This document shows, in pieces, positions 1 to 64,000 of a DNA stretch of 64,000 nt; position 1 is the first letter of the stretch, and the number at the start of each line of letters is the position of its first letter. This DNA comes from Phycisphaerae bacterium (lineage in GTDB: Bacteria > Planctomycetota > Phycisphaerae > Phycisphaerales > Phycisphaeraceae). Made by a program: the position numbers and the translations under genes. The notes under the pieces are model-generated. The model did no database searches and was not told where the DNA came from. It saw only the letters and a list, made by a program, of their open reading frames with translations. The stretch lies in the NCBI GenBank assembly GCA_030426385.1, contig JAUHYI010000003.1, forward strand, positions 62,001-126,000, in the 5' to 3' direction.

Positions 1-558
1 ACGCAGGCTTTTTTCGCAGACTTCTTCGAGCACTGATTTGTTGCGCTCGCCGTCGATGCGTAACGGGTAGACCACGTTTTCAAAAATGCTCATTGGAAAC
101 GGATTGGGCTTCTGGAACACCATGCCCATGCGCTTGCGCAGTTCGATCACATCGACGGTCGGGTCATAAATCGATCGGCCCGACAGCACCATGTCGCCTT
201 CGATTTTGACTGAATCGATCAGGTCGTTGATGCGATTGACGCTGCGCAGCAAGGTCGACTTGCCGCAACCGGAAGGCCCGATCATGGCGGTGACTTTGCC
301 GTCGGGCACGTTCATGTTGATGTCGAACAGGGCCTGCTTGGCACCATAGAACAATCGGAAATCCTTGACCTCCAACACATGGTTTTCGCTGTTGAGCGCA
401 TCATGATAATCGGTGGCCACCGCTTCGCCACGTGCGATCGCATTGAGTCGATCGGCGCTTTGGGGCGCTTCGCGATTGCTCTTGGGACTGTTCACCGATG
501 CGGCATTGGGTGATGTTGTGTCAGTGTTATCTTCGGTGGCCGTGGCTGTGGTATTCAT
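1..558 (-). CDS. pstB: PstB, phosphate ABC transporter ATPase (partial, C-terminus cut by window edge)
   Basis: ATP-hydrolysing subunit that powers phosphate import through PstC/PstA. The frame is open from an ATG at 558 to base 1, giving 186 codons of a protein usually near 250-290 residues. The signature LSGGQ, Walker B and switch His therefore lie outside the window. Visible are the Walker A motif GPSGCGKST (residues 94-102), an [21 protein letters not shown]-loop typical of PstB, and the NRINDLI segment after Walker A. A Thr/Asn/Ser-rich extension of about 60 residues precedes the core ([15 protein letters not shown]), longer than usual. An internal start would remove it, but no better ribosome site is evident. 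It is last in pstS-pstC-pstA-pstB, separated from pstA by about 400 bp. Confidence 0.95.
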
Positions 559-955
559 GATGGATGACTCCAGATTCGGTAACCGGGGGTTGGCAAGCGT
601 AGAGCGGGTCGCGGTGACAAGTCGTGCGGCAACAGGCGAGGGGTTGGTGGTGGGTGCTGGGGAAGAATCAGGTGATGGTTAAGTGTGAATGGACAATGTG
701 AATGGACAAAGTGGGGGGGCAAGTGGGGGGGTGTATTATGGGGATGAATTGTTTGGATTTGGTTTGTTTTTGGGGTCAGATTCAATGAAAAGGCTGCGAA
801 GCGCTTAAATGGCATTGATATCAAGGGTTACATTCGTCCGAAATGATGAAAACAATGCGTTTTTGCGGCGGTTTTTTGGGGGGGTATACCCTTATCGGAT
901 CATGTCGATCGCGGGGCCTGCGGGGTTTCTAAAAACCGGTCGGCCCAGCGTGAAA
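559..955. other. pstA-pstB intergenic region, no gene seen
   Basis: About 400 bp between pstA and pstB. It contains a short G-rich block (about 705-730) of the type found throughout the window, and a run of seven G near 887. Short reading frames here are low-complexity and lack family features. No convincing hairpin terminator or promoter was recognised, so whether pstB is co-transcribed with pstA is undecided. Confidence 0.6.
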
Positions 956-2587
956 TTAAAACGCACTGGATTCAAATTTTCGTCGCAGTCGCGTTCGCAA
1001 CCAGATGGCTGTCAGGTTCAGCAACGCGACGATCACAATCAGCAGCAGGGTGGTGGTAAACACCATCGGCTGGGCGGCTTCGGAATTCTGGCTTTGGAAA
1101 CCCAGGTCGTAAATGTGAAAGCCCAGGTGCATGAACGATCGGTTGACGCCGAACTGTTCGCTGGGATTGAAAGAGAACGGCAACTCGGGCGCCAACTTGA
1201 CTGCACCGACGACCATGAGCGGCGCTACTTCACCTGCACCGCGGGCCATGGCCAGAATCATGCCCGTCATCATGCCGGGCAACGCGCGAGGCAATACGAT
1301 GCGCTTGATGGTTTGCCACTTGCTCGCACCACAGGCATAGGACCCTTCACGCATGGAATTGGGCACCGCGGACAATGCCTCTTCGGTAGCGACGATCACG
1401 ACCGGCAAGGTCAACAACGCCAACGTGAAGCTGGCCCAGATCAGTGCGCCCTTGCCGTAGGTCGGGTTGGGCAAGCGTGCGGAGAAAAATATTTCATCGA
1501 TGCCCGCGCCAATGATGTAGCAGAAGAAGCCAAGACCGAACACGCCGAACACGATCGATGGGACGCCTGCGAGATTGTTGATCGCGATGCGCACGGCACT
1601 GACGACGAATCCGCCCTTGGCATATTCACGCAGGTAGAGTGCGGCCAACACGCCGAAGGGCACGACCAGCACGGTCATGATGAGGACCATAAACACGGTG
1701 CCGAAGATGGCGGGGAAGACGCCGCCTTCGCTGTTGGCTTCGCGTGGCTCGGCCAAGAGGAACTCGCGCCAGCGCGACAGATAGACCGCCCACTTGCCGC
1801 CGGTGGATAGTTGTGCCACCGGGACCGCCCGCACGATTTCGTGCAGCGCGATGGATTTTTCCTCACCCTGGGCGGTGGCTAACACCATTTTGTAACGTTC
1901 GTTTTCCTCGTTTAACTCGCGTATTTTGGCCAAAAATATCTGCGATTCGGCCAGGGCCTCTGCCTCGACCCGTTCATGCTCGGTCTCGGCGGCTTGCACT
2001 TTGGCGCTACCGGGACCGGCTTTTAATTCCGCTTGACGAATCGCCACGCGGGCACTTTCTTCACGCTTGGACAGAGCGCCCAGATCGTGGCGTTCAATGT
2101 GTTGGCGTTGTTCATAACGGTCACGCGTTTCTTCGTGGTACTCGTGGTACAGCTTCCAGATTTCGCTCGGCTCGGTGGCTCGAACTTCGCCATCAATGGT
2201 GAATCGCACGGGCGTGCCGTAAAAACGACCCCATTCCAAACGCTCGATCAGCATCATCCATTCCGGCTGGGTTTTCTCAACGACATCGTTGGCGTCGACC
2301 CATGCGAAATGCTCGTTCGTCAAATCGTAGTTGCCCGTTCGCACCAGGAATCGCTTGTGGCGAATTTGTGGATCATGCTCGTCGGGATAGGTTTCCGATC
2401 GTGTGACATGACCGGCCAGGACGCTTGCATCTTTGAGCGTGAATTGTTCGATCGGCATCGGCCAAAACGTGGCAGCCCCTTGGAACAGGATGTACGCCAA
2501 CAGCGAGACGATCATGGTGATCGCCAGCGCCAGTGCGCCGCCGGTGAGCCACACCATGGGTTCGCCGCGTGCGAGCAATGACATCAT
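956..2587 (-). CDS. pstA: PstA, phosphate ABC transporter permease with large extracytoplasmic insert
   Basis: Inner-membrane permease subunit of the Pst transporter. At 543 residues it is about twice the size of the classical PstA. One membrane segment (about 13-36) is followed by a long hydrophilic region (about 40-290) with a charged, coiled-coil-like stretch (HIERHDLGALSKREES and onward). The permease core then begins, with the EAA-loop signature near residue 420 (GASKWQTIKRIVLPRALPG) and a final membrane span before RRKFESSAF. Long PstA forms with an N-terminal insert are known in other Gram-negative lineages. The ATG at 2587 lacks a clear ribosome site. An ATG at 2750 overlaps the pstC stop as ATGA, but a 13-C tract (coding strand) puts it out of frame; with 12 C the frame would run on without a stop. 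Confidence 0.92.
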   Translation of the reverse strand: MMSLLARGEPMVWLTGGALALAITMIVSLLAYILFQGAATFWPMPIEQFTLKDASVLAGHVTRSETYPDEHDPQIRHKRFLVRTGNYDLTNEHFAWVDANDVVEKTQPEWMMLIERLEWGRFYGTPVRFTIDGEVRATEPSEIWKLYHEYHEETRDRYEQRQHIERHDLGALSKREESARVAIRQAELKAGPGSAKVQAAETEHERVEAEALAESQIFLAKIRELNEENERYKMVLATAQGEEKSIALHEIVRAVPVAQLSTGGKWAVYLSRWREFLLAEPREANSEGGVFPAIFGTVFMVLIMTVLVVPFGVLAALYLREYAKGGFVVSAVRIAINNLAGVPSIVFGVFGLGFFCYIIGAGIDEIFFSARLPNPTYGKGALIWASFTLALLTLPVVIVATEEALSAVPNSMREGSYACGASKWQTIKRIVLPRALPGMMTGMILAMARGAGEVAPLMVVGAVKLAPELPFSFNPSEQFGVNRSFMHLGFHIYDLGFQSQNSEAAQPMVFTTTLLLIVIVALLNLTAIWLRTRLRRKFESSAF

Positions 2588-2690
2588 CGGGTTGGACGAA
2601 CGGCGCTGTCGCGGTTTGTCGTTAGATGTGTTCGCGCGACCGTCCGACGCAGCCTCACCCGCCCGATGTTTCGGCGCGGGTGCGGGGGGC

Positions 2691-2727
2691 GTGGGGGGGA
2701 TGGGGGGCGTTGGTGGGGGGGGGGGGG
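2691..2727 (-). repeat. C-rich homopolymer block at the pstC/pstA junction
   Basis: On the coding (minus) strand this is a run of C-tracts broken by single bases, the longest being 13 C (plus-strand G at 2715-2727). It sits just inside the frame that starts at the ATG overlapping the pstC stop. Read with 12 C it would encode a Pro-rich segment joined in frame to PstA. Read with 13 C that frame ends soon after at a TGA. Confidence 0.8.
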
Positions 2728-2746
2728 TTATCGTGGGGTCCGGTGG

Positions 2747-5608
2747 TCATAACTGGTAGGCCCGTTTTCGGAATCGTTGGCGAACGAATTCCGCGATGGT
2801 GTTAACGACAAATGTCATGGCAAACAAGGTCAAAGCGGCTAAAAACAAGGTGCGATAGTGTGTCGAGTCAACCACCGCTTCGGGCAATTCAACGGCGATA
2901 TTCGCGCTCAAGGTGCGGAACCCGTTGAAAATATTGAAATCCAACACCGGGGTATTGCCCGCGGCCATCAGCACGATCATGGTTTCGCCCACCGCTCGGC
3001 CCAGCCCGATCATCATCGCGCTGAAAAGGCCGCTCATCGCGGTTGGAATGATCACGCGCATGGCCGTTTGCCATGGCGTGGCGCCAGCCCCCAATGACGC
3101 TGACCGCAAGTGTTCGGGCACGGTGGACAAGGCGTCTTCGGAAATCGTGTAGATGATTGGAATGATCGCGAAGCCCATGATGAATCCGACGATCAACGCG
3201 TTACGTTGGATATAGGTATTCATCATCGCCAGGTCGATGCCGTTGATGGTGAGGCTACCGCGTGGATCGAATCCCATGCCGTTGAGCAGCACGCCTGTGA
3301 CCAATGCCACGAGCAAGGTAGCCAACAATCCGGCGATGAATTTGACGATGCTGATCAAGGCACATTTTTCCCGCGACCAGCCATGGCATTTCGCACGGAT
3401 TGCGGGGTTGACCACACGGGCGACCAGGAGCGAGACGACCAACGCGGATAACGGTGTGAGGATAAACAACCATCCGCCGACGCCGGAGCCAAAGTTTGGA
3501 ATTTCGTTGAGGCCGTTGGTCCAACGTTTGAAATCACCTTCAAAGAGAACGTTTTGCAAAATTGGGCCGGCGATGACCGTGGTCGCGAGGCTGAGCAACA
3601 GACAGATCAGCATCAACACGATGCGCCATTGCTGATGCACGATGGTGATTTTGTACGGGAACAACTGCCAGATAAACGCCCCGATCAGCAGCGACAATGG
3701 CACGAGATAAAAACTCGCCAACACCGCAGGCACGAAATGTTCTGCCCACGGCGCAATGATCAAACCGGCGAGAAACCCCAGCACCACACTGGGCAGGCTG
3801 GCCATCAATTCGATCGTCGGCTTGATCTTGGCCTTGACCTTTTTATTCAGGAATTCACTGGTGTAAATCGCTGCCAGCAGCGCGATCGGAGCGCCGAACA
3901 TCATCGAATAGACCGTCGCTTTGAGCGTGCCGAAAATCAACGGAATCAAGCCGAGCTTCGGCTCGGCATCGTCGGTGCCGCTTGAAGATTGCCACACGTA
4001 TTGCGGGTTCGGATAGCTTTCGTACCACACCTTGCCGAACAGCGAGCCGACCGACGCTTCGGGGTATCGCAGGTCGACCGACCATTCGTGCATGCGCGTG
4101 TCGGTCATGGCCAACAACGCGTCATCTTTCGGTGCCATCACCAGCGTGTGGATCGGTTGCTGTTTGCCGGTGGCCTGATCTTCGTCATTCACATGGCCGG
4201 TCCACATGTTGTTCGCACTGGTCATGTGAAATAATTTGACGGTGCCGTTGGCATAGCCGACCGCGAACACGCGTGATCGTGCCGAGGGTCCGATGGCGGT
4301 GACCGGACTATCGATCGTGTAAGGTTCGACCAGAGTTTTAGCAGCGACCAGGCGCGACTGGTCCGGCGGAGTCGCAGCCAGATAGCCATCTATCACGGCA
4401 TTGGTAGGCCCGATCAGATCCATGCCTGCGGGGCCGGCCTCTTCTCGCGTGATGGAATCGTCAGGCATCTGGCCGGTGCGTTTCCATTGGTCGTAGGCCG
4501 GGTCATCCTTGCGGAACACAATCATGTTTCCGTCGCGTGTCAACGATTGATAATCCGAAACGGCACTGGCTTCGACGGTGAAAAAACCTTGCACGCCGCC
4601 CGCCGAGTCGCCTGCGATCAAGGTCCGACGCCCCAGCAGATACGTCAACTGCGTCAATTCCAGATTCGCATCTTTCACCAGGTCGATGGTTTCCAGGACC
4701 TCGCCGTTGCCGCGCGTGGGCACTGCGATGCGCTGGGCGGTGCCGTCGGGCCAAGCCAGCGTCAGCTTGTCACCGCTATCGTTGAGCAGCATGAACGCAG
4801 GGTTATTATCGTGGGCCGAGGCATCATACGGCAGCACTGATTGGCGCTTGCGTGTCGTGATTTTCCCGGTCAACAGGTTCTTTTTCTTGCTGATGCGTGT
4901 CCCGAGCAATTTCCCATCACTGGTCAGCACCACCAGAATCGGCGAGCCGGAACTCGGGGCCAACGCGATTTTATCGATGCCCGCTTCCGATGATTCGTCC
5001 GCGTCGATCGGCGGTTCGAACGTCAGCTCCACATGCGTGTAACGAAACTGGCCCTCGGGCGTGCGCTGCACCATATCGTTATCGATACGCATGCTTTGGC
5101 CCACGGCCATGTCCTTGATTGAATCAGGAACCTCATCGATTTCTTTGAACGAATTGCTGAATCCAATTGAGCCCAGACGAAACGTGCCGTCATCAAAACC
5201 GATCGCCACCGCTTCGCCAAACGCATCGGCTTCCACGCAGGTAATCGCTGGGCTGTCCTGTCCAAACAACTCGGCTTGTTGCAGAATGGTTCCGTCGTCG
5301 AGTCGATACGTCGTCAAGGTGCCGTCGGCATAGAGCGCCCACCCGATCGTACGATATTCATCCACATTCGCTTGCAACGGTGCCAGGCCCGGCTTGATGT
5401 TCGGCGAATCGATCACCGGCGTGGCCTTGGCGCCCAGGAACAACGGCAGCACCACCCAGATTAAAAACAACGCCACCGTCAGCACGGCCAGGATGGTACC
5501 GATGCCGCCGATCGTGATGGTCCATCGTGACACCACGTCAGCGACACGAACGCCACTGCGGGTTTTATGTTCTCGAGATCGGCCGGTAAATGCTGAGGGT
5601 GGATTCAT
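2747..5608 (-). CDS. pstC: PstC, phosphate ABC transporter permease with large extracytoplasmic domain
   Basis: Second permease subunit of the phosphate importer. The 953 residues are far more than the roughly 300 of classical PstC. An N-terminal membrane segment (about 30-58) is followed by some 480 residues of mostly beta-type sequence with repeats resembling WD/PQQ-like blades, for example DGTFRLGSIGF, DGKLLGTRISK and NGTVKLFHMTS. The permease core follows from about residue 560 (LIPLIFGTLKATVYSMMFGAPIALLAAI), with the EAA loop near 840 (GAGATPWQTAMRVIIPTAMSG). Elongated PstC proteins pair with elongated PstA proteins in known operons, as here. The stop overlaps a possible pstA start (ATGA). 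The gap to pstS is about 320 bp. Confidence 0.93.
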   Translation of the reverse strand: MNPPSAFTGRSREHKTRSGVRVADVVSRWTITIGGIGTILAVLTVALFLIWVVLPLFLGAKATPVIDSPNIKPGLAPLQANVDEYRTIGWALYADGTLTTYRLDDGTILQQAELFGQDSPAITCVEADAFGEAVAIGFDDGTFRLGSIGFSNSFKEIDEVPDSIKDMAVGQSMRIDNDMVQRTPEGQFRYTHVELTFEPPIDADESSEAGIDKIALAPSSGSPILVVLTSDGKLLGTRISKKKNLLTGKITTRKRQSVLPYDASAHDNNPAFMLLNDSGDKLTLAWPDGTAQRIAVPTRGNGEVLETIDLVKDANLELTQLTYLLGRRTLIAGDSAGGVQGFFTVEASAVSDYQSLTRDGNMIVFRKDDPAYDQWKRTGQMPDDSITREEAGPAGMDLIGPTNAVIDGYLAATPPDQSRLVAAKTLVEPYTIDSPVTAIGPSARSRVFAVGYANGTVKLFHMTSANNMWTGHVNDEDQATGKQQPIHTLVMAPKDDALLAMTDTRMHEWSVDLRYPEASVGSLFGKVWYESYPNPQYVWQSSSGTDDAEPKLGLIPLIFGTLKATVYSMMFGAPIALLAAIYTSEFLNKKVKAKIKPTIELMASLPSVVLGFLAGLIIAPWAEHFVPAVLASFYLVPLSLLIGAFIWQLFPYKITIVHQQWRIVLMLICLLLSLATTVIAGPILQNVLFEGDFKRWTNGLNEIPNFGSGVGGWLFILTPLSALVVSLLVARVVNPAIRAKCHGWSREKCALISIVKFIAGLLATLLVALVTGVLLNGMGFDPRGSLTINGIDLAMMNTYIQRNALIVGFIMGFAIIPIIYTISEDALSTVPEHLRSASLGAGATPWQTAMRVIIPTAMSGLFSAMMIGLGRAVGETMIVLMAAGNTPVLDFNIFNGFRTLSANIAVELPEAVVDSTHYRTLFLAALTLFAMTFVVNTIAEFVRQRFRKRAYQL

Positions 5609-5832
5609 AGGGTAGATCTGGTCAGGTAAGCGGCGAACGACAGGCCGAAAATTACGAAAAATTTCAAGAACAAGTCAGCAACAAGTCAGCTGCAAGTGAC
5701 ATCAAAAGCGCGTCTGGGTTACTCGCGGATCATGTGGTGGGCACAAAGCAGGAGGCGAAGTAAGAGGCGAAGTAGGGGCAACGTGGGGGCAATGTGGAGG
5801 CAATGTCGGGGGGGTGGAGTGGGACGGTAGTT
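5609..5832. other. pstS-pstC spacer with G-rich repeat block, no gene seen
   Basis: About 220 bp between the pstS terminator hairpin and pstC. From about 5750 to 5820 it holds repeated units of the form GGGGGCAATGTGG and GAGGCGAAGTA, the G-rich part of the dispersed mosaic. A pstC promoter must lie here if the hairpin stops most transcripts, but no clear -35/-10 pair stands out. Confidence 0.6.
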
Positions 5833-5866
5833 GAAAACGGGTGACGGCGTTTCGGCCGCCACCCGT
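5833..5866 (-). terminator. Hairpin terminator after pstS
   Basis: On the minus strand ACGGGTGGCGG pairs with CCGTCACCCGT (one G-T wobble) around a short CGAAA-type loop and is followed by TTTTC. It lies about 65 bp after the pstS stop. It could end most transcripts after pstS and give the usual excess of binding protein over permease. Confidence 0.75.
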
Positions 5867-5930
5867 GAGGGGGTTTAGATTTTAGTCGATCTGATTTTCG
5901 AAACCAGTTAGGTTTAGATGATCGTCTGGT

Positions 5931-6917
5931 TTAGAAGTCAGGGGTGATGCCCACTGCTTCGAGCGATTCGCGAGCCACTTCAGCCGTGACTGGGAAATAG
6001 CCATCTTTGACCACCGCTTCCTGGCCTTGCTTCGAGAAAATGTACTTGATGAATTCGCGGCGAAGCGGATCCAATTCAGCACCGGGCTTGGCGTTCACGT
6101 AGACATACAGGAAACGAGCCAGTGGGTAGTCACCCGTGTAGGCATATTCCGCAGCGGCAGGCACGAACTCGTCGCCTTCTTCAGCAGCCAAGGGTACCGC
6201 ACGCACGTCGGCCGTCATGTAGCCGATGCCCGAGTAACCGATCGCGCCCATGTCGCTGGCCACGCCTTGCACCACGGCGGAGCTACCGGCTTGTTCTTTC
6301 ACGCTGTCCTTGTAATCGCCTTTGCCCAGCGAAACGCTTTTGAAATACCCATAGGTACCCGACGCTGCGTTACGACCATACAGGCTGATCGGCTTATCGG
6401 ACCAGTTGCCAGTGAGACCCAGTTGGCCCCATGTGGTGATTTCCGCAGGAGCGCCCAGCTTGCGATTCTTCGAAAAGATCGCGTCAACCTGAGGCAGGCT
6501 CAAACCTTCGATCGGGTTGTCCTTGTTGACATACACGGCCAACATATCGATCGCCGTCGACAGTGGGGTGGGCTTGTAGCCGAACTTCGCTTCGAAGCTG
6601 TCGATTTCTTTGCTCTTCATCGCACGGCTCATTGGGCCGAACGTGCTGGTGCCAGCGATCAAAGCAGGCGGGGCGGTGGAGGAACCTTTGCCTTCGATTT
6701 CAGGCTGCACGTTCGGATAGAACACGCGGAAGCCTTCGAGCCACAATGCCATCACGTTGTTCATCGTGTCCGAGCCGACACTCTTGATCGAGCCCGACAC
6801 GCCTTGGGTCGGGGTGTACGTGGGCAGGTTTTCGTCGATGCTGACCTCGGCTAAAACCGGGGCAGCCGTCAGGGCCATGACACTAAGTCCGCTGGCCAAT
6901 TTACTCACTAAACGCAT
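5931..6917 (-). CDS. pstS: PstS, periplasmic phosphate-binding protein
   Basis: Captures phosphate in the periplasm and delivers it to PstC/PstA. The 328 residues begin with a signal peptide (MRLVSKLASGLSVMALTAAPVLA, cleavage probably after ALA at residue 23). Family features are SVGSDTMNNVM (about 47-57), GSSTAPPALIAGTSTFGPMSR (substrate loop) and GRNAASGTYGYFK, the serine- and glycine-rich loops that hold phosphate. The start is supported by AGGAGAG 4 nt before the ATG. It is first in the pst operon and followed by a strong hairpin. The upstream region holds an 11-bp-spaced direct repeat suited to a PhoB/PhoP-type activator. Confidence 0.96.
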   Translation of the reverse strand: MRLVSKLASGLSVMALTAAPVLAEVSIDENLPTYTPTQGVSGSIKSVGSDTMNNVMALWLEGFRVFYPNVQPEIEGKGSSTAPPALIAGTSTFGPMSRAMKSKEIDSFEAKFGYKPTPLSTAIDMLAVYVNKDNPIEGLSLPQVDAIFSKNRKLGAPAEITTWGQLGLTGNWSDKPISLYGRNAASGTYGYFKSVSLGKGDYKDSVKEQAGSSAVVQGVASDMGAIGYSGIGYMTADVRAVPLAAEEGDEFVPAAAEYAYTGDYPLARFLYVYVNAKPGAELDPLRREFIKYIFSKQGQEAVVKDGYFPVTAEVARESLEAVGITPDF

Positions 6918-6980
6918 GATACTCTCCTAATGGAATGGGGTGATCTGCAATCATTTGCAACACGCCGGAGAGGTTACGCC

Positions 6981-7001
6981 CCGATTGTTACCGAATTGTT
7001 A
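6981..7001 (-). promoter_or_regulatory. Pho-box-like direct repeat upstream of pstS
   Basis: Two copies of TAACAAT (plus strand ATTGTTA at 6984-6990 and 6995-7001) lie 11 bp apart, start to start. Pho boxes bound by PhoB or PhoP are tandem short repeats with this 11-bp period. The site is about 65-85 bp before the pstS start. The assignment is inferred from spacing and context; the hexamer is closer to the Bacillus-type TTAACA than to the E. coli box. Confidence 0.5.
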
Positions 7002-7275
7002 GACGACCGTCAGATATGAGTAAGCCCCCTCCACGCATTCTTTTTCTTATTCAAGACGTCAAAAAAATCTTGCCCCAATCGGTGCAAATCGGTGCAAATC
7101 TGTGGTCCTGCCGCGCGGTATTCACCGCGGGCTATTATCGATACCCCCCCCCACACCCCCACACCCCACACCTCCCCACACACATCCTCCACATTTCCCG
7201 GCGATGCTGTATCCCCGCTTTTAACTTGTGGCTTTTAACTCCCTCCCCTGTCTCTGCGTTGGTGTGTCTTTGCGG
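7002..7275. other. Intergenic region with reversed mosaic repeats, no gene seen
   Basis: The space between the pstS promoter and the HerA-type ATPase gene. Read on the minus strand it contains AGTTAAAAG-type units (7215-7240), a G-rich block (plus-strand C at about 7146-7185), the GGTGAATACC hairpin unit (7111-7134) and a direct repeat of TTTGCACCGA (7079-7100). Reading frames on either strand are repeat-derived. Confidence 0.7.
7111..7134 (-). repeat. GGTGAATACC hairpin unit, copy 1
   Basis: On the minus strand TAGCCCGCGGT-GAAT-ACCGCG forms a GC-rich stem with a GAAT loop. Other copies are at 16441, 25005, 25127 and 42527. Two of those have a different stem, CCCCCGGT/ACCGGGGG, with both sides changed together. 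Confidence 0.75.
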
Positions 7276-9972
7276 TTATCGACCAGCGCCAGCGATTTTC
7301 CATGCCAAACTCATTCGCGTGACATCGATTTCGCTTTTGCGCATGCGTACCGTCACCGGTTCCAATTCGATACTTGCCAACTCGATTGGCTCGGTCAGAA
7401 TTTCAATTTCATCGGCCAACGCCTGTTCCAGTTCAGCCAGGTGTTCCTGAGCCACTGCCACATCATCGCGCGCGTGGGCAATGTCCTGTTTCTGCGTGCT
7501 GGCATAGCCCATCCGCCTGGCACTGGTTGAGGTCGATCGACTGATGCGCTTGCCGAATAAGCCACTGAGGATTGTTTTGAAAACCGTGAGCCAGGCGCTG
7601 GTCCGGGCGCTTTTATATTGTTGCGTCTCTCGGCCCACACGCTGTTCAGCTTTGCGAAGTTTTTCCGAGGCGCGTTTTAATTTCGTTGCATATCGAGCGC
7701 GACATTTGTCTGCGGACTCTGCTTGTTGTTGGCCGATCATCGGCATCAAGCGTTGGCGAAATGCCTGTTCCGTTTCGTTCGCATGCGACGTGACACGTAA
7801 TCCCTTGTGACGATAGATCGTCAGGGCATGCTCGCGATACAGATGCTTTTTAAATTCGCGCGTCCATGTTTTGTACGACGCCGACAGCGCTGCTGGAATC
7901 GGTAACGGGCCGAATGCTACGCCTGCCTCGGGCTTGTCGCGCAAATCCAGCTCATCGGCGTGCCGTCGCGATTCTTCCCACACGTCATCCATCACCGCGT
8001 CATCGAGTTTCGCCAACCACGTCACCGTTTCCCAATGATCCAACTGCAACGACACCCGCGCAAAATGCACCCGCACCGTCGCACACAGATAGGGCTGATA
8101 TTTTCCGGGGTTTTCTCGGGTTTTATCGCTGTTGTCATGGTCAACGACAAACACCTCATCAACCCCCGGCTCAACCGCAGGTTTATTCGCCGGTCGGGTG
8201 GTTGTGGTGCGTTCATCCGGCGAGGCGTCACGGGGTTGTGCCATCGCGTTCGTGGCAGACTTTTGCTCGAGCGCTTGCGCAGGTGCTTGCTCAGACACTT
8301 GGTCAGAATCGATTCCCGTTTCCGTTTCCTTTTCTGTTTCCGTCGTGCTTCGCCGATCGCGCATCAACATGCCGATCTGCTGCCCAGTCATCGGCCCACG
8401 CAAATATGACATCGCCCAACGCGTGTGAAACACCATCGGCCCACCCCGATCATGCACGTTATTCATCACGAACACCCGCCCCGGCAAGCCCGACAACATC
8501 GCATCCAACTGCGAACGATCAAAACCATGCTGCGCCGCAGATTCCAAACCGTCCAACACCCGGTCCTTGTCACGCTGCGTTTGCAATCGACCCAATAGCC
8601 ACGTCCCGCAATTCGACAATCCCTTGTAATCCAGATCCACCGGGTTCTGCGTCGCTAACACAATCCCAAGCCCAAACGCACGGGCCTGTTTCAACAACGT
8701 CAACATCGGCGTCTTGCTCGGCGGATTGGCGGTCGGCGGAAAATAGCCAAACACCTCATCCATGTACAAAATCGCTCGCAACCCCGATGAACCCGGCTGC
8801 GTTCGCATCCAACTCAAAACCTCCCCCAACAACAACGTCACAAAAAACATCCGCTCCGCATCATTCAAATGCGCAATCGACAAAATCGACAACCTCGGCC
8901 CCCCCACATTTCCCCCCACATTTCCCCCTGCATTCCCTCCCACATTCCCCCCTGCATCCTCCGCGCTTTCATCCGCCGCTTGCGGCTTAGCCTCTCCCAC
9001 TTTTAACTCTTCACTTTTAACTTTTAACTCGCCCTCCCCATTCCCCTCCCCGCCCCACAATAAATCCTGGATCGACAACGCATCGCCCTGCATCCATCGT
9101 TCAAAACCCGGCGATGCCAACAGATTGTTGATCCGCATTGCCAACCCCACCCGATCTTTGGCAGGATAAAACGTATTCACATCGAGCACGCCCACCTGTT
9201 CAAACGGCGGTTCCTGCACCCAGCGAATCAACGCAGGCAAATCCACATCGTTCCCCGCTTCCCATTGGTGCGACACGATGTTGGCGAGCAAAATATATTC
9301 CCGGCTCTGCAGCGGATCGGCATCGATATCCAACATCGCCAATAGCCCGCTGATCGCGCCGTTGATTTTTTCTCGCAGCGCTTCGGCATCATCACGCACG
9401 GCTTGTTCAGGCACCGCAAAACTTCGCAACACACTGATCGGCAACCCGCCACTGTCTCCGCCCGCGCCCGGCGTATACACCACCACATCCGCGGCCTCTT
9501 TCAATCGCTGAATGCGCGTGCCATCCTGATCCCATGACGCTAATCCTTCGCGCCAGGTCGTGGCCACTTTTTCCGCATAATCACCCACGTCCATCTGTTT
9601 ACGCGCCGCTTCTTCGGCAGAAACCCACGGCGCAAAATCATCCGCACTCAGATTCGGAAACGTCAGCAACAGGTTTGATAGGTCGCCCTTGGGATCGATG
9701 ATGATCGCAGGCACGCCATCCAACGCCGCTTCTTCCAACAGTGAAACGCACAACCCCGTTTTGCCTGAGCCGGTCATGCCCACGCACACCGCATGCGTCG
9801 TCAGATCCTTCGCGTCGTACAACAATTTTTCATCATCGATGCAACTGGCCTGCGGGTCGTAGCGCTTGCCCAGATAAAACGACCCCAACTTTTCATAGGC
9901 AGGCAATTCCGGGCTATCGGTCTGATCAGGCTGTTCGATCGGTTCGGTCATGACCCGCATAGTGTATCGCAT
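7276..9972 (-). CDS. HerA/FtsK-type P-loop ATPase (DUF87-like) with repeat-derived insert
   Basis: A large P-loop ATPase of the HerA/VirB4-like superfamily, 898 residues. Walker A is GMTGSGKT (65-72), with an IIDPKGDLSNLLLTFP segment typical of HerA-like proteins. Walker B is ILYMDEVFGYFPP (about 397-410), followed by LATQNPVDLDYKGLSNCGTWLLG, the sensor region. The C-terminal third is charged and helical, with coiled-coil-like stretches (KLKRASEKLRKAEQRV; AQEHLAELEQALADEI). Residues about 305-355 are an in-frame low-complexity insert made of LKVKSEELKV and GGNVGGNAGGNVGG, matching the dispersed repeats. Possible starts are M1, M5 and M8. It lies 12 bp after the LEPR-XLL gene and may share its transcript. 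The cellular role is unknown; DNA translocation is only a family-level expectation. Confidence 0.85.
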   Translation of the reverse strand: MRYTMRVMTEPIEQPDQTDSPELPAYEKLGSFYLGKRYDPQASCIDDEKLLYDAKDLTTHAVCVGMTGSGKTGLCVSLLEEAALDGVPAIIIDPKGDLSNLLLTFPNLSADDFAPWVSAEEAARKQMDVGDYAEKVATTWREGLASWDQDGTRIQRLKEAADVVVYTPGAGGDSGGLPISVLRSFAVPEQAVRDDAEALREKINGAISGLLAMLDIDADPLQSREYILLANIVSHQWEAGNDVDLPALIRWVQEPPFEQVGVLDVNTFYPAKDRVGLAMRINNLLASPGFERWMQGDALSIQDLLWGGEGNGEGELKVKSEELKVGEAKPQAADESAEDAGGNVGGNAGGNVGGNVGGPRLSILSIAHLNDAERMFFVTLLLGEVLSWMRTQPGSSGLRAILYMDEVFGYFPPTANPPSKTPMLTLLKQARAFGLGIVLATQNPVDLDYKGLSNCGTWLLGRLQTQRDKDRVLDGLESAAQHGFDRSQLDAMLSGLPGRVFVMNNVHDRGGPMVFHTRWAMSYLRGPMTGQQIGMLMRDRRSTTETEKETETGIDSDQVSEQAPAQALEQKSATNAMAQPRDASPDERTTTTRPANKPAVEPGVDEVFVVDHDNSDKTRENPGKYQPYLCATVRVHFARVSLQLDHWETVTWLAKLDDAVMDDVWEESRRHADELDLRDKPEAGVAFGPLPIPAALSASYKTWTREFKKHLYREHALTIYRHKGLRVTSHANETEQAFRQRLMPMIGQQQAESADKCRARYATKLKRASEKLRKAEQRVGRETQQYKSARTSAWLTVFKTILSGLFGKRISRSTSTSARRMGYASTQKQDIAHARDDVAVAQEHLAELEQALADEIEILTEPIELASIELEPVTVRMRKSEIDVTRMSLAWKIAGAGR
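8897..9045 (-). repeat. Composite repeat inside the HerA-type ATPase gene
   Basis: In coding orientation: GTTAAAA, GTTAAAA, GTGAAGA, GTTAAAA, then the CTAAGCCGCAAGCGG hairpin unit (8973-8990), then four GGGGGAAATGTG-type blocks. The order matches the intergenic block at 17.2 kb. It is read in the only heptamer frame without a stop, giving LKVKSEELKV and then GGNVGG repeats. Confidence 0.85.
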
Positions 9973-9984
9973 GACGCAGGTTGG

Positions 9985-12438
9985 TTACGACCAGATTCCC
10001 ACCTCGCTCAATGAATAGCCCAGCGCATTAATGCGCCGCGTGTTGAGCCCCGCGCCCGAGCCATCAATCGTCATCGCCGCGAATCCCGAAGCATACACCA
10101 GCCGTTGTCGATCGGGCGAATACAACTGTCCGAATTGCCCATTGCCATAAAAATCATCGCGCCCGTTCGTGTCGTATAACATCGCCAAATCGACGCCACC
10201 CGATCCGCCATGATTCGCATAGGCATTGACCTGATCGAATCCACTGACGTACCGATACAATTCGACCGACCCGGTGCTGGTCATATCGCTGAACGTTTCA
10301 AACGATCGAAACGCATCGTTGCCCAGCGTGTCATAGAACTCGGCGAAATCCTGCCCGCCGTAGATGGCATAGGCATTGACGCGATCGAAGCCTGAGGCAT
10401 AGCGTTGCAGGCCGTTGCTGCTGTTCATTGCTGAGAATTGTGCGAAGGAATAGAAATGATCGTTACCCGGCGTGTCATAAAACTCTACGAAATCTTCGCC
10501 ACCATTGACACTATAAACATTGGTTTTTTCAAATCCCGCCGCATGACGATAGATGGATCCATGTTTAAGTTCCGTAAAGTTTTCGAACGTGCGTACATGA
10601 TCGTTCTGGGTGCTGTCGTACAACTCGGCAAAATCATAACCGCCTTGATTGGCAAAACTGCGCACCGTGTGGAATCCCTGGGCATAGACGGACTGATTCG
10701 GAGATGTCATGCCGCTGAACCCGTCATAGCCGTAGAAATAATCGTCGCCCGGCGTGTCGTGAAATTCAACGACCTTTGCATGGTGCGAATAAAACGCATT
10801 CATACGATCAAAGCCGGTGATCGTGTAGAACGAGTCGCGTGAGGTTTCGATCGTGGCTTGATTGGTGGCAAAAATAATGCGTTGTGAACCGACGCGAGGA
10901 TAAATATCAAGCGTGTCGTATGAATCGAGATGCTGCATGATGAGATGCGTTTGGTACCCACTGGCCACACGTGCTAGGCCGGGGCTTGTCATCACCAGTG
11001 AGATATGGTCGGACGCATTTGTGGTGACTTTCAGGTGGTCGTCGTAGGGCGTGTCGTAGAGGGTCACGGTGTCGCCGGGTATGCCAGCAATGTTGGTGAG
11101 TTCAAAGCCCGACGCATATTGGTAGTTGCCGTCGCTTGAAGTGCGATCAATGAAGGTTGAAAAGCTTCGGAATTGGCTGGTCACGTCAGCGCGTTGCATG
11201 AGTGCATGATCGTTGCCACCATGAATGGCATAAGCGTTGACCTGGCCGAACCCGGTGGTTTCAATCGCACTGGGTAGGCCCTCCGACATGGTGATAGCGC
11301 CCAGTTTTGAGGCTGGGGATTGTTGGTTCGGACTGTAGGCAATAAATTTATCATCACCCGGTCCATCGTATAGCTCGGCAAAATCACCGGACTGACCGTG
11401 TGCCTGGGTAAACTGAAAATCTCGATAGGAAACTTCAAGTCCAGGGCTGGATATCGAGCCAAAACCTTCACGATACATAATCGCATGTTCGCGCTGATTG
11501 GCGTCCGCTTGAAAGATCAACGTATCAACCCCGCTGCCACCGATCAGCTCAATCCGATTGACCAGATCGCAGTCCAATCGCTTGGAATAGTCATTAACGG
11601 TGATGGTGACACGGCCATCGGCGATGGCTATCGCGATGTCATCGGATTCGTCGGACCCAGTGATATTCAACACCCCATCGCGCAATTGGTAAGGCGGTGG
11701 TGGGACGTTATGCGAATCGAGTTCCAATCGATAGGCCAATTCCCCTTCGCTGAAAAGTTCCATCGCGACGATGCCCACGTCTTCGGCGAGGTACCACATT
11801 TCAGAAGTGGTTTCTGACAGATCCGTGATATCCAGTTCCGGGACAGTGACCGTTGTTGTGCTGGTCCACGACAATGGGATCACGGTATACGTTGTGCCAT
11901 TATTCAGCGTCAGCTTTTGTTCGGGCAGGACGGTGATTTGCCCGGTCACGGTGCCGGTTAATGGATAGTGGGTTGGTATCCCGACAACCAAGGCCGAGCC
12001 GTCGATCAATCCTGCGTAATCATATTGTTGGCCGACGATGATTTCGTCAGGCATCAGGCGCATGGGCTGGTCGCCTGGCAGGTTGGCATCATCGTAATCG
12101 TAGTCGAGATAGACGCCCGAACCGTCTCCGGCATTTTGCGAATCGATTTCAAAATAACCATCTTGAAATCGAACTTCCTGAATACTTCGGTAGCCGGAAT
12201 TTTCTGTGTCGTAATCCAGAACCCAAAGGAAACCATCGTCGAGCGACGAACTGCTTGCACGCAGTTGGCCAGTCTTGCCCGGCTCCAGATTCACGACCGT
12301 GTAGTCCCAGTTGTACTCGTAACCCAAAGGCAAATAATTCATCAGGTCGACGTGCGTTGTTGTACTCAATAACACGCGTGCCTCGAGCGACTCGAGTCGG
12401 TTGGGATGCGCTTCTGGTACACACGTTTTGCGTTGCAT
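9985..12438 (-). CDS. LEPR-XLL secreted repeat protein
   Basis: An 817-residue protein with an N-terminal RLESLEARVLLS sequence (residues 14-25), the LEPR-XLL type found on large exported proteins of planctomycetes. A beta-rich region (about 30-260) is followed by about eight degenerate repeats of near 50 residues. Each has an aromatic-rich core such as YASGFDRVNAYAIYGGQDFAEFYDTLGND. The recurring FYDTPGNDxF and ASGFDxVNAY elements suggest a repeated beta-sheet fold on the cell surface, with acidic turns that might bind divalent ions. The start is supported by GGGAG ahead of ATG at 12438. No catalytic domain was recognised. Confidence 0.85.
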   Translation of the reverse strand: MQRKTCVPEAHPNRLESLEARVLLSTTTHVDLMNYLPLGYEYNWDYTVVNLEPGKTGQLRASSSSLDDGFLWVLDYDTENSGYRSIQEVRFQDGYFEIDSQNAGDGSGVYLDYDYDDANLPGDQPMRLMPDEIIVGQQYDYAGLIDGSALVVGIPTHYPLTGTVTGQITVLPEQKLTLNNGTTYTVIPLSWTSTTTVTVPELDITDLSETTSEMWYLAEDVGIVAMELFSEGELAYRLELDSHNVPPPPYQLRDGVLNITGSDESDDIAIAIADGRVTITVNDYSKRLDCDLVNRIELIGGSGVDTLIFQADANQREHAIMYREGFGSISSPGLEVSYRDFQFTQAHGQSGDFAELYDGPGDDKFIAYSPNQQSPASKLGAITMSEGLPSAIETTGFGQVNAYAIHGGNDHALMQRADVTSQFRSFSTFIDRTSSDGNYQYASGFELTNIAGIPGDTVTLYDTPYDDHLKVTTNASDHISLVMTSPGLARVASGYQTHLIMQHLDSYDTLDIYPRVGSQRIIFATNQATIETSRDSFYTITGFDRMNAFYSHHAKVVEFHDTPGDDYFYGYDGFSGMTSPNQSVYAQGFHTVRSFANQGGYDFAELYDSTQNDHVRTFENFTELKHGSIYRHAAGFEKTNVYSVNGGEDFVEFYDTPGNDHFYSFAQFSAMNSSNGLQRYASGFDRVNAYAIYGGQDFAEFYDTLGNDAFRSFETFSDMTSTGSVELYRYVSGFDQVNAYANHGGSGGVDLAMLYDTNGRDDFYGNGQFGQLYSPDRQRLVYASGFAAMTIDGSGAGLNTRRINALGYSLSEVGIWS

Positions 12439-12590
12439 GGTTTTCTCCCGGAAAACGATAGGTGCTGGATAAAGAGGTACGAAGGCGACGGCACAGAGGC
12501 CGAGGCATTCCTATGTATCCTAGCGAATGGGGGTTTGTCATTGCAATATGTTTTGCGTGATATGTATGAGAATGTCGATGAAACCACCAC

Positions 12591-12628
12591 AAAAAAACCC
12601 GACGGCCAAGGGTATGGCAGCGTCGGGT
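12591..12628 (-). terminator. Rho-independent terminator of the chemoreceptor gene
   Basis: On the minus strand ACCCGACG pairs with CGTCGGGT around a 16-nt loop and is followed by seven T. It lies about 95 bp past the stop of the methyl-accepting protein gene. Confidence 0.85.
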
Positions 12629-12722
12629 CTGGGTGTTTACGCCGTGGTTTACACGACGCATGGTGGGTTAGGGGGATCGTATCGTTTGGTGAAGCTGGGT
12701 AATGCGCACAATGGGACGATCA

Positions 12723-14705
12723 TCAACTCGTCGTTTTAAATCGGCTCACCAGTTCGGACAGTTCCTCAGCCCGACGCGACAGGTCCGTGGCCGCTTGTGA
12801 GGCTTCACGCGAACCGTCGTTGGCCTGGCTTGAAAAGGATTCGATGGCTTCGATGTGTTCACGCACTTGTTCGGACGATTGGTTTTGTCGTTCGGCACCT
12901 TCGGCAATCGAACTGACTTGTGTACTCAACGAAGACGAGGCACTGACAATCTGTTCCAGGCTGGCGGTGGCGCGATTGGCCAACTCCACACCTTGGTTCA
13001 CTTGCGTCGTGCCTTCTTCCATGCGTGTCACGGCCGACCCGGTTTCCGATTGAATCGTGCGAATCGAATTGGCGATTTCTTCGGTGGCTTTGGTGGTACG
13101 ATCAGCCAACTTCCGCACTTCATCCGCAACCACGGCAAAGCCTCGGCCATGTTCACCGGCTCGGGCAGCTTCGATCGCGGCGTTGAGCGCTAACAGGTTG
13201 GTCTGGTCGGCGATGTCGTTGATGACTTCGATGACCTGGCCGATTTCTTCACTGCGTTCGCCCAAGGTGTTGATCATCGTGGCCACGGCATCGACGGCTT
13301 CCTGAATGCTGTGCATGCCGGTGACGGTTTGATTGACAATCTCGCCGCCTTCGCGGGCCACGTCTGCGGATTGTGCGACGGATTCATTGGCATGGGTGGA
13401 GCTGCTCGCCATCGCTTGCGAATCCTGCGCCATTTCCATCACAGCCTGACGCATTTCGCTGACACGACTGACTTGGCCGGATAGGCCCTGTTGGAGTTGT
13501 TCGCTGTTGGATGACACTTCCGTGGCTGCGGCGGCAACCTGTTCGCTGGAAGTGCGGACCTGACTGATGATGGATTCGAGTGTGCCAACCATGGTGTCGA
13601 AACTCGCCGCCATTTTTCCGATCTCGTCGTTGCGATTGATATTCGACCGTTGCGTCAGATCGTTGGATGTTTGAATCAAATCCATCTTGCCGACCAGATC
13701 GTTCATGGGCACGGTGATGGAACGAATGCTCCACCATGTGACCACCGACATCGAGACAATCACCACGGTGACAATCAACAGTAAATTCCACATGGCCGAT
13801 GAAGCGCTGGCGCGGATTTCGCTGGTGCGATTTGATAATTCCTGCGAGAGCGCATCTTCAACGGACTTGAGTTGGTTGATTTTTTTTGTGATGGTGGCAA
13901 ACCACTGATTGGCATCAACGCCGAAACCGCCGGTGTCGGATTTTTCACTGGCGATGTCGCGCATGGCTTGAACTTGTTTGATCGATGGGTCGCCCATGGC
14001 TTTGTCATAAGCATGACGTGAATCATTGGTGGCCAACTTTTGGAATTCATCCGTGTAGGTGTTTTGCTCGGTCACCAGAGCGATGAATTTGCTGAACATG
14101 CCTGGGCCGAATGTATCTTGAGCGAACGTGTTGCTGAGCACTGCCCGTTCGATGCCCGCGCGTTCTTTGCCTTTCAAGAACAAGCTATACGCTGATACCA
14201 GTTTGGAAATTTCCGCTTGCTGGCTTTCATGCACGACCGACCCAATGGTGTTGAGCATGGCCGCATTCATCTGGGTGTAGTAACCAATTGCGGCAGGTGC
14301 CGGCACACTCAGGCTGTCGATTTTCTGACGCCAACTTTGTAACTCACTGAGTTTGGACATCGCCTCGGTGAATTGTGTTTGAATTTCCGGATTGTGATGT
14401 GACGTGTCAAACGTTTCAAGGAATGCATGTAATTCTTTGGCTTTCTCGTCGGCGAGTTTACGCTGCGCGGTCAATTCAGATCGAAACTTCTGGCCCTTGC
14501 TGCCGAGGAAGCCCGCGGTTCGGCCTCGCTCTTTTTGTGTTTCATGAACGAGGGAACTGATCTTCACCGACAGTTGCGAAAGCGTCTCGAGATTGTTCAT
14601 CTCGCTGACCGTGCGTGCCTGACTGATCACGTTGATCACACTGATGATGAGGATGATCGCCAGTGGCGCCGCGGCCATAGCCGTGAGTTTTGTGCGAATG
14701 GACAT
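12723..14705 (-). CDS. Methyl-accepting chemotaxis protein with NIT-like sensor domain
   Basis: Transmembrane chemoreceptor of 660 residues. The chosen start at 14705 ([12 protein letters not shown]) has GGAGG 8 nt upstream and leads directly into the first membrane helix. The longer frame to 14954 would put 83 non-family residues in front. After TM1 (about 9-31) comes a helical extracytoplasmic domain with [17 protein letters not shown], the hallmark of nitrate/nitrite-sensing (NIT) domains. TM2 (about 303-325), a HAMP segment and the signalling domain follow, with the conserved hairpin tip [22 protein letters not shown]. No C-terminal CheR-tethering pentapeptide is seen. No che genes are nearby, so it must signal to an array encoded elsewhere. 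The ligand cannot be told from sequence. Confidence 0.93.
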
Positions 14706-14906
14706 GAGCTTGCCTCCGTGGCCGGTTTGTCTTGCTACCGGCGGCAATGGTGTAAAAACACTACGAAACAGCGTAAAAACTACTTGGACGTTACGGGTAC
14801 TCATCGGGATGTTTTTTGATTCACTTAACGAATTAACCGAAACAGTGTGAGGTAGCCACCAGGACCTCGTTATGTCTGTGGCCAATTTTTCACAGGAGTT
14901 GTGACC

Positions 14907-16280
14907 ATGAATGTCAACAAGACACAAAAGATCGAAAAGATGATCGCGTTGCATGCGTGCATCGCTGCCGTAATTGCCATGTTAGTTTTTCCCGCGTTTT
15001 TACAGGCCGAAACGCCCACGGAGTCTGCGGCGAATGCCAAAGACTTCACAAACATTGGCGCGTTACCCGAACGCTATGGCTATCTAAGCGACCCGGATGT
15101 GGCGGCTGAATCGCTATGGGATGCCGTGACTGGCGGCAAGGTTCATTTTAATAATCGCTTCCGAATCGAACTCGTTGAGATGGCTGGTACGAACTATAGC
15201 AGTGCCGTGACCAACCGACTACGTTTAGGTTATGAGACCAAGGCGTGGCAGAATTTTTCGGCGATGGTGGAATTTGAAAATGTAATGACACCCGACGAAA
15301 CGTTATACAACGTGCCCGCGACCGGTGATGGTGATCCATTGCGTGCGGTGGTGGCTGATCCGCCTGATTCGGAAATCAATCAGGCTTTTCTGCGTTATAA
15401 AAGTAACGAGATGGGCGTGGGTATTGATATCAAAGCAGGCCGACAACGCGTGGTGCTCGACGATGCGCGATTTATCGGTAACGTCGGCTGGCGACAGTTC
15501 GAACAAACCTACGACGCGGTTTCAATGGTAACGACGTTGAACAATCCGGACCTGCTGTTGGTGTATGGCTATGTCTGGAATGCCCAGGGTATTTTTGCGG
15601 ACAAGGGCCCGGACCTGCAAACGAGTACGCATGTGTTCAACGCGTCGTATAAATTTTGCGATGCGTTCAAGCTGACCGGGTTTGTCTATTCAATTGATAT
15701 GGATAACGCAGCGCTGGCGGCATCGCTCAATAGCGTCACCGGCGGGGTTCGTGCAACCGGCGGGTTCGGTTTGGATCGGCATTTGAACACCGATGGCCTG
15801 TCGCTGGATTACGTGTTGTCCTATGCCTATCAAACCGATGGCCACAACAACACTTCGGAGTACGAAGCGTCGTACTACCTGGTCGATGTGAAGGTGAAGA
15901 AAAAAGATCTGGGCTACGCGGGCCTGGGCTATGAAGTGCTGGGCAGCGATGGCGGTGCGGCCAGTTTCCAGACGCCGCTGGGCACGAACCATAAATTCAA
16001 TGGTTGGGCCGATGCGTTTTTGACCACACCGGCTACGGGTTTGCAGGATCTATATCTGTACGTCGGCGGATCACTGCCGTGGGATGTCGATGGCAAACTG
16101 GTCTATCACCATTTCGGCGCGGATTCCGGCAGTGCTGATTTCGGTTGGGAAATCGATGCCCAGTTGAAAAAGAACATCAGCAAAAACTGGTCGGTGTTGA
16201 TGAAGTATGCATTTTTAGATGGCGACAGTACCGTCGTGAATCGCAACAAATTCTGGATCGAAACGACGTTTTCGTTTTGA
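14907..16280 (+). CDS. Outer-membrane beta-barrel protein (alginate-export/porin-like)
   Basis: A 457-residue exported protein. The ATG at 14907 is preferred over the in-frame GTG at 14901 because AGGAG ends 8 nt before it. The signal peptide runs through [23 protein letters not shown]. The mature part alternates hydrophobic and polar residues in amphipathic strands ([34 protein letters not shown]) and ends in a terminal Phe (WIETTFSF), as outer-membrane barrels do. The strand pattern resembles alginate-export/porin-like proteins common in planctomycetes; the substrate is unknown. It is divergent from the chemoreceptor gene. Confidence 0.8.
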
Positions 16281-16316
16281 GGGACGGGTTATACCAATCC
16301 CGTTTAGAACTCGCGG

Positions 16317-16392
16317 GTTAGCCGCCGCCTTCAGGCGGCGCGAACGTTGGTGAAAACACACGCCATCGCGCCGCCTGAAGGCGGCGGCTAAC
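16317..16392. repeat. REP-pair (BIME-like) palindromic element, copy 1
   Basis: A 76-bp inverted repeat whose arms begin GTTAGCCGCCGCC and end GGCGGCGGCTAAC. Each arm also contains its own small palindrome (GCCGCC-TTCA-GGCGGC). It starts 36 bp after the barrel-protein stop. A second element of the same 76-bp length with compensatory base changes is at 61028-61103. Confidence 0.85.
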
Positions 16393-16440
16393 GGGAAATC
16401 ACGCACGAGAATTTAATGGCATGAGTGTTCGCAATGCCGT

Positions 16441-16463
16441 ACCCCCGGTATTCACCGGGGGCT
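16441..16463 (-). repeat. GGTGAATACC hairpin unit, copy 2 (variant stem)
   Basis: Stem CCCCCGGT/ACCGGGGG with a GAAT loop when read on the minus strand. Both sides differ from the CCGCGGT/ACCGCGG copies, so pairing is kept. Confidence 0.7.
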
Positions 16464-16550
16464 GGTATGTATCAAAGCGTGAGTATTTATCGTAATTTTG
16501 TATGAGAATGGGGCGCTGCGTGTCGCCCGCTAAACATGGGTTGGGATGTT

Positions 16551-17204
16551 TTAGTCCGCGAAGCAGAGGGCTTCGACGGCGGCGCACAACAGGTGGTACA
16601 TCGGCAGATGGAATTCCTGGATGCGCGGGGTGTGCGCCGAAGGTGAGGGCAACAGGATGTCGGCCAAGGGTAGGACGGCGGTGTCGGTTCGGTTGCCGGT
16701 GAAACAAATGGTGTGCATGTCGAGGGCTTTGGCGACTTGCATGGCACGGACGATGTTGCGGGAATTGCCTGAGGTGGTGAAGGTGATGAGCGTGTCGCCG
16801 GGTCGGCCCAGGGCATAGACGGACTGGGCGAACACCAGATCGGGCGACTGGTCGTTAGCGACGGCAGTGAGCAACGCGCTGGGTTGGGTCAGGCTGATGG
16901 CCCGGATGCCGCGCTGGAGTTTGTCGGCGATGTGGTTGGCTGTTTCGCCATCGGGTGCGATCGTGTTAAGTCGATCGCGCAGCGAGGCCTCGGTCGGGCG
17001 CGGGTGCAGGAATGATTTGACCAATTCGGTGGTGAGGTGATCGCTGTCAGCGGCGCTGCCACCATTGCCACAGGTGAGAATGAATCGATCGTGTTGATGG
17101 CCATCGACGAGCAAATCGATCGCGCGTTGCAATGCCGGCCGCACGGGAATGAGTGCGGGCCAATCGTTTTCAAATGTCTGCCACAGGGCGTTGATGTTGG
17201 GCAA
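16551..17204 (-). CDS. SIS-domain phosphosugar isomerase (GmhA/DiaA-like)
   Basis: A 217-residue sugar isomerase domain protein. LTCGNGGSAADSDHLTTELV (about 44-62) is the phosphosugar-binding SIS motif in the form used by GmhA (sedoheptulose 7-phosphate isomerase) and its relative DiaA. A second SIS motif is TFTTSGNSRNIVRAM. GmhA starts ADP-heptose synthesis for lipopolysaccharide core, but the proteins DiaA and GmhA are hard to separate by eye. The start is a TTG at 17204, because no ATG or GTG precedes it in frame after the upstream stop. The upstream 200 bp are the composite repeat, so a normal promoter is not visible. Confidence 0.8.
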   Translation of the reverse strand: MPNINALWQTFENDWPALIPVRPALQRAIDLLVDGHQHDRFILTCGNGGSAADSDHLTTELVKSFLHPRPTEASLRDRLNTIAPDGETANHIADKLQRGIRAISLTQPSALLTAVANDQSPDLVFAQSVYALGRPGDTLITFTTSGNSRNIVRAMQVAKALDMHTICFTGNRTDTAVLPLADILLPSPSAHTPRIQEFHLPMYHLLCAAVEALCFAD

Positions 17205-17221
17205 CCGAGATTCCGTGTTGG

Positions 17222-17419
17222 GGGGGATAATCAGTTAAAAGTTAAAAGTTAAAAGTTAAAAGTTAAAAGTTAAAAGTTAAAAGTTAAAAGTTAAAAGTTA
17301 AAAGTTAAAAGTTGGGAAGTGCTAAGCCGCAAGTGTGTGGGTGAGTGGGTGGTGTGCAAACGTCAATTGCGCGGGGGAAACGTGGGGGGGCGTGGGGGCG
17401 TGTGGGGGGGGGCGGGGGG

Positions 17420-17420
<1 letters not shown>
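17222..17420 (+). repeat. Archetype of the composite mosaic repeat
   Basis: Starts with GGGGGGATAATCA, then 11 perfect tandem copies of GTTAAAA (17234-17310, 77 bp). A half copy of the CTAAGCCGCAAGCGG unit follows (17322-17333), then G-rich units (GGGGGAAACGTGGGGGG and longer runs) to about 17418. The GGGGGGATAATCA prefix recurs in front of the heptamer array at 42400. Confidence 0.9.
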
Positions 17421-18544
<1,124 letters not shown>

Positions 18545-18653
18545 GGAGAGTGCCTTTCCAATACAGCAGGGCGGTCGGTGGGGTCAGGCATTATACCGGG
18601 ATGATGCGAGCGATGGCACCGCAGGGTACGCCGATAATATGGGCGAATCCATG

Positions 18654-20585
18654 CTACGGCGTGGTTTGATAGTTCGACAGGTTGTGCAGGTTCTGGAAGT
18701 GTCCGGGTTGGGTGGCGAGTTGGTCGTAATTGCCATCCTGGACGACGCGGCCATGGTCGAGCACGAGAATGCGATCGGCTCGACGGATGGTGGAGAGGCG
18801 GTGGGCAATGACAAAGACGGTGCATTGCTGGAAGAGAATGTCGAGCGCGCGTTGGACGTGGTATTCGGATTCGAGATCGAGCGCGGAGGTGGGCTCATCA
18901 AGAATGACAAATCGGCTGCACAATAACAGGCAACGGGCGATGGCCAGGCGTTGGCGTTGTCCGCCGGAGAGTCCTTGCCCGCCGTCGCGAACCGGATAGT
19001 CCAACCCACCGGGCAATTGGGAAACGAATGACCATGCCTGAGCCTGTTCGAGCGCGTCGATCATGTCTTGTTCGGTGGCATCGGCGCGGGCGTACAGGAG
19101 GTTGGTGCGAATGGATTCATTAAATAGATAGGGGTCCTGCAACACGACGCCAAAGAGTGTGCGGTAATCGCGCAGGGGTAGGCTGCGGGTGTCGATGTTG
19201 TCGAGCGTGATTCGGCCCGAGGTGGGCGTGATGAAGCGCATCAACAGGTTGGCGACGGTGGTTTTACCACTGCCACTGGCCCCGACGAGTGCGACCGTTT
19301 GGCCCGCAGGCACGGTGAGGTTCAAATGGTTGATGACGTTTTGCTGATCGTCGTAGCTGAATCCCACGTCATGGAATTGCAGATCGCCACGCAGGGGCAT
19401 GGGAATAGGCATGTGTGTCCGGGTGGGTGCGTGGGGGGTGGGGTGGGGGGGGGCGTGGGGGGGTGCGTGGGTGGGTGTGGGTAGGGGGGTTAGTTTTTCG
19501 GTTTCGAGTTCGGCAGGGTTTTCGGTGGCCTGTTCATTGACCAGATCATCGGGCACATACATCAGCGAATAGAACTGGTCCATGCCCGCTCGCGCGCTGG
19601 CGAAACTGCCCCAGACATTGGTGAGGGTGGAGACGATGTTGATGAACGTGGCTTGATAGGCCAGGAACGCGACCAGTTCGCCTGTGGTCAACCCCAGATC
19701 GAACGTAGCCCACGCGCCGAAAATCATGATCATGGCCGTGACGATATAGCCCATGGACTCGCTACAGATGTTGAGCTGGAAGGTTTGTTTGGCGACGGCC
19801 AGTGATTTCATTTGGGCCGGCCACAGGCGCGTTTCGAATTCGTTTTGCACATGATCCTCAATGGCCAACGATTGGATGGTGTGCGTGCCACGCAGGCGAT
19901 CGACGATGTAGTCAGCGATGTCGTTTTGGGCGTTGACCGATTCGCGGGTGCGTTTGTAAATGCGCGGCGATAAAAAACGACTGATCGCGACGTACCCCAT
20001 GCTGCCGACCAACACGACCAGCGTCATCACCCAGTTGAGCATAAAACATGAAATCAAACTGATCAGCAACGCGGTGATGTACAGCGACAGTTGTTTGAAA
20101 ACCGTCTGCATGCAACCGGCAAACGATTGAATCGCATTGCCGAAGATGGCCTGATAGAGATAGCCCGAGGGAAATTGGCCATGAAAGCGCAGCGACAGAT
20201 TTTGCAATCGGCGAAACCCCTGGGTGCGCAGGGCGAAGGTGAGTTTTTCCTGAATGAGCAGGATCTGACGCATGGCCAGATACCACAGGGACAAACGCAG
20301 GGCATGGGTGACGATGAACGCGCCGCCGATCATGGCAGCCAATGCGATGCTGCCTTCGGGAATGGCCATGTCAAAGAGCGCTTTGGCAAACAGTGGCATC
20401 AGGCCGTACACGCCCCCCGAGATGGCGATGAACGAACATCCCCAAATCAGCCGCCAGCGGTGGGGCACCAGGTTGGGCCGAAACAATCGCCACAACTCAC
20501 GCAGTCCATGTTCATGGATGGTGAGTTCGGGAGCGGTCGTATTCGAGTCAGTTGTGGAATCCGTTGAAGGGTTGGCAGCATTCAT
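18654..20585 (-). CDS. ABC exporter, fused membrane and ATPase domains
   Basis: Half-transporter of the MsbA/lipid-and-drug exporter type, 643 residues, acting as a dimer in the inner membrane. About six membrane helices lie between residues 40 and 330. The ATPase domain has Walker A GASGSGKTT (about 432-440), signature LSGGQRQR (about 538-546), Walker B FVILDEPTSALD and H-loop IAHRLST, so it appears competent. Between the two halves (about 366-396) is a Pro/His-rich linker (PTHAPPHAPPHPTPH) encoded by a C-rich copy of the dispersed G-rich block. Substrate unknown. Confidence 0.93.
   Translation of the reverse strand: MNAANPSTDSTTDSNTTAPELTIHEHGLRELWRLFRPNLVPHRWRLIWGCSFIAISGGVYGLMPLFAKALFDMAIPEGSIALAAMIGGAFIVTHALRLSLWYLAMRQILLIQEKLTFALRTQGFRRLQNLSLRFHGQFPSGYLYQAIFGNAIQSFAGCMQTVFKQLSLYITALLISLISCFMLNWVMTLVVLVGSMGYVAISRFLSPRIYKRTRESVNAQNDIADYIVDRLRGTHTIQSLAIEDHVQNEFETRLWPAQMKSLAVAKQTFQLNICSESMGYIVTAMIMIFGAWATFDLGLTTGELVAFLAYQATFINIVSTLTNVWGSFASARAGMDQFYSLMYVPDDLVNEQATENPAELETEKLTPLPTPTHAPPHAPPHPTPHAPTRTHMPIPMPLRGDLQFHDVGFSYDDQQNVINHLNLTVPAGQTVALVGASGSGKTTVANLLMRFITPTSGRITLDNIDTRSLPLRDYRTLFGVVLQDPYLFNESIRTNLLYARADATEQDMIDALEQAQAWSFVSQLPGGLDYPVRDGGQGLSGGQRQRLAIARCLLLCSRFVILDEPTSALDLESEYHVQRALDILFQQCTVFVIAHRLSTIRRADRILVLDHGRVVQDGNYDQLATQPGHFQNLHNLSNYQTTP
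19429..19492 (+). repeat. G-rich block inside the ABC exporter linker
   Basis: Plus-strand runs of G broken by TGCGT/TGGG-type spacers. The gene is on the minus strand, so the block is C-rich in coding sense and encodes a Pro/His repeat. It lies between membrane and ATPase domains, where extra length is tolerated. Confidence 0.75.
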
Positions 20586-20664
20586 GACAACATCGATTCG
20601 TGGATTAATCGATTGGGTGAGCGATTTTGAAATGATTCGGCGTTTTTATGCCAGATTGGGAAAG

Positions 20665-20721
20665 CGTTGATTAAGCACTTGCGTTTGAGTCAAGCGTTCG
20701 CGCGTTGGTGAAGCATTCGCG
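20665..20721. repeat. Three imperfect 19-bp tandem units
   Basis: Units 20665-20683, 20684-20702 and 20703-20721 share the pattern (C/T)GTTGATTAAGCACTTGCG with several changes. They lie between the ABC exporter start and the epimerase stop. They differ from the heptamer and G-rich repeats. A regulator-binding array or simple tandem duplication are both possible. Confidence 0.5.
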
Positions 20722-20759
20722 TCAGGCCCCGGGCCGAGCTGTCGCGTAAGCGTTGGGCA

Positions 20760-21521
20760 TCAAGCCGTGGTGACGTATTGGCCGGGCTCCCAGTTCAAAA
20801 TCCGTTTGGCGTTGGTGTGATCAAAATGGGTGCCTTGTGTATCGCCGGTCGCCTGGATCAGGTGATAGCCGGGCTTGTCACAATGCAGCGCTGCAGCAAA
20901 CAGTTGGCGACACGAATCGGGATGTGTCCCAATCCATGGCCGACAGTTTTCTCCCGCGTTGGCTTTGTCGGCATGTCGTTTCAGGGCTTGTTCCCAGCCC
21001 TCTTCATTCATCGGATGGCACAAGCGCAACGCCAACATGGTCAGTTGCGGATTGCCGTGAGAATACATCTCGCACATCGCCTCGCCCATGCGCTTGCTCA
21101 TCCCATATGGGCTCGTCGCGTCGGGCTCTTCCTGTTCAGTCAGGATGGTGTCGCGGTCGTAAATACGCTGGTACACGCTGAGCGTGCTGACATAGCAAAA
21201 CCAGCCCACGCCCGCCTTGACCGCTTGCGTCAAAAAGCGGTAAAGCCCCTTGACGTTGACGTCGAACGACGGATCCGTGTTGATCGCCGCACAACCGGTG
21301 AGGTTGGGGTCCACGCCCATCGGCATGTAAAGCACGCCGTCCATACCCGCGACCGCCTCATTGACCTGGGCGTCATCGTTGACGTTGGCAAGAATGGTTC
21401 GGCAGGTACTTCCCTCGATCGGGCGTAGATCGTAATGCGTGCATTCGTGTTCGTTTGATTCGAGCACAGGTCGAATGATTTTTCCGACATGACCTGCGCC
21501 GCCCACTACGAGCAATTTCAT
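20760..21521 (-). CDS. NAD-dependent epimerase/dehydratase-family protein (extended SDR)
   Basis: Short-chain dehydrogenase/reductase of the extended type, 253 residues. The Rossmann motif GGAGHVGK is at 7-14 and the YxxxK pair is Y139-K143 (YGMSK), with STLSVYQ as the preceding serine strand. This is shorter than UDP-sugar epimerases (about 310), so the C-terminal substrate domain is small. The substrate cannot be named. The start is supported by GAGG 7 nt before the ATG. Flanks are the ABC exporter and a long repeat-rich spacer before ileS. Confidence 0.85.
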   Translation of the reverse strand: MKLLVVGGAGHVGKIIRPVLESNEHECTHYDLRPIEGSTCRTILANVNDDAQVNEAVAGMDGVLYMPMGVDPNLTGCAAINTDPSFDVNVKGLYRFLTQAVKAGVGWFCYVSTLSVYQRIYDRDTILTEQEEPDATSPYGMSKRMGEAMCEMYSHGNPQLTMLALRLCHPMNEEGWEQALKRHADKANAGENCRPWIGTHPDSCRQLFAAALHCDKPGYHLIQATGDTQGTHFDHTNAKRILNWEPGQYVTTA

Positions 21522-22118
21522 GACGATGCCTCGCGATGGTGCATGGTTCGATCATACGTTCCGGGCGATGCACAACATTCCGTTAGTGCTGCGACTGATA
21601 AAATTAAACGCCCGCTGATGATGATTGCAGTGATGCACCTGAGTTTGCGCCAGTCTAACCTGCGAGTCACTTGGGTCAATGGTTAAATGGCAAATCGGAT
21701 GTATTTTGTCACGATTGATCGAAAAAATAATGTCACGCGCGATGGGCGAGACGTGGGAATGTGGGGGGAGGTGTGGGGTGGGGGTGGGGTGGGAGAATAT
21801 ATGGGCGGGCTAAGCGGCAAGCCGCAAGCGGTTGGCGATCGACGCGATCGACGCGATGCGACACTATGCAATGCAACAGCAACAAAAGCGTGGAGGGAAT
21901 GTGGTGTGGTGGGGGGAATGTGGGGGGGTGGGTTTTTACGGGGTGGGGGACATTGGCTAGGATGAGCGGGTGATCGGGGTACAAGAAATTGGCAAAATAG
22001 CACAGGGATAAAATGTGTAACGAGCGTATGGGGGGGAGCATGGGTTAGCGTGTAAGGCTGACGTGGGGAAGTGTGGGGGGGGGGAGTGTGGGGGGGTGGG
22101 GGGTGGGATTAATGAATT
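21522..22118. other. Repeat-rich divergent region upstream of ileS, no gene seen
   Basis: About 600 bp between two divergent genes. From 21750 to 21955 and 22065 to 22110 it contains G-rich units (GTGGGGGGAATGTGGGGGGG). The CTAAGC...GCCGCAAGCGG hairpin unit is at 21810-21831, next to a GATCGACGC direct repeat (about 21837-21856). No T-box-like structure was recognised before ileS, and reading frames here are Gly/Trp-rich repeat products. Confidence 0.7.
21810..21831 (+). repeat. CTAAGCCGCAAGCGG hairpin unit (duplicated form)
   Basis: CTAAGCGGCAAGCCGCAAGCGG can fold GCGGC with GCCGC in two alternative ways. Related copies are at 8973-8990 (minus), 17322-17333 (half), 59654-59669 and 63023-63039. 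Confidence 0.65.
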
Positions 22119-24944
22119 ATGGCAAATTTTAAAAAGACACTGAATTTACCGCAGAATCCGCGTGCCCCGTTCCCGATGAAGGCCAATCTGGTCCAGAACG
22201 AGCCTGCGACATTGAAGCGATGGTCCAAGGCCGGCCTGCATGAAGCGATCCGCCAAGCGCGTGAGGGTGGCGAGCGTTTTACGTTTCACGATGGCCCGCC
22301 GTACGCCAACGGGTCGATCCATATCGGGCATCTATTAAATAAGGTGCTCAAGGATCTGGTGGTGCGGACCAAGACGATGGCCGGGTATGACTGCGACTTT
22401 GTGCCCGGCTGGGACTGTCACGGTTTGCCGATCGAGCACAAGGTGATGAGCGAGTTAGGCCCCAAGGCCAAGGAGATGGACGGGATATCGATCCGTCGCC
22501 AGTGTCGCAAGTATGCGGAGAAGTTCGTGAAGTTGCAGTCGGGTCAGATGCAACGATTGTTGACGATGGCCGGTTATGACGAGCCCTACCTGACGATGAA
22601 CCCGGCGTATGAGGCGGCGGTGCTGGAGGTTTTTGCCGAGCTGGTGGAAAAGGGTTTGGCCTATCGCGGGTTGAAGCCGGTGCACTGGTCGATCGAAAAC
22701 CAGACGGCGTTGGCCGAGGCCGAGCTGGAATATTACGACCGCGAAGACACGAGCGTGTTCGTGGTGTTCGATTGCATGATCGAAGGAATCAGCACCAACG
22801 GCGGGTTGGCGATCTGGACCACCACGCCGTGGACATTGCCGGCGAACCTGGCGGTGGCAGTGCATCCACGCTACGACTACGGCTATTACGAAGTGGACGG
22901 CCGGGTGGTGGTGATGGCTGTCGATTTAGCGGGCAAAGTTTTGGCCGCTGCCGGGAAGGATGCGGTCGAGCCAACCAAAGTGGTGCGCGGCGAGGAACTG
23001 ATCGGCATCGAATATGCGCATCCATTCCTCGATGATGGGAAGTTGCGCAAAGTGGTGGCCGCCGAGTACGTGACATTGGAAGACGGCACGGGACTGGTGC
23101 ACACCGCACCGGGCCACGGCGTGGAGGATTATCAAACCGGACTGCGCGAGGGATTGGATGTGTATTGCCCGGTGCGCGGCGACGGGACGTTTGATATCAC
23201 AGCCCCGAATTGGTTGCGTGGCAAGTCGGTGTGGGAAGGCAACGACCTGGTGGTTGAGCGATTGCGCAAGAGCGGGCATCTGTTGCAAGCGGCGAAGTTC
23301 ATGCATAGCTATCCGCATGATTGGCGAGGCAAAACGCCGGTGATTTTCCGTGCGACCGAGCAATGGTTTATTGATGTGAATAAGCCCTACGAAACGGCAC
23401 ATCTGGGGAACCAAAAGTTCCACGAAACCCTGCGACACGCGGCCCTGAGCGAGACGGCCAGTGATGTGAAATTTATTCCCGAGTGGGGCCGTAACCGAAT
23501 GCGTGGGATGTTGGAATCCCGGCCCGACTGGTGTATCTCGCGTCAGCGTTCGTGGGGCCTGCCGATCCCGGCGTTTGTCACCGGCAGTGGTGCGGTGTTG
23601 CTGACCGCCGCGAGCGTGCGCGCGGTGTCGGCCGTGGTGCGCGAGAAAGGATCGGACGCATGGTTCACCGCCTCGCCGGAAGTTTTGTTGGCCCAATACG
23701 ACGTCGATAGCGATCCCGACGTGTCGGATGCCGTGAAATCAGAAATAAAAAATCAGCCATCAGAAATCAAATGCGGCGGCGATACATTCGACGTGTGGTT
23801 CGAGTCGGGATCATCGTGGCATGCGGTGTTGCGTCAGCGATTTGGCGATGAAGCCTATCCGGCAGATTTGTATCTGGAAGGATCGGACCAGCATCGCGGG
23901 TGGTTCCAGGTGTCGTTGCTGTTGGGGTTAGGCGCGACCGGGCACGCACCGTTCAAGAGCGTGTTAACGCATGGTTTCATGGTGGCCAAGGACGGCCGCA
24001 AGATGAGCAAGTCCGATGGCAATGCGATCAGCGTGGACGATCTGTTTAAGGATTACGGCGCGGATGTGTGCCGATGGTGGGTGGCGTCGCTGGCGTATGA
24101 AAATGATGTGAAGGTCGACATGGAATATTTCCGGGTGGCCGGCGAAGCCTATCGAAAAATCCGCAACACGATTCGATATTTGCTATCGAACGTGGTGGAT
24201 TTCGATGTCCAGAAAGATGTGGTCGACCTGACCAGCGATGACGGCACGACGTTGGAAGCGTGGGTGTTGGATGAACTGATGGAACTGACCGATGAAGTGC
24301 GTCAGGCCTATGAGAAGTATGAATTCCGACGGGCCACCGAAGCGCTTTACAATTTTTGCAACGACACGATTTCCGCCGTGTTTGCCAGTGCCGTGAAGGA
24401 TCGCGTGTATTGCGATGCCGCAGACGGCCCGCGGCGTCGACGAGCGCAGACAGCCATGTATCGAATAGCCGATGCGCTGATTCGATTGTTGGCACCGATC
24501 GTCCCGCACACCGCCGATGAAGCCTGGCGGGCATTGCATGGCGAAGACAGCGAGAGCGTGCATCTGACTTTGCTCCCCGAGCCGGTGGCCGTCGAAGAAA
24601 GCGAACACTGGGCGACCGTGATGCAGATGCGCGATGACTGGCTGCGTGCGCTCGAATCGGTACGGGCCAAAGAAGGCATCGACAATCCCTTGGACATGGG
24701 ATTGACGGTGCCCGCGTCGGACGTGTTGGCCGATTTCGATGCGGGTGATTTGGCAGACCTGTGCGGGATCAGCCGATTTGTGGTCGATGATACGATCAAC
24801 GACATGCGCGTCGATGATCTGCGTGAGGAAGCGCGTTGCGATCGATCATGGAAGCGTGACGGCACCGTGAAAACCTATGAGTACGATGGCGAATCGGTTG
24901 CCCTGTCCACACGTGATGCTCAAGCGATCGGTGTTTTGAATTAA
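22119..24944 (+). CDS. ileS: Isoleucyl-tRNA synthetase
   Basis: Charges tRNA-Ile; class I synthetase of 941 residues, normal for bacterial IleRS. The HIGH motif is HIGH (68-71, in NGSIHIGHLLN), KMSKS is at about 628-632 (GRKMSKSDGN), and WTTTPWTLPANLA marks the editing domain. FRATEQWFIDV and RDWCISRQR-type sequence (SRPDWCISRQRSWGLPIP) are characteristic. Residues about 541-552 contain SEIKNQPSEIK, encoded by AAATCAR heptamers and not part of the family alignment as I know it. No C-terminal CxxC zinc pair is visible. The ATG directly follows a G-rich block, and no ribosome site is obvious. Confidence 0.97.
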   Translation: MANFKKTLNLPQNPRAPFPMKANLVQNEPATLKRWSKAGLHEAIRQAREGGERFTFHDGPPYANGSIHIGHLLNKVLKDLVVRTKTMAGYDCDFVPGWDCHGLPIEHKVMSELGPKAKEMDGISIRRQCRKYAEKFVKLQSGQMQRLLTMAGYDEPYLTMNPAYEAAVLEVFAELVEKGLAYRGLKPVHWSIENQTALAEAELEYYDREDTSVFVVFDCMIEGISTNGGLAIWTTTPWTLPANLAVAVHPRYDYGYYEVDGRVVVMAVDLAGKVLAAAGKDAVEPTKVVRGEELIGIEYAHPFLDDGKLRKVVAAEYVTLEDGTGLVHTAPGHGVEDYQTGLREGLDVYCPVRGDGTFDITAPNWLRGKSVWEGNDLVVERLRKSGHLLQAAKFMHSYPHDWRGKTPVIFRATEQWFIDVNKPYETAHLGNQKFHETLRHAALSETASDVKFIPEWGRNRMRGMLESRPDWCISRQRSWGLPIPAFVTGSGAVLLTAASVRAVSAVVREKGSDAWFTASPEVLLAQYDVDSDPDVSDAVKSEIKNQPSEIKCGGDTFDVWFESGSSWHAVLRQRFGDEAYPADLYLEGSDQHRGWFQVSLLLGLGATGHAPFKSVLTHGFMVAKDGRKMSKSDGNAISVDDLFKDYGADVCRWWVASLAYENDVKVDMEYFRVAGEAYRKIRNTIRYLLSNVVDFDVQKDVVDLTSDDGTTLEAWVLDELMELTDEVRQAYEKYEFRRATEALYNFCNDTISAVFASAVKDRVYCDAADGPRRRRAQTAMYRIADALIRLLAPIVPHTADEAWRALHGEDSESVHLTLLPEPVAVEESEHWATVMQMRDDWLRALESVRAKEGIDNPLDMGLTVPASDVLADFDAGDLADLCGISRFVVDDTINDMRVDDLREEARCDRSWKRDGTVKTYEYDGESVALSTRDAQAIGVLN
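23736..23772 (+). repeat. AAATCAR heptamer array inside ileS
   Basis: Consecutive units close to AAATCAG, AAATAAA, AAATCAG, CCATCAG, AAATCAA, read in frame as KSEIKNQPSEIK. A similar array in opposite orientation lies inside radA (about 45073-45107). Confidence 0.75.
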
Positions 24945-25004
24945 TAGTCAGCAATAAATAGTTAAAAGTGTTTGCAAGGTGGGTGTGGGGGAAGTGGGGG
25001 GTGT

Positions 25005-25028
25005 TAGCCCGCGGTGAATACCGCGCGG
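25005..25028 (+). repeat. GGTGAATACC hairpin unit, copy 3
   Basis: TAGCCCGCGGT, loop GAAT, ACCGCGCGG. Identical over the core to copy 4 at 25127. Confidence 0.75.
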
Positions 25029-25126
25029 CAGGCACCGACATAGCTCAAGCACGAGGCGAGAAAACGAGAGGAAAAATAGACGGAGACATGCATGCGGAAG
25101 CATGTGGGGGGGAAGTGGGAGATTGA

Positions 25127-25150
25127 TAGCCCGCGGTGAATACCGCGCGG
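25127..25150 (+). repeat. GGTGAATACC hairpin unit, copy 4
   Basis: Same sequence and orientation as copy 3, 122 bp further on, suggesting local duplication of part of the mosaic. Confidence 0.75.
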
Positions 25151-25334
25151 TCGCGTGCGTGGAAGGGAAATGTGAAGAGACATGCGTGGGGAAACGTGGG
25201 GAAACGTGGGGAAACGTGGGGGGGGGTGGGGTGGGGGAAGTGGCGCGTCGAATTGACCGATAGTGGTGATAGTGGGTTTGTGGTTGCGCTCGATTTGGGT
25301 GCAGCAGACCTGCGTTCCAGGCTGATTCACCACC

Positions 25335-26171
25335 ATGTCGATTGAAGTCCGAGAACTGTTGCCCGAAGACATCGACAGCGTCGTGGAGCTGTGGGCCCGC
25401 GAAGTCGAAGAGACAGAACGGCTGCGCTCGAGCGAAGCTGGTGCTGGTGCCGCTGACGATACCAATGGCGCTGACGCAAGCGGTGACACGGACGAACAAG
25501 TCGGCATGATCAATGCTGCCCTGGGCACGATGACCGCCGCCGATGCGACGGCGTTGTGTCCGTTTCCATTGCGACGTGTACCCGAAGCGCAGCAGATTGC
25601 TGATTATCTTTTGCTGTATCCGGGGCAAAGTCTGGTCGCGCATATCGATGGGCAATTGGTGGGCGTTTTATTGTGTGGCTACGACGGGCAAATGGCTGCG
25701 CTGCACCGGTTGGTGGTGGAAGAAGACGCGCGATCGCAAGGCGTGGACCGATTATTGCTCGATAAATCGTTGATCAAATTGCAGGCCGCTGGCATTCATC
25801 GCTGTCATTTTCGCGTGACCGATTACCCGGAGTTGGAGCGGACATTCTGGCAATCAGTGCGGTGGACAGCCATGGATACCAGCATGGCCGCCAACCGCCG
25901 TCGTCCGCCTGCGCGTAAGAATGTACCGCACGGCCCAAGCGCCCCTGCACCGATATCCAAACAGAAAGATGTACCGCCAGTGTCGGCCGAGGCCAATACA
26001 TCGATAAACGCAAACGCAAACGCAAACGCAATTGCAAAAGAAGTTGATGCTGAGAATGTTGCGACAATCACAGCAGAATCTTCGGAAACTCAAGCAAGCG
26101 CAGATTCCAGCGAGACGGTCAGCGAGACGGCCACGGAGAAGGCCGAGCATGCTGTGACCGCCGACGCGTAG
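25335..26171 (+). CDS. GNAT-family acetyltransferase-like protein with low-complexity tail
   Basis: A 278-residue protein. The N-terminal half has the GNAT outline: VRELLPEDIDSVVELW (strand and helix 1), SLVAHIDGQLVGVLLCGYDGQMAALHRLVVEED (central strands), then ARSQGVDRLLLDKSLIKL in place of the acetyl-CoA loop RxxGxG/A. The loop is degenerate (SQGVDR). An Asp/Gly/Ala-rich insert (about 36-57) interrupts strand 2. The final 100 residues are Ala/Asn/Glu/Thr-rich, including a NANANANA run, and are likely disordered. Substrate unknown. Confidence 0.75.
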   Translation: MSIEVRELLPEDIDSVVELWAREVEETERLRSSEAGAGAADDTNGADASGDTDEQVGMINAALGTMTAADATALCPFPLRRVPEAQQIADYLLLYPGQSLVAHIDGQLVGVLLCGYDGQMAALHRLVVEEDARSQGVDRLLLDKSLIKLQAAGIHRCHFRVTDYPELERTFWQSVRWTAMDTSMAANRRRPPARKNVPHGPSAPAPISKQKDVPPVSAEANTSINANANANAIAKEVDAENVATITAESSETQASADSSETVSETATEKAEHAVTADA

Positions 26172-26394
26172 GTTGATGGCGTTAACTGGTAACGATGGGT
26201 GTGATGTGATGGGTCGAAACCGACCAGCCCGAGCCGATGCTCTGCGCAGGCGATGGTTGCGTTCGTGTATCGTCAGAGTAACACGGGGGCCTCAAGATGT
26301 GGACTCAACGCGACGATAAGTTCAGAGCATGTTGCGTGCAAGCGACAGCCCGATAACGACTGTGTCGGATTAGGAAAACATCCCAAGCCCCGTT

Positions 26395-27882
26395 ATGGCC
26401 CATACCCCACGCATTTTGGTTGTTGATGATGACCCGTTGGTGGTCGAATCATTGGCGGAATTTCTCGAACACGATGGTCATCGAACGACCACCGCGTGTG
26501 GTGGCGAAGAAGCGCTGGCGTTGTTGGAAAATAATGCGCACTCGCCCGATCGGGATCCATTTGGATTAGTCGTGTCGGATATCAATATGCCTGACCTCGA
26601 TGGGTTGGAATTGTTGAAGCATCTGCGCAAAACATATGAAGACCTGGCCGTCATCATGATCACGGGGTTCGGCAAAATCGAATCCGCGGTCGAAGCGATC
26701 AAGCTGGGAGCCGCAGACTATCTGACCAAGCCTTTGGTCGATGAAGAACTGCGCATCGCGGTCAGCAAAGCCCTGCGTCAGCATCAACTGCTCGCAGAAA
26801 ACAAATCGCTCAAAGATCAATTGTCGCAACGCTATGGCATTGAAAATGTCGTGGGTGCAGACTACCGCATGCAAAAGGTGTACGACCTGGTGGATGCGGT
26901 CGCAGACAGTCGGACGACCGTCTTGGTCAGCGGCGAATCGGGCACGGGTAAAAGTTTGATGGCCCGCGCGATTCACACGCGCAGCCCACGTGGCAGCGGG
27001 CCATTCGTAACCGTCTCGTGCGGTGCGATTCCGGAAACGTTGATGGAATCGGAATTGTTCGGACATGTAAAAGGCGCGTTCACGGGGGCAGATGCAGACA
27101 AGCCCGGCAAATGTTTAGCGGCCGATGGCGGGACATTGTTTATCGATGAGATCAACAGCGCGACCCCTGCGTTGCAATTGAAATTATTGCGTGTGTTGCA
27201 GGAAAAGAAATTTGAGCCGATCGGATCGACGCAGACGCAAGAGGTGGATGTGCGTTTTGTGTTGGCGACGAATAAGCCATTGGAAGATCTGGTGCGGGCC
27301 GGTGAATTCCGTGAGGATTTGTATTACCGGATCAATGTGGTGAATCTGGCGATGCCATCGCTGCGCGAGCGAGTGGGTGATATCCCGCTGTTGGCTGAGC
27401 ATTTTCTCACGAAATATTGCGAACAAAATAACAAACAGCGAACCATCGGCCACGAGGCGATGGACGCGCTGCGTGGCTATGATTGGCCGGGGAATGTGCG
27501 TGAATTGGAAAACGCGATCGAGCGCGCCGTGGTGCTGAGTCGTCAGCCCCAGATCACCGCCGCCCATTTGCCCGAGTCGATCACAGGTGAGGTCGGCGGT
27601 TTGGGATTAGGCCGCAACCACGCGGGACATGCTGGATCCCATCCGGCGGGGAATATGGGTGAGCACGTGTGGGGGAACGTGGGGGGGGGGGGGGGAAATG
27701 TGGGGGGGGGGTGGACGCCGATGCCGTTAGCCGAGGCGCTGCAAGAGCCTGAGCGATGTATCCTGTTAGCGGCGTTGGAAGCGAATAATTGGAACCGTCA
27801 GGAAACCGCGGGGCAACTGGGGATTAACCGAACGACGCTCTACAAGAAGATCAAACATTTTCGATTGGATGAGCCGGGGTGA
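26395..27882 (+). CDS. NtrC-family sigma-54-dependent response regulator
   Basis: Three-domain transcription activator, 495 residues. The receiver domain (1-125) has acidic D11/D12, phospho-acceptor D62 (VVSDINMPDLDG) and the Lys in LTKPL. The AAA+ domain has Walker A GESGTGKS (about 181-188) and GAFTGA (about 228-233), the loop that contacts sigma-54. The C-terminal Fis-type helix-turn-helix reads NRQETAGQLGINRTTLYKKI. Between AAA+ and helix-turn-helix (about 402-442) is a Gly/His-rich insert encoded by G-rich repeat including a 15-G tract. A length change there would frameshift away the DNA-binding domain. No partner kinase is adjacent, so the signal is unknown. Confidence 0.95.
   Translation: MAHTPRILVVDDDPLVVESLAEFLEHDGHRTTTACGGEEALALLENNAHSPDRDPFGLVVSDINMPDLDGLELLKHLRKTYEDLAVIMITGFGKIESAVEAIKLGAADYLTKPLVDEELRIAVSKALRQHQLLAENKSLKDQLSQRYGIENVVGADYRMQKVYDLVDAVADSRTTVLVSGESGTGKSLMARAIHTRSPRGSGPFVTVSCGAIPETLMESELFGHVKGAFTGADADKPGKCLAADGGTLFIDEINSATPALQLKLLRVLQEKKFEPIGSTQTQEVDVRFVLATNKPLEDLVRAGEFREDLYYRINVVNLAMPSLRERVGDIPLLAEHFLTKYCEQNNKQRTIGHEAMDALRGYDWPGNVRELENAIERAVVLSRQPQITAAHLPESITGEVGGLGLGRNHAGHAGSHPAGNMGEHVWGNVGGGGGNVGGGWTPMPLAEALQEPERCILLAALEANNWNRQETAGQLGINRTTLYKKIKHFRLDEPG
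27630..27716 (+). repeat. G-rich block inside the NtrC-family gene
   Basis: GGGGAATATGG, GTGGGGGAACGTG, a run of 15 G (27681-27695), AAATGT, then a run of 10 G (27702-27711). It is read as GNMGEHVWGNVGGGGGNVGGG. Confidence 0.85.
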
Positions 27883-27896
27883 GTGGGAATCGGGAA

Positions 27897-27977
27897 ACCA
27901 CAGAGACACAGAGGCACAGAGGAAGGCTATTAAGGATTAAGAAAAACAAAGAGGCGGTGAGACGGTGAGACGGTGGG
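27897..27977 (+). repeat. CACAGAG and GTGAGACG short repeats
   Basis: ACCACAGAGACACAGAGGCACAGAGG-type sequence, then GGTGAGACGGTGAGACGGTG (8-bp period) at 27956-27975. Both occur again, in the same order, before the formylglycine-generating enzyme gene (30912-30980). Confidence 0.7.
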
Positions 27978-28070
27978 TTGAGTCATCGGATGGCGAAGTA
28001 TTGGAAGTGGCGCGTTACTGGTGAAAATTAAGCGACAATTGTTAAACGATAACAAGCAGGGAACGGATTT

Positions 28071-28955
28071 ATGAAGGGCATTATTCTGGCAGGGGGACAT
28101 GGGACACGGCTGTATCCGATCACACGAGGGATCAGCAAGCAGTTGTTGCCTGTGTATAACAAGCCGATGATTTATTATCCGCTGAGCGTGTTGATGCTGG
28201 CGGGCATTCGCGAAGTGTTGATCATTTCGACGCCGGACCATTTGCCGTTGTTTCGCGGATTGTTGGGCGATGGTTCGCAATGGGGGATGGCATTTTCGTA
28301 TGTGGAACAGCCGGAACCAGCGGGACTGGCGCAGGCGTTTTTGTTGGACAAGGAATTTGCCCGGGGCGAACCGGTGTGCCTGACGCTGGGTGACAATATT
28401 TTTTATGGCTCCGGCTTGCGATCCACATTGCGCGAAGCGGCGCAATTGACCGAAGGTGCCATCGTGTTCGGCTATCCGGTGAAAGATCCCGAGCGGTATG
28501 GCGTGGTGGAATTCGATGATGAGATGAATGTGATTTCGTTGGAAGAAAAGCCCGCGAAGCCGAAGAGTCACTACGCGGTGCCCGGCTTGTATTTTTACGA
28601 CAAGCATGTGACGGAAATCGCCGAGCAATTGAAGCCATCGCCGCGCGGTGAGTTGGAAATCACCGATTTGAATCGCGTGTACCTGGAACAGAATAATTTG
28701 AAAGTGCAGTTGTGGAGCCGAGGCCTGGCATGGCTGGACGCGGGCACGCATGAGTCGTTGTTGCAGGCGGGCACATTTGTCGAAGCGATCGAACAGCGAC
28801 AGGGCATGATGATTTCCTGTCCCGAAGAGATCGCGTTCAACATGGGATTCATCGACGCAGCGCAGTTGGAAAAACTGGGCGAGTCGATGAAAAGCAATAC
28901 CTATGGGCAGTATCTGTTGCAGTTGCTCAAAGAATCTGAAGGAAACGAAGGGTGA
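28071..28955 (+). CDS. rmlA: Glucose-1-phosphate thymidylyltransferase
   Basis: First step of dTDP-L-rhamnose synthesis: joins dTTP and glucose 1-phosphate. The 294 residues are the normal length. [16 protein letters not shown] is the nucleotide-binding signature, [18 protein letters not shown] follows as in RmlA, and VEEKP-like [23 protein letters not shown] and TDLNRVYLE are present. A purine-rich GGGAACGGA lies just before the ATG. It is the first of three translationally coupled genes; the stop overlaps the GTG start of rmlD. Confidence 0.97.
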
Positions 28956-29830
28956 GTGACAGCAAGGGAACAACATCTTCGATCGTGATCCTGGGTGCGG
29001 GCGGCATGTTGGGCCGGGCGTGGTGCGCGTTGTTGGATGCACGCGGGCATGGGTATGTATCAGCGGGGCGCGAGGCGGTTGATCTGAGCGAGTCGGCATC
29101 GATTGCACGCGGCATTCCTGATGGAACAACATTGGTGATCAATTGCGCGGCTTATACGAATGTCGATGGTTGCGAAACGCCGGAGGGTGAATCGGCGGCG
29201 ATGGCGATCAACGGCACAGGGGTGGGGGCGCTGGCCGATCATTGCGCGGCGATCGGGGCGACGCTGGTGCATTACAGCACGGACTATGTGTTCAATGGCC
29301 AGGCGAACGAGCCATATAAAACCGATCAAACGCGCGATCCGATCAATGCCTATGGGCGCAGCAAAGCGCTGGGCGAAGCACTGATCGAGAAAAGTGGTGC
29401 GGATTATCTGGTGCTGCGGACGAGTTGGTTGTACGCGCCGTGGGGTAATAATTTTGTGGGGACGATGCTGAAACTGGGGCGAACGAAAGAGGCCTTGAAA
29501 GTGGTGAACGATCAGCGCGGTCGGCCGACGAGTTGTGAGCATCTGGCGCGGGCGAGTCTGGCGATGATCGAACAAGGCGTACGCGGGATGCATCATCTGA
29601 CCGATGGTGGCGAATGCACGTGGTATGAATTTGCCCAGCGGATCATGGCGATGGATGGCAATGGCTGTCGGGTTGATCCGTGTGCGACCGATGAATTTCC
29701 GCGACCGGCGAAACGGCCGGCGTATAGTGTTTTAGATTTATCCCACACGGAAACGGCCATCGGGCCGATGCCGAGTTGGGAAAACAATTTGTCCGACGTG
29801 ATCCAACGCATGGAGTCGATCGCATCATGA
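28952..29830 (+). CDS. rmlD: dTDP-4-dehydrorhamnose reductase
   Basis: Last step of dTDP-L-rhamnose synthesis: NADPH reduction of the 4-keto sugar. 292 residues. The Rossmann motif is [10 protein letters not shown], followed by [22 protein letters not shown] and the catalytic YGRSK (Tyr/Lys). The start is GTG, overlapping the rmlA stop by 4 nt. The end overlaps rmlB as ATGA. Both overlaps imply a single message with coupled translation. Confidence 0.96.
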
Positions 29831-30891
29831 GTCGCACCTATTCCCATATTCTGGTCACTGGTGGCAGTGGTTTTATTGGCTCGAATTTCATTCGGTTTGC
29901 CCTGGAGCAACGCTCGGACATGCGCATCACGAATCTGGATGCGCTGACCTATGCGGGCAATCCGGAAAACCTCTCCGACATCGAATCCGATGAGCGCTAC
30001 ACATTCGTGCATGGCAACATCGGCGACGACAAACTGGTGCGCGAGTTGGTAGCCAATGTCGATGCGGTGGTGCATTTTGCCGCGGAAAGCCACGTCGATC
30101 GATCGATTCTCGATAGCAAACCGTTTCTGGAAACGAACGTGATGGGCACGCAATGTTTGCTGGATGCATGTCGCCATGTGTGGAGCGAAAACAGCGATGG
30201 CAAAGCACCGTTTGCGGCCAAACGATTTCATCATGTGAGTACCGATGAGGTGTACGGGTCGTTGCCTTTGGATCAGCCGGAGGTGATGTTTACCGAAGAC
30301 ACGCCATACGATCCGCGCAGTCCGTATGCCGCGAGCAAAGCGGCGTCGGACATGCTGGTGCGTGCCTATGAACACACGTTTGGCATGGACTGCACGATCA
30401 CGAATTGTTCGAATAATTTTGGGCCGTACCATTTTCCGGAGAAGGTGATTCCGCTATTCGTGACGAACCTGATGGAAGGTGAGAAGGTGCCGTTGTATGG
30501 CGATGGTTTGAACGTGCGTGACTGGTTGCATGTGGTGGATCATGCCGAAGCGGTGTTGACGGTGCTGGAAAATGGCAAGACGGGCGAAACCTATAACGTC
30601 GGTGGCAACAACGAGCGATCGAACCTGGAATTGACGAACTCGATCCTGTCGATCATGGGGTTCGGCGAAGAGAAAATTCGCTATGTCGAAGACCGTGCGG
30701 GGCATGATCGACGGTACGCGATCGATGCGACGAAGATCAAACGTGAGTTGGGTTGGCAGCCGACGCGATCAGCTTGGCCCGCGGCGCTGGAAGAAACGGT
30801 GCAGTGGTATCGTGATCATGAAGACTGGTGGAAGCGTGTGAAGAGCGGGGCGTATCGCGAATACTATGCGAAACAGTACAAGGCGGGTTGA
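29827..30891 (+). CDS. rmlB: dTDP-glucose 4,6-dehydratase
   Basis: Second step of dTDP-L-rhamnose synthesis: oxidises and dehydrates dTDP-glucose. 354 residues from the ATG that overlaps the rmlD stop; the longer upstream frame would lie inside rmlD. GGSGFIGSNFIR is the NAD-binding motif, HVSTDEVYGSL holds the catalytic Thr-Asp-Glu, and SPYAASKAASD has the Tyr/Lys pair. ITNCSNNFGPYHFPEKVIP is typical RmlB. rmlC (3,5-epimerase) is not in the window, so that step must be encoded elsewhere. Confidence 0.97.
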   Translation: MSRTYSHILVTGGSGFIGSNFIRFALEQRSDMRITNLDALTYAGNPENLSDIESDERYTFVHGNIGDDKLVRELVANVDAVVHFAAESHVDRSILDSKPFLETNVMGTQCLLDACRHVWSENSDGKAPFAAKRFHHVSTDEVYGSLPLDQPEVMFTEDTPYDPRSPYAASKAASDMLVRAYEHTFGMDCTITNCSNNFGPYHFPEKVIPLFVTNLMEGEKVPLYGDGLNVRDWLHVVDHAEAVLTVLENGKTGETYNVGGNNERSNLELTNSILSIMGFGEEKIRYVEDRAGHDRRYAIDATKIKRELGWQPTRSAWPAALEETVQWYRDHEDWWKRVKSGAYREYYAKQYKAG

Positions 30892-30911
30892 GCGGGGGAT
30901 GGGGGAAATCA

Positions 30912-31035
30912 AACCACACAGGCACAGAGAGACACAGAGATAAGGCAGGGGGATAACAGTGAGGCAGTGAGACGGTGAGGGATGCGGGGGGAATATGGGG
31001 TGGCGTATGTGTGTGTGTGGGGTGGGGGGGGGGCT
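30912..31035 (+). repeat. CACAGAG/GTGAGACG repeats followed by G-rich block
   Basis: ACCACACAGGCACAGAGAGACACAGAG, then CAGTGAGGCAGTGAGACGGTGAGG, then GGGGGGAATATGGGGTGG and a run of nine G near 31027. Same module order as at 27.9 kb. Confidence 0.7.
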
Positions 31036-31112
31036 GAGATGTGTTGTGTTGGTTTTTGTACATGGTTTTTTTGTTTTGATCTGTGTCGTCTGTGGACGAG
31101 TGTTTTATTGTT

Positions 31113-31142
31113 TTGTGATTGTGGGTTGGTGATTGCTACACT
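31113..31142 (+). promoter_or_regulatory. Putative leaderless promoter of the formylglycine-generating enzyme gene
   Basis: TTGTGA (31113-31118), an 18-bp spacer and TACACT (31137-31142), with the ATG at 31149 exactly 6 nt beyond. Transcription would start at or next to the A of ATG. Confidence 0.5.
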
Positions 31143-31148
31143 GGTGGG

Positions 31149-32246
31149 ATGAGCACGGAAAAGAAAAGTTGTTGTACGCCGAGTGCGAGCAGTGTGGCTG
31201 GGTCGATGGGGAAAAATGGGGAGCCGATCGGCCAAAGTAGTGCGGTCGATCATGCGGGCAAGGGGCTGAAAAACGTAGATACATTGCAGGTTGAATTAGC
31301 GGCGGTGATTCGCGAAGCGCCGGTGTCGGGTTGTCGTGCGCATGGTGAAAATTTGGTGGCGATTGAGGGTGGTGCGTTTTTGATGGGGACGGATTCGGAT
31401 GAGGCGTGGGAGGCCGATGGTGAAGGGCCGGTGCGTGAGGTGGTGGTTCGGCCGTTTCATATCGATAAGTTTGCGGTGACCAACGCGCAGTACGGCGAGT
31501 TCGTCAAAGCGACGGGGTATGTGACCGATAGCGAAAAATTTGGCTGGTCGTTTGCGTTTCGCGGGCACCTGTCGAAAAAGTATGCGGCCAAGTTGGGTGA
31601 CGCTAATTCGCCGCCAGGTTTGCGATGGTGGGTGGCTGTGCCCGGCGCGCGATGGGATCGTCCCGAGGGCGAGCGGTCGAATTTGAAAGGGCGCGAGGAT
31701 CATCCGGTGACGCATGTGAGTTGGAACGATGCGATGGCGTATTGCCATTGGTCGGGCAAGCGTTTGTTGACGGAAGCCGAATGGGAGTACGCGGCCCGTG
31801 GCGGATTGGTGCAGAAGAAATATCCGTGGGGTGATGCATTGGAGCCGTTGGGTAAACATCGTTGCAACATCTGGCAAGGCAAATTCCCGGATGAAAACAC
31901 TGCGGCCGATGGCTATGTCGGGACGTGTCCGGTTGATGCGTTTTTGCCCAACGGCTACGGGTTGTATTGCATGTCGGGCAATGTGTGGGAATGGACCAGC
32001 GATTGGTTTAGTCCGACGTGGCACGTAGACGCGGACGTCGCCGTGGACGAAAAACTTGTGCGCGATAATCCGGTCGGCCCGCCTCAGGAATATGGCAACG
32101 GCCTAACGCATAAGCTGCAAAAGGGTGGCAGCTTTTTATGCCATCGCAGTTATTGCAATCGCTATCGTGTGGCCGCACGCACGGGGAATACGCCTGACTC
32201 ATCGACAGCGAATAGCGGGTTCCGTTGCGCGTGCGATGCGGAGTGA
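31149..32246 (+). CDS. Formylglycine-generating enzyme (sulfatase-activating)
   Basis: Oxidises the active-site Cys of sulfatases to formylglycine. 365 residues. Near the C-terminus KGGSFLCHRSYCNRYRVAA is followed by RTGNTPDSSTANSGFRCA, almost the pattern of human SUMF1. Both redox/copper cysteines are kept (C331 and C336). That separates it from the many FGE-fold proteins such as EgtB relatives that lack the pair. VAIEGGAFLMGTDSDEAWE opens the fold, and NVWEWTSDWF is conserved. The N-terminal KSCCTPSAS may chelate metal. The ATG at 31149 is preferred over an upstream TTG. No sulfatase gene is adjacent; planctomycetes usually carry many. Confidence 0.93.
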   Translation: MSTEKKSCCTPSASSVAGSMGKNGEPIGQSSAVDHAGKGLKNVDTLQVELAAVIREAPVSGCRAHGENLVAIEGGAFLMGTDSDEAWEADGEGPVREVVVRPFHIDKFAVTNAQYGEFVKATGYVTDSEKFGWSFAFRGHLSKKYAAKLGDANSPPGLRWWVAVPGARWDRPEGERSNLKGREDHPVTHVSWNDAMAYCHWSGKRLLTEAEWEYAARGGLVQKKYPWGDALEPLGKHRCNIWQGKFPDENTAADGYVGTCPVDAFLPNGYGLYCMSGNVWEWTSDWFSPTWHVDADVAVDEKLVRDNPVGPPQEYGNGLTHKLQKGGSFLCHRSYCNRYRVAARTGNTPDSSTANSGFRCACDAE

Positions 32247-32375
32247 CACGCGGGAGATTGTGGACGAAAACAGCGAAAAACCAGGGGAAATTCAGAGGAA
32301 AAGTGCAGGGGCAAGCATGCGGAGGAACCCTGCGTGCACAAGTATGTGGGGAAATGTGGGGGGGCGTGGGGGGGG

Positions 32376-33314
32376 TTACATGACTGCGAATCGGATGTCG
32401 GTGATCAATTCATTGGGTGTGACGTTGCACGGATCGTTGACATATTCCTCAAAGGGGTGGATGCCTTTTTTGGTTTTAACTTGCTTGGAACGTTGGAGGT
32501 TCATCACCGCCGCCCATGCATTGGCCAGGTGTTCGTAGGGGCCGATGTGGCGAATGGTGTAAACCTGCGTAGCCGGAATGTGGCCGGTGATTAAGGTAGC
32601 GGGGGATGCGGACAGGTCGGCGGGAATTTGTGTGACCGGGATCGCCGCCGTGTAGGTCGCCTGCATTTTGGTGAGGCTCCATTTGTGGTAAATGGAAACA
32701 GGTGGCCCGGCGATGGTGTCCTGATGTGATTGGCAAAACGTTGAAAGCGTTTCAAAGTCGCGCTTCATGGCATCGCCGATGTCCGCGATTGCGCAGGCGT
32801 TTTTGATGCCGACATACTGGCAACCCGGATACGCGCTCACACCTTGGAACTCGAGCGTTGAGTGAACGTGCCCGTCTTCGACATGATCCTTGAGGAGTTT
32901 GAGGCCGCGTTCAAAATCCATGCCGATGAATGTTTCCATCATGCCCTTCATCCAGAACATGAAAAACGGCAGCTTACTATCCATCATCCAGGTTACGGTG
33001 GTTTGTTGGCCATCGGGCTTGGGGTGAAATTCAAATCGAACGTTGGCTGTTGATTTCCATGGCGTTAAAAACGTCAGGTCAAAATTGATCCATTGGTTTT
33101 TTGATTCGCCGGAAATTTGCATGTGGCCGCTGCCGATTCGCTGGCCTTGCCATGAATACGACTTGCCATCTTCCGCGACCGTCACCTCGGCTTCGGGTTC
33201 GAGAATCAACCAGGGCGACCACTTGCCCCAATGATGCAGGTCATTGATCGCAGAAAATACCTGATCGATCGGAGCGTTGAGAGTTAACGATTTTTCGACG
33301 TGAGTTTTTGGCAT
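32376..33314 (-). CDS. SRPBCC domain fused to GyrI-like ligand-binding domain
   Basis: A 312-residue, apparently cytoplasmic protein with two ligand-pocket domains. Residues 1-150 follow the polyketide-cyclase/START-like SRPBCC outline (VEKSLTLNAPIDQVFSAINDLHHWGKWSPW; WMMDSKLPFFMFWMKGMMETFIG). Residues about 160-312 resemble the GyrI-like/AraC effector-binding fold (AGPPVSIYHKWSLTKMQATYTAAIPV; HIGPYEHLANAWAAV; HPFEEYVNDP with conserved Glu). There is no DNA-binding domain. A role in binding or buffering a small hydrophobic compound is plausible but inferred. A TATGAT lies 8 nt before the ATG. Confidence 0.85.
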   Translation of the reverse strand: MPKTHVEKSLTLNAPIDQVFSAINDLHHWGKWSPWLILEPEAEVTVAEDGKSYSWQGQRIGSGHMQISGESKNQWINFDLTFLTPWKSTANVRFEFHPKPDGQQTTVTWMMDSKLPFFMFWMKGMMETFIGMDFERGLKLLKDHVEDGHVHSTLEFQGVSAYPGCQYVGIKNACAIADIGDAMKRDFETLSTFCQSHQDTIAGPPVSIYHKWSLTKMQATYTAAIPVTQIPADLSASPATLITGHIPATQVYTIRHIGPYEHLANAWAAVMNLQRSKQVKTKKGIHPFEEYVNDPCNVTPNELITDIRFAVM

Positions 33315-33353
33315 GATGAATGATCATAAATCATCATGCCCCAAAAATAAAAA

Positions 33354-34511
33354 TTACCCATTGGCTGATTGCAGCGCTGCGGTGAAGATTTCGTGGCTCA
33401 CGGTCACCTCGTCGGGTGTGACGCAACCGGCAAAACTGTTCGGCACTTCGCCGGTGACCATTTCATGCAGGTAAGCGGCCCACATTTGCAGGATCGCGTC
33501 GGTGAAACCGAATTCGAAAATGCCGCCGGTGATCGTGGCATAGCGAGGCGAATAGCCGGTTTGTAATTGTTGCCAGTTTTGCGCGCCGCCGGTCGCCTGA
33601 TGGTCGAGCACATGCAGCGTGTTGGCTTCGCGACTGTTCCATTTGGCGGACATGGTTTCGCCCAGAACTTCAACGTACCATGAATTTTTTTCGCCCGGGG
33701 CAATGCGTTCGGTTCGCAATGTCCAGGGGAACTGGTTGTCGGTCTGAGGATCGTGGGCGTGAATCAACACGGTTGCGTTGTCCCATGTCTTGCATGGCGT
33801 TTTTTCGCTGCGCGTTTTATCCGTCCAGCGCTCGGTGACCACGTTCGACAACACGGAGGAAATTTTCAGTTCGCCCGATGACGCACGCATCGGCCGCCAT
33901 CCCGCCCGCAACGGCACATGACAGGCATGCATGCCCAGGTCGCCCATCACGCCGTATTCGCCGTTCGATTCGATCATGCGTTTCCAGTTGATCGGCTTAT
34001 CGCGATCCAAATCCGATGAATGCAAAAAGCCCGTCTGCACATTCAGGATACGGCCGAATTTTTTCTGCTCGACCATCGTGCCCAGATGCTGCACCGCAGG
34101 ATAAAACGGAAACTGTGATACGCAGCGCACAAACACATCGGGATGTTTGGCAATGGCGTCAGCAATAGCGCGATTCGCTTGCAGGTCAATTCCGAACGGC
34201 TTTTCACCCATCAAATGTTTGCCCGCGCGAATCGCATCGATGTACGTTTGTTCATGTAAATCGTGCGGCAACGCGATGTACACCGCGTCGACATCCGGGT
34301 TGGCTAACAGTGCTTTGTAATCGTGCGTGACTTGCGTGATCGTTGGAAAATTTTCGGTGAACCACGCGAAGGGTTTTTCTGATCGGTTGCAGATGGCCAC
34401 GATTTCCGGGCGAGCCGCCGGATCAACCAGGTGACACCATCGCGCCGCTGCCGACGCAAATTCTTTGCCCATCAACCCGCAACCGATAATGCCGAAACGT
34501 ATAGTTTTCAT
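33354..34511 (-). CDS. Gfo/Idh/MocA-family oxidoreductase
   Basis: NAD(P)-dependent sugar or inositol dehydrogenase-type enzyme, 385 residues. The Rossmann motif is GIIGCGLMG (8-16), followed by YIALPHDLHEQT and the catalytic-site GKHLMGEKPFGID (EKP with Lys). The C-terminal half has GVMGDLGMHACHVPLR, matching the His-containing substrate loop. The substrate is unknown, as is usual for this family. It lies 64 bp after the ceramidase-like gene on the same strand and probably shares its transcript, which places it next to the amino-sugar locus. Confidence 0.92.
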   Translation of the reverse strand: MKTIRFGIIGCGLMGKEFASAAARWCHLVDPAARPEIVAICNRSEKPFAWFTENFPTITQVTHDYKALLANPDVDAVYIALPHDLHEQTYIDAIRAGKHLMGEKPFGIDLQANRAIADAIAKHPDVFVRCVSQFPFYPAVQHLGTMVEQKKFGRILNVQTGFLHSSDLDRDKPINWKRMIESNGEYGVMGDLGMHACHVPLRAGWRPMRASSGELKISSVLSNVVTERWTDKTRSEKTPCKTWDNATVLIHAHDPQTDNQFPWTLRTERIAPGEKNSWYVEVLGETMSAKWNSREANTLHVLDHQATGGAQNWQQLQTGYSPRYATITGGIFEFGFTDAILQMWAAYLHEMVTGEVPNSFAGCVTPDEVTVSHEIFTAALQSANG

Positions 34512-34575
34512 GTGAGTCTTACCCGTTTAATATTTGATTGATTTTGTATTGGTTCGTGTGATGATGGATTGTGAT

Positions 34576-35937
34576 TTACGATTTGCCCAGCAGTTTTAGC
34601 GTCGCATCGACAAATGCCTGCGGACTATCCGGGCTTTTATACACGGCGTTGTTCGCTTCATAATAGCCGCGGTCGATGGCTTCCTGCGTGACCAGATATC
34701 CCTGCACATCACCGTTGGCCAGCGTGATGACAAACGCATCCTTGTCGGCTTTCTGCACCGCGTTGCCGAATTCGATGAACACTTCACCGGGCCAACCGAC
34801 AAATTTCCACTCGCCAACCTGAAGCAATTGCACTTCGGCAGGACCGGCTTCCTTCGCCATGGCGGCAATGGTGCCATCGGCGGCGGCCTTGGCCAAGGTC
34901 ACCGTTTCATCAACGCCAAACACATCGCATTCGGCGGTACGCACTTCGGTGCGCGGGGCACCTTCAGCTTTTAATCTTTCGTAACGGGCTACCGTGGCGG
35001 CCTGTTGGGCTTCGGCGTCGGCGAGCGCCGGTATCTCACGCAACGGCATATCAACCATGGCCGCGTCCGTTCGGATGGCCACGTCGCTCAGGTAATCAAT
35101 AGACGCTAATGCTTTCTCGACCGCTTTACCCAGGACCTCGCCGAGGCGTTGCGTCTCGGCCATCGTGTTGCCTTTCGTGACGTGACGCGGGCTTTGGTTG
35201 CCTGCGGTTCCCATGTGATACACCACGGGACACATGCCTTTGCCGTTGCCGCTTCCGTTCGAAATATTGCCTTGCAAATAATTGCGTGCCAAGCCGGGGA
35301 AGTCACCACTGTAAAGCGTCGAATCCTCGTGCAAAACGGTCGGATGCATGTTGCAAATCAGCATCAGTCCGATTGGCTTGCCCTCGCTTGCATTGCCTTG
35401 GCCGTTGGCGGCACGGACCATCAACACCGGCACCTGCAAATTTGACGGCCCATTCGGATCGTGGCGATTCGTCCCCACGCCGGTCGCATCCGCACGGGTT
35501 AAACCCAACACGGCAGGTTGCGCTTCACGCACCGCCTGTGTTGCTGCGCGGACAATCGCATCTTCAACTTGTCGCGTGTAGGCCGGATCGCTTCGCGGCA
35601 CCACCGGATCATGTTGCGAGCACAACATGTCGCCGATGATCGGACCCGAGTGTGTGTGCGATGCACTGACCATGATGTTGGCTTCGGGCACACCGACGGC
35701 TTCGCAAATACGTTTGCGTGCCGACAACACGGTGGGCCGAGGCACCCAGATTAAGTCGGTACCGATGAACAGCACCGATTGCTCGCCGTTGTTGATGTAC
35801 AGCGCCGAAGCCAATAATGGATCGTGCACGCCGGTGCTGTTTCGCGCGACGTTTGGATAGCCATACAAAAACATGGACTTCGACGGCGTCAGATCAACTT
35901 GCGCCGCACCAGCAGTTATTGAGGAAGGGGTGGTCAT
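34576..35937 (-). CDS. Neutral/alkaline ceramidase-like hydrolase, cytoplasmic short form
   Basis: A 453-residue protein matching the N-terminal domain of neutral ceramidases: AGAAQVDLTPSKSMFLYGY at the start, MVSASHTHSGPI (metal-binding His motif), NMHPTVLHEDSTLYSGDFPG and GTAGNQSPRHV. Classical enzymes are about 650-750 residues with a C-terminal Ig-like domain and a signal peptide. Both are absent here. Such short forms are widespread in planctomycetes and their substrate is not known; a link to the neighbouring amino-sugar genes is inferred from position. The gene is divergent from the DeoR regulator, about 180 bp apart. Confidence 0.82.
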   Translation of the reverse strand: MTTPSSITAGAAQVDLTPSKSMFLYGYPNVARNSTGVHDPLLASALYINNGEQSVLFIGTDLIWVPRPTVLSARKRICEAVGVPEANIMVSASHTHSGPIIGDMLCSQHDPVVPRSDPAYTRQVEDAIVRAATQAVREAQPAVLGLTRADATGVGTNRHDPNGPSNLQVPVLMVRAANGQGNASEGKPIGLMLICNMHPTVLHEDSTLYSGDFPGLARNYLQGNISNGSGNGKGMCPVVYHMGTAGNQSPRHVTKGNTMAETQRLGEVLGKAVEKALASIDYLSDVAIRTDAAMVDMPLREIPALADAEAQQAATVARYERLKAEGAPRTEVRTAECDVFGVDETVTLAKAAADGTIAAMAKEAGPAEVQLLQVGEWKFVGWPGEVFIEFGNAVQKADKDAFVITLANGDVQGYLVTQEAIDRGYYEANNAVYKSPDSPQAFVDATLKLLGKS

Positions 35938-36079
35938 AGTGTTGTCGATTCCTGGATGGTGTGAATATTCAATCAGCCCATTTTTTCCGCCCGGCTATTG
36001 CATCGCGGGTCAGGTCGGGCTGTCTCGTGCAGCCATTGCAGCTCACGGCGATCAAAACCCAACTCCTAAAAAGTCGGCC

Positions 36080-36110
36080 TTGACACGCGTGTTCATTTTG
36101 AACATACTAT
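36080..36110 (+). promoter_or_regulatory. DeoR gene promoter with embedded palindromic operator
   Basis: TTGACA (36080-36085), a 19-bp spacer and TACTAT (36105-36110), with the ATG at 36117 exactly 6 nt further. The spacer contains a perfect palindrome, TGTTCA-TTT-TGAACA (36090-36104), abutting the -10. A repressor bound there would block polymerase, so autoregulation by the DeoR protein is likely. The message would be leaderless. Confidence 0.6.
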
Positions 36111-36116
36111 CACAAA

Positions 36117-36929
36117 ATGGCACACCATGCGACCCCCGCAAATCCCAAATCCATGGCCACACGCCGACGCGAGATTCTCGCATTGCTCAACGAGCGCGGC
36201 GAGTGTTCCATCGATCAATTGACCGATCGATTCGGTGTCAGTGGGATGACAATTCGCCGGGATTTGCAGGATTTGGCGGATCAGGGCGATATTTTACGCA
36301 CCCACGGCGGGGCTGCGGCGACCCGGCGCATCAGTTTCGATTTCCAGTTTCTCGACCGCATGCAGCATCAGGCGGAGCCGAAAAAAAACATTGCCGACCG
36401 CGTGTTCAAACTAATCACGCCGGGCCAGTCAATTATGCTCGATTCGGGCACCACCACGCTGGCGATCGCCAATCGATTGCGGGCCATCGGGAAGTTAACC
36501 CTGGTCACGACATCGCTGCCTATCGCGTCGGCCCTGTTCGGCGCGGATGATATCGAGGTTGTGTTGCTGGGCGGTTCGTTGCGACAAAATTCGCCCGACC
36601 TGACCGGTGCGGTCACATTGCACAGCCTGGATCTGATTTCCACGGACCTGGCATTTATTGGGGCGGATGCCATTGATGAACAGGGCAACGTCTATAACCA
36701 ATCGCAGCAGGTTGGTTTGATGTTGCAAAAAATGATGGGGGCTGCGCGGGAAACCTATCTCGTGGCGGACCACAGTAAATTTGCCAAACGCGATTTGATG
36801 CGCTTCGGCCATGTTCGTGATTTCACCGGCATCATCAGTGACAACGAATTGCCTGCGGTGGTCGCCAAACAAATCAAGCGCGCGGGCGGCCAACTGCATG
36901 CCAGTGCGAACAAGGGAACCAAATCATGA
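36117..36929 (+). CDS. DeoR-family transcriptional repressor
   Basis: Sugar-phosphate-responsive repressor, 270 residues. The N-terminal winged helix-turn-helix is RRREILALLNERGECSIDQL then TDRFGVSGMTIRRDLQDL, with the classic family start. RTHGGAAATRR follows it. The C-terminal sensor domain, a phosphosugar-isomerase-like fold, has MLDSGTTTLAIANRL and VLLGGSLRQNSPDLTGAV. It heads the run DeoR-nagA-like-nagB-like-aminotransferase-kinase and overlaps the next gene as ATGA. It probably controls both this operon and the divergent ceramidase-like gene; the inducer would be a phosphorylated amino sugar or its product, which is inference. Confidence 0.93.
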   Translation: MAHHATPANPKSMATRRREILALLNERGECSIDQLTDRFGVSGMTIRRDLQDLADQGDILRTHGGAAATRRISFDFQFLDRMQHQAEPKKNIADRVFKLITPGQSIMLDSGTTTLAIANRLRAIGKLTLVTTSLPIASALFGADDIEVVLLGGSLRQNSPDLTGAVTLHSLDLISTDLAFIGADAIDEQGNVYNQSQQVGLMLQKMMGAARETYLVADHSKFAKRDLMRFGHVRDFTGIISDNELPAVVAKQIKRAGGQLHASANKGTKS

Positions 36930-38260
36930 CTTCGCCCTCGCCCTCGCGCTCTTTTGTCATTGAAAACATTCGCGGCATCGATCCGATGCGCGGCGTCGTG
37001 GCCACCTCGATTTCCGTTCGCGATGGAAAGATTCACGCGATCAATTCGGAGGTCGACAACCAAAACAATACTGATTCAATCCCGCGCATTGATGGGCGGG
37101 GGATGACCCTGACCCCGGGCTTGATTGATCTGCACATTCATGGCGTGCATCACTTTCTGTTTGAACAAAGCGCTGACGAGCTGGTTAACTGCCTGGCGGT
37201 TTTGCCGCGTTACGGCGTCACGACGGTTTTGCCTACCTGTTACCGCGTGATGGAACCGAAAACCATCGGCAAACTGGCGGAACTGACTGAGGCGATGATC
37301 AACGCGCCCACCGAAAACCATGCGTATGCTCCGGGTTTTCATCTGGAAGGACCGTTCCTGAAATTGCCCGGTGCTGGCGCTGCGACGCTCGATGGTGATG
37401 TCGGTTTTCTGGATGAATTGATTGCCGCAGCGCAGGGGCGCGTCAGTGCGATGTCGATCAGCCCGGATGTGAAAAACATCATTCCCGTGATCGAGCGCTT
37501 GGCCGAAAAGAACATCGCGGTCTTCATGACTCACACGCACGCCTCGGCCGATGAAACGCAAGCCGCCATCGATGCCGGAGCGCGACATGCGACGCATTTT
37601 TATGACGTGTTTCCCGTGCCCGATGAAACTGACCCCGGCGTGCGCCCCGTCGGTGCGGTGGAGGTCATTCTTGCCGACGATCGCGTCAGTGTTGATTTCA
37701 TTTGCGACGGCGTACATGTGAATCCCTATGCCATTCGTGCCGCGCTGGCTGCCAAGCGTGGCGGTGTTGAAGCCGAAAAATTCACCGATGGAAAAGTTGG
37801 GAATGCGGGGGGAAGTGTGGGGGGGGTGGGGGGTAGTAGTGGGGGGGGGAGGCCGGGTGTGATTTTGATAACGGATGCGAATATTGGTGCGGGTTTGCCG
37901 GACGGTCGTTATGACACGTCGTGGGGATTTGCCGTGCGAATTGAAGCAGGCAATGCCGCCCGCATTGATGATCCAGGCACCGAACGCGATGGCGGTTTGG
38001 CTGGCTCAGCATTGACGATGGATCAGGGGATCGCGAATCTGACGCAATGGTTGCCGAGGCAAACCGAACAAGCGATCTGGGCCATGGGATCGCGTGGGCC
38101 TGCCGACTTGGTGGGGCTATCGGATCGCGGGCGTCTGGAAGTTGGCGCGGTCGCTGACCTGGTGCTATGGCAAACCGACGACGCTTCGCCTCATCGCAAA
38201 CCGCGTGCAGTCATGACATGGGTGAACGGCACCTGTGTCTATCAATCCGATACCGCGTGA
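36926..38260 (+). CDS. nagA: N-acetylglucosamine-6-phosphate deacetylase-like amidohydrolase
   Basis: Removes acetate from N-acetyl amino-sugar phosphates; 444 residues. The amidohydrolase metal site is visible as H70-x-H72 (LIDLHIHG) and E141 (GFHLEGPF). HTHASADETQAAIDAGARHATHFYD holds further His ligands and ILITDANIGAG holds the catalytic Asp near 317. Residues about 281-310 contain a Gly-rich insert (GNAGGSVGGVGGSSGGGRPG) encoded by the G-rich repeat, immediately before the catalytic Asp strand. The start overlaps the DeoR stop as ATGA. The exact substrate may differ from GlcNAc-6-P because the downstream NagB-like protein is atypical. Confidence 0.87.
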   Translation: MTSPSPSRSFVIENIRGIDPMRGVVATSISVRDGKIHAINSEVDNQNNTDSIPRIDGRGMTLTPGLIDLHIHGVHHFLFEQSADELVNCLAVLPRYGVTTVLPTCYRVMEPKTIGKLAELTEAMINAPTENHAYAPGFHLEGPFLKLPGAGAATLDGDVGFLDELIAAAQGRVSAMSISPDVKNIIPVIERLAEKNIAVFMTHTHASADETQAAIDAGARHATHFYDVFPVPDETDPGVRPVGAVEVILADDRVSVDFICDGVHVNPYAIRAALAAKRGGVEAEKFTDGKVGNAGGSVGGVGGSSGGGRPGVILITDANIGAGLPDGRYDTSWGFAVRIEAGNAARIDDPGTERDGGLAGSALTMDQGIANLTQWLPRQTEQAIWAMGSRGPADLVGLSDRGRLEVGAVADLVLWQTDDASPHRKPRAVMTWVNGTCVYQSDTA

Positions 38261-38338
38261 ATCAACGTTAACCATTAAGACCACAGCAACCGCTAACACG
38301 GCAAGCACAACAAACACAGCAAACACTGGAGCGCTACC

Positions 38339-39307
38339 ATGATTTCCATTCCTGCCCCGATTCCTCATGACCCGACCGATGGGTTTTCGTTTGACCCGTC
38401 ACCGTGCGTGCCGTTTCGCGACATGGATGCGGTGAAGCGTTGTCGTGCGATCAAGCGCGAAGATATCGAAAAGCATCCGAACCCGGATTTTAAAATTCAG
38501 GTGGTGCCCGACGAAGATTTCGTACACATCTGGCTAGGCGATATGTTCTGGCGCATGCACGAAGCGCGTGAAGCAGGCAAGCCATGCGTGATGCTGATGC
38601 CGAATCCTTGGCCGGGCTATCGCAATCTGGCCCGCATGATCAATCGTGCGAAATTGAATTGTGACCACGTATGGTGGTTTGCGATGGATGAGTACGCCGA
38701 TCAGGATGGCCGGATCGCGCCGGTGACCTGGCAGCGTGGGTTTGGTTATGCGTTGCGAAATTTTCTGTGGGATAATGTTGATGAAGATTTGCGGCCGCCG
38801 CTTTCGCAGGTCATCGCACCGACCAATGACAACATCGACCACTACCTGGACATGATGAATGACGCGGGTGGTTTGGATGTCAGCTACACCGGGCCGGGCT
38901 GGTCGGGGCACTTGGCATTTTGTGAGCCGAATGCTCCGGAGTTTTCCGGGTCTTTGGACGAATGGCGAAACATGGGCGCGCGAATCTGCACGCTCGATCC
39001 CTTCACGATTGCACAAAATTCACTCTGCGGCAGCATGGGTTACAGCGGTGATCTGACCGCCGTACCACCCAAGGCCGCGACCATCGGTCCCAAGGAAATT
39101 ATCGCCGCACGACATCGTCTGGAAGTGGCACCGATCACCGTCGGCGGCACCGCGATCAGTTGGGAACGCATGATTGCCCGGCTGTGTTACCACGGGCCTG
39201 TGTGTCCACAATTGCCGTCGTCGATTCATCAGGAATTGCGCACGGATTGTTACATCACCGAATCAATCGCCGCGAATATTGAGGCGACGTGGGAGATTGG
39301 CTATTGA
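38339..39307 (+). CDS. NagB-like (glucosamine-6-phosphate isomerase-family) protein with altered active site
   Basis: A 322-residue remote relative of NagB. The WFAMDEY segment (D117) matches the NagB MDEY motif. GPGWSGHLAFCEP matches GVGNDGHIAFNEP, keeping His191 and Glu196, but Ser189 stands where NagB has its ring-opening Asp. The N-terminal 55 residues are extra. The altered residue suggests a different reaction, perhaps isomerisation without deamination, or another sugar. It lies between the deacetylase (78 bp gap) and a class III aminotransferase. An aminotransferase could take over removal of nitrogen, which is inference. Confidence 0.75.
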   Translation: MISIPAPIPHDPTDGFSFDPSPCVPFRDMDAVKRCRAIKREDIEKHPNPDFKIQVVPDEDFVHIWLGDMFWRMHEAREAGKPCVMLMPNPWPGYRNLARMINRAKLNCDHVWWFAMDEYADQDGRIAPVTWQRGFGYALRNFLWDNVDEDLRPPLSQVIAPTNDNIDHYLDMMNDAGGLDVSYTGPGWSGHLAFCEPNAPEFSGSLDEWRNMGARICTLDPFTIAQNSLCGSMGYSGDLTAVPPKAATIGPKEIIAARHRLEVAPITVGGTAISWERMIARLCYHGPVCPQLPSSIHQELRTDCYITESIAANIEATWEIGY

Positions 39308-39319
39308 GTAAAAACGATT

Positions 39320-39366
39320 AAAACCACAGAAACCATCCACAGATTTCACAGATGGCACAGATTAAA
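39320..39366 (+). repeat. CACAGAT/CACAGAA low-complexity repeat
   Basis: AAACCACAGAAACCATCCACAGATTTCACAGATGGCACAG-type sequence, a CACAGA-based relative of the CACAGAG arrays at 27.9 and 30.9 kb. It lies between the NagB-like and aminotransferase genes. Confidence 0.6.
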
Positions 39367-39444
39367 GCACAAACAAGCAAACGATGTCATCTGTGGTGAT
39401 TTGGAGATCAACGCAAAAACAAATTTTTTAACAGGAGTATCAAC

Positions 39445-40827
39445 ATGACAGCAATCAATACAAACATCAACACATTGGAATGGGGCAAGGTCGATTTGTC
39501 GACGGTGCCAAGCATTAATACGGCGGTGCCCGGCCCCAAATCAAACGCATTGCACGCGCGTTGCACGAAAAATTTCAAGGGTCTATCGGGACAGGTCAAG
39601 CTGTTTCCCGTGGCGTTTGAATCAGGTGAAGGTTGTGTGCTGGTCGACGCAGACGGCAACAAGTACATCGATTTTTCGTCGGGCATTTATGTGACCACGC
39701 TGGGCCACTGCCATCCCAAAATCAGTGAAGCGATTGCGACGTATGCACACAAATTGATGAACGCGCACGATTTCACCACGGAAATCAAAACGCGCTTGTG
39801 CGAAAAATTAGCGGACATTTTGCCCGGTGATTTGAATGGTTTTCAATTTTATGATTCGGGCACGACGGCGGTGGAAGCAGGCCTGCGCGTGATGCGTGCG
39901 GCGTCGGGTAAAAACGAAATGGTGTCGTGTTTTTATGACTACCATGGCAAGAGCTATGGCAGTGTGTCGCTGGGTCATGTGCGTAGCCAGGTGTATGGCC
40001 GTGTGCGTGCACCGGGTAGCCACATGGTGCCGCGTCCGGATACCTATCGTCCGATCTGGACCAAGGATGATGGCACGATCGACACCGATCAGTACATCGC
40101 GTTTTACGATCAATATCTGGACAAGGCGACGGTCGGCGATGTCGCCGGTTTCTGTCTCGAACCGATTCAGGGGTGGGGCGGTTCCGTGATGCCGCCTGAC
40201 GATTTCTTCCCGAAATTACGCAAGTATTGCGACGACCGTGGCCTGCTCATGATGATCGACGAAGTGTTGGCGTCGTGGGGCCGAACGGGTAAATGGTTGT
40301 GCATGGAACATTGGGATGTGGTGCCGGACATCGTCACGATCGGCAAGGGATTCGGCAATGGTTTCCCCGTGACATGCGTGGCCGTTCGCGAACCTTACAA
40401 GGAAAGTTTTGAATCGATCAGCGCGTCATCCAGCTATGGCGGCAACCCGATGGCCTGTGCGGCAGCGCTGGCATCGACCGAAGTGATCGAAGATGAAAAC
40501 CTGCTGGATCATGCGATGCATCTGGGCGATGTGGCCTTGAAACGCATGGAAAAAATGAAAGCAGAACACCCAACCATCGGCGACGTGCGTGCGAAGGGTT
40601 GCTTGATGGGTATCGAGCTGGTCGAAGACAAGGCCACCAAAAAGCCGTTGGATAAAGCGGGCGTGATGGTGTATCAAAAAGCATTCGCCAAGGGTTTGGC
40701 CTGGATTCCTGCGGGGCATATCCTGCGCATGAGTCCGCCGATTGTGATGGATGAAGACACCTTGCTCAAGGGCATGGACATCATCGATGAATCGATTGGC
40801 GAAACCGAGAAAGAACTGGGTTACTGA
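39445..40827 (+). CDS. Class III PLP-dependent aminotransferase
   Basis: Aminotransferase of the ornithine/GABA/glutamate-semialdehyde group, 460 residues. YIDFSSGIYVTTLGHCHPKI is the typical opening, followed by FYDSGTTAVEAGLRVMR, FYDYHGKSYGS, LMMIDEVLASWGRTGKW (Asp binding the PLP ring) and TIGKGFGNGFP with the Schiff-base Lys near 302. AGG AGT (AGGAG) lies 8 nt before the ATG, a good ribosome site. In this operon it may transfer the amino group of a sugar or of a product of the NagA/NagB-like steps. That proposal rests on gene order only. Confidence 0.9.
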   Translation: MTAINTNINTLEWGKVDLSTVPSINTAVPGPKSNALHARCTKNFKGLSGQVKLFPVAFESGEGCVLVDADGNKYIDFSSGIYVTTLGHCHPKISEAIATYAHKLMNAHDFTTEIKTRLCEKLADILPGDLNGFQFYDSGTTAVEAGLRVMRAASGKNEMVSCFYDYHGKSYGSVSLGHVRSQVYGRVRAPGSHMVPRPDTYRPIWTKDDGTIDTDQYIAFYDQYLDKATVGDVAGFCLEPIQGWGGSVMPPDDFFPKLRKYCDDRGLLMMIDEVLASWGRTGKWLCMEHWDVVPDIVTIGKGFGNGFPVTCVAVREPYKESFESISASSSYGGNPMACAAALASTEVIEDENLLDHAMHLGDVALKRMEKMKAEHPTIGDVRAKGCLMGIELVEDKATKKPLDKAGVMVYQKAFAKGLAWIPAGHILRMSPPIVMDEDTLLKGMDIIDESIGETEKELGY

Positions 40828-40895
40828 TTCTTGTAGCCAGTGGTTCTAGCAGCGATACCGCCGCAGCGTGAGGCTGTGGCTGAGATGTGGCTTAC

Positions 40896-40938
40896 AGATT
40901 TCACCGATCACGTGTGTTTTTCGTGGTCGGTGAAATCT
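40896..40938. other. Long inverted repeat between aminotransferase and kinase genes
   Basis: AGATTTCACCGATCACG and CGTGGTCGGTGAAATCT form a 17-bp stem with a single G-T wobble around a 9-nt T-rich loop. It starts 69 bp after the aminotransferase stop and ends 55 bp before the kinase start. It lacks a T tail, so it may stabilise the upstream mRNA end or weaken read-through into the kinase gene. Confidence 0.7.
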
Positions 40939-40992
40939 ATGGCCGCGCATGGTTGAGATTATTGATGAAGCATTTTATCAGGTGAATGATTG

Positions 40993-42396
40993 ATGAATAT
41001 TCTGACGCTGGATTTGGGGACGACGTATTTCAAGGCGGCGTTGTTTGATGAAGGCGGGCGGTTGTTGCATGTGGCGCATGAGGCGCTGGCGATTGATAAG
41101 CCGAAGCCGGGTTGGTGGGAATTGCCGGGCGATTCGTTTGAAGTGCATGTGCGTGCGGTGTTGGGGAAATTGCGTGCGTTGGCCGGTGAGGGTACGGACG
41201 GATTCGGAGGCGTGGGTGCGATGAGTTTTGCCACGCAGGCAAACAGTGTGCGTTTATATGTGAATGATGACGTCATTTTTTCGCCGATGGTTTTGTGGTT
41301 GGATGAACGGGCTGAGGACTATCGCGATGCGTTGACCGCATTGGTGAGCAGGATGGATCATCAGGGCTTGACCGGGATTCCGGAAATTTCGCATCAATTT
41401 TTGCTGGCGCGTTTGTTGTATTGGTCGCGGGTCAACGAAGGATGGGGGCAAGTGCGTGATGGCGGCAAAATTTGTTTGATCAGTGATGTGTTGACGCGGT
41501 GGTTTACCGGCGAGCATGTGACCGAAGCAGGGGTGGCGGGTTTGTCGGGGATGGTTGACATTCACCAATTGGATTGGATTGATGAGCTGATCGATGAGGT
41601 GAAACTGGATCGGTCCTGTTTTGGAAAGATTGTGCGGGCGGGGACGGATGTGGGTTGCATTCGCGCGGCGGTGGCGGATGAATTTGGATTGCCGCGGACA
41701 TGTCGGTTTGTGGTGGGTTGTCTGGATCAATACGCAGGTGCAATCGGTGCGGGCAATGTAGGCGTGGGCAAGATCAGCGAAACGACGGGGACGGTGTTGG
41801 CCACGGTGCGATGTACGGATAAGTTTGACCCGAGCCTGGGGAAGACGGGGGTTTATCAGGGGCCCGCGTTTGAGGCGGGTCGGTATTTTCAGATGGCGTT
41901 TTCGACCGCGTCGGCCAGTTTGTTAGAGCGATACCGTCGCGAGCATGCAGCGGAATATAGTTTTGAGCAGTTGGGAGAATTGGCGTCGACCGTGTCGGAT
42001 AAAGCCGATGATGGTGCAGGCATTGTGTTGAATGCCAGCGCGTCAGCCAGCGCGATGCAGGCAATTTTTACAGGCGAATTGCCGAGCGGATTAACCGACG
42101 AACAACGAATCGCGCGTGAGGTGTATGCGATATTCGATGGCGTGGCGGGTGAACTGAATCGACAGATCGGAATATTGTGTGGCGATGATCGGCCCGAGTC
42201 GGTGCGGTGCGTGGGCGGTGCAGCGCGAAGCGATGTCTGGCGAGCGATTAAAGCACAGCGGGTTGGGGCACGGATGTTGCGCGTGGATTGCGAAGAGCCG
42301 ACGAGCCTGGGGGCAGCGATCTGTGCCGCGTCAGCTGTGCAAGGGCGAACGATCCCGGAAGTAGCCAAGCAATGGGTGCGCGTGGTGGGGGGATAA
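40993..42396 (+). CDS. FGGY-family carbohydrate kinase
   Basis: Sugar kinase of the xylulokinase/fuculokinase/glycerol kinase family, 467 residues. The ATP-site DLGTTYFKAALFD lies near the N-terminus. The sugar-contacting MSFATQANSV and WLDERA segments follow. VVGCLDQYAGAIGAGNV holds the catalytic Asp (near 239), and ISETTGTVLATV and CVGGAARSDVWRAIKAQRVG complete the fold. Which sugar is phosphorylated is not clear. The ATG at 40993 is preferred to the TTG just before it. The stop codon TAA lies inside the GGGGGGATAATCA head of a heptamer array, so the gene end is built from repeat sequence. Confidence 0.9.
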   Translation: MNILTLDLGTTYFKAALFDEGGRLLHVAHEALAIDKPKPGWWELPGDSFEVHVRAVLGKLRALAGEGTDGFGGVGAMSFATQANSVRLYVNDDVIFSPMVLWLDERAEDYRDALTALVSRMDHQGLTGIPEISHQFLLARLLYWSRVNEGWGQVRDGGKICLISDVLTRWFTGEHVTEAGVAGLSGMVDIHQLDWIDELIDEVKLDRSCFGKIVRAGTDVGCIRAAVADEFGLPRTCRFVVGCLDQYAGAIGAGNVGVGKISETTGTVLATVRCTDKFDPSLGKTGVYQGPAFEAGRYFQMAFSTASASLLERYRREHAAEYSFEQLGELASTVSDKADDGAGIVLNASASASAMQAIFTGELPSGLTDEQRIAREVYAIFDGVAGELNRQIGILCGDDRPESVRCVGGAARSDVWRAIKAQRVGARMLRVDCEEPTSLGAAICAASAVQGRTIPEVAKQWVRVVGG

Positions 42397-42490
42397 TCAG
42401 TTAAAAGTTAAAAGTTAAAAGTTAAAAGTTAAAAGTTAAAAGTTAAAAGTTAAAAGTTAAAAGTAAGAAGTAAGAAGTAAGAAGTAAGAC
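42389..42490 (+). repeat. Heptamer array (GTTAAAA)9-(GTAAGAA)3
   Basis: GGGGGGATAATCA, then nine copies of GTTAAAA (42400-42462), then GTAAGAA, GTAAGAA, GTAAGAA, GTAAGAC without loss of the 7-bp phase (to 42490). The head contains the stop codon of the kinase gene and is identical to that at 17222. Confidence 0.92.
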
Positions 42491-42706
42491 GAATAGCGAT
42501 ACATACGCGAGTTTTTGATTTCGTCCTAGCCCCCGGTGAATACCGGGGGTTTGTTTGAAAAAACGGTTGAACGCACCAGTGTTTACCGCAATGCCCATAA
42601 AGAATTGAATAAAAGTGCAGAAGTTCAGAAGTGCAAAAAAACTAAAAGCACGCAGGGAAAAAGTGTGGTGGTGTGTGGTGTGGTGGGGTGGGGGTTGTGG
42701 GGGGGG
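42491..42706. other. Intergenic repeat region after the kinase gene, no gene seen
   Basis: Holds a GGTGAATACC hairpin unit (42527-42550), GTGCAGAAGTTCAGAAGTGCA sequence and a G/T-rich block (about 42660-42706). That block runs into the 3' end of the convergent GH10-like gene. Confidence 0.65.
42527..42550 (+). repeat. GGTGAATACC hairpin unit, copy 5 (variant stem)
   Basis: TAGCCCCCGGT, loop GAAT, ACCGGGGGT. Same stem variant as the copy at 16441. Confidence 0.7.
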
Positions 42707-44140
42707 TTATGGGGTTAGGGGTTGGATGATGATGATGTGTTCGGGGGTTGGGTTGGGGTTGGGTGGGGTTGATTTTTTGGTGGAGGGGCGGGACAGGGTA
42801 GGAATGTTTTTTTGCGGTGGTGCGGGTGGTAAATGGATACGGGTGTTGGCAATGATGGGGCTGGGATTGGCCGAGTTTGTGGCAGACGGCGTATCGGGAG
42901 ACGCGGGGGTAGGCGTGGTGGGGGGCGTGTGGGCGGATGTGGGCGGGTGCATGGCCGTGATGATTTCGTAGTTGCCTGCGAAGACTCGGGTGCGGGTTTC
43001 GCCCAGGTTATTGGTGCGAAGCGTGATGTCGGTCCACCAGCGTTCGCGGATGAGTTTGTCGAAAATTTTACCTGCGGGTGTGGGGTCGCCTGCGTTGTCG
43101 AAGAGTGCGGAGTTGGGGTCGGACGCGCGATCGGGCAAGGGATCAGCCATGTCGATGCCTTGCACTGCCGGATGGGAAAAAAGCGTGATGAGAACGGTTT
43201 CAAGATTGAGCGCAGCGGCGTGATCGGTCGGGCCTGCAATTTCGAGGGGACTGATGTAGACCGGAATGTCGAGTTGATGGATGAGATCGAGAGCCTGTTC
43301 GAGTGGGCGTTGCAGGACCTGGCCGCGGAAGGTGGTTTTGAGGGTGACGCCGTCAAATGGGATGAACGCTTCGCGCATGGTGGTGACGGTGCGGAGCATG
43401 TAGGCGAGATCACGGCCAGCGAGGTCGGATTCGAAACGCAGCATCATGTCGGCGCGAGGTGCGGCGGCCTTGGCTCGTTGATAGATGGTGCGAAGCATGG
43501 GGTTGCGAATTTTGTCGTCGATGAGGTGATGGTTACGATCGAAGCCATACACATCGAACGCGTCGACACGGCGTGCGAAGGTGCGGGCGATGCGTTCGAC
43601 GTGTGTGCGTGTGGCGCCGGTGAGTGAGAGTGGTTGGAGTTTGGCCGCCCAATTGGGAAGGTGGCCCGGGTCGGAAGGAATGATTTTTCCGAAGCGAACG
43701 CCGAGGCCGTAGGCGTCAGTGATGGAGAGCAGTTGATCGATGCGTGAAAAATCCCACGCGGGAACGGGTTCGGGTTGGAGCGTTGGCCAATCGGAAATGG
43801 ATTCGAGATTGATGGCATTGAAACATCGCCAGATGATCGGTCCCTGTCCGCGTTCGATGGCGGCTTCGATAAACCCATCGGGCAATTCGTGAGTTGTGGG
43901 ATCGGGTGTGAGGTGAACGCCGAAGGGAAAGGCATGTTCGAGCATGCGCAGGCGAACGGGTACGTTGGGGACGGGGTTGTCGTCGGCATCGAGAACGATG
44001 ATGCGAACGGGTACGGTGCGTATTTCCTGGATGCGTTGTTGAGCGCGATTGGTCCAGTGTTGTTGTTGCAGGACCTGAGCATGGGCGGGCGTGGCGATGG
44101 CCAGTGTCACAAGAATCAGGATGTATACCAGGATGCGCAT
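42707..44140 (-). CDS. GH10-like secreted protein, probable loss of acid/base residue
   Basis: A 477-residue exported protein with a signal peptide (MRILVYILILVTLAIATPAHAQ). The segment PVRIIVLDADDNPVPNVPVR, then the HAFPFGVHL block, then the barrel-like FNAINLESISDWPTLQPEPV are as in planctomycete proteins annotated as endo-1,4-beta-xylanase (GH10). Where GH10 enzymes have DVVNE, this protein reads FDVYGFDRNHHL, so the acid/base Glu is missing. The nucleophile region ITELD is replaced by YISPLEIAG, which retains a Glu. The last 90 residues are Pro/Thr/Ser-rich, from C-rich repeat sequence in coding sense. It may bind rather than cut polysaccharide. It starts 8 nt after radA ends, on the same strand. 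Confidence 0.7.
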   Translation of the reverse strand: MRILVYILILVTLAIATPAHAQVLQQQHWTNRAQQRIQEIRTVPVRIIVLDADDNPVPNVPVRLRMLEHAFPFGVHLTPDPTTHELPDGFIEAAIERGQGPIIWRCFNAINLESISDWPTLQPEPVPAWDFSRIDQLLSITDAYGLGVRFGKIIPSDPGHLPNWAAKLQPLSLTGATRTHVERIARTFARRVDAFDVYGFDRNHHLIDDKIRNPMLRTIYQRAKAAAPRADMMLRFESDLAGRDLAYMLRTVTTMREAFIPFDGVTLKTTFRGQVLQRPLEQALDLIHQLDIPVYISPLEIAGPTDHAAALNLETVLITLFSHPAVQGIDMADPLPDRASDPNSALFDNAGDPTPAGKIFDKLIRERWWTDITLRTNNLGETRTRVFAGNYEIITAMHPPTSAHTPPTTPTPASPDTPSATNSANPSPIIANTRIHLPPAPPQKNIPTLSRPSTKKSTPPNPNPTPEHIIIIQPLTP

Positions 44141-44148
44141 TGGGTCTT

Positions 44149-45630
44149 TTAGTTGAGGTTTTCGATGGCGTGGCTGATGTTTTCGACGGGGATAAGTTGG
44201 CAGTTTTTAGGTGGTTTTTTGGTGTTTTTGGGGACGATGATGCGGGTGAATCCGAGACGTGCGGCTTCGGCGAGGCGCATGGGCATTTGTTGGACGTGTC
44301 GGATTTCGCCGCCGAGTCCGATCTCGCCGATCGCGCAGGTGCCATGATCGAGCTGTCGATCATAATGAGCGCCGGTGATGGCCAAGGCGATGGCGAGGTC
44401 CGCGGCCGGTTCAATGATTTTCATGCCGCCGATGTTTGAGGTGAAAATGTCCTGATCGGCGAGTCGGAGTCCACCGCGTTTTTCGAGGACGGCAATGAGC
44501 ATGGCCAGGCGGTTGGAATCGATGCCGCTGGTTTTGCGTTTGGCCGAGCCGAGGAATCCGGTGGCGGTGAGCGCTTGTATTTCGACGAGCAGGCAGCGCG
44601 AGCCCTGAAGCACGGGACAGACGACACTGCCGGAGCGCGGTGCGTGTTCGTTGGCGAGGATGCCGGAGGCATCGGTGGATTCAGCGAGTCCCGCGTCGGT
44701 CATTTCGAAAAGGCCGACCTCGAGCGTAGCTCCGTAGCGATTTTTGATGGCACGGATGATGCGATGTTGATGGTAGCGATCACCCTCAAAATAGAGGACG
44801 GTGTCGACCATGTGTTCGAGCAGGCGAGGGCCCGCGAGTGTGCCTTGTTTGGTGACGTGGCCGACGAGGAAAATCGCGGTGCCCGTAGACTTGGCGAGGT
44901 AGACCAGTTCCTGGGCGCAGGTTCGCAATTGTGAAACGCTGCCGGGCGCCGCGGGCAGGTCGGACTTGTAAATCATCTGAATGGAATCGATGACGACGAC
45001 AGCGGGATTGGTGAGGCGTATCTGTTCAACGATGCGCGCCAGGTTGGTGTCAGCGAGGACGAGCAGTGAGGAGATTTCTGATTTCTGATTTTTGATTTTT
45101 GATTTGAGGACGGGCGGAGCGGTTTGAGATTTTGTGTTGGGGTTTTGGGGTTGGGAAATATTGAGGCGGTCGGCGCGGAGGCGTAATTGTTGAGCGGATT
45201 CTTCGCTGGTGGCGTAGAGGATGGTTTGGTCGTTCTGAGCGATGCGACCTGCGGCCATGAGTAGCAGTGTAGATTTTCCGATGCCGGGATCGCCGCCGAT
45301 GAGTATGACGCTGCCGGGGACGATGCCGGTGTGGGGTGCGGTGCCGCCGAGCACGCGATCGAGTTCGCCGATGTGGGTGGGAATGCGTCCTGTTGAGGCG
45401 TTGCCGGTTGCGTCGAGGTTGGGGTCGATTTGTGAAAGGGGGAGCGCGGGGTTGGCGGATTGGGGTGAGGATGACAGGGAAGGATGTTCAGCGGTGCCGC
45501 GATGGGTGTCGTTGGTGGGCGTGAAGGATTCGAGGGTGTCCCACTGTCCGCAGTCGGGGCATCGGCCAGCCCAACGATGTTGGACGCCGCCGCAGGCACT
45601 GCAGACGAATTGCGTTTTGGTTTTTGCCAT
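44149..45630 (-). CDS. radA: DNA repair protein RadA
   Basis: RecA-like ATPase and branch-migration helicase used in recombination; 493 residues. The C4 zinc finger is C10/C13/C24/C27 (FVCSACGGVQHRWAGRCPDC). Walker A is GGDPGIGKST (112-121), the RadA-specific KNRYG motif lies near 295, and the C-terminal Lon-protease-like domain (SNIGGMKIIEPAADLAIALA) ends at MPMRLAEAARLGFTRIIVP. Residues about 159-187 carry an extra KSKIKNQKSEIS-type stretch encoded by AAATCAR heptamers, between Walker A and the next strand. It appears to head a two-gene unit with the GH10-like gene. Confidence 0.96.
   Translation of the reverse strand: MAKTKTQFVCSACGGVQHRWAGRCPDCGQWDTLESFTPTNDTHRGTAEHPSLSSSPQSANPALPLSQIDPNLDATGNASTGRIPTHIGELDRVLGGTAPHTGIVPGSVILIGGDPGIGKSTLLLMAAGRIAQNDQTILYATSEESAQQLRLRADRLNISQPQNPNTKSQTAPPVLKSKIKNQKSEISSLLVLADTNLARIVEQIRLTNPAVVVIDSIQMIYKSDLPAAPGSVSQLRTCAQELVYLAKSTGTAIFLVGHVTKQGTLAGPRLLEHMVDTVLYFEGDRYHQHRIIRAIKNRYGATLEVGLFEMTDAGLAESTDASGILANEHAPRSGSVVCPVLQGSRCLLVEIQALTATGFLGSAKRKTSGIDSNRLAMLIAVLEKRGGLRLADQDIFTSNIGGMKIIEPAADLAIALAITGAHYDRQLDHGTCAIGEIGLGGEIRHVQQMPMRLAEAARLGFTRIIVPKNTKKPPKNCQLIPVENISHAIENLN
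45073..45107 (-). repeat. AAATCAR heptamer array inside radA
   Basis: In coding sense five consecutive AAATCAA/AAATCAG units, read in frame as KSKIKNQKSEIS. The repeat family is the same as the one inside ileS. Confidence 0.8.
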
Positions 45631-45660
45631 GAGTTTTGTTAAGGATAGCGGGTTTGAAGG

Positions 45661-45880
45661 CGTGAGTTAAAAGGGGCCAGTGAAAAGTGGCCAGTTAAAA
45701 GTTAAAAGCCAGAAGTTGAAAGTGAAAAGTTAAAAATAGGAGGCGCGTTGTGTCGGGTTAAATCGTGCGGGGGAAATGAGCGGGGGAAATGTGAGAAGGT
45801 TGCGGGGGGATTGTGTGGGGATTGCGGGGGGATTGTGGGGGGTGGGTGGGGGGGTGGGGGGTGACGGGGGGTGGGGATGG
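45661..45880 (+). repeat. Degenerate heptamer plus G-rich mosaic upstream of ctpA-like gene
   Basis: AGTTAAAAG, GTGAAAAG and GTTAAAAG units with CCAGTTAAAAG spacers (to about 45738), then GGGGGAAATGAGCGGGGGAAATGTG and long G runs to 45880. The ctpA-like promoter elements fall in its last part. Confidence 0.8.
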
Positions 45881-45889
45881 GTCTACAAT
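45861..45889 (+). promoter_or_regulatory. Putative leaderless promoter of the ctpA-like gene
   Basis: GTGACG (45861-45866), a 17-bp spacer and TACAAT (45884-45889), with the ATG at 45896 exactly 6 nt beyond. The spacer is largely G-rich repeat. Confidence 0.55.
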
Positions 45890-45895
45890 TAGGGC

Positions 45896-47539
45896 ATGTT
45901 TAAACATCATCATCGTACTACTGAGCGTTCTGAGGGTTCTGATCAATCTGGCTCGAGTCGAGCGGGTTCGGGACAGCGTCGCATGTTTCGCGATGGCGTG
46001 CTGATCGTGCTTAGCGTGATCATGCTGGTGATTGCTGCGCCATCGTTGGCAAAGTTTTCATTGGTGAACACCGCCAGTCAGTTGGACCTGTTCGTGGATG
46101 TGCGTCATGAGATCGTGGACCAGTTTGTCGAAGCGCCTGACGAACAGGCCATGATGGAAGCCGCGGTACACGGGATGGTCGAAGCGCTGGACGATCCGTA
46201 TACGGTTTATCTATCGCCTGACGATCTGGATATGTTTGATAAGCAGGTGCGCGGTTCGTTCAGCGGGATCGGCGCGGAAGTGAATATTGAAGACGACTAC
46301 CTGCACATCATCACGCCGTTGGAAGGCTCGCCTGCGTGGAAGGCGGGAGTTTTGCCGGGTGATATCGTGCTGGAAATTGACGGGGAATCGACCAAGGGGA
46401 TGAACATCAATGACGCGGTTGATCGCCTGACGGGCGAGGCGGGGACGGATGTGACGATTTTAGCCCGTCATGCCTCGGGTGACGAAGCGACGATCACGAT
46501 CACGCGCGATCGCATTATCGTGCCAACGATCAAGGGGCTGTTGCGGGGCGCGGATCATCATTGGGATTACATGGTCGATCCATCGCGTGGCATCGGCTAC
46601 ATCCGAATCGCGCAGTTCACGGACAAGACCGCTACGGATTTGGCCAGCGCGTTAACAGGATTGATGGATCGTGGGATGAAGGGGTTGATCCTGGACGTGC
46701 GATTTAATCCGGGTGGCCTGTTGGAATCGGCGGTGCGGACGAGCGACATGTTTTTGGATGAGGGGCAGCGGATCGTATCGGTCAAAGGTCGCAAGGTGAA
46801 AGAGCAAGGGTACGACGCGACGAGCGATACGGTGGTGCCGATGGACATGCCGATTGTGATCGTGGCCAACGAAGGCAGCGCGTCAGCGGCAGAGATTCTG
46901 ACCGGTGCGCTCACGGATAACAAGCGTGCAAAATTTGTGGGGACGCGAACATTTGGCAAGGGCAGTGTGCAACAGGTGCGGATGCTCGAGTCGGGGTTGG
47001 GCGCGATCAAGATCACCAATGCGTATTACTATTTGCCCAACGGGCGAAAGATTCACCGTGTGGAAGATGCCGAGCAATGGGGGGTTGATCCGGAAGAAGG
47101 TTTCTATGTGTCGATGTCTGCCGAACAGGTGAAGGACATGGTGATAGCTCGGCGTGAGCGGGATATTCTGGATGAAAATGATGGCCAGGAAGCGATGACG
47201 ATTACGCCCGAGTCGGTGGAATCTGAAATGAAAGATATCCAGTTGGCGGCAGCACTGCGAGCAATTTACGGCCGGCTGGACACCGGCGAATGGGTCGAGG
47301 TGGGCGCGTCGGGCGTGTCGGAACTGGTCAAAGCCCGGCAGCGTGATCTATTGATTCGCCAACGCGACCTGTTGGAAAATCGGTTGGGCGAGATCAAGGA
47401 TGAACTGGCAGTGCTGGATGGGAAGCTGCCGAAGGAAGTGGCCGAGGATGCGGGCGTGATCGAGAAGGCCGAAGAAGTTGCTGAAACAGCCGAAATGCCT
47501 GTAGAGTCAGGGGCGATTACGGAGCCAGCGGGGGAATGA
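45896..47539 (+). CDS. C-terminal processing peptidase (S41 family, CtpA-like)
   Basis: Membrane-anchored periplasmic serine protease, 547 residues. A His/Ser-rich cytoplasmic start, one membrane segment (about 34-53), a helical region, a PDZ domain (about 110-195: FSGIGAEVNIEDDYLHII; AGVLPGDIVLEIDGEST) and the S41 core follow. The catalytic Ser is in NEGSASAAEI (near 328-333) and the catalytic Lys in FGKGSVQQV. LDVRFNPGGLLESAV is the conserved strand. After residue 420 the tail is charged and helical (RQRDLLIRQRDLLENRLGEIK), ending in an Ala/Glu-rich stretch. Family members trim tails of exported proteins or envelope hydrolases; the target here is unknown. Confidence 0.93.
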   Translation: MFKHHHRTTERSEGSDQSGSSRAGSGQRRMFRDGVLIVLSVIMLVIAAPSLAKFSLVNTASQLDLFVDVRHEIVDQFVEAPDEQAMMEAAVHGMVEALDDPYTVYLSPDDLDMFDKQVRGSFSGIGAEVNIEDDYLHIITPLEGSPAWKAGVLPGDIVLEIDGESTKGMNINDAVDRLTGEAGTDVTILARHASGDEATITITRDRIIVPTIKGLLRGADHHWDYMVDPSRGIGYIRIAQFTDKTATDLASALTGLMDRGMKGLILDVRFNPGGLLESAVRTSDMFLDEGQRIVSVKGRKVKEQGYDATSDTVVPMDMPIVIVANEGSASAAEILTGALTDNKRAKFVGTRTFGKGSVQQVRMLESGLGAIKITNAYYYLPNGRKIHRVEDAEQWGVDPEEGFYVSMSAEQVKDMVIARRERDILDENDGQEAMTITPESVESEMKDIQLAAALRAIYGRLDTGEWVEVGASGVSELVKARQRDLLIRQRDLLENRLGEIKDELAVLDGKLPKEVAEDAGVIEKAEEVAETAEMPVESGAITEPAGE

Positions 47540-47545
47540 TTTTTA

Positions 47546-47690
47546 GTTAAAAGTTAAAAGTAAGAAGTAAGAAGTAAGAGAGTCGGAGACCGGCGAGGTT
47601 AAGTTTGATGGGGAAACGTGGGGAAACGTGGGGAAACGTGGGGGAGCGTGGGGTGTGTGGTGTGTGTGGGGGGGGTGGGGGAGGGAGGTT
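47546..47690 (+). repeat. Heptamer array and G-rich block between ctpA-like gene and tsaD
   Basis: Phase-locked GTTAAAA, GTTAAAA, GTAAGAA, GTAAGAA, GTAAGAG (47546-47580), then tandem GTGGGGAAAC 10-mers (47608-47640) and G runs ending about 10 nt before the tsaD start. Confidence 0.88.
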
Positions 47691-47696
47691 ATTGGT

Positions 47697-48806
47697 ATGG
47701 GTAGTTTGATATTGGGATTGGAAACGAGCTGTGACGAGACTGCCGGTGCGGTGGTTGAGGATGGGGTGCGTGTGCGTTCGAACGTGATCGCGACGCAGCA
47801 TGAATTGCATCGGAAGTATGCGGGGGTGGTGCCGGAGATCGCGAGTCGTGCGCATGTGGAACGATTGATGCCGGTGGTGGAGGAAGCGGTTGAGAAAGCA
47901 GGGGTAGGATTAAGTGATCTGGATGCGATCGCGGTGGGGAATCGGCCTGGCTTGATCGGATCATTGCTGGTGGGCGTGGGCGCAGCCAAAGCGTTGGCGT
48001 GGTCGTTGGATGTGCCGATCGTGGGTGTGGATCATGTGGCTGCGCATTTGTATGCAGCGCAGTTGGATCGAGATGATGTATTGGCCTATCCGGGTGTGGG
48101 GCTGGTGGTGTCGGGCGGTCACACGAGTTTGTATCGCGTGGACGGGCCGATGGAAGAGGCCGGCGGAGGTGGTGGGAAAAACGAGGGGCGAAGTGGGGGG
48201 GGGATCACAGTGATTGGCAAGACGATTGATGATGCGGTGGGTGAGGCGTATGACAAGGCGGCGGTGATTTTGGGGTTGGGTTATCCGGGTGGGCCGAAGT
48301 TGGATCGCGCGGCGCAACAGGGCAATGCGAAGTTTGTGCGCTTGCCGCGATCGATGCTGGGCCGTGATAGTTTGGACTTTTCATTCAGTGGATTAAAGAC
48401 AGCGTTGTTGTACGCGGTGCGTGGCACGCCGGACCATGAGACGCGCGAGTTTCCGCGCGAGTTGGATGCTTTGACAGAGCAAGAGCGTTTGGATTTTTCA
48501 GCGTCGTTTCAGGCGGCAGCGATCGATACGTTGATCGTGAAATTGGAACGAGCGTTGGATCAGATGGGCGATGCGCGGAGTGTGATTATTGGGGGCGGGG
48601 TGAGTGCGAATTCATTGCTGCGCAAACGCGTGGTGGAATTGGCCGATGAGCGAGGGATTGAGGCCTGTTTGCCGCCGATGGGGTATTGCCTGGATAATGC
48701 GGCGATGATCGCGGGGTTGGCGCATCACCGTTTGCAGGCGGGCGCGGTGGACGATCTGGAATTGGCGGCGATCGCGACGACAGGGGTGAAGCGGGGGAAG
48801 CGCTAA
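47697..48806 (+). CDS. tsaD: tRNA threonylcarbamoyladenosine transferase TsaD
   Basis: Transfers the threonylcarbamoyl group to A37 of ANN-decoding tRNAs with TsaB/TsaE; 369 residues. The start at 47697 (MGSLILGLETSCDET) matches the family N-terminus; the upstream in-frame Gly/Trp-rich stretch is repeat. GLETSCDETA, the metal-binding HVAAH (VDHVAAHLYA), VVSGGHTSLY, KTIDDAVGEAYDKAA and GGGVSANSLLR are all present. A short Gly-rich insert (about 158-172, GGGGKNEGRSGGG) follows the GGHTSLY segment and is encoded by a G-rich stretch. GGAGG lies about 10 nt before the ATG. Confidence 0.97.
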   Translation: MGSLILGLETSCDETAGAVVEDGVRVRSNVIATQHELHRKYAGVVPEIASRAHVERLMPVVEEAVEKAGVGLSDLDAIAVGNRPGLIGSLLVGVGAAKALAWSLDVPIVGVDHVAAHLYAAQLDRDDVLAYPGVGLVVSGGHTSLYRVDGPMEEAGGGGGKNEGRSGGGITVIGKTIDDAVGEAYDKAAVILGLGYPGGPKLDRAAQQGNAKFVRLPRSMLGRDSLDFSFSGLKTALLYAVRGTPDHETREFPRELDALTEQERLDFSASFQAAAIDTLIVKLERALDQMGDARSVIIGGGVSANSLLRKRVVELADERGIEACLPPMGYCLDNAAMIAGLAHHRLQAGAVDDLELAAIATTGVKRGKR

Positions 48807-48903
48807 AAGTCAAAATTAAAAGTGAAAAGTTAAAAGTAGGAGAGAGGGGGAAGTGTGAAGGAGAAATGTGAAGGGGGATTGTGAGGGGGGAAATGTGGGG
48901 GGG
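48807..48903 (+). repeat. Heptamer-like units and G-rich block between tsaD and asmA-like gene
   Basis: TAAAAGT-type units including GTGAAAA GTTAAAA, then GGAGAAATGTGAAGGGGGATTGTGAGGGGGGAAATGTG-type blocks. The promoter-like hexamers of the next gene overlap the end. Confidence 0.8.
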
Positions 48904-48909
48904 TATGAT
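48879..48909 (+). promoter_or_regulatory. Putative leaderless promoter of the AsmA-like gene
   Basis: TTGTGA (48879-48884), a 19-bp G-rich spacer and TATGAT (48904-48909), with the ATG at 48916 exactly 6 nt beyond. Confidence 0.45.
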
Positions 48910-48915
48910 GGGGGA

Positions 48916-51900
48916 ATGAAATCCGATAGAAGAATAGTTAAGAAGTTGATCCTCGCGCTGGTGGTGATGGTTTTACTATTGGGTGTTTTGACGGTATTTG
49001 CCCCGAACTTGGCCAGTCGGTTTGGCCGAGGTGCGGTGGCGAATGCGATCAACGATTCGATTCACGGGCACGTGACGATTAAGGGGTTGTCGTTGCGGTG
49101 GGGTGCGGGTCAGTTGATCGAAGGCGTGCGGGTTTTTGATGTGGCGGGGATGCCGATTGGAACGATCGAACAAGTGCGACTGCGGGATGCGTCGCTGTGG
49201 GGATTGTTGCGCGGGCACCTGGATCTTGGGCGCGTGGAGGTCGTGATCGATACGATGACGATCGTGCGCGAAGGGGATGGCCCGACGAGTATCGAACAGT
49301 TGCTGGTCGATGCGGGCGAAGAGAAAACCGCGACGGCAGAAGGTGTGAACGCGGGTGGGCATGTGGGTGGGCATGTGGGGGAACATGTGGGGGAACATGT
49401 GGGGGGGCATGTAGAGGGTAATACGGAGGGATTCGTGTGGCCTGATGGGTTGCACATGAATTTGCAGGTGGAGGCCAACAGTCTTGTGTGGTTGGATGGA
49501 AGTGGGCCTGCGTCGTCGATTGATGATGTGGTGTTGTCGATTGACTTGCGTGATGCCCGAAAGATTGCCGCGTCGCTGTCAGCGATGGTGAAGCAAGACG
49601 AGTTTGCAGGTGGAATCGCGATTGATGGGGTGGTGACGGATTTGTTTGATGGGAGTGGGGCGTTGGATGTGGCCGCGGCGCAGATGAAATTTTATTCGGA
49701 GCTGACGGATGTGCCGGTGTTGGCGTTGGATCGGATGTTCCAGCAGGAGGGGAAGCTGGTGGCAATGTTGGGACAGGTGTTGAACACGCGTGCGGATATT
49801 CATGGTGCGTTGCTGAGTCCTGCGATGGATGTGGTCGCGACGTCAGCCCATATGCAGATGCAATTGGCAACGAGCCTGAGCGCGGATGGGCAATCGATTG
49901 AATTGCGTGAGCCGGGGCAGGTGGTGTTGACGGTGACGCCTGAGTACTGGTCGATGGTGGATGATCAGACACGGCTGGTGGATGGGTTTGATGTGCTGGT
50001 GGATTTGAAACAATTGCGAATCGCCCGTGATACAACGGGTGTTGTGCTCAATGAATCATCATTGGAAGCGGCAGCCTCGGTGCGTGGTGTGGTGATTGAT
50101 GCGGGGCAAACGGTTGGGCAAATCAAGTGGCTGGATACGCAGGTGTCGGTGGTTGGAGCGCGTGTGGGTGAGCGTTTGGATGTGAAATTTTCAACGCGCG
50201 CCGAGCAGGGGGAACAGTCGGGCACGTTTGATGTGGCGGGACATGTGTTGAACCTGGGGAACCACGCGGGTGGATTGTTGGCAATGTCGGGAGCGATCGA
50301 TGGGCGGGTGTCAGCAGTGCCCGTTGAGGCGGTGGATCGATTGTTGGGCATGGATGGGCGGATGTCAGCGATGCTGGGCACGGTGTTGGATGGCCATTTG
50401 CAACTGTCGGGTGATGCGGATGAAAGGCAGGTGGTTTTGTCGGTGCAGGCAGAACAACTGACTGCCGATGCCACGATGCGGTACGCGGATGGCGTGTTGC
50501 GTAGCGAGTCGGGGCAAGCGATGTTGCGCGTGACGCCGGGCGCGTGGTCCGCGATGTTTGGGAAAGGTAGCGAAAGTGATAAAGGTGAAAAACAAAGTGT
50601 GAGCGAATGGAGAATCGCGGGGGGGAATGTGGGGGGGAATGTGGAGGGAAATGTGGGGGGGCAGGGGGAGGTGGTGGTGCGAGCGGATTTGGCCCGATTG
50701 GATTGGCCGGTTGACGAGGGGATTGCGGGGTTGGCCGCGGAGTTGCGTGTGAATGCGGGAGCGATGGATTTAGTGATGGGTGAATCGGAACGAGTGGTTT
50801 CGATGAAAGAAAGTGCGTTGACGTTTACGGTGGGAAGCGCGAGCGATGGGCGGGATGCGCAGGAGGTATTGGCGAGCGGGAAAAAATTGGCGATGACGTT
50901 GGCGAGCGGCGCGGTGGGGCTGGGTGATGTGCAGATGGAAGTGGTGGGCGTTTATCGCGATGGGGTGTTGCGCATTGATAGAAATGACGGCGGAAAAATG
51001 TTGGCAACGTTGCAGGCTGAGCCGGGCGCGTGGGGCGAATTGTCCGAAGCAGTGACGGTGGGTTTGGATGTGCGTGAATTGTTGTGGCCGATCGATGATC
51101 CGAAGGCGGGTCGGTTAGCGATGTCAGCCAGGGTTTCGCCGATGGGTTGGTCGGGAGAGTCGGAATTGGCGGGTGTGCGTGTGGCGGACGTGGTGATTGA
51201 TGTGCCAAGCGTGGGGTTGAGTGAGCCAATGGTGATCACCGCCCGGGGGCGCGTGATGCAGGAGATGGTTGGTGACGCGCGCGATGGGAATGCGCGTGGT
51301 GGTGATCAAGGTGAGGTATTAGCGCGGGTGACGGTGGCCGATGTTCTCGATGGTGCGCAAGTGCGCGAAGCGGTGTTGGAGTTGTCGAATTTGTCCATGG
51401 GGATGGTTGATCGATTAGCGCAGCAGGATGGGATGTTGGTGGCGCTTTTTGGCGAGCAGTTGGATCGCGTGTCAGTGCGGATGGTGCCGGGCGATGACGG
51501 ATATCTGTTGGATATGTCGGGCGAGGGGGAGGTTGGGGTTGGGATGGGGGTGGGGGGGGCGAATGTATTTTTGCAGGCATCGACGGCGAATCTGGATGTG
51601 CAACTGTCGGGCGTGTATGTGGCGGATCGGTATGTGATGTTGTTGCCGGAAAGTTTTGTGGGTTTTGAATTGACGCCTGCGATGGTGGATTATTGGCAGC
51701 GTGAGAAAATGAACACCGGTGGGAATGAGCAAGCATATAAAAAGTTAGAAGAACGGCCGAGGACTACCGGTGGAAGTGCGGGGGGAAATGCGGGGGGAAA
51801 TGTGGGGGGGGTGGGGGGGTGGGTTTTGGAGCGGGGGATGCCGATTCGGTTGGCGGTGGATGCATTGCATTGGCCGTTGGGTGGGTCGATGGAGGTGACG

Positions 51901-53352
51901 AAGCGCGAGTCGGATGACGCGATGCAGTTGGCATTGCGCGTGACGAGTGATGGCGGAGTGTTGCGTAATCCCGCAACGGGTGAGTCGGTGCGATTGAGTG
52001 ATGTATCAGTGCGGGTAGTGCCTGAACTGGGTAAGCGTGGGATAGCGAAAAGTGCCAGTGGAAATAGTGAGGACAGTGGGAAAGGTGAGAGGCGTGAGGC
52101 GATCGCGGTGCATGCGATGACGTCGTTGCAACGGGTGGGGCGTGATGGCAGTCTGGGGACAGCGGGGCGTATTGAATCGATGACGACATTACGGCAATGG
52201 GACAATGCGGAGACGCGATCGGTGACGACGCGGACGAGTGCGACGCAGTTACCGGTTGATTTGATCGAAGCGTTGTCGGGATTGAGCGGGCAATTGGTGC
52301 CGGCATTGGGACCGACTGCCGACGTGACGATTGTGGGGCAATACCCAGGCGATATGGATATTTCAGCGCGGAGTCCGAACGCGACGTTGCATGTGCCCGC
52401 GACGATCGATCGGTCGATGGTGCTGACCTTGCGTGAGCCGATGGTGTCGACATTGATGCTGACCGCATCGTTGCGGGATTCGTATTTAGCGGGGATCCAT
52501 CCGGTGTTGGCTGACATTGTGGGAGCCGAGTCGCCGGTGAAATTGACGTTGGAGCCTGGCGGTTTGCGTGTGCCGTTGCATGGTAAGGATCGCGGCAAAT
52601 CGATGTGGGGCAGTGATGTGTCAGGCCTGTCGCTGCGTGGTGTTTTGGAACTGGGTGTGATTCAGATGAGCAGTCGAGGTTGGGTGCGTGATGGCGTGAA
52701 TCAAATCGTAGGGCAGTTGCTGTTGCAATCACGGCGTGACAAACGGTTAGGCGTGCGCGAGGAAGGCGTGACGTATCCGGTGACGTTTACGCCGTTGGTT
52801 TTTACGATTGATCAAGGGCGATTGACGACGAATGAATTATGGATGACCGGCGTTGATATCGCTGCGGGATTTCAGGGTTCAGCCAATCTGGTTACGCAGG
52901 AACAGAATTTTACGATGGGGCTGGTGGGTGCTTCGCTGGTGGCGGGAGGGCAGTCGTTTTTGGTGGGCCGAGTGAATGTGAAGGATATTATTGATGTGCC
53001 GATTGGCGGGACGATGCGCAAGCCTGTGCTGGATAAAAAATGGGTAGGTACGCAGGCGGCAGGATCGATTTTGAGCGGAACGCTGGGCGAGATTTCGTCG
53101 GAAGCGCAGATGGCGATCGATTTGTTTGGCGGTTTTATCAAACAACAAAAACGCAAGAAGAGCGGGTTATCGTGGCATCTGCCAGAGGCAGCGCGTGAAT
53201 TGGTGAACCGGACGATTCAAGAGCATGGCTCGCCACGCAAGTCCGCGGATGAAAGTGGAGCCAACGGGGGCAAATCGCCGCGTGATTCACAGACACAAGA
53301 AGAGCAGCCGAAGCAGCGACCGCGTACGATATTGGATGAGTTGTTTCAGTAA
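48916..53352 (+). CDS. Giant AsmA-like envelope protein with four internal repeats
   Basis: A 1478-residue protein with one N-terminal membrane helix (LILALVVMVLLLGVLTVFAP) and a long, beta-rich extracytoplasmic part. The start GRGAVANAINDSIHGHVTIK then GLSLRW, and a C-terminal FTIDQGRLTTNELWMTGVDI with GTMRKPVLDKKW, resemble AsmA/TamB-type lipid-transfer or assembly proteins. A motif close to DRxxxxDGxLVAMLGxxLD occurs four times (near nt 49720, 50330, 51405 and 52260), so the protein is built of repeated modules. Three Gly/His/Asn-rich inserts come from G-rich repeats (near nt 49350, 50620 and 51770). The C-terminal tail is basic and low-complexity. The in-frame upstream codons from 48868 are repeat-derived. 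Confidence 0.75.
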   Translation: MKSDRRIVKKLILALVVMVLLLGVLTVFAPNLASRFGRGAVANAINDSIHGHVTIKGLSLRWGAGQLIEGVRVFDVAGMPIGTIEQVRLRDASLWGLLRGHLDLGRVEVVIDTMTIVREGDGPTSIEQLLVDAGEEKTATAEGVNAGGHVGGHVGEHVGEHVGGHVEGNTEGFVWPDGLHMNLQVEANSLVWLDGSGPASSIDDVVLSIDLRDARKIAASLSAMVKQDEFAGGIAIDGVVTDLFDGSGALDVAAAQMKFYSELTDVPVLALDRMFQQEGKLVAMLGQVLNTRADIHGALLSPAMDVVATSAHMQMQLATSLSADGQSIELREPGQVVLTVTPEYWSMVDDQTRLVDGFDVLVDLKQLRIARDTTGVVLNESSLEAAASVRGVVIDAGQTVGQIKWLDTQVSVVGARVGERLDVKFSTRAEQGEQSGTFDVAGHVLNLGNHAGGLLAMSGAIDGRVSAVPVEAVDRLLGMDGRMSAMLGTVLDGHLQLSGDADERQVVLSVQAEQLTADATMRYADGVLRSESGQAMLRVTPGAWSAMFGKGSESDKGEKQSVSEWRIAGGNVGGNVEGNVGGQGEVVVRADLARLDWPVDEGIAGLAAELRVNAGAMDLVMGESERVVSMKESALTFTVGSASDGRDAQEVLASGKKLAMTLASGAVGLGDVQMEVVGVYRDGVLRIDRNDGGKMLATLQAEPGAWGELSEAVTVGLDVRELLWPIDDPKAGRLAMSARVSPMGWSGESELAGVRVADVVIDVPSVGLSEPMVITARGRVMQEMVGDARDGNARGGDQGEVLARVTVADVLDGAQVREAVLELSNLSMGMVDRLAQQDGMLVALFGEQLDRVSVRMVPGDDGYLLDMSGEGEVGVGMGVGGANVFLQASTANLDVQLSGVYVADRYVMLLPESFVGFELTPAMVDYWQREKMNTGGNEQAYKKLEERPRTTGGSAGGNAGGNVGGVGGWVLERGMPIRLAVDALHWPLGGSMEVTKRESDDAMQLALRVTSDGGVLRNPATGESVRLSDVSVRVVPELGKRGIAKSASGNSEDSGKGERREAIAVHAMTSLQRVGRDGSLGTAGRIESMTTLRQWDNAETRSVTTRTSATQLPVDLIEALSGLSGQLVPALGPTADVTIVGQYPGDMDISARSPNATLHVPATIDRSMVLTLREPMVSTLMLTASLRDSYLAGIHPVLADIVGAESPVKLTLEPGGLRVPLHGKDRGKSMWGSDVSGLSLRGVLELGVIQMSSRGWVRDGVNQIVGQLLLQSRRDKRLGVREEGVTYPVTFTPLVFTIDQGRLTTNELWMTGVDIAAGFQGSANLVTQEQNFTMGLVGASLVAGGQSFLVGRVNVKDIIDVPIGGTMRKPVLDKKWVGTQAAGSILSGTLGEISSEAQMAIDLFGGFIKQQKRKKSGLSWHLPEAARELVNRTIQEHGSPRKSADESGANGGKSPRDSQTQEEQPKQRPRTILDELFQ
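49345..49432 (+). repeat. G-rich block inside the AsmA-like gene, first of three
   Basis: Repeats of GGGCATGTGGGGGAACATGTG type, read as GGHVGGHVGEHVGEHVGG. Similar blocks in the same gene are at about 50617-50665 and 51766-51830. Confidence 0.8.
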
Positions 53353-53375
53353 TGAACGAAGGAATACGAGGGTGA

Positions 53376-53431
53376 GTTAAAAGTTAAAAGTTAAAAGTTG
53401 GGAGTTGGGAGTTGGGAGTTAAAAGTTTGAA
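53376..53431 (+). repeat. Phase-locked mixed heptamer array
   Basis: Eight consecutive 7-bp units: GTTAAAA x3, GTTGGGA x3, GTTAAAA, GTTTGAA. The unit sequence changes but the period is kept. Confidence 0.9.
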
Positions 53432-53485
53432 GTGGGGTGTTCAAGGTTACTGTGTTGCGGAAATGCGAGGGGGTGAAGGATAAAC

Positions 53486-54538
53486 ATGATGAAACAGGTG
53501 ATATGTCGAGCGTTTGGGGGCCCGGAAAATATTGTGGTAGAGGATGTCGCGATCCCTGAGCCGGGGCCGGGCCAGGTGCGTGTGCGTATGACGAGTGTGG
53601 GGATGAATTACGCGGACCTGATGGCTCGGCGGGGCGAATACAAACGGCTAAGTGGCGATCCGCCGTTCGTGTTTGGGATTGAAGGCGCGGGCGTGATCGA
53701 TGCCGTGGGTGAAGGCGTTGAAGGCATTGAAGGTGACATGGCAAAAGTGGGGGGGAATGTGGGGGGGCGTGTGGTGTTGGATATTTTTGCGACGGGGACG
53801 TACACGGAATATTACGTGTGCGACGCGGCGCACGTGGTGCCAGTGCCTGATGGTTTTGCCGAGCTGGTGGGCGAGGATGAGATGGGTGCGATCTGGTTGA
53901 CGTACCTGACGGCATGGGGATGTTTGATCGGGAAGCAGAATATCCAGGCCGGGCAACTGGTGGCCCTGCCTGCGGCTTCGAGCGGTGTGGCGTTGGCTGC
54001 GGCGCAGATTGTCAAGCGTGCCGGTGGGATTGCGATTGGTTTGACAACGAGTGCGAAAAAAGTTGAAGCGCTGCATGGGTTGGCGACGTGTCGCTATGAC
54101 CACCTGGTGTTAACGCGCGGCCCGGATGGCAACCCGACGCCTTGGCACAAGGATCTGAAACGCATTGCCAACGAATATGGCCGCAGCGGGATCGATGTGT
54201 TTTTTGATCCGGTGGCTGCCGGGGCATATCTGGAAGCGGAAATTCGTTGCCTGGCCGATGGCGGGACGGTGTGGATTTATGGCTTGCTGGGAACGGTGGG
54301 TAAGGTGAACGTATTCCCGTTGATCATCAAGAATGCATCATTGCGCGGGTATGTGAATGGCGAATTGCGAGAGAACCCAGAGACGATGGCACGTGGCCAG
54401 GAAGAAGTTTTTGCAGGCTTTTTAGCAGGCGATTACACACAGCACATTGCGCAGAAGTTTAGCTTGGATCAAGCCCAAGCCGCGCAGGAAACGCTGGAAC
54501 GCGGCGACCATGTGGGAAAAATGGTGATCGTGCCGTGA
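53486..54538 (+). CDS. Quinone oxidoreductase-like MDR protein
   Basis: Zinc-free medium-chain dehydrogenase/reductase of the NADPH:quinone reductase type, 350 residues. The N-terminal CRAFGGPENIVVEDVAIPEPGPGQVRV and GMNYADLMARRGEY are characteristic; no zinc-binding Cys cluster is present. The cofactor part has LPAASSGVALAAAQIVKRAG in place of the usual GAAGGVG loop. Residues about 80-92 (IEGDMAKVGGNVGG) replace the short GD turn and match the G-rich repeat. GAAGGA precedes the ATG. The natural substrate is unknown. Confidence 0.87.
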   Translation: MMKQVICRAFGGPENIVVEDVAIPEPGPGQVRVRMTSVGMNYADLMARRGEYKRLSGDPPFVFGIEGAGVIDAVGEGVEGIEGDMAKVGGNVGGRVVLDIFATGTYTEYYVCDAAHVVPVPDGFAELVGEDEMGAIWLTYLTAWGCLIGKQNIQAGQLVALPAASSGVALAAAQIVKRAGGIAIGLTTSAKKVEALHGLATCRYDHLVLTRGPDGNPTPWHKDLKRIANEYGRSGIDVFFDPVAAGAYLEAEIRCLADGGTVWIYGLLGTVGKVNVFPLIIKNASLRGYVNGELRENPETMARGQEEVFAGFLAGDYTQHIAQKFSLDQAQAAQETLERGDHVGKMVIVP

Positions 54539-54665
54539 GAGGTGCGCTGAATTGATAGCTAGACCACAACCAATCCCGTCGTGCGTTTGAGGTTTAGCGG
54601 GCGACGCGCCAGCGTCCCGTTTTTATTGAAATGCGAATGCTATTGATAGTCTGATCGCGAAGTGA

Positions 54666-55868
54666 TTAAGGCATCAGCGCGGTGAGAATAATCATGAAGA
54701 AAAGCAAGCCGAGTATGAACTTGATGACGCCCATGGTGATGACGACAGCCCAAGCTTCTCCGAGATCCATGCGGAAGAAATAACAAATTAAAGAGAGAAC
54801 CAAGGTAAGGCTGAGCATCCATCCCGCGATACCACCGCCGATGTCCATGACCGCGTTAAACCCAATGGCGAGCAGGTCGCCTAGCGCTGCGGGGAAGATG
54901 GAGATGGCCGAGAGTTTAAGAATTGCCGGTCCCAGTGGTCCAAAATCCAGGCCGAGTATTTTCGCGATGAGAAAAGCGCAGCCGATCGTGATGGGAATCG
55001 AAAGCAACACGATGTAACCGAAATACAATGTGGAGGCGAATAGGGATGCAAAGAGATCGCCTGACAGGACAAAAATCACCAACGCCTGAATGATCATGCC
55101 AACAGGAATTAAAACGCTGGGGAGGATGACGTCGCGCATGCGCGGGTCTTCTTCTTCGCCCTCTTTGTATGGATTGGCCGATTCCTTGGAGCGAATGCGT
55201 TCAAGCATGGCTGGCGGAATTTCACTGTCGGCAGGGTTGATCGGGGCAAGGGCTTTGTTGGTGGGAGCACCGATCTGGGTTTCGAGTTTTTTCTGTTCCT
55301 GGAAATTGAAGCCGCAGCTCAAGCAGATGACCGCGTTGGGATTAGTTTTTCCACCACATGAAGGGCATCGGCCGGGTTTGATGGCCACGCGTGGTGCACC
55401 GGGCGCATTACTGAAAACAGGCGGTGGCAGTTTGGCCAGTTCGTCGTCGTCGTCGGGTGGGTTGAGCAGTGGGGTGCCGGGTGTGAGTTCGTCGGAGACC
55501 AGGCCGAGGTCGTGTTCGGGGCTGAGTTCGACTTTTGCAGAAGCGGGAGGCGCGGCTTGATTGGGTTTGGCGAGGAACTGGTCGTCGACGTTGTCGAGAT
55601 TGAGTTCGTAGATATCGCCGTCGTCTTCGTCTTTGGGCTGATCGGTTTGGGCGACGGGTTGGGGAGTAATAGGCGGTGGGGGGGGTGCAGCTCCGGACGG
55701 TTTCTCGAGCAGTTCGGCTTTGCCGCTCATGTTGGGGGGAAATCGGAATTTGGCGTCGCAATGATTGCAACGGAATTTTCGTCCTGCGGCGGAGGCTTGC
55801 CATGGATAGGTTTTGCCACAGTGTGGACAGGGAATGGTGGACGATTGGGAGGGTTCCGGCATGACCAT
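54666..55868 (-). CDS. Zinc-ribbon membrane protein (Yip1-like C-terminus)
   Basis: A 400-residue protein of unknown function. The N-terminus carries a MJ0042-like zinc ribbon (CPHCGKTYPW and CNHCDAKFRF), a feature common in planctomycete and deltaproteobacterial proteins. A Pro/Asp/Glu-rich linker follows, then a second CxxC pair set (CPSCGGKTNPNAVICLSCGFNF). About five membrane helices fill the last 155 residues, resembling Yip1/DUF1282-type segments. The start is chosen at 55868 (MVMPEP) because the longer frame to 56162 has Pro/His-rich sequence unlike any domain and overlaps the DegT gene. MPEP at 55862 is an alternative. Confidence 0.7.
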   Translation of the reverse strand: MVMPEPSQSSTIPCPHCGKTYPWQASAAGRKFRCNHCDAKFRFPPNMSGKAELLEKPSGAAPPPPPITPQPVAQTDQPKDEDDGDIYELNLDNVDDQFLAKPNQAAPPASAKVELSPEHDLGLVSDELTPGTPLLNPPDDDDELAKLPPPVFSNAPGAPRVAIKPGRCPSCGGKTNPNAVICLSCGFNFQEQKKLETQIGAPTNKALAPINPADSEIPPAMLERIRSKESANPYKEGEEEDPRMRDVILPSVLIPVGMIIQALVIFVLSGDLFASLFASTLYFGYIVLLSIPITIGCAFLIAKILGLDFGPLGPAILKLSAISIFPAALGDLLAIGFNAVMDIGGGIAGWMLSLTLVLSLICYFFRMDLGEAWAVVITMGVIKFILGLLFFMIILTALMP

Positions 55869-56119
55869 ATGGGTTAGCGTGTCGGGTCGGAGGCAGATTG
55901 TCAAGCGGGATGGGATTTTAATCGGCCACGGATGTGTGGGCGGAAATGATGGGTTTTGGGTACGCAGCCGTAAGCGGGGGATTTGTGGCGGGGAGATGGT
56001 TTTGTATGGCATGATGTGCAGGTTGGCCCGGGCGATTCCGCGTAAGATGGTGGGGCGGATCGAGGGGTTGGGCGCACGAGCGTGTGCGATTAGAAAAAAC
56101 CAATGAGTGAGGTATCGCG

Positions 56120-57463
56120 ATGGCTGTTCCGTTGATGGATTTATCGAGTCAGCATGGCCCATTGATGGGTCAATTTGAGTCGGCGTTTAGTGAGGCTGTG
56201 CGGACGAATCGATTTGTGTTGGGGCCCGCGGTCGAGTCGTTCGAGCAAGAGTTGGCGGCGTATTGCGGTGCGGCTCATGCGGTGGGGCTGTCGAGCGGGA
56301 CCGATGCGCTGATCGTGGCATTGATGGTGTTGGGGGTGGGCCCGGGCGATGAAGTGATCACCAGTCCGTTTAGTTTTTTCGCGACAGCCGGTTCGATCGC
56401 GCGCGTGGGTGCGGTGCCGGTGTTTGTGGATATTGATTTGGATACGTTCAATCTTGATCCGGCGCAGATTGAGTCGGCGATCACGGCTAAGACCAAAGCG
56501 ATCATGCCGGTGCATCTGTTCGGCCAATGCGCAGCGATGGGCCCGATCATGGCGATTGGGGCCAAGCATGGTTTGCCCGTGATTGAGGATGCGGCGCAGG
56601 CGATCGGTGCGCGGGATATGGGGGGGGGGTTAAAAGTTAAAAGTGACGAGTTAAAAGTGGAGGAGGAGGGGAATGGTGATGAGGTGTGTCGGGAGAAAAG
56701 TGGAGGGGCCTATGGTGAGATTGGCTGTTTGAGTTTTTACCCGACGAAGAACCTGTCCGCGTTTGGCGATGGCGGTGCGTGTTTAACCAATGATGCGGCG
56801 TTGGCTGCGAAGATCCGATCCGTGCGGCAGCATGGCGAATCATCGCGCTATCAACATGCAACGGTGGGCGGGAATTTTCGTTTGGATGCGATTCAAGCGT
56901 CGATGCTGTCGATCAAGTTGCCGCATCTGGATGGCTGGGTGGCTGAGCGTCGCGCGATTGCAGGCCGATATAACGCATGGTTAGCGGATGTGCCAGGGAT
57001 CGTGTTGCCGGTTGAGGGTGGCGAGTTAGATGGGTTAAAAGTTAAAAGTGAAAAGTTAAAAGTGGGGAATCGCGATGTGCGGGAAAATGTGAAGGTGAAA
57101 GTGGAGGGGGAAATGTGTGCGGGGGAAATGTGGGGGGGGGGGCATGTGTTTAATCAGTACACGTTGCGGGTGGAGGATGGGAAGCGTGATGCGTTGATGG
57201 CATATCTGGGCGAGCGCAAGATTGGCTGCAAGGTTTACTATCCGCTAGCCCTGCATGAACAGCCATGCTTCGCGCAATTTGGTCAGGCGGACAAGGCATT
57301 GCCGAACACGCGGGCCGCGACGCAGAGCGTGTTGAGTATTCCGATGTATCCGGGTTTGAGCCAAGCCCAGCAGCGGGAAGTGGCGGACGCGATCGTGTCG
57401 TTTGCCGATACATTAAAAGTGTCGAAGAAAGCATCAAGCGCCTCGCCCGCAGGATCAGCGTAG
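56120..57463 (+). CDS. DegT/DnrJ/EryC1/StrS-family aminotransferase with two repeat inserts
   Basis: PLP-dependent sugar aminotransferase of the type that makes amino sugars for surface polysaccharides; 447 residues against about 370 normally. LSSGTDALIVALMVLGVGPG, FVDIDLDTFNLDP and EDAAQAIGA are conserved, and FYPTKNLSAFGDGG holds the PLP Lys (near 211). The excess length is two in-frame inserts: residues about 170-196 (LKVKSDELKV and acidic sequence), just before the GEIGCLSFYPTK strand, and about 303-340 (LKVKSEKLKV, VKVKVEGE, GGG), just before HVFNQYTLRV. Both are copies of the composite repeat and sit in surface loops. GAGG precedes the ATG. mlaF-like follows 47 bp downstream. Confidence 0.92.
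   Translation: MAVPLMDLSSQHGPLMGQFESAFSEAVRTNRFVLGPAVESFEQELAAYCGAAHAVGLSSGTDALIVALMVLGVGPGDEVITSPFSFFATAGSIARVGAVPVFVDIDLDTFNLDPAQIESAITAKTKAIMPVHLFGQCAAMGPIMAIGAKHGLPVIEDAAQAIGARDMGGGLKVKSDELKVEEEGNGDEVCREKSGGAYGEIGCLSFYPTKNLSAFGDGGACLTNDAALAAKIRSVRQHGESSRYQHATVGGNFRLDAIQASMLSIKLPHLDGWVAERRAIAGRYNAWLADVPGIVLPVEGGELDGLKVKSEKLKVGNRDVRENVKVKVEGEMCAGEMWGGGHVFNQYTLRVEDGKRDALMAYLGERKIGCKVYYPLALHEQPCFAQFGQADKALPNTRAATQSVLSIPMYPGLSQAQQREVADAIVSFADTLKVSKKASSASPAGSA
56620..56706 (+). repeat. Composite repeat insert 1 in the DegT gene
   Basis: Ten G (from the G of an ATG codon at 56620), then GTTAAAA, GTTAAAA, GTGACGA, GTTAAAA, GTGG and GGAGGAGGGGAATG. The heptamer order equals that inside the HerA-type ATPase gene. 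Confidence 0.88.
57034..57142 (+). repeat. Composite repeat insert 2 in the DegT gene
   Basis: GTTAAAA, GTTAAAA, GTGAAAA, GTTAAAA, GTGGGG, then GGGAAAATGTGAAGG, GGGGGAAATGTG twice and an 11-G run (57132-57142). It is read in the same frame as insert 1. Confidence 0.88.
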
Positions 57464-57510
57464 CGGCTCGTCAATAATACAAGCAAAGATTTCAAGAATC
57501 GCAAGAAATT

Positions 57511-58524
57511 ATGGATGATGTGGTCAGTAATCCGGTGCGGGGTGGCGAGTCAGTCAGTGGGTCAAACAATGAGTCGTGCGCGGTGGGTGAAACCGCGGAT
57601 GAGGCGATGGGGGAAAATGTAACGGCCAATAGTAAAAAGTTAAAAGCACCCGCCAATGATGCAGAGGAAAACGTGGTGGGGAGTGGGGGGGGTGGGGCGA
57701 TTGTGCGATTGGAGGGGGTGCATAAGAAGTTTGGATCATTGGTGGTGTTGGATGGTTTGGACCTGGCATTTGAGCGGGGCAAGACGACGGTGGTGCTGGG
57801 GCCGAGCGGGACGGGCAAGAGCGTGTTGTTGAAACATATCGTGGGGTTGATGCGGCCGGATTGGGGTGCGGTTTATTTTGATGGCGAGCGGGTTGATCGC
57901 ATGCGTGAATCGGGTTTGGTGTCGGTGCGCAAGCGGGTGGGTTTTTTGTTTCAGATGGGCGCGTTGTTTGATTCGATGAACGTGTTGGAGAACGTGGTTT
58001 TTCCATTGAAAGAACACACGTCGATGTCGGATGACGAACGAGCGGATCGATGCGAACAGGTTTTACGCATGGTGGGCTTGCGTGGGATTGAGAAGAAAGA
58101 CACGTCGGATTTGTCGGGTGGCCAACGCAAACGCGTGGCCTTGGCGCGAGCGATCGTGCTCGAGCCGGATGTGATTTTGTATGACGAGCCGACAACGGGG
58201 TTGGACCCGATCAGTTCGGACCTGATCAACGAGTTGATCATTGGTTTGTCGGATCAATTGGGTGCAACGAGTATTGTCGTGACGCATGACATGGGCAGCG
58301 CGAATAAAATCGCTGATCGAATCGTGATGCTCTACAATGGTCGTCTGATTGCCGACGCGCGTCCGGAAGTGTTTGGCGAAAGCGACAATCCCCTGGTGCA
58401 ACGATTTATTCGTGGCGAAGCTGATGAGGGCGATTTGCAAGCGATTCGCGAAGGGCTGGATGAAGCGGTCGCCGAACAGTTGCAGGCAAGCGAAAGGCGC
58501 TATCGCGGGGGGAACGGACGATGA
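57511..58524 (+). CDS. mlaF: MlaF-like ABC transporter ATPase
   Basis: ATPase of an Mla-type (MCE) phospholipid transport system; 337 residues. The core starts at AIVRLEGVHKKFGSLVVLDG (about 68-87). Walker A is GPSGTGKS (about 97-104), signature LSGGQRKR (about 200-207), Walker B VILYDEPTTGLDP, and THDM holds the switch His. FQMGALFDSMNVLENVVFPL is diagnostic for MlaF. The 65 residues in front are Ser/Asn/Glu-rich and include NSKKLKAPANDAEEN and GSGGGG, encoded by heptamer and G-rich repeat. The mlaD-like gene follows; no MlaE permease is next to it. Confidence 0.92.
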   Translation: MDDVVSNPVRGGESVSGSNNESCAVGETADEAMGENVTANSKKLKAPANDAEENVVGSGGGGAIVRLEGVHKKFGSLVVLDGLDLAFERGKTTVVLGPSGTGKSVLLKHIVGLMRPDWGAVYFDGERVDRMRESGLVSVRKRVGFLFQMGALFDSMNVLENVVFPLKEHTSMSDDERADRCEQVLRMVGLRGIEKKDTSDLSGGQRKRVALARAIVLEPDVILYDEPTTGLDPISSDLINELIIGLSDQLGATSIVVTHDMGSANKIADRIVMLYNGRLIADARPEVFGESDNPLVQRFIRGEADEGDLQAIREGLDEAVAEQLQASERRYRGGNGR

Positions 58525-58620
58525 GTGTGCGGTTTGTCGAGGGCGACGATTAATGAAGGCTGTTTTAGCGTAGGTGTTGTCAATGCGGAAGTAGGTTGTG
58601 ACTATGGGTGCGGATGTTTT

Positions 58621-59631
58621 ATGAATGAACGAAAGCAAAATGTGGCCGTGGGTTTGACCGCCGTGTTGGCGTTAGCGGTGTTGGCGGTGATGCTGGTGAT
58701 GTTCGGGTATGTACCGCGTGCGCTGGAAGAAGGTTACGAAGTGCGTGTGGAGATGGCATCGTCGTCGCGTTTGAATGAATCGAGCCGAGTGCAGTTGAGC
58801 GGCATCGATATTGGGCGAGTGCGATCGGTGGAGTTAGCCGAATTACCCAAACGCGGGGTGGTGGTGACAGCACTGATTCGATCGGAAGTGCGCATTCCGT
58901 CGGCGGCGAAAGTTTCCGCGCAAGGGCCGATCATTGGTGGCAATCCCGCACTGGCGTTTAACGTGAGTCAGTTGACCGATGAACAGATGTTGGCTGTGTT
59001 GCCGATAGATGGATCAGCCCAGATGAAGGTGACAGGCGCGTCGGCGATGGATGACATGGTGGGGCGGATGGACACCGTGTTGGATCGGTTTGCTGTCATG
59101 AGCGAACGTTGGAGCGAAGTGGCGGAGAATATCAATGCCCTGGTCGAGCCGCGCACGATGGCTGCGGTGGATGCGGGCGAAGCGCCTGCGAACCTGACGG
59201 TGTTGATGCAGCGGACGGACGAACGATTGCGACAGGCAGAAGGATTGCTCAACGAATTGGAACAATGGTTGGGCGATGGGCAATTGCATGAAGATATACG
59301 GCAGACCGCCGCCAATGCCCGCAAGGTCAGCGATGCGGTGGGCGGGGGTGTGGATAAAGCCAAGGCCGTGGTGGACAAAATCGGCGGAGCAGTGGACGAT
59401 CTATCGGCGAAATACAAAGCGGTGGCCGATGATCTGAGCCAATCGATTCGATCGTTGGGCCGAACGTTTACCAAAGCCGACGAGGGCGAGGGCACTGCGG
59501 GTAAACTATTAAACGATCCGGCCCTGTATGACAATTTGAATGACGCGGCCGAGCGATTGGACACGGTGTTGGTTGAAATGAAATTGTTGATCGAAAAGTG
59601 GAAGGCCGAAGGATTGCCGGTGCAGTTTTGA
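58621..59631 (+). CDS. mlaD: MlaD-like MCE-domain protein
   Basis: Membrane-anchored substrate-binding subunit of the MCE transport system, 336 residues. The start at 58621 (MNERKQNVAVGLTAVLAL) leads directly into the membrane helix (about 8-32). The upstream in-frame Cys-rich stretch is not family-like. The MCE domain follows (about 38-120: YEVRVEMASSSRLNESSRVQ; GIDIGRVRSVEL). A long helical region with coiled-coil character (about 140-330) ends at LPVQF, a Phe end common in MCE proteins. It is separated from mlaF-like by 96 bp and probably co-transcribed. Confidence 0.9.
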   Translation: MNERKQNVAVGLTAVLALAVLAVMLVMFGYVPRALEEGYEVRVEMASSSRLNESSRVQLSGIDIGRVRSVELAELPKRGVVVTALIRSEVRIPSAAKVSAQGPIIGGNPALAFNVSQLTDEQMLAVLPIDGSAQMKVTGASAMDDMVGRMDTVLDRFAVMSERWSEVAENINALVEPRTMAAVDAGEAPANLTVLMQRTDERLRQAEGLLNELEQWLGDGQLHEDIRQTAANARKVSDAVGGGVDKAKAVVDKIGGAVDDLSAKYKAVADDLSQSIRSLGRTFTKADEGEGTAGKLLNDPALYDNLNDAAERLDTVLVEMKLLIEKWKAEGLPVQF

Positions 59632-59653
59632 AGGGCCGGGTGGTGGGGTGGCA

Positions 59654-59669
59654 CTAAGCCGCAAGCGGC
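59654..59669 (+). repeat. CTAAGCCGCAAGCGGC hairpin unit
   Basis: GCCGC-AA-GCGGC stem after the mlaD-like gene, followed by G-rich sequence (59687-59707) as in the composite block order. Confidence 0.65.
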
Positions 59670-59739
59670 AGGACACGTGAGTCGTGCGGGGGGAATGAGG
59701 GGGGTGTGAATTTTTTTTTATGGGGTGGGGTGAATCATT

Positions 59740-60963
59740 ATGAAATACATCATTATTATTCCTGACGGCGGTGCGGACAAAACGATGGGCGAGCTTGACG
59801 GCAAGACGCCGTTCGAGGTGGCCCATAAACCGCACACGGATCGCTTATCGATTGAAGGTCGACAGGGGACTGCGGTGACGACGCCGACGGGCATGGCATG
59901 TGGCTCGGACGTGTGTTCGATGAGTTTGCTGGGTTACGATCCGGCGCGGTATCACACCGGCCGCGCGCCGTTAGAAGCTGCGGCGCTGGGGATTGAACTT
60001 GATCCTGCGGACTGGATTTTTCGCGTGAATCTGGTGACGGTAATCGACGAACGCATGCAGGATCACTCCGCGGGTCACATTCGATCGGATGAGAGTCAGC
60101 GGCTGTTGGCGGATTTGGCCAAGCATGTGGATCTGCCGGGAATGACGCTGTATCCGGGGGTAAGTTATCGCAATATTATGGTGGATAGCAGTGGTCGCGA
60201 GGGTAAGCCGTCGCGCGATTGGAGTGGGTTGGCGACGACCGCACCGCACGATATTCCCGGCGAGCCGATTCGCAAACATTTGCCCACCGGCGGCGAAGAT
60301 GCGGCGATGCTGCAACGTCTGATTGCCGAAAGCCAGGTGATTTTTGCGGATCATGAAATCAATCAAACGCGACAGGAACTGGGCGAAGCGCCCGCGACGC
60401 ATGTGTGGCCATGGGGACAGGGAACCGTGCCGACGATGCCGATGTTCGCGGAAAAATATGGTTTGCGTGGTGCGATGATTACCGCGGTTGATTTGTTGGC
60501 GGGTATCGCGTCATTCATCGGTTGGGATCGATTGGATGTGCCGGGGCAGACGAGTTATCACGATACGGATTACGCCGCCGCCGGTGCGGGGGCGATTGCC
60601 GCGATGGATGATTATGACGTGATCTGTGTGCATATCGAAGCGCCGGACGAAGCTTCGCATGCGGCGGATGTGGCGACGAAAATCGCAGCGATCGAAGCGA
60701 TGGATGAACATGTGGTGGGGCCGATTCATGCGGCATGCGAAGCGCGTGGCGAAGACTACCGGATTTTATATTTGCCGGATCATTACACCTGCGTGGACAC
60801 GCGCAAGCATGACCCGACGCCCGTGCCGTTTGCGATTTGTGGCAAGCAGATTCGTGGCGTGTTGAAAAAACCGTTTTGCGAAGCGAACGCGGGTGCGTCG
60901 GATTTGCATATCGAATACGGGCATGAGTTGATGGAATATTTTTTGCGAAGTGCGCTGACGTAA
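59740..60963 (+). CDS. Cofactor-independent phosphoglycerate mutase (archaeal ApgM type)
   Basis: Interconverts 3- and 2-phosphoglycerate in glycolysis without bisphosphoglycerate; 407 residues. The alkaline-phosphatase-superfamily metal site begins with YIIIIPDGGADKT. TPTGMACGSDVCSMSLLGYD contains the catalytic Ser region, and VCVHIEAPDEASHAADVATK with LYLPDHYT has later metal ligands (Asp/His). The length and motifs fit the archaeal-type ApgM family rather than the 510-residue GpmI. The ATG follows a G-rich block and a T8 tract. No clear ribosome site. Confidence 0.9.
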   Translation: MKYIIIIPDGGADKTMGELDGKTPFEVAHKPHTDRLSIEGRQGTAVTTPTGMACGSDVCSMSLLGYDPARYHTGRAPLEAAALGIELDPADWIFRVNLVTVIDERMQDHSAGHIRSDESQRLLADLAKHVDLPGMTLYPGVSYRNIMVDSSGREGKPSRDWSGLATTAPHDIPGEPIRKHLPTGGEDAAMLQRLIAESQVIFADHEINQTRQELGEAPATHVWPWGQGTVPTMPMFAEKYGLRGAMITAVDLLAGIASFIGWDRLDVPGQTSYHDTDYAAAGAGAIAAMDDYDVICVHIEAPDEASHAADVATKIAAIEAMDEHVVGPIHAACEARGEDYRILYLPDHYTCVDTRKHDPTPVPFAICGKQIRGVLKKPFCEANAGASDLHIEYGHELMEYFLRSALT

Positions 60964-61027
60964 ATGTGTCCCGCCGGTGAGGTGGGGGGGCGTGTGTGTG
61001 TGGGGGGGGGGATGTTAGAACTTGCGC

Positions 61028-61103
61028 GTTAGCCGCCGCCCTTGGGCGGCGCGAATCGTGGGGCAAACACAACCCATCGCGCCGCCCAAGGGCGGCGGCT
61101 AAC
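61028..61103. repeat. REP-pair (BIME-like) palindromic element, copy 2
   Basis: 76-bp inverted repeat, same length and layout as 16317-16392. The arm hairpin is GCCGCCC-TT-GGGCGGC here against GCCGCC-TTCA-GGCGGC there. The sequence AGAACT(C/T)GCG(G/C)GTTAG precedes both copies. It starts 65 bp after the phosphoglycerate mutase stop. Confidence 0.85.
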
Positions 61104-61220
61104 GCGCGGGTTTGTAAGTGGGAAGTTTATAACGCGCATGAAAAAGCATGACGGGGAAATGTGTGGGGTGGAATGTGGGGGGGGGTTAAGTGGTGGGTTT
61201 AAACGCCCGATATCTCGAGT

Positions 61221-61946
61221 ATGAACTGGTCTGAGCGGATTAAAAGCCGGTTGGGTGCGGGTGGCGGCCGAAACGGCGGTCAAGCGGGCGGCGCCACAGC
61301 CGCAGAACGACGACGACTGACGCGATATTCGTTGTCCGAAGGGGTGTCGTGTCCACTGGGCGACCTGGTGGATTTATCGATCGGCGGGATGCGTGTATTG
61401 TCGCCCAGCAAGCCGTTGGCGCAGATGGGTCAGCGGATGATGTTGACGATCGAAACGGCGGGCAAGACGTTGAGCACACCCGGCGAAGTAGTGCGACTGG
61501 ATCGCAAAGGCTTAAAAAGTTTTGAAATCGGGATTCGTTTTTTGAACCCGACGGATGATATTTCCAAAGCGCTGGATTCATTGGCGAAATTTGGATTCAT
61601 CGGCGACACGTCGTTGAAATGTGATGCGGCACCGTATGGCGCGGGCGGCGGCAGTGCCGGGGGATCGGCCTCGAATGGCAGTGGTCAACAGAAGCAGAAC
61701 AAGTCTCGGCCGCGCGTAAAAATCACGATGCCCGATCCGTACAAAACGCTGGACGTGTCGCGTCAAGCGGACCACGATCAGATTCACAAAGCGTATCGCA
61801 CCATGGCACGTCAGCATCATCCTGATTTGAATCCGGGCCCGGAAGCGGCCGAGGCGTTTCGCGCGATTACCGAAGCGTATCGCGTGCTGGGCAATCAGGA
61901 ATTGCGGGCGGCGTATGATCGCCTGGTGCCTGACGAAGCGTTTTGA
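61221..61946 (+). CDS. PilZ domain fused to a J domain
   Basis: A 241-residue fusion. The N-terminal PilZ-like part (about 28-120) has RRLTRYSL (RxxxR, R31/R35) and DLSIGGM (51-57; D/NxSxxG), the two motifs that bind cyclic di-GMP. A Gly/Ser-rich linker (about 138-165) joins it to a C-terminal J domain (about 170-233) with the DnaK-activating HPD motif at 200-202 ([10 protein letters not shown]) and [16 protein letters not shown]. There is no DnaJ zinc or substrate domain. The natural reading is a co-chaperone whose recruitment of Hsp70 depends on cyclic di-GMP, which is inference. Confidence 0.88.
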
Positions 61947-62097
61947 CGCCATCCTATTTCGCATATCGTTAGCAGCCATTGTCGGGTTGCGGCGCGATCG
62001 TTTCCGTTACAGCAACGGGTGTGGATTCATCTACGGATTGTTGATGCACACAGAGGTGGGCTTAAGTCCATCGGTCTGCGTGCCTGCGTGGGGTGAT

Positions 62098-62126
62098 GTG
62101 ATGCGGGGGTGGGATGTCACTACAAT
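62098..62126 (+). promoter_or_regulatory. Putative leaderless promoter of the metallo-hydrolase gene
   Basis: GTGATG (62098-62103), a 17-bp spacer and TACAAT (62121-62126), with the ATG at 62133 exactly 6 nt beyond. The -35 match is weak. Confidence 0.5.
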
Positions 62127-62132
62127 TTCATC

Positions 62133-62966
62133 ATGACCGAATGCGGATCAAAAACTGGTGTGGGTTTGGAATTGTTGTTCCTGGGCACAGGGACCAGCAC
62201 GGGCGTGCCGATGATCGGCTGCGATTGTCCCACGTGTGTGAGCGATGATCCGCATGATTCGCGCGATCGGCCTAGCGTGGTGTTGCGATATCCGGATCGC
62301 GATGCGGGGATCACGCGGGACTTGCTGATTGATACGACGCCGGACTTGCGGCAACAGGCGATACGTGAGGGGATGACGCGTTGCGATGGCGTGTTTTATA
62401 CGCACGCGCATGCGGATCATATTTTTGGATTGGATGATCTGCGGCGTTTCAATGCGGTGATGCAAACGCCGATCGATATTTATGCCGAAGCCGACACAAT
62501 CACGACGATTCGCCGTATTTTTCCGTATATTTTTGAGCCGCACACGAACGTGAACACGTCGTATGTGGCCCAGTTGATCGTGCATGAAATCAAGCCCGAC
62601 CAGGCGATGGCGATGTACGGTGCGATGTGGACGCCGTTGCGTGTGATGCATGGGCGCATGCCGATCCTGGGGTATCGCATTGATTTTGAAGGCGTGTCGA
62701 TTGCGTATTGCACGGACGTGTCGACGATTCCACCGCAGACCTATCCGCAGTTGCAAGGTGTGGATGTGTTGGTGATCGATGCGCTGCGCTATCGGCATCA
62801 TCCCACGCATATGACGGTGGATCAGGCGTTGGCAGTGATCGATCAGGTGCAGCCGAAGCAAGCATATTTCACGCACATCACGCATGATATTTTGCATGCG
62901 GATCTGTCATCACGATTGCCCGCCGGTGTGGCGTTGGCGCATGACGGCTTGCATTTGACGTTTTGA
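62133..62966 (+). CDS. MBL-fold metallo-hydrolase (PhnP-like)
   Basis: Beta-lactamase-fold hydrolase of 277 residues. LELLFLGTGTSTGVPMIGCDC with the following CPTC is typical of PhnP-like cyclic phosphodiesterases and relatives. The metal site is THAHADHIFG (HxHxDH), with later ligands in YCTDVSTIPP and HPTHMTVDQA. PhnP opens cyclic ribose phosphate in phosphonate breakdown, but no phn genes are near and many planctomycete homologues are of unknown use. The start is set at 62133 by the 6-nt-spaced TACAAT and the family N-terminus. Confidence 0.85.
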   Translation: MTECGSKTGVGLELLFLGTGTSTGVPMIGCDCPTCVSDDPHDSRDRPSVVLRYPDRDAGITRDLLIDTTPDLRQQAIREGMTRCDGVFYTHAHADHIFGLDDLRRFNAVMQTPIDIYAEADTITTIRRIFPYIFEPHTNVNTSYVAQLIVHEIKPDQAMAMYGAMWTPLRVMHGRMPILGYRIDFEGVSIAYCTDVSTIPPQTYPQLQGVDVLVIDALRYRHHPTHMTVDQALAVIDQVQPKQAYFTHITHDILHADLSSRLPAGVALAHDGLHLTF

Positions 62967-63022
62967 TTACCCGATGATTAGAGCGTTTGCATAATTTTTA
63001 GCCTAGCAATTTTCACGTTGAA

Positions 63023-63039
63023 CTAGCCGCTTAAGCGGC
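63023..63039. repeat. CTAGCCGCTTAAGCGGC palindromic unit
   Basis: GCCGC-TTAA-GCGGC stem between the convergent metallo-hydrolase and trpC genes, related to the CTAAGCCGCAAGCGG units. It could serve as a bidirectional transcription stop, but no T tract follows it. Confidence 0.5.
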
Positions 63040-63080
63040 CAGTCCGGGTTGCAAGACGGTCACAAATTGTGCAAGAGGCT

Positions 63081-63884
63081 CTACCCGATCAATTCGCGCA
63101 GTGCGACGCCGACATCGGGCTGGCGCATCAGGTGTTCGCCGACGAGAACGCGATGGATGCCCACCGCAGCGAGACGTTCGATATCGTCGTGGGTTTTGAT
63201 GCCGGATTCACTGACGAGTACGTCGAGGTTTTCCGCCATGCCCGCCAGGCGCAAGGTATGCGACAGGTCGGTGGTCATGGTGGTCAGGTTGCGATTGTTA
63301 ATGCCGAGCAAACAATATTGAGGCAAGGGAAAACCGATGTGGGGCCGAACACGTAAAAGGTTTTCGACCGTGTGAATTTCCAGCAGGGTGGTCAGGTGCA
63401 ATTCGGTGGCCAGGATTAATAGATCGAGCAACTGCGAATCGCTGGGAATGCACTCGGCGATCAGCAACACCGCATCGGCACCGGCAGCGCGCGATTCGTA
63501 CAACTGGTACGTGTCGATGATGAAATCCTTACGCAGCACGGGCAGGTCGACGGCCTGTTTGATCTGCGCGATGTAGTCGAGCGACCCCTGAAAAAAATGT
63601 GCGTCGGTGAGGCAACTGATCGCGGCGGCTCCGGCCTCGGCATAGGCCTTGGCAATGGCGACCGGGTCAAAATCGGGACGGATCAGACCGGCTGACGGGC
63701 TGGCTTTTTTGACCTCGGCGATCACTCGCAACGTCTGAGCAGGTTGGGTCACAGCGGCGAAAAAATTTCGCGGCGGCGCAGCGTCCTGGGCCCGGGCCTG
63801 TACCTCGGACAAGGGGCAATCCTGTTGCGCCGCGGCCAGTTCCACCTGTTTGTGGGCCACAATTTCTGCTAATTGGTCGGACAT
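63081..63884 (-). CDS. trpC: Indole-3-glycerol phosphate synthase
   Basis: Fourth enzyme of tryptophan synthesis: closes the indole ring of carboxyphenylamino-deoxyribulose phosphate. 267 residues from MSDQLAEIVAHK; the in-frame TTG 21 nt upstream is less likely. The TIM-barrel residues are all visible: IAEVKKASPSAGLI (Lys), LPVLRKDFIID (catalytic Lys), LTTLLEIH (Glu), LLGINNRNL (Asn) and VLVSESGI (Glu/Ser). No other trp gene is in the window, so it is dispersed, as in many planctomycetes. Confidence 0.97.
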   Translation of the reverse strand: MSDQLAEIVAHKQVELAAAQQDCPLSEVQARAQDAAPPRNFFAAVTQPAQTLRVIAEVKKASPSAGLIRPDFDPVAIAKAYAEAGAAAISCLTDAHFFQGSLDYIAQIKQAVDLPVLRKDFIIDTYQLYESRAAGADAVLLIAECIPSDSQLLDLLILATELHLTTLLEIHTVENLLRVRPHIGFPLPQYCLLGINNRNLTTMTTDLSHTLRLAGMAENLDVLVSESGIKTHDDIERLAAVGIHRVLVGEHLMRQPDVGVALRELIG

Positions 63885-64000
63885 AGCGGTTAGGATAACC
63901 CACAATCGCCCAGCACGTGCGGGCGGGACGAAAACGGCGATTTCAGCTCGTGAGGGGGGTGACTTAGCGGTATATCGGGGGTATTTGGAACGGGGAGGTA

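Follow-up and report, generated by a model that had tools for sequence, protein, structure and literature searches.

The question raised by this locus was what a composite repeat is doing inside the gene for a HerA-type ATPase, between the P-loop and Walker B, where the original prediction had placed it, and how it came to be there. The gene lies in the window, that is, the whole 64,000-nucleotide stretch of DNA analysed here. The gene, the insert and the modules of the insert are as follows:

7276-9972, minus strand: gene for a HerA-type hexameric DNA-translocase ATPase, carrier of the insert (open reading frame of 898 residues; Pfam DUF87 and HerA_C; Foldseek)
8899-9039, minus strand: in-frame insert of 47 residues (141 nt), amino acids 312-358 (homologue alignment; AlphaFold pLDDT)
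8995-9029, minus strand: heptamer module of five units, AGTTAAA AGTTAAA AGTGAAG AGTTAAA AGTGGGA, encoding LKVKSEELKVG (sequence)
8976-8990, minus strand: CTAAGCCGCAAGCGG module with a 4-bp stem and a CAAG loop, encoding AKPQAA (sequence)
8899-8957, minus strand: G-rich 12-nt array of about 4.5 GGGGGAAATGTG-like units, encoding GGNVGGNAGGNVGGNVGG (TRF and repeat search)

The 898-residue product matched DUF87 with 31.1 bits against a Pfam cut-off of 23.2, and combines a Walker A motif of the GxxGxGKT type (GMTGSGKT, amino acids 65-72) and a Walker-B-like motif (LYMDEV, at about amino acids 402-407) with a DUF87/HerA-like fold. The best Foldseek matches were the HerA structures 4d2i (E = 2.6e-10), 8uae and 7wrw, and 376 stretches related to the gene were present in the genome_contigs collection. 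Between the P-loop and the Walker-B-like motif the protein holds the stretch GEGELKVKSEELKVGEAKPQAADESAEDAGGNVGGNAGGNVGGNVGG, and ELKVKSEELKVGEAKPQAADESAEDAGGNVGGNAGGNVGGNVGG sits in the same interval. GMTGSGKT and the MDEV of the Walker-B-like motif are unchanged across 36 aligned ATPase sequences, and the ATPase presumably still works despite the insert.

The insert itself proved to be real, and falls inside the predicted interval of 8890-9060. Its length is a multiple of three and its frame is open from end to end. Comparison with sister sequences, one of two checks that had been proposed, showed the insert to be missing from all 86 aligned homologue entries (80 genome_contigs loci and hits in relatives, a few entries being overlapping loci of one gene). 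All of these have the identical length at the insert site, where they read approximately LL-T-EGK-PRLSI, and conservation of the same insert across the family was not found. The other check, structure prediction by AlphaFold, gave a pLDDT below 50 for residues 310-355, flanked by confident elements, and predicts the insert to be a disordered loop. The best explanation is that it takes the place of a tight turn beside a beta strand, giving a product with a long flexible surface loop.

The modules follow one another in a constant order: AGTTAAA heptamers, the word CTAAGCCGCAAGCGG and, after a short spacer, the G-rich array, which encodes GGNV or GGNA. In the third heptamer unit, AGTGAAG takes the place of an in-frame TAA. 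This module order is common to a copy between genes:

17233-17419, plus strand: intergenic copy with about 12 heptamers followed by CTAAGCCGCAAG, whose right arm is degenerate, then by a CAATTGCGC spacer and the G-rich array (sequence)

The common order supports the proposal that the HerA insert is a coding copy of a repeat that is also intergenic. The two had been described as having exactly the same arrangement, which holds for the modules; the right arm of the 17.2-kb “hairpin”, however, is degenerate (CTAAGCCGCAAGTGTG). The hairpin was itself overstated: the CTAAGCCGCAAGCGG word does lie between the heptamers and the G-rich part, but it forms a stem of 4 bp only, with an energy of about −6 kcal/mol. 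The whole insert folded no better than shuffled versions of it (z = +0.61), no Rfam score came near the gathering threshold, and no inverted repeats were found around the insert. Among the coding copies found in the window, the HerA insert is the most complete, as had been claimed, while outside the window it is surpassed by a full in-frame copy with the identical module order in a Mur-ligase-like gene (named from its motif only), which also has the CAATCACGC spacer module and is located on two near-identical contig ends, C44 and C63.

Insert-like sequence matched nine other places in the same genome, an assembly of 5.19 Mb in 177 contigs. The 14-mer TAAGCCGCAAGCGG has 69 exact copies there, compared to 0.06 expected from composition and none for the reversed control, and AGTTAAAAGTTAAA has 205. 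The G-rich 16-mer GGGGGAAAYGTGGGGG is present in 135 copies here and in none of 297 other genomes of the class. A heptamer 17-mer is present in 196 copies here and was found in only eight of the 297, with at most eight copies in each. The repeat thus represents an expansion specific to this lineage: of the genomes searched, only that of this planctomycete has seen it multiply. Many copies are partial, with only heptamers or only the G-rich array. Beyond what had been predicted, the repeat is genome-specific, present in dozens of genes, oriented by strand and pinned to stop codons. The reading that we prefer, with a probability of roughly 0.78, is that a dispersed repeat, short, modular, non-autonomous and specific to this lineage, has an in-frame copy in the HerA gene, where it is tolerated as a flexible linker.

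The arrangement of the modules is not random with respect to strand. Of 39 distinct copies of the word, 20 are followed by the G-rich motif on the same strand and three are preceded by it, and seven have heptamers upstream and none has them downstream; neither was found on the opposite strand. In the aligned flanks of these copies, CGC precedes the 14-mer and C/GG follows it. Intergenic copies within one contig mostly share a direction in the gene-level survey, which covered about 745 kb of stretches picked partly for holding copies, so that densities in it are enriched. The 69 words genome-wide also agree within contigs: out of 28 pairs, two were discordant (permutation p = 0.00015), and the HerA copy belongs to one of these two. 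Skew of G and T at third codon positions is the usual mark of the leading strand, and the direction of intergenic copies correlates with both skews in the genes (rho = 0.73 and 0.77, p < 0.001). The heptamer/G-rich strand of these copies is apparently the leading strand, and their strand bias probably mirrors replication.

The same orientation would fit local slippage, in which arrays arise de novo under weak selection and a leading-strand mutational bias, their likeness reflecting recurring polymerase errors. The arrays also differ in unit number and in period, and many copies are partial, so that slippage from short seeds could account for part of them. The Mur-ligase-like gene is relevant here too: over 256 nt, eight sites distinguish the C44 version from the C63 version, and every one of them falls in the element-bearing part or at its edge, with no difference in about 110 nt of flanking coding sequence. 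From this one locus, the clustering of substitutions suggests a faster rate of change in the repeat than in its host gene, as slippage would have it. What slippage cannot make are non-repetitive modules, namely the 14-mer with its preceding CGC and the CAATCGCGC spacer, that recur in fixed order and orientation in unrelated places, and we regard it as an unlikely source of the repeat. Because non-repetitive modules recur in fixed order, the dispersed repeat would rather have spread by copying.

Intergenic copies are anchored at both outer ends. Of 34 heptamer arrays, 25 have their 5′ end no more than 30 nt past a stop codon on the same strand, where 11.5 would be expected from random placement, and of 27 G-rich arrays, 21 have their 3′ end at most 30 nt from a stop codon on the opposite strand, where 4.4 would be expected (p ≤ 0.0002 for both). 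Six of the 21 anchored G-rich arrays abut the stop codon with zero bases between (GGGGGTTAG), and the array of the 17.2-kb copy ends at the TTA (stop codon) of an opposite-strand gene. Such anchoring was not seen at the inner ends of the heptamer and G-rich arrays. We considered the possibility that intergenic copies do something useful where genes end, for example as C-rich Rho-loading transcripts downstream of lagging-strand genes or as heptamer stops in all frames, the coding copies being by-products. Perfect heptamer arrays do stop all three sense frames, the complement of the G array is C-rich, and coding copies restricted to the sense strand would keep the mRNA from C-richness. However, neutral filling of unconstrained DNA would also abut stop codons, and 158 kb of contig C42 is almost copy-free, which makes a gene-end job rather improbable.

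Inside genes, the dispersed repeat obeys additional rules. G-rich clusters are on the sense strand in 68 cases and antisense in eight (n = 76), a bias that could partly reflect our gene calls, made with a hexamer model trained on this genome with insert-bearing reading frames included, which could favour the G-rich strand; several host genes were identified independently by their families. The consensus G-rich array has no stop codon in any frame on either strand. The spacing between units was a multiple of three in all 38 in-gene intervals (12 nt in 32 of them) but in only eight of 35 intergenic intervals (p = 3e-13), where 10 and 11 nt were common within a range of 10-13 nt. Of 47 clusters away from the N-terminus, 38 use the frame GG-Asn-Val/Ala (p = 3e-11). 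Three perfect AGTTAAA units place a TAA in all three sense frames, yet all eight in-gene heptamer arrays keep an open frame, whereas 39 of 45 intergenic arrays are closed in every frame (p = 3e-6). The in-gene arrays mostly stay open through an AGTGAAA/G or AGTCAAA variant at the unit where the TAA would fall, and the resulting peptide recurs as LKVKSE(K/E)LKV or LKVKSQKLKV. This pattern of frame, spacing and stop avoidance bears the marks of reading-frame selection on a repeat that also lives outside the reading frame.

Copies are also present in other genes of the window:

27671-27711, plus strand: G-rich copy in an NtrC-like regulator (gene 26395-27882), where it occupies the linker that joins the AAA lid to the Fis-type HTH
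37807-37848, plus strand: G-rich copy in a NagA-like deacetylase (gene 36926-38260)
50619-50671, plus strand: G-rich copy in a 1494-residue protein (gene 48868-53352), with a second copy at 51772-51809
57040-57067, plus strand: heptamer module encoding KVKSEKLKVG in the gene for a DegT-family aminotransferase (56120-57463), with a G-rich module downstream near 57120

The 1494-residue protein had no Pfam match at E = 1e-5. Hosts of copies in the genome include Mfd, NasA (a molybdoprotein of the nitrate-reductase/formate-dehydrogenase type, with two copies inside), the NtrC-like regulator, NagA, the DegT aminotransferase, an epimerase and a DUF58/VWA protein; two more, an oxidoreductase and a membrane protease-like gene, were named from their look alone. 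Ten inserts in nine genes other than that of the ATPase are at sites that are absent or variable in relatives. The net excess over relatives was 30 residues at site 1 and 11 at site 2 of NasA, about 30 in NagA, 23 in DegT, 41-58 relative to most VWA proteins, 13-14 in the membrane protein and 5-20 in the NtrC-like regulator. For Mfd and one VWA relative, the corresponding loop is longer in other genomes, which have their own segments there (Mfd loci L241, L247 and L258 in genomes G006, G002 and G009; VWA gene L244 in G005), which suggests that these are shared insertion-tolerant sites. Most copies sit in length-tolerant loops; HerA is a sharper case, because its turn has an invariant length in the family. 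That invariance, by which the HerA site is more than a variable site of the relatives, is what speaks for an adaptive module of the ATPase, such as a docking or regulatory tail, but the same peptide in the functionally unrelated Mfd, nitrate reductase, aminotransferase and VWA protein and the predicted disorder of the insert make this very improbable.

With the HerA insert taken as a dispersed repeat copied in frame, its history may be pictured as follows. The unit would consist of a heptamer array, CTAAGCCGCAAGCGG, a spacer and a G-rich array, and copies would arise mainly in one orientation relative to replication, with the heptamer/G-rich strand as the apparent leading strand. Their usual resting place would be unconstrained DNA beside stop codons, and copies landing in genes would persist only where the frame stays open and the peptide is harmless. 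There, the array would change by steps of three nucleotides, mostly 12, with its sense strand G-rich and its frame Gly-Gly-Asn-Val/Ala, and the variant heptamer (AGTGAAA/G or AGTCAAA) would remove an otherwise unavoidable TAA.

Several possible sources were considered and rejected. Neither a transposase nor a target-site duplication or an empty site came to light in comparisons with relatives outside the genus, and the genome yielded no reverse transcriptase (PF00078) or TnpB/Cas12f-like gene (PF07282). Its only Y1 transposase-like gene (L173, G000:C38:13282-13500) is RAYT-like and scored 22.6 bits, below the cut-off; it is flanked by a different palindrome, GCGGGCGACGCGCAGCGTCCCG. A RAYT/REP origin was rejected on this single weak gene and wrong palindrome, in an assembly that is 94% complete and from which a gene may be missing. 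A near copy of the GCGGGCGACGCGCAGCGTCCCG palindrome is also present beside one 14-mer copy (L030). A viral origin was rejected as well: three viral contigs contain the exact G-motif, all of them lacking heptamers and showing unrelated surroundings, and the longer 14-mer pattern occurs in no viral contig. The 17.2-kb copy had no match among phage and plasmid records in a search limited by the low-complexity filter. Three genomes from another family of the same order (G041, G045 and G049) are also rich in the 14-mer TAAGCCGCAAGCGG. In the G041 locus read (L167) it encodes the PEP-CTERM tail LALSRKRR, and the loci read in the other two show other contexts. The PEP-CTERM link was taken as convergence, heptamers and G-rich array being present in none of the loci read.

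Among known repeats, the closest in outcome are the Rickettsia palindromic elements (RPEs), which measure about 150 bp at most and in some cases have CGTC at the end (Ogata 2000, 2002, via PMC10969869 and PMC3733652). These short repeats are dispersed both between genes and, in frame, within many unrelated protein genes that presumably work (PMC10969869, PMC3733652). Both RPEs and the planctomycete repeat add a conserved peptide of tens of residues in frame to many unrelated genes. The planctomycete element, however, is non-palindromic and strand-oriented, with two tandem arrays and one small inverted repeat joined in a chain, its in-gene copies use almost only one strand and mostly one frame, and with its 4-bp stem and z of +0.61 it lacks the palindrome or stable hairpin of an RPE. 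It works like an RPE in outcome but is not one. REPs are known from Planctomycetes among others, including intragenic REPs that add 20-30 residues (PMC3733652). The planctomycete element shares with REPs and REPINs a short inverted repeat at high copy number, but it differs from these GTAG- or CGTC-tagged, RAYT-linked repeats in being mostly tandem array; neither tag was found on the 14-mer in the aligned flanks of the 39 copies, and no linked RAYT gene with the same palindrome was found.

The heptamer module on its own resembles the heptanucleotide STRR type, with 45 intergenic and eight in-gene arrays in the sample. According to the available part of the report on them, the TAACTGA heptamers of Beggiatoaceae and some Cyanobacteria are dispersed, mainly intergenic and rare in open reading frames, and place stops in all forward frames (PMC4679880). 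They lie mostly just upstream of start codons, whereas the planctomycete heptamers have another unit and lie just downstream of stop codons, and an attached 14-mer and G-rich array do not appear in that part of the report (PMC4679880). The quadruplex-type GGGAATC and GGGGA(C/T)T repeats of Xanthomonas and Nostoc likewise form dispersed G-rich arrays, which often lie no more than 50 bp from a stop codon, with no leading/lagging preference reported for those of Xanthomonas and under-representation on the coding strand of open reading frames in all three organisms (PMC4692102). The planctomycete arrays, in contrast, are leading-oriented and, within genes, are confined almost entirely to the coding strand.

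Selfish repeats that lie in frame within working genes are known chiefly from Rickettsia. Here, the same outcome is seen at high density in a 5.2-Mb planctomycete genome, with a differently built element, and the same repeated DNA fills the loops of many proteins without visible breakage. The rules are legible in the DNA (leading-strand orientation, stop-codon anchoring, sense strand, multiples of three, variant heptamer) and make the way in which dispersed repeats turn into protein sequence directly testable. For annotators, the warning is that genes with such inserts, here for example Mfd and NasA, are not necessarily chimeras or errors. It is possible, although we would not yet count on it, that in this single planctomycete lineage replication-oriented repeats spread without a known transposase, mark stop-codon gene ends chromosome-wide and, by frame-filtered insertion, supply glycine-asparagine linkers to dozens to hundreds of proteins. 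If true, repeat DNA would here have remodelled the entire proteome of a bacterium.

The almost repeat-free block of C42, at about 1-158 kb, has a lower GC content (0.52 vs. 0.55) and a lower tetranucleotide agreement (0.91), and its end does carry copies; the block may be recently acquired, conserved or partly foreign. Other small modules occur near the 14-mer and the G-rich array, including ACCCCGAACTTT-like sequences and GATTTCT and CTACTGT heptamers (e.g., L202, C123:50001-60000), and the intergenic regions of this genome look as if they were mosaics of several repeat families.
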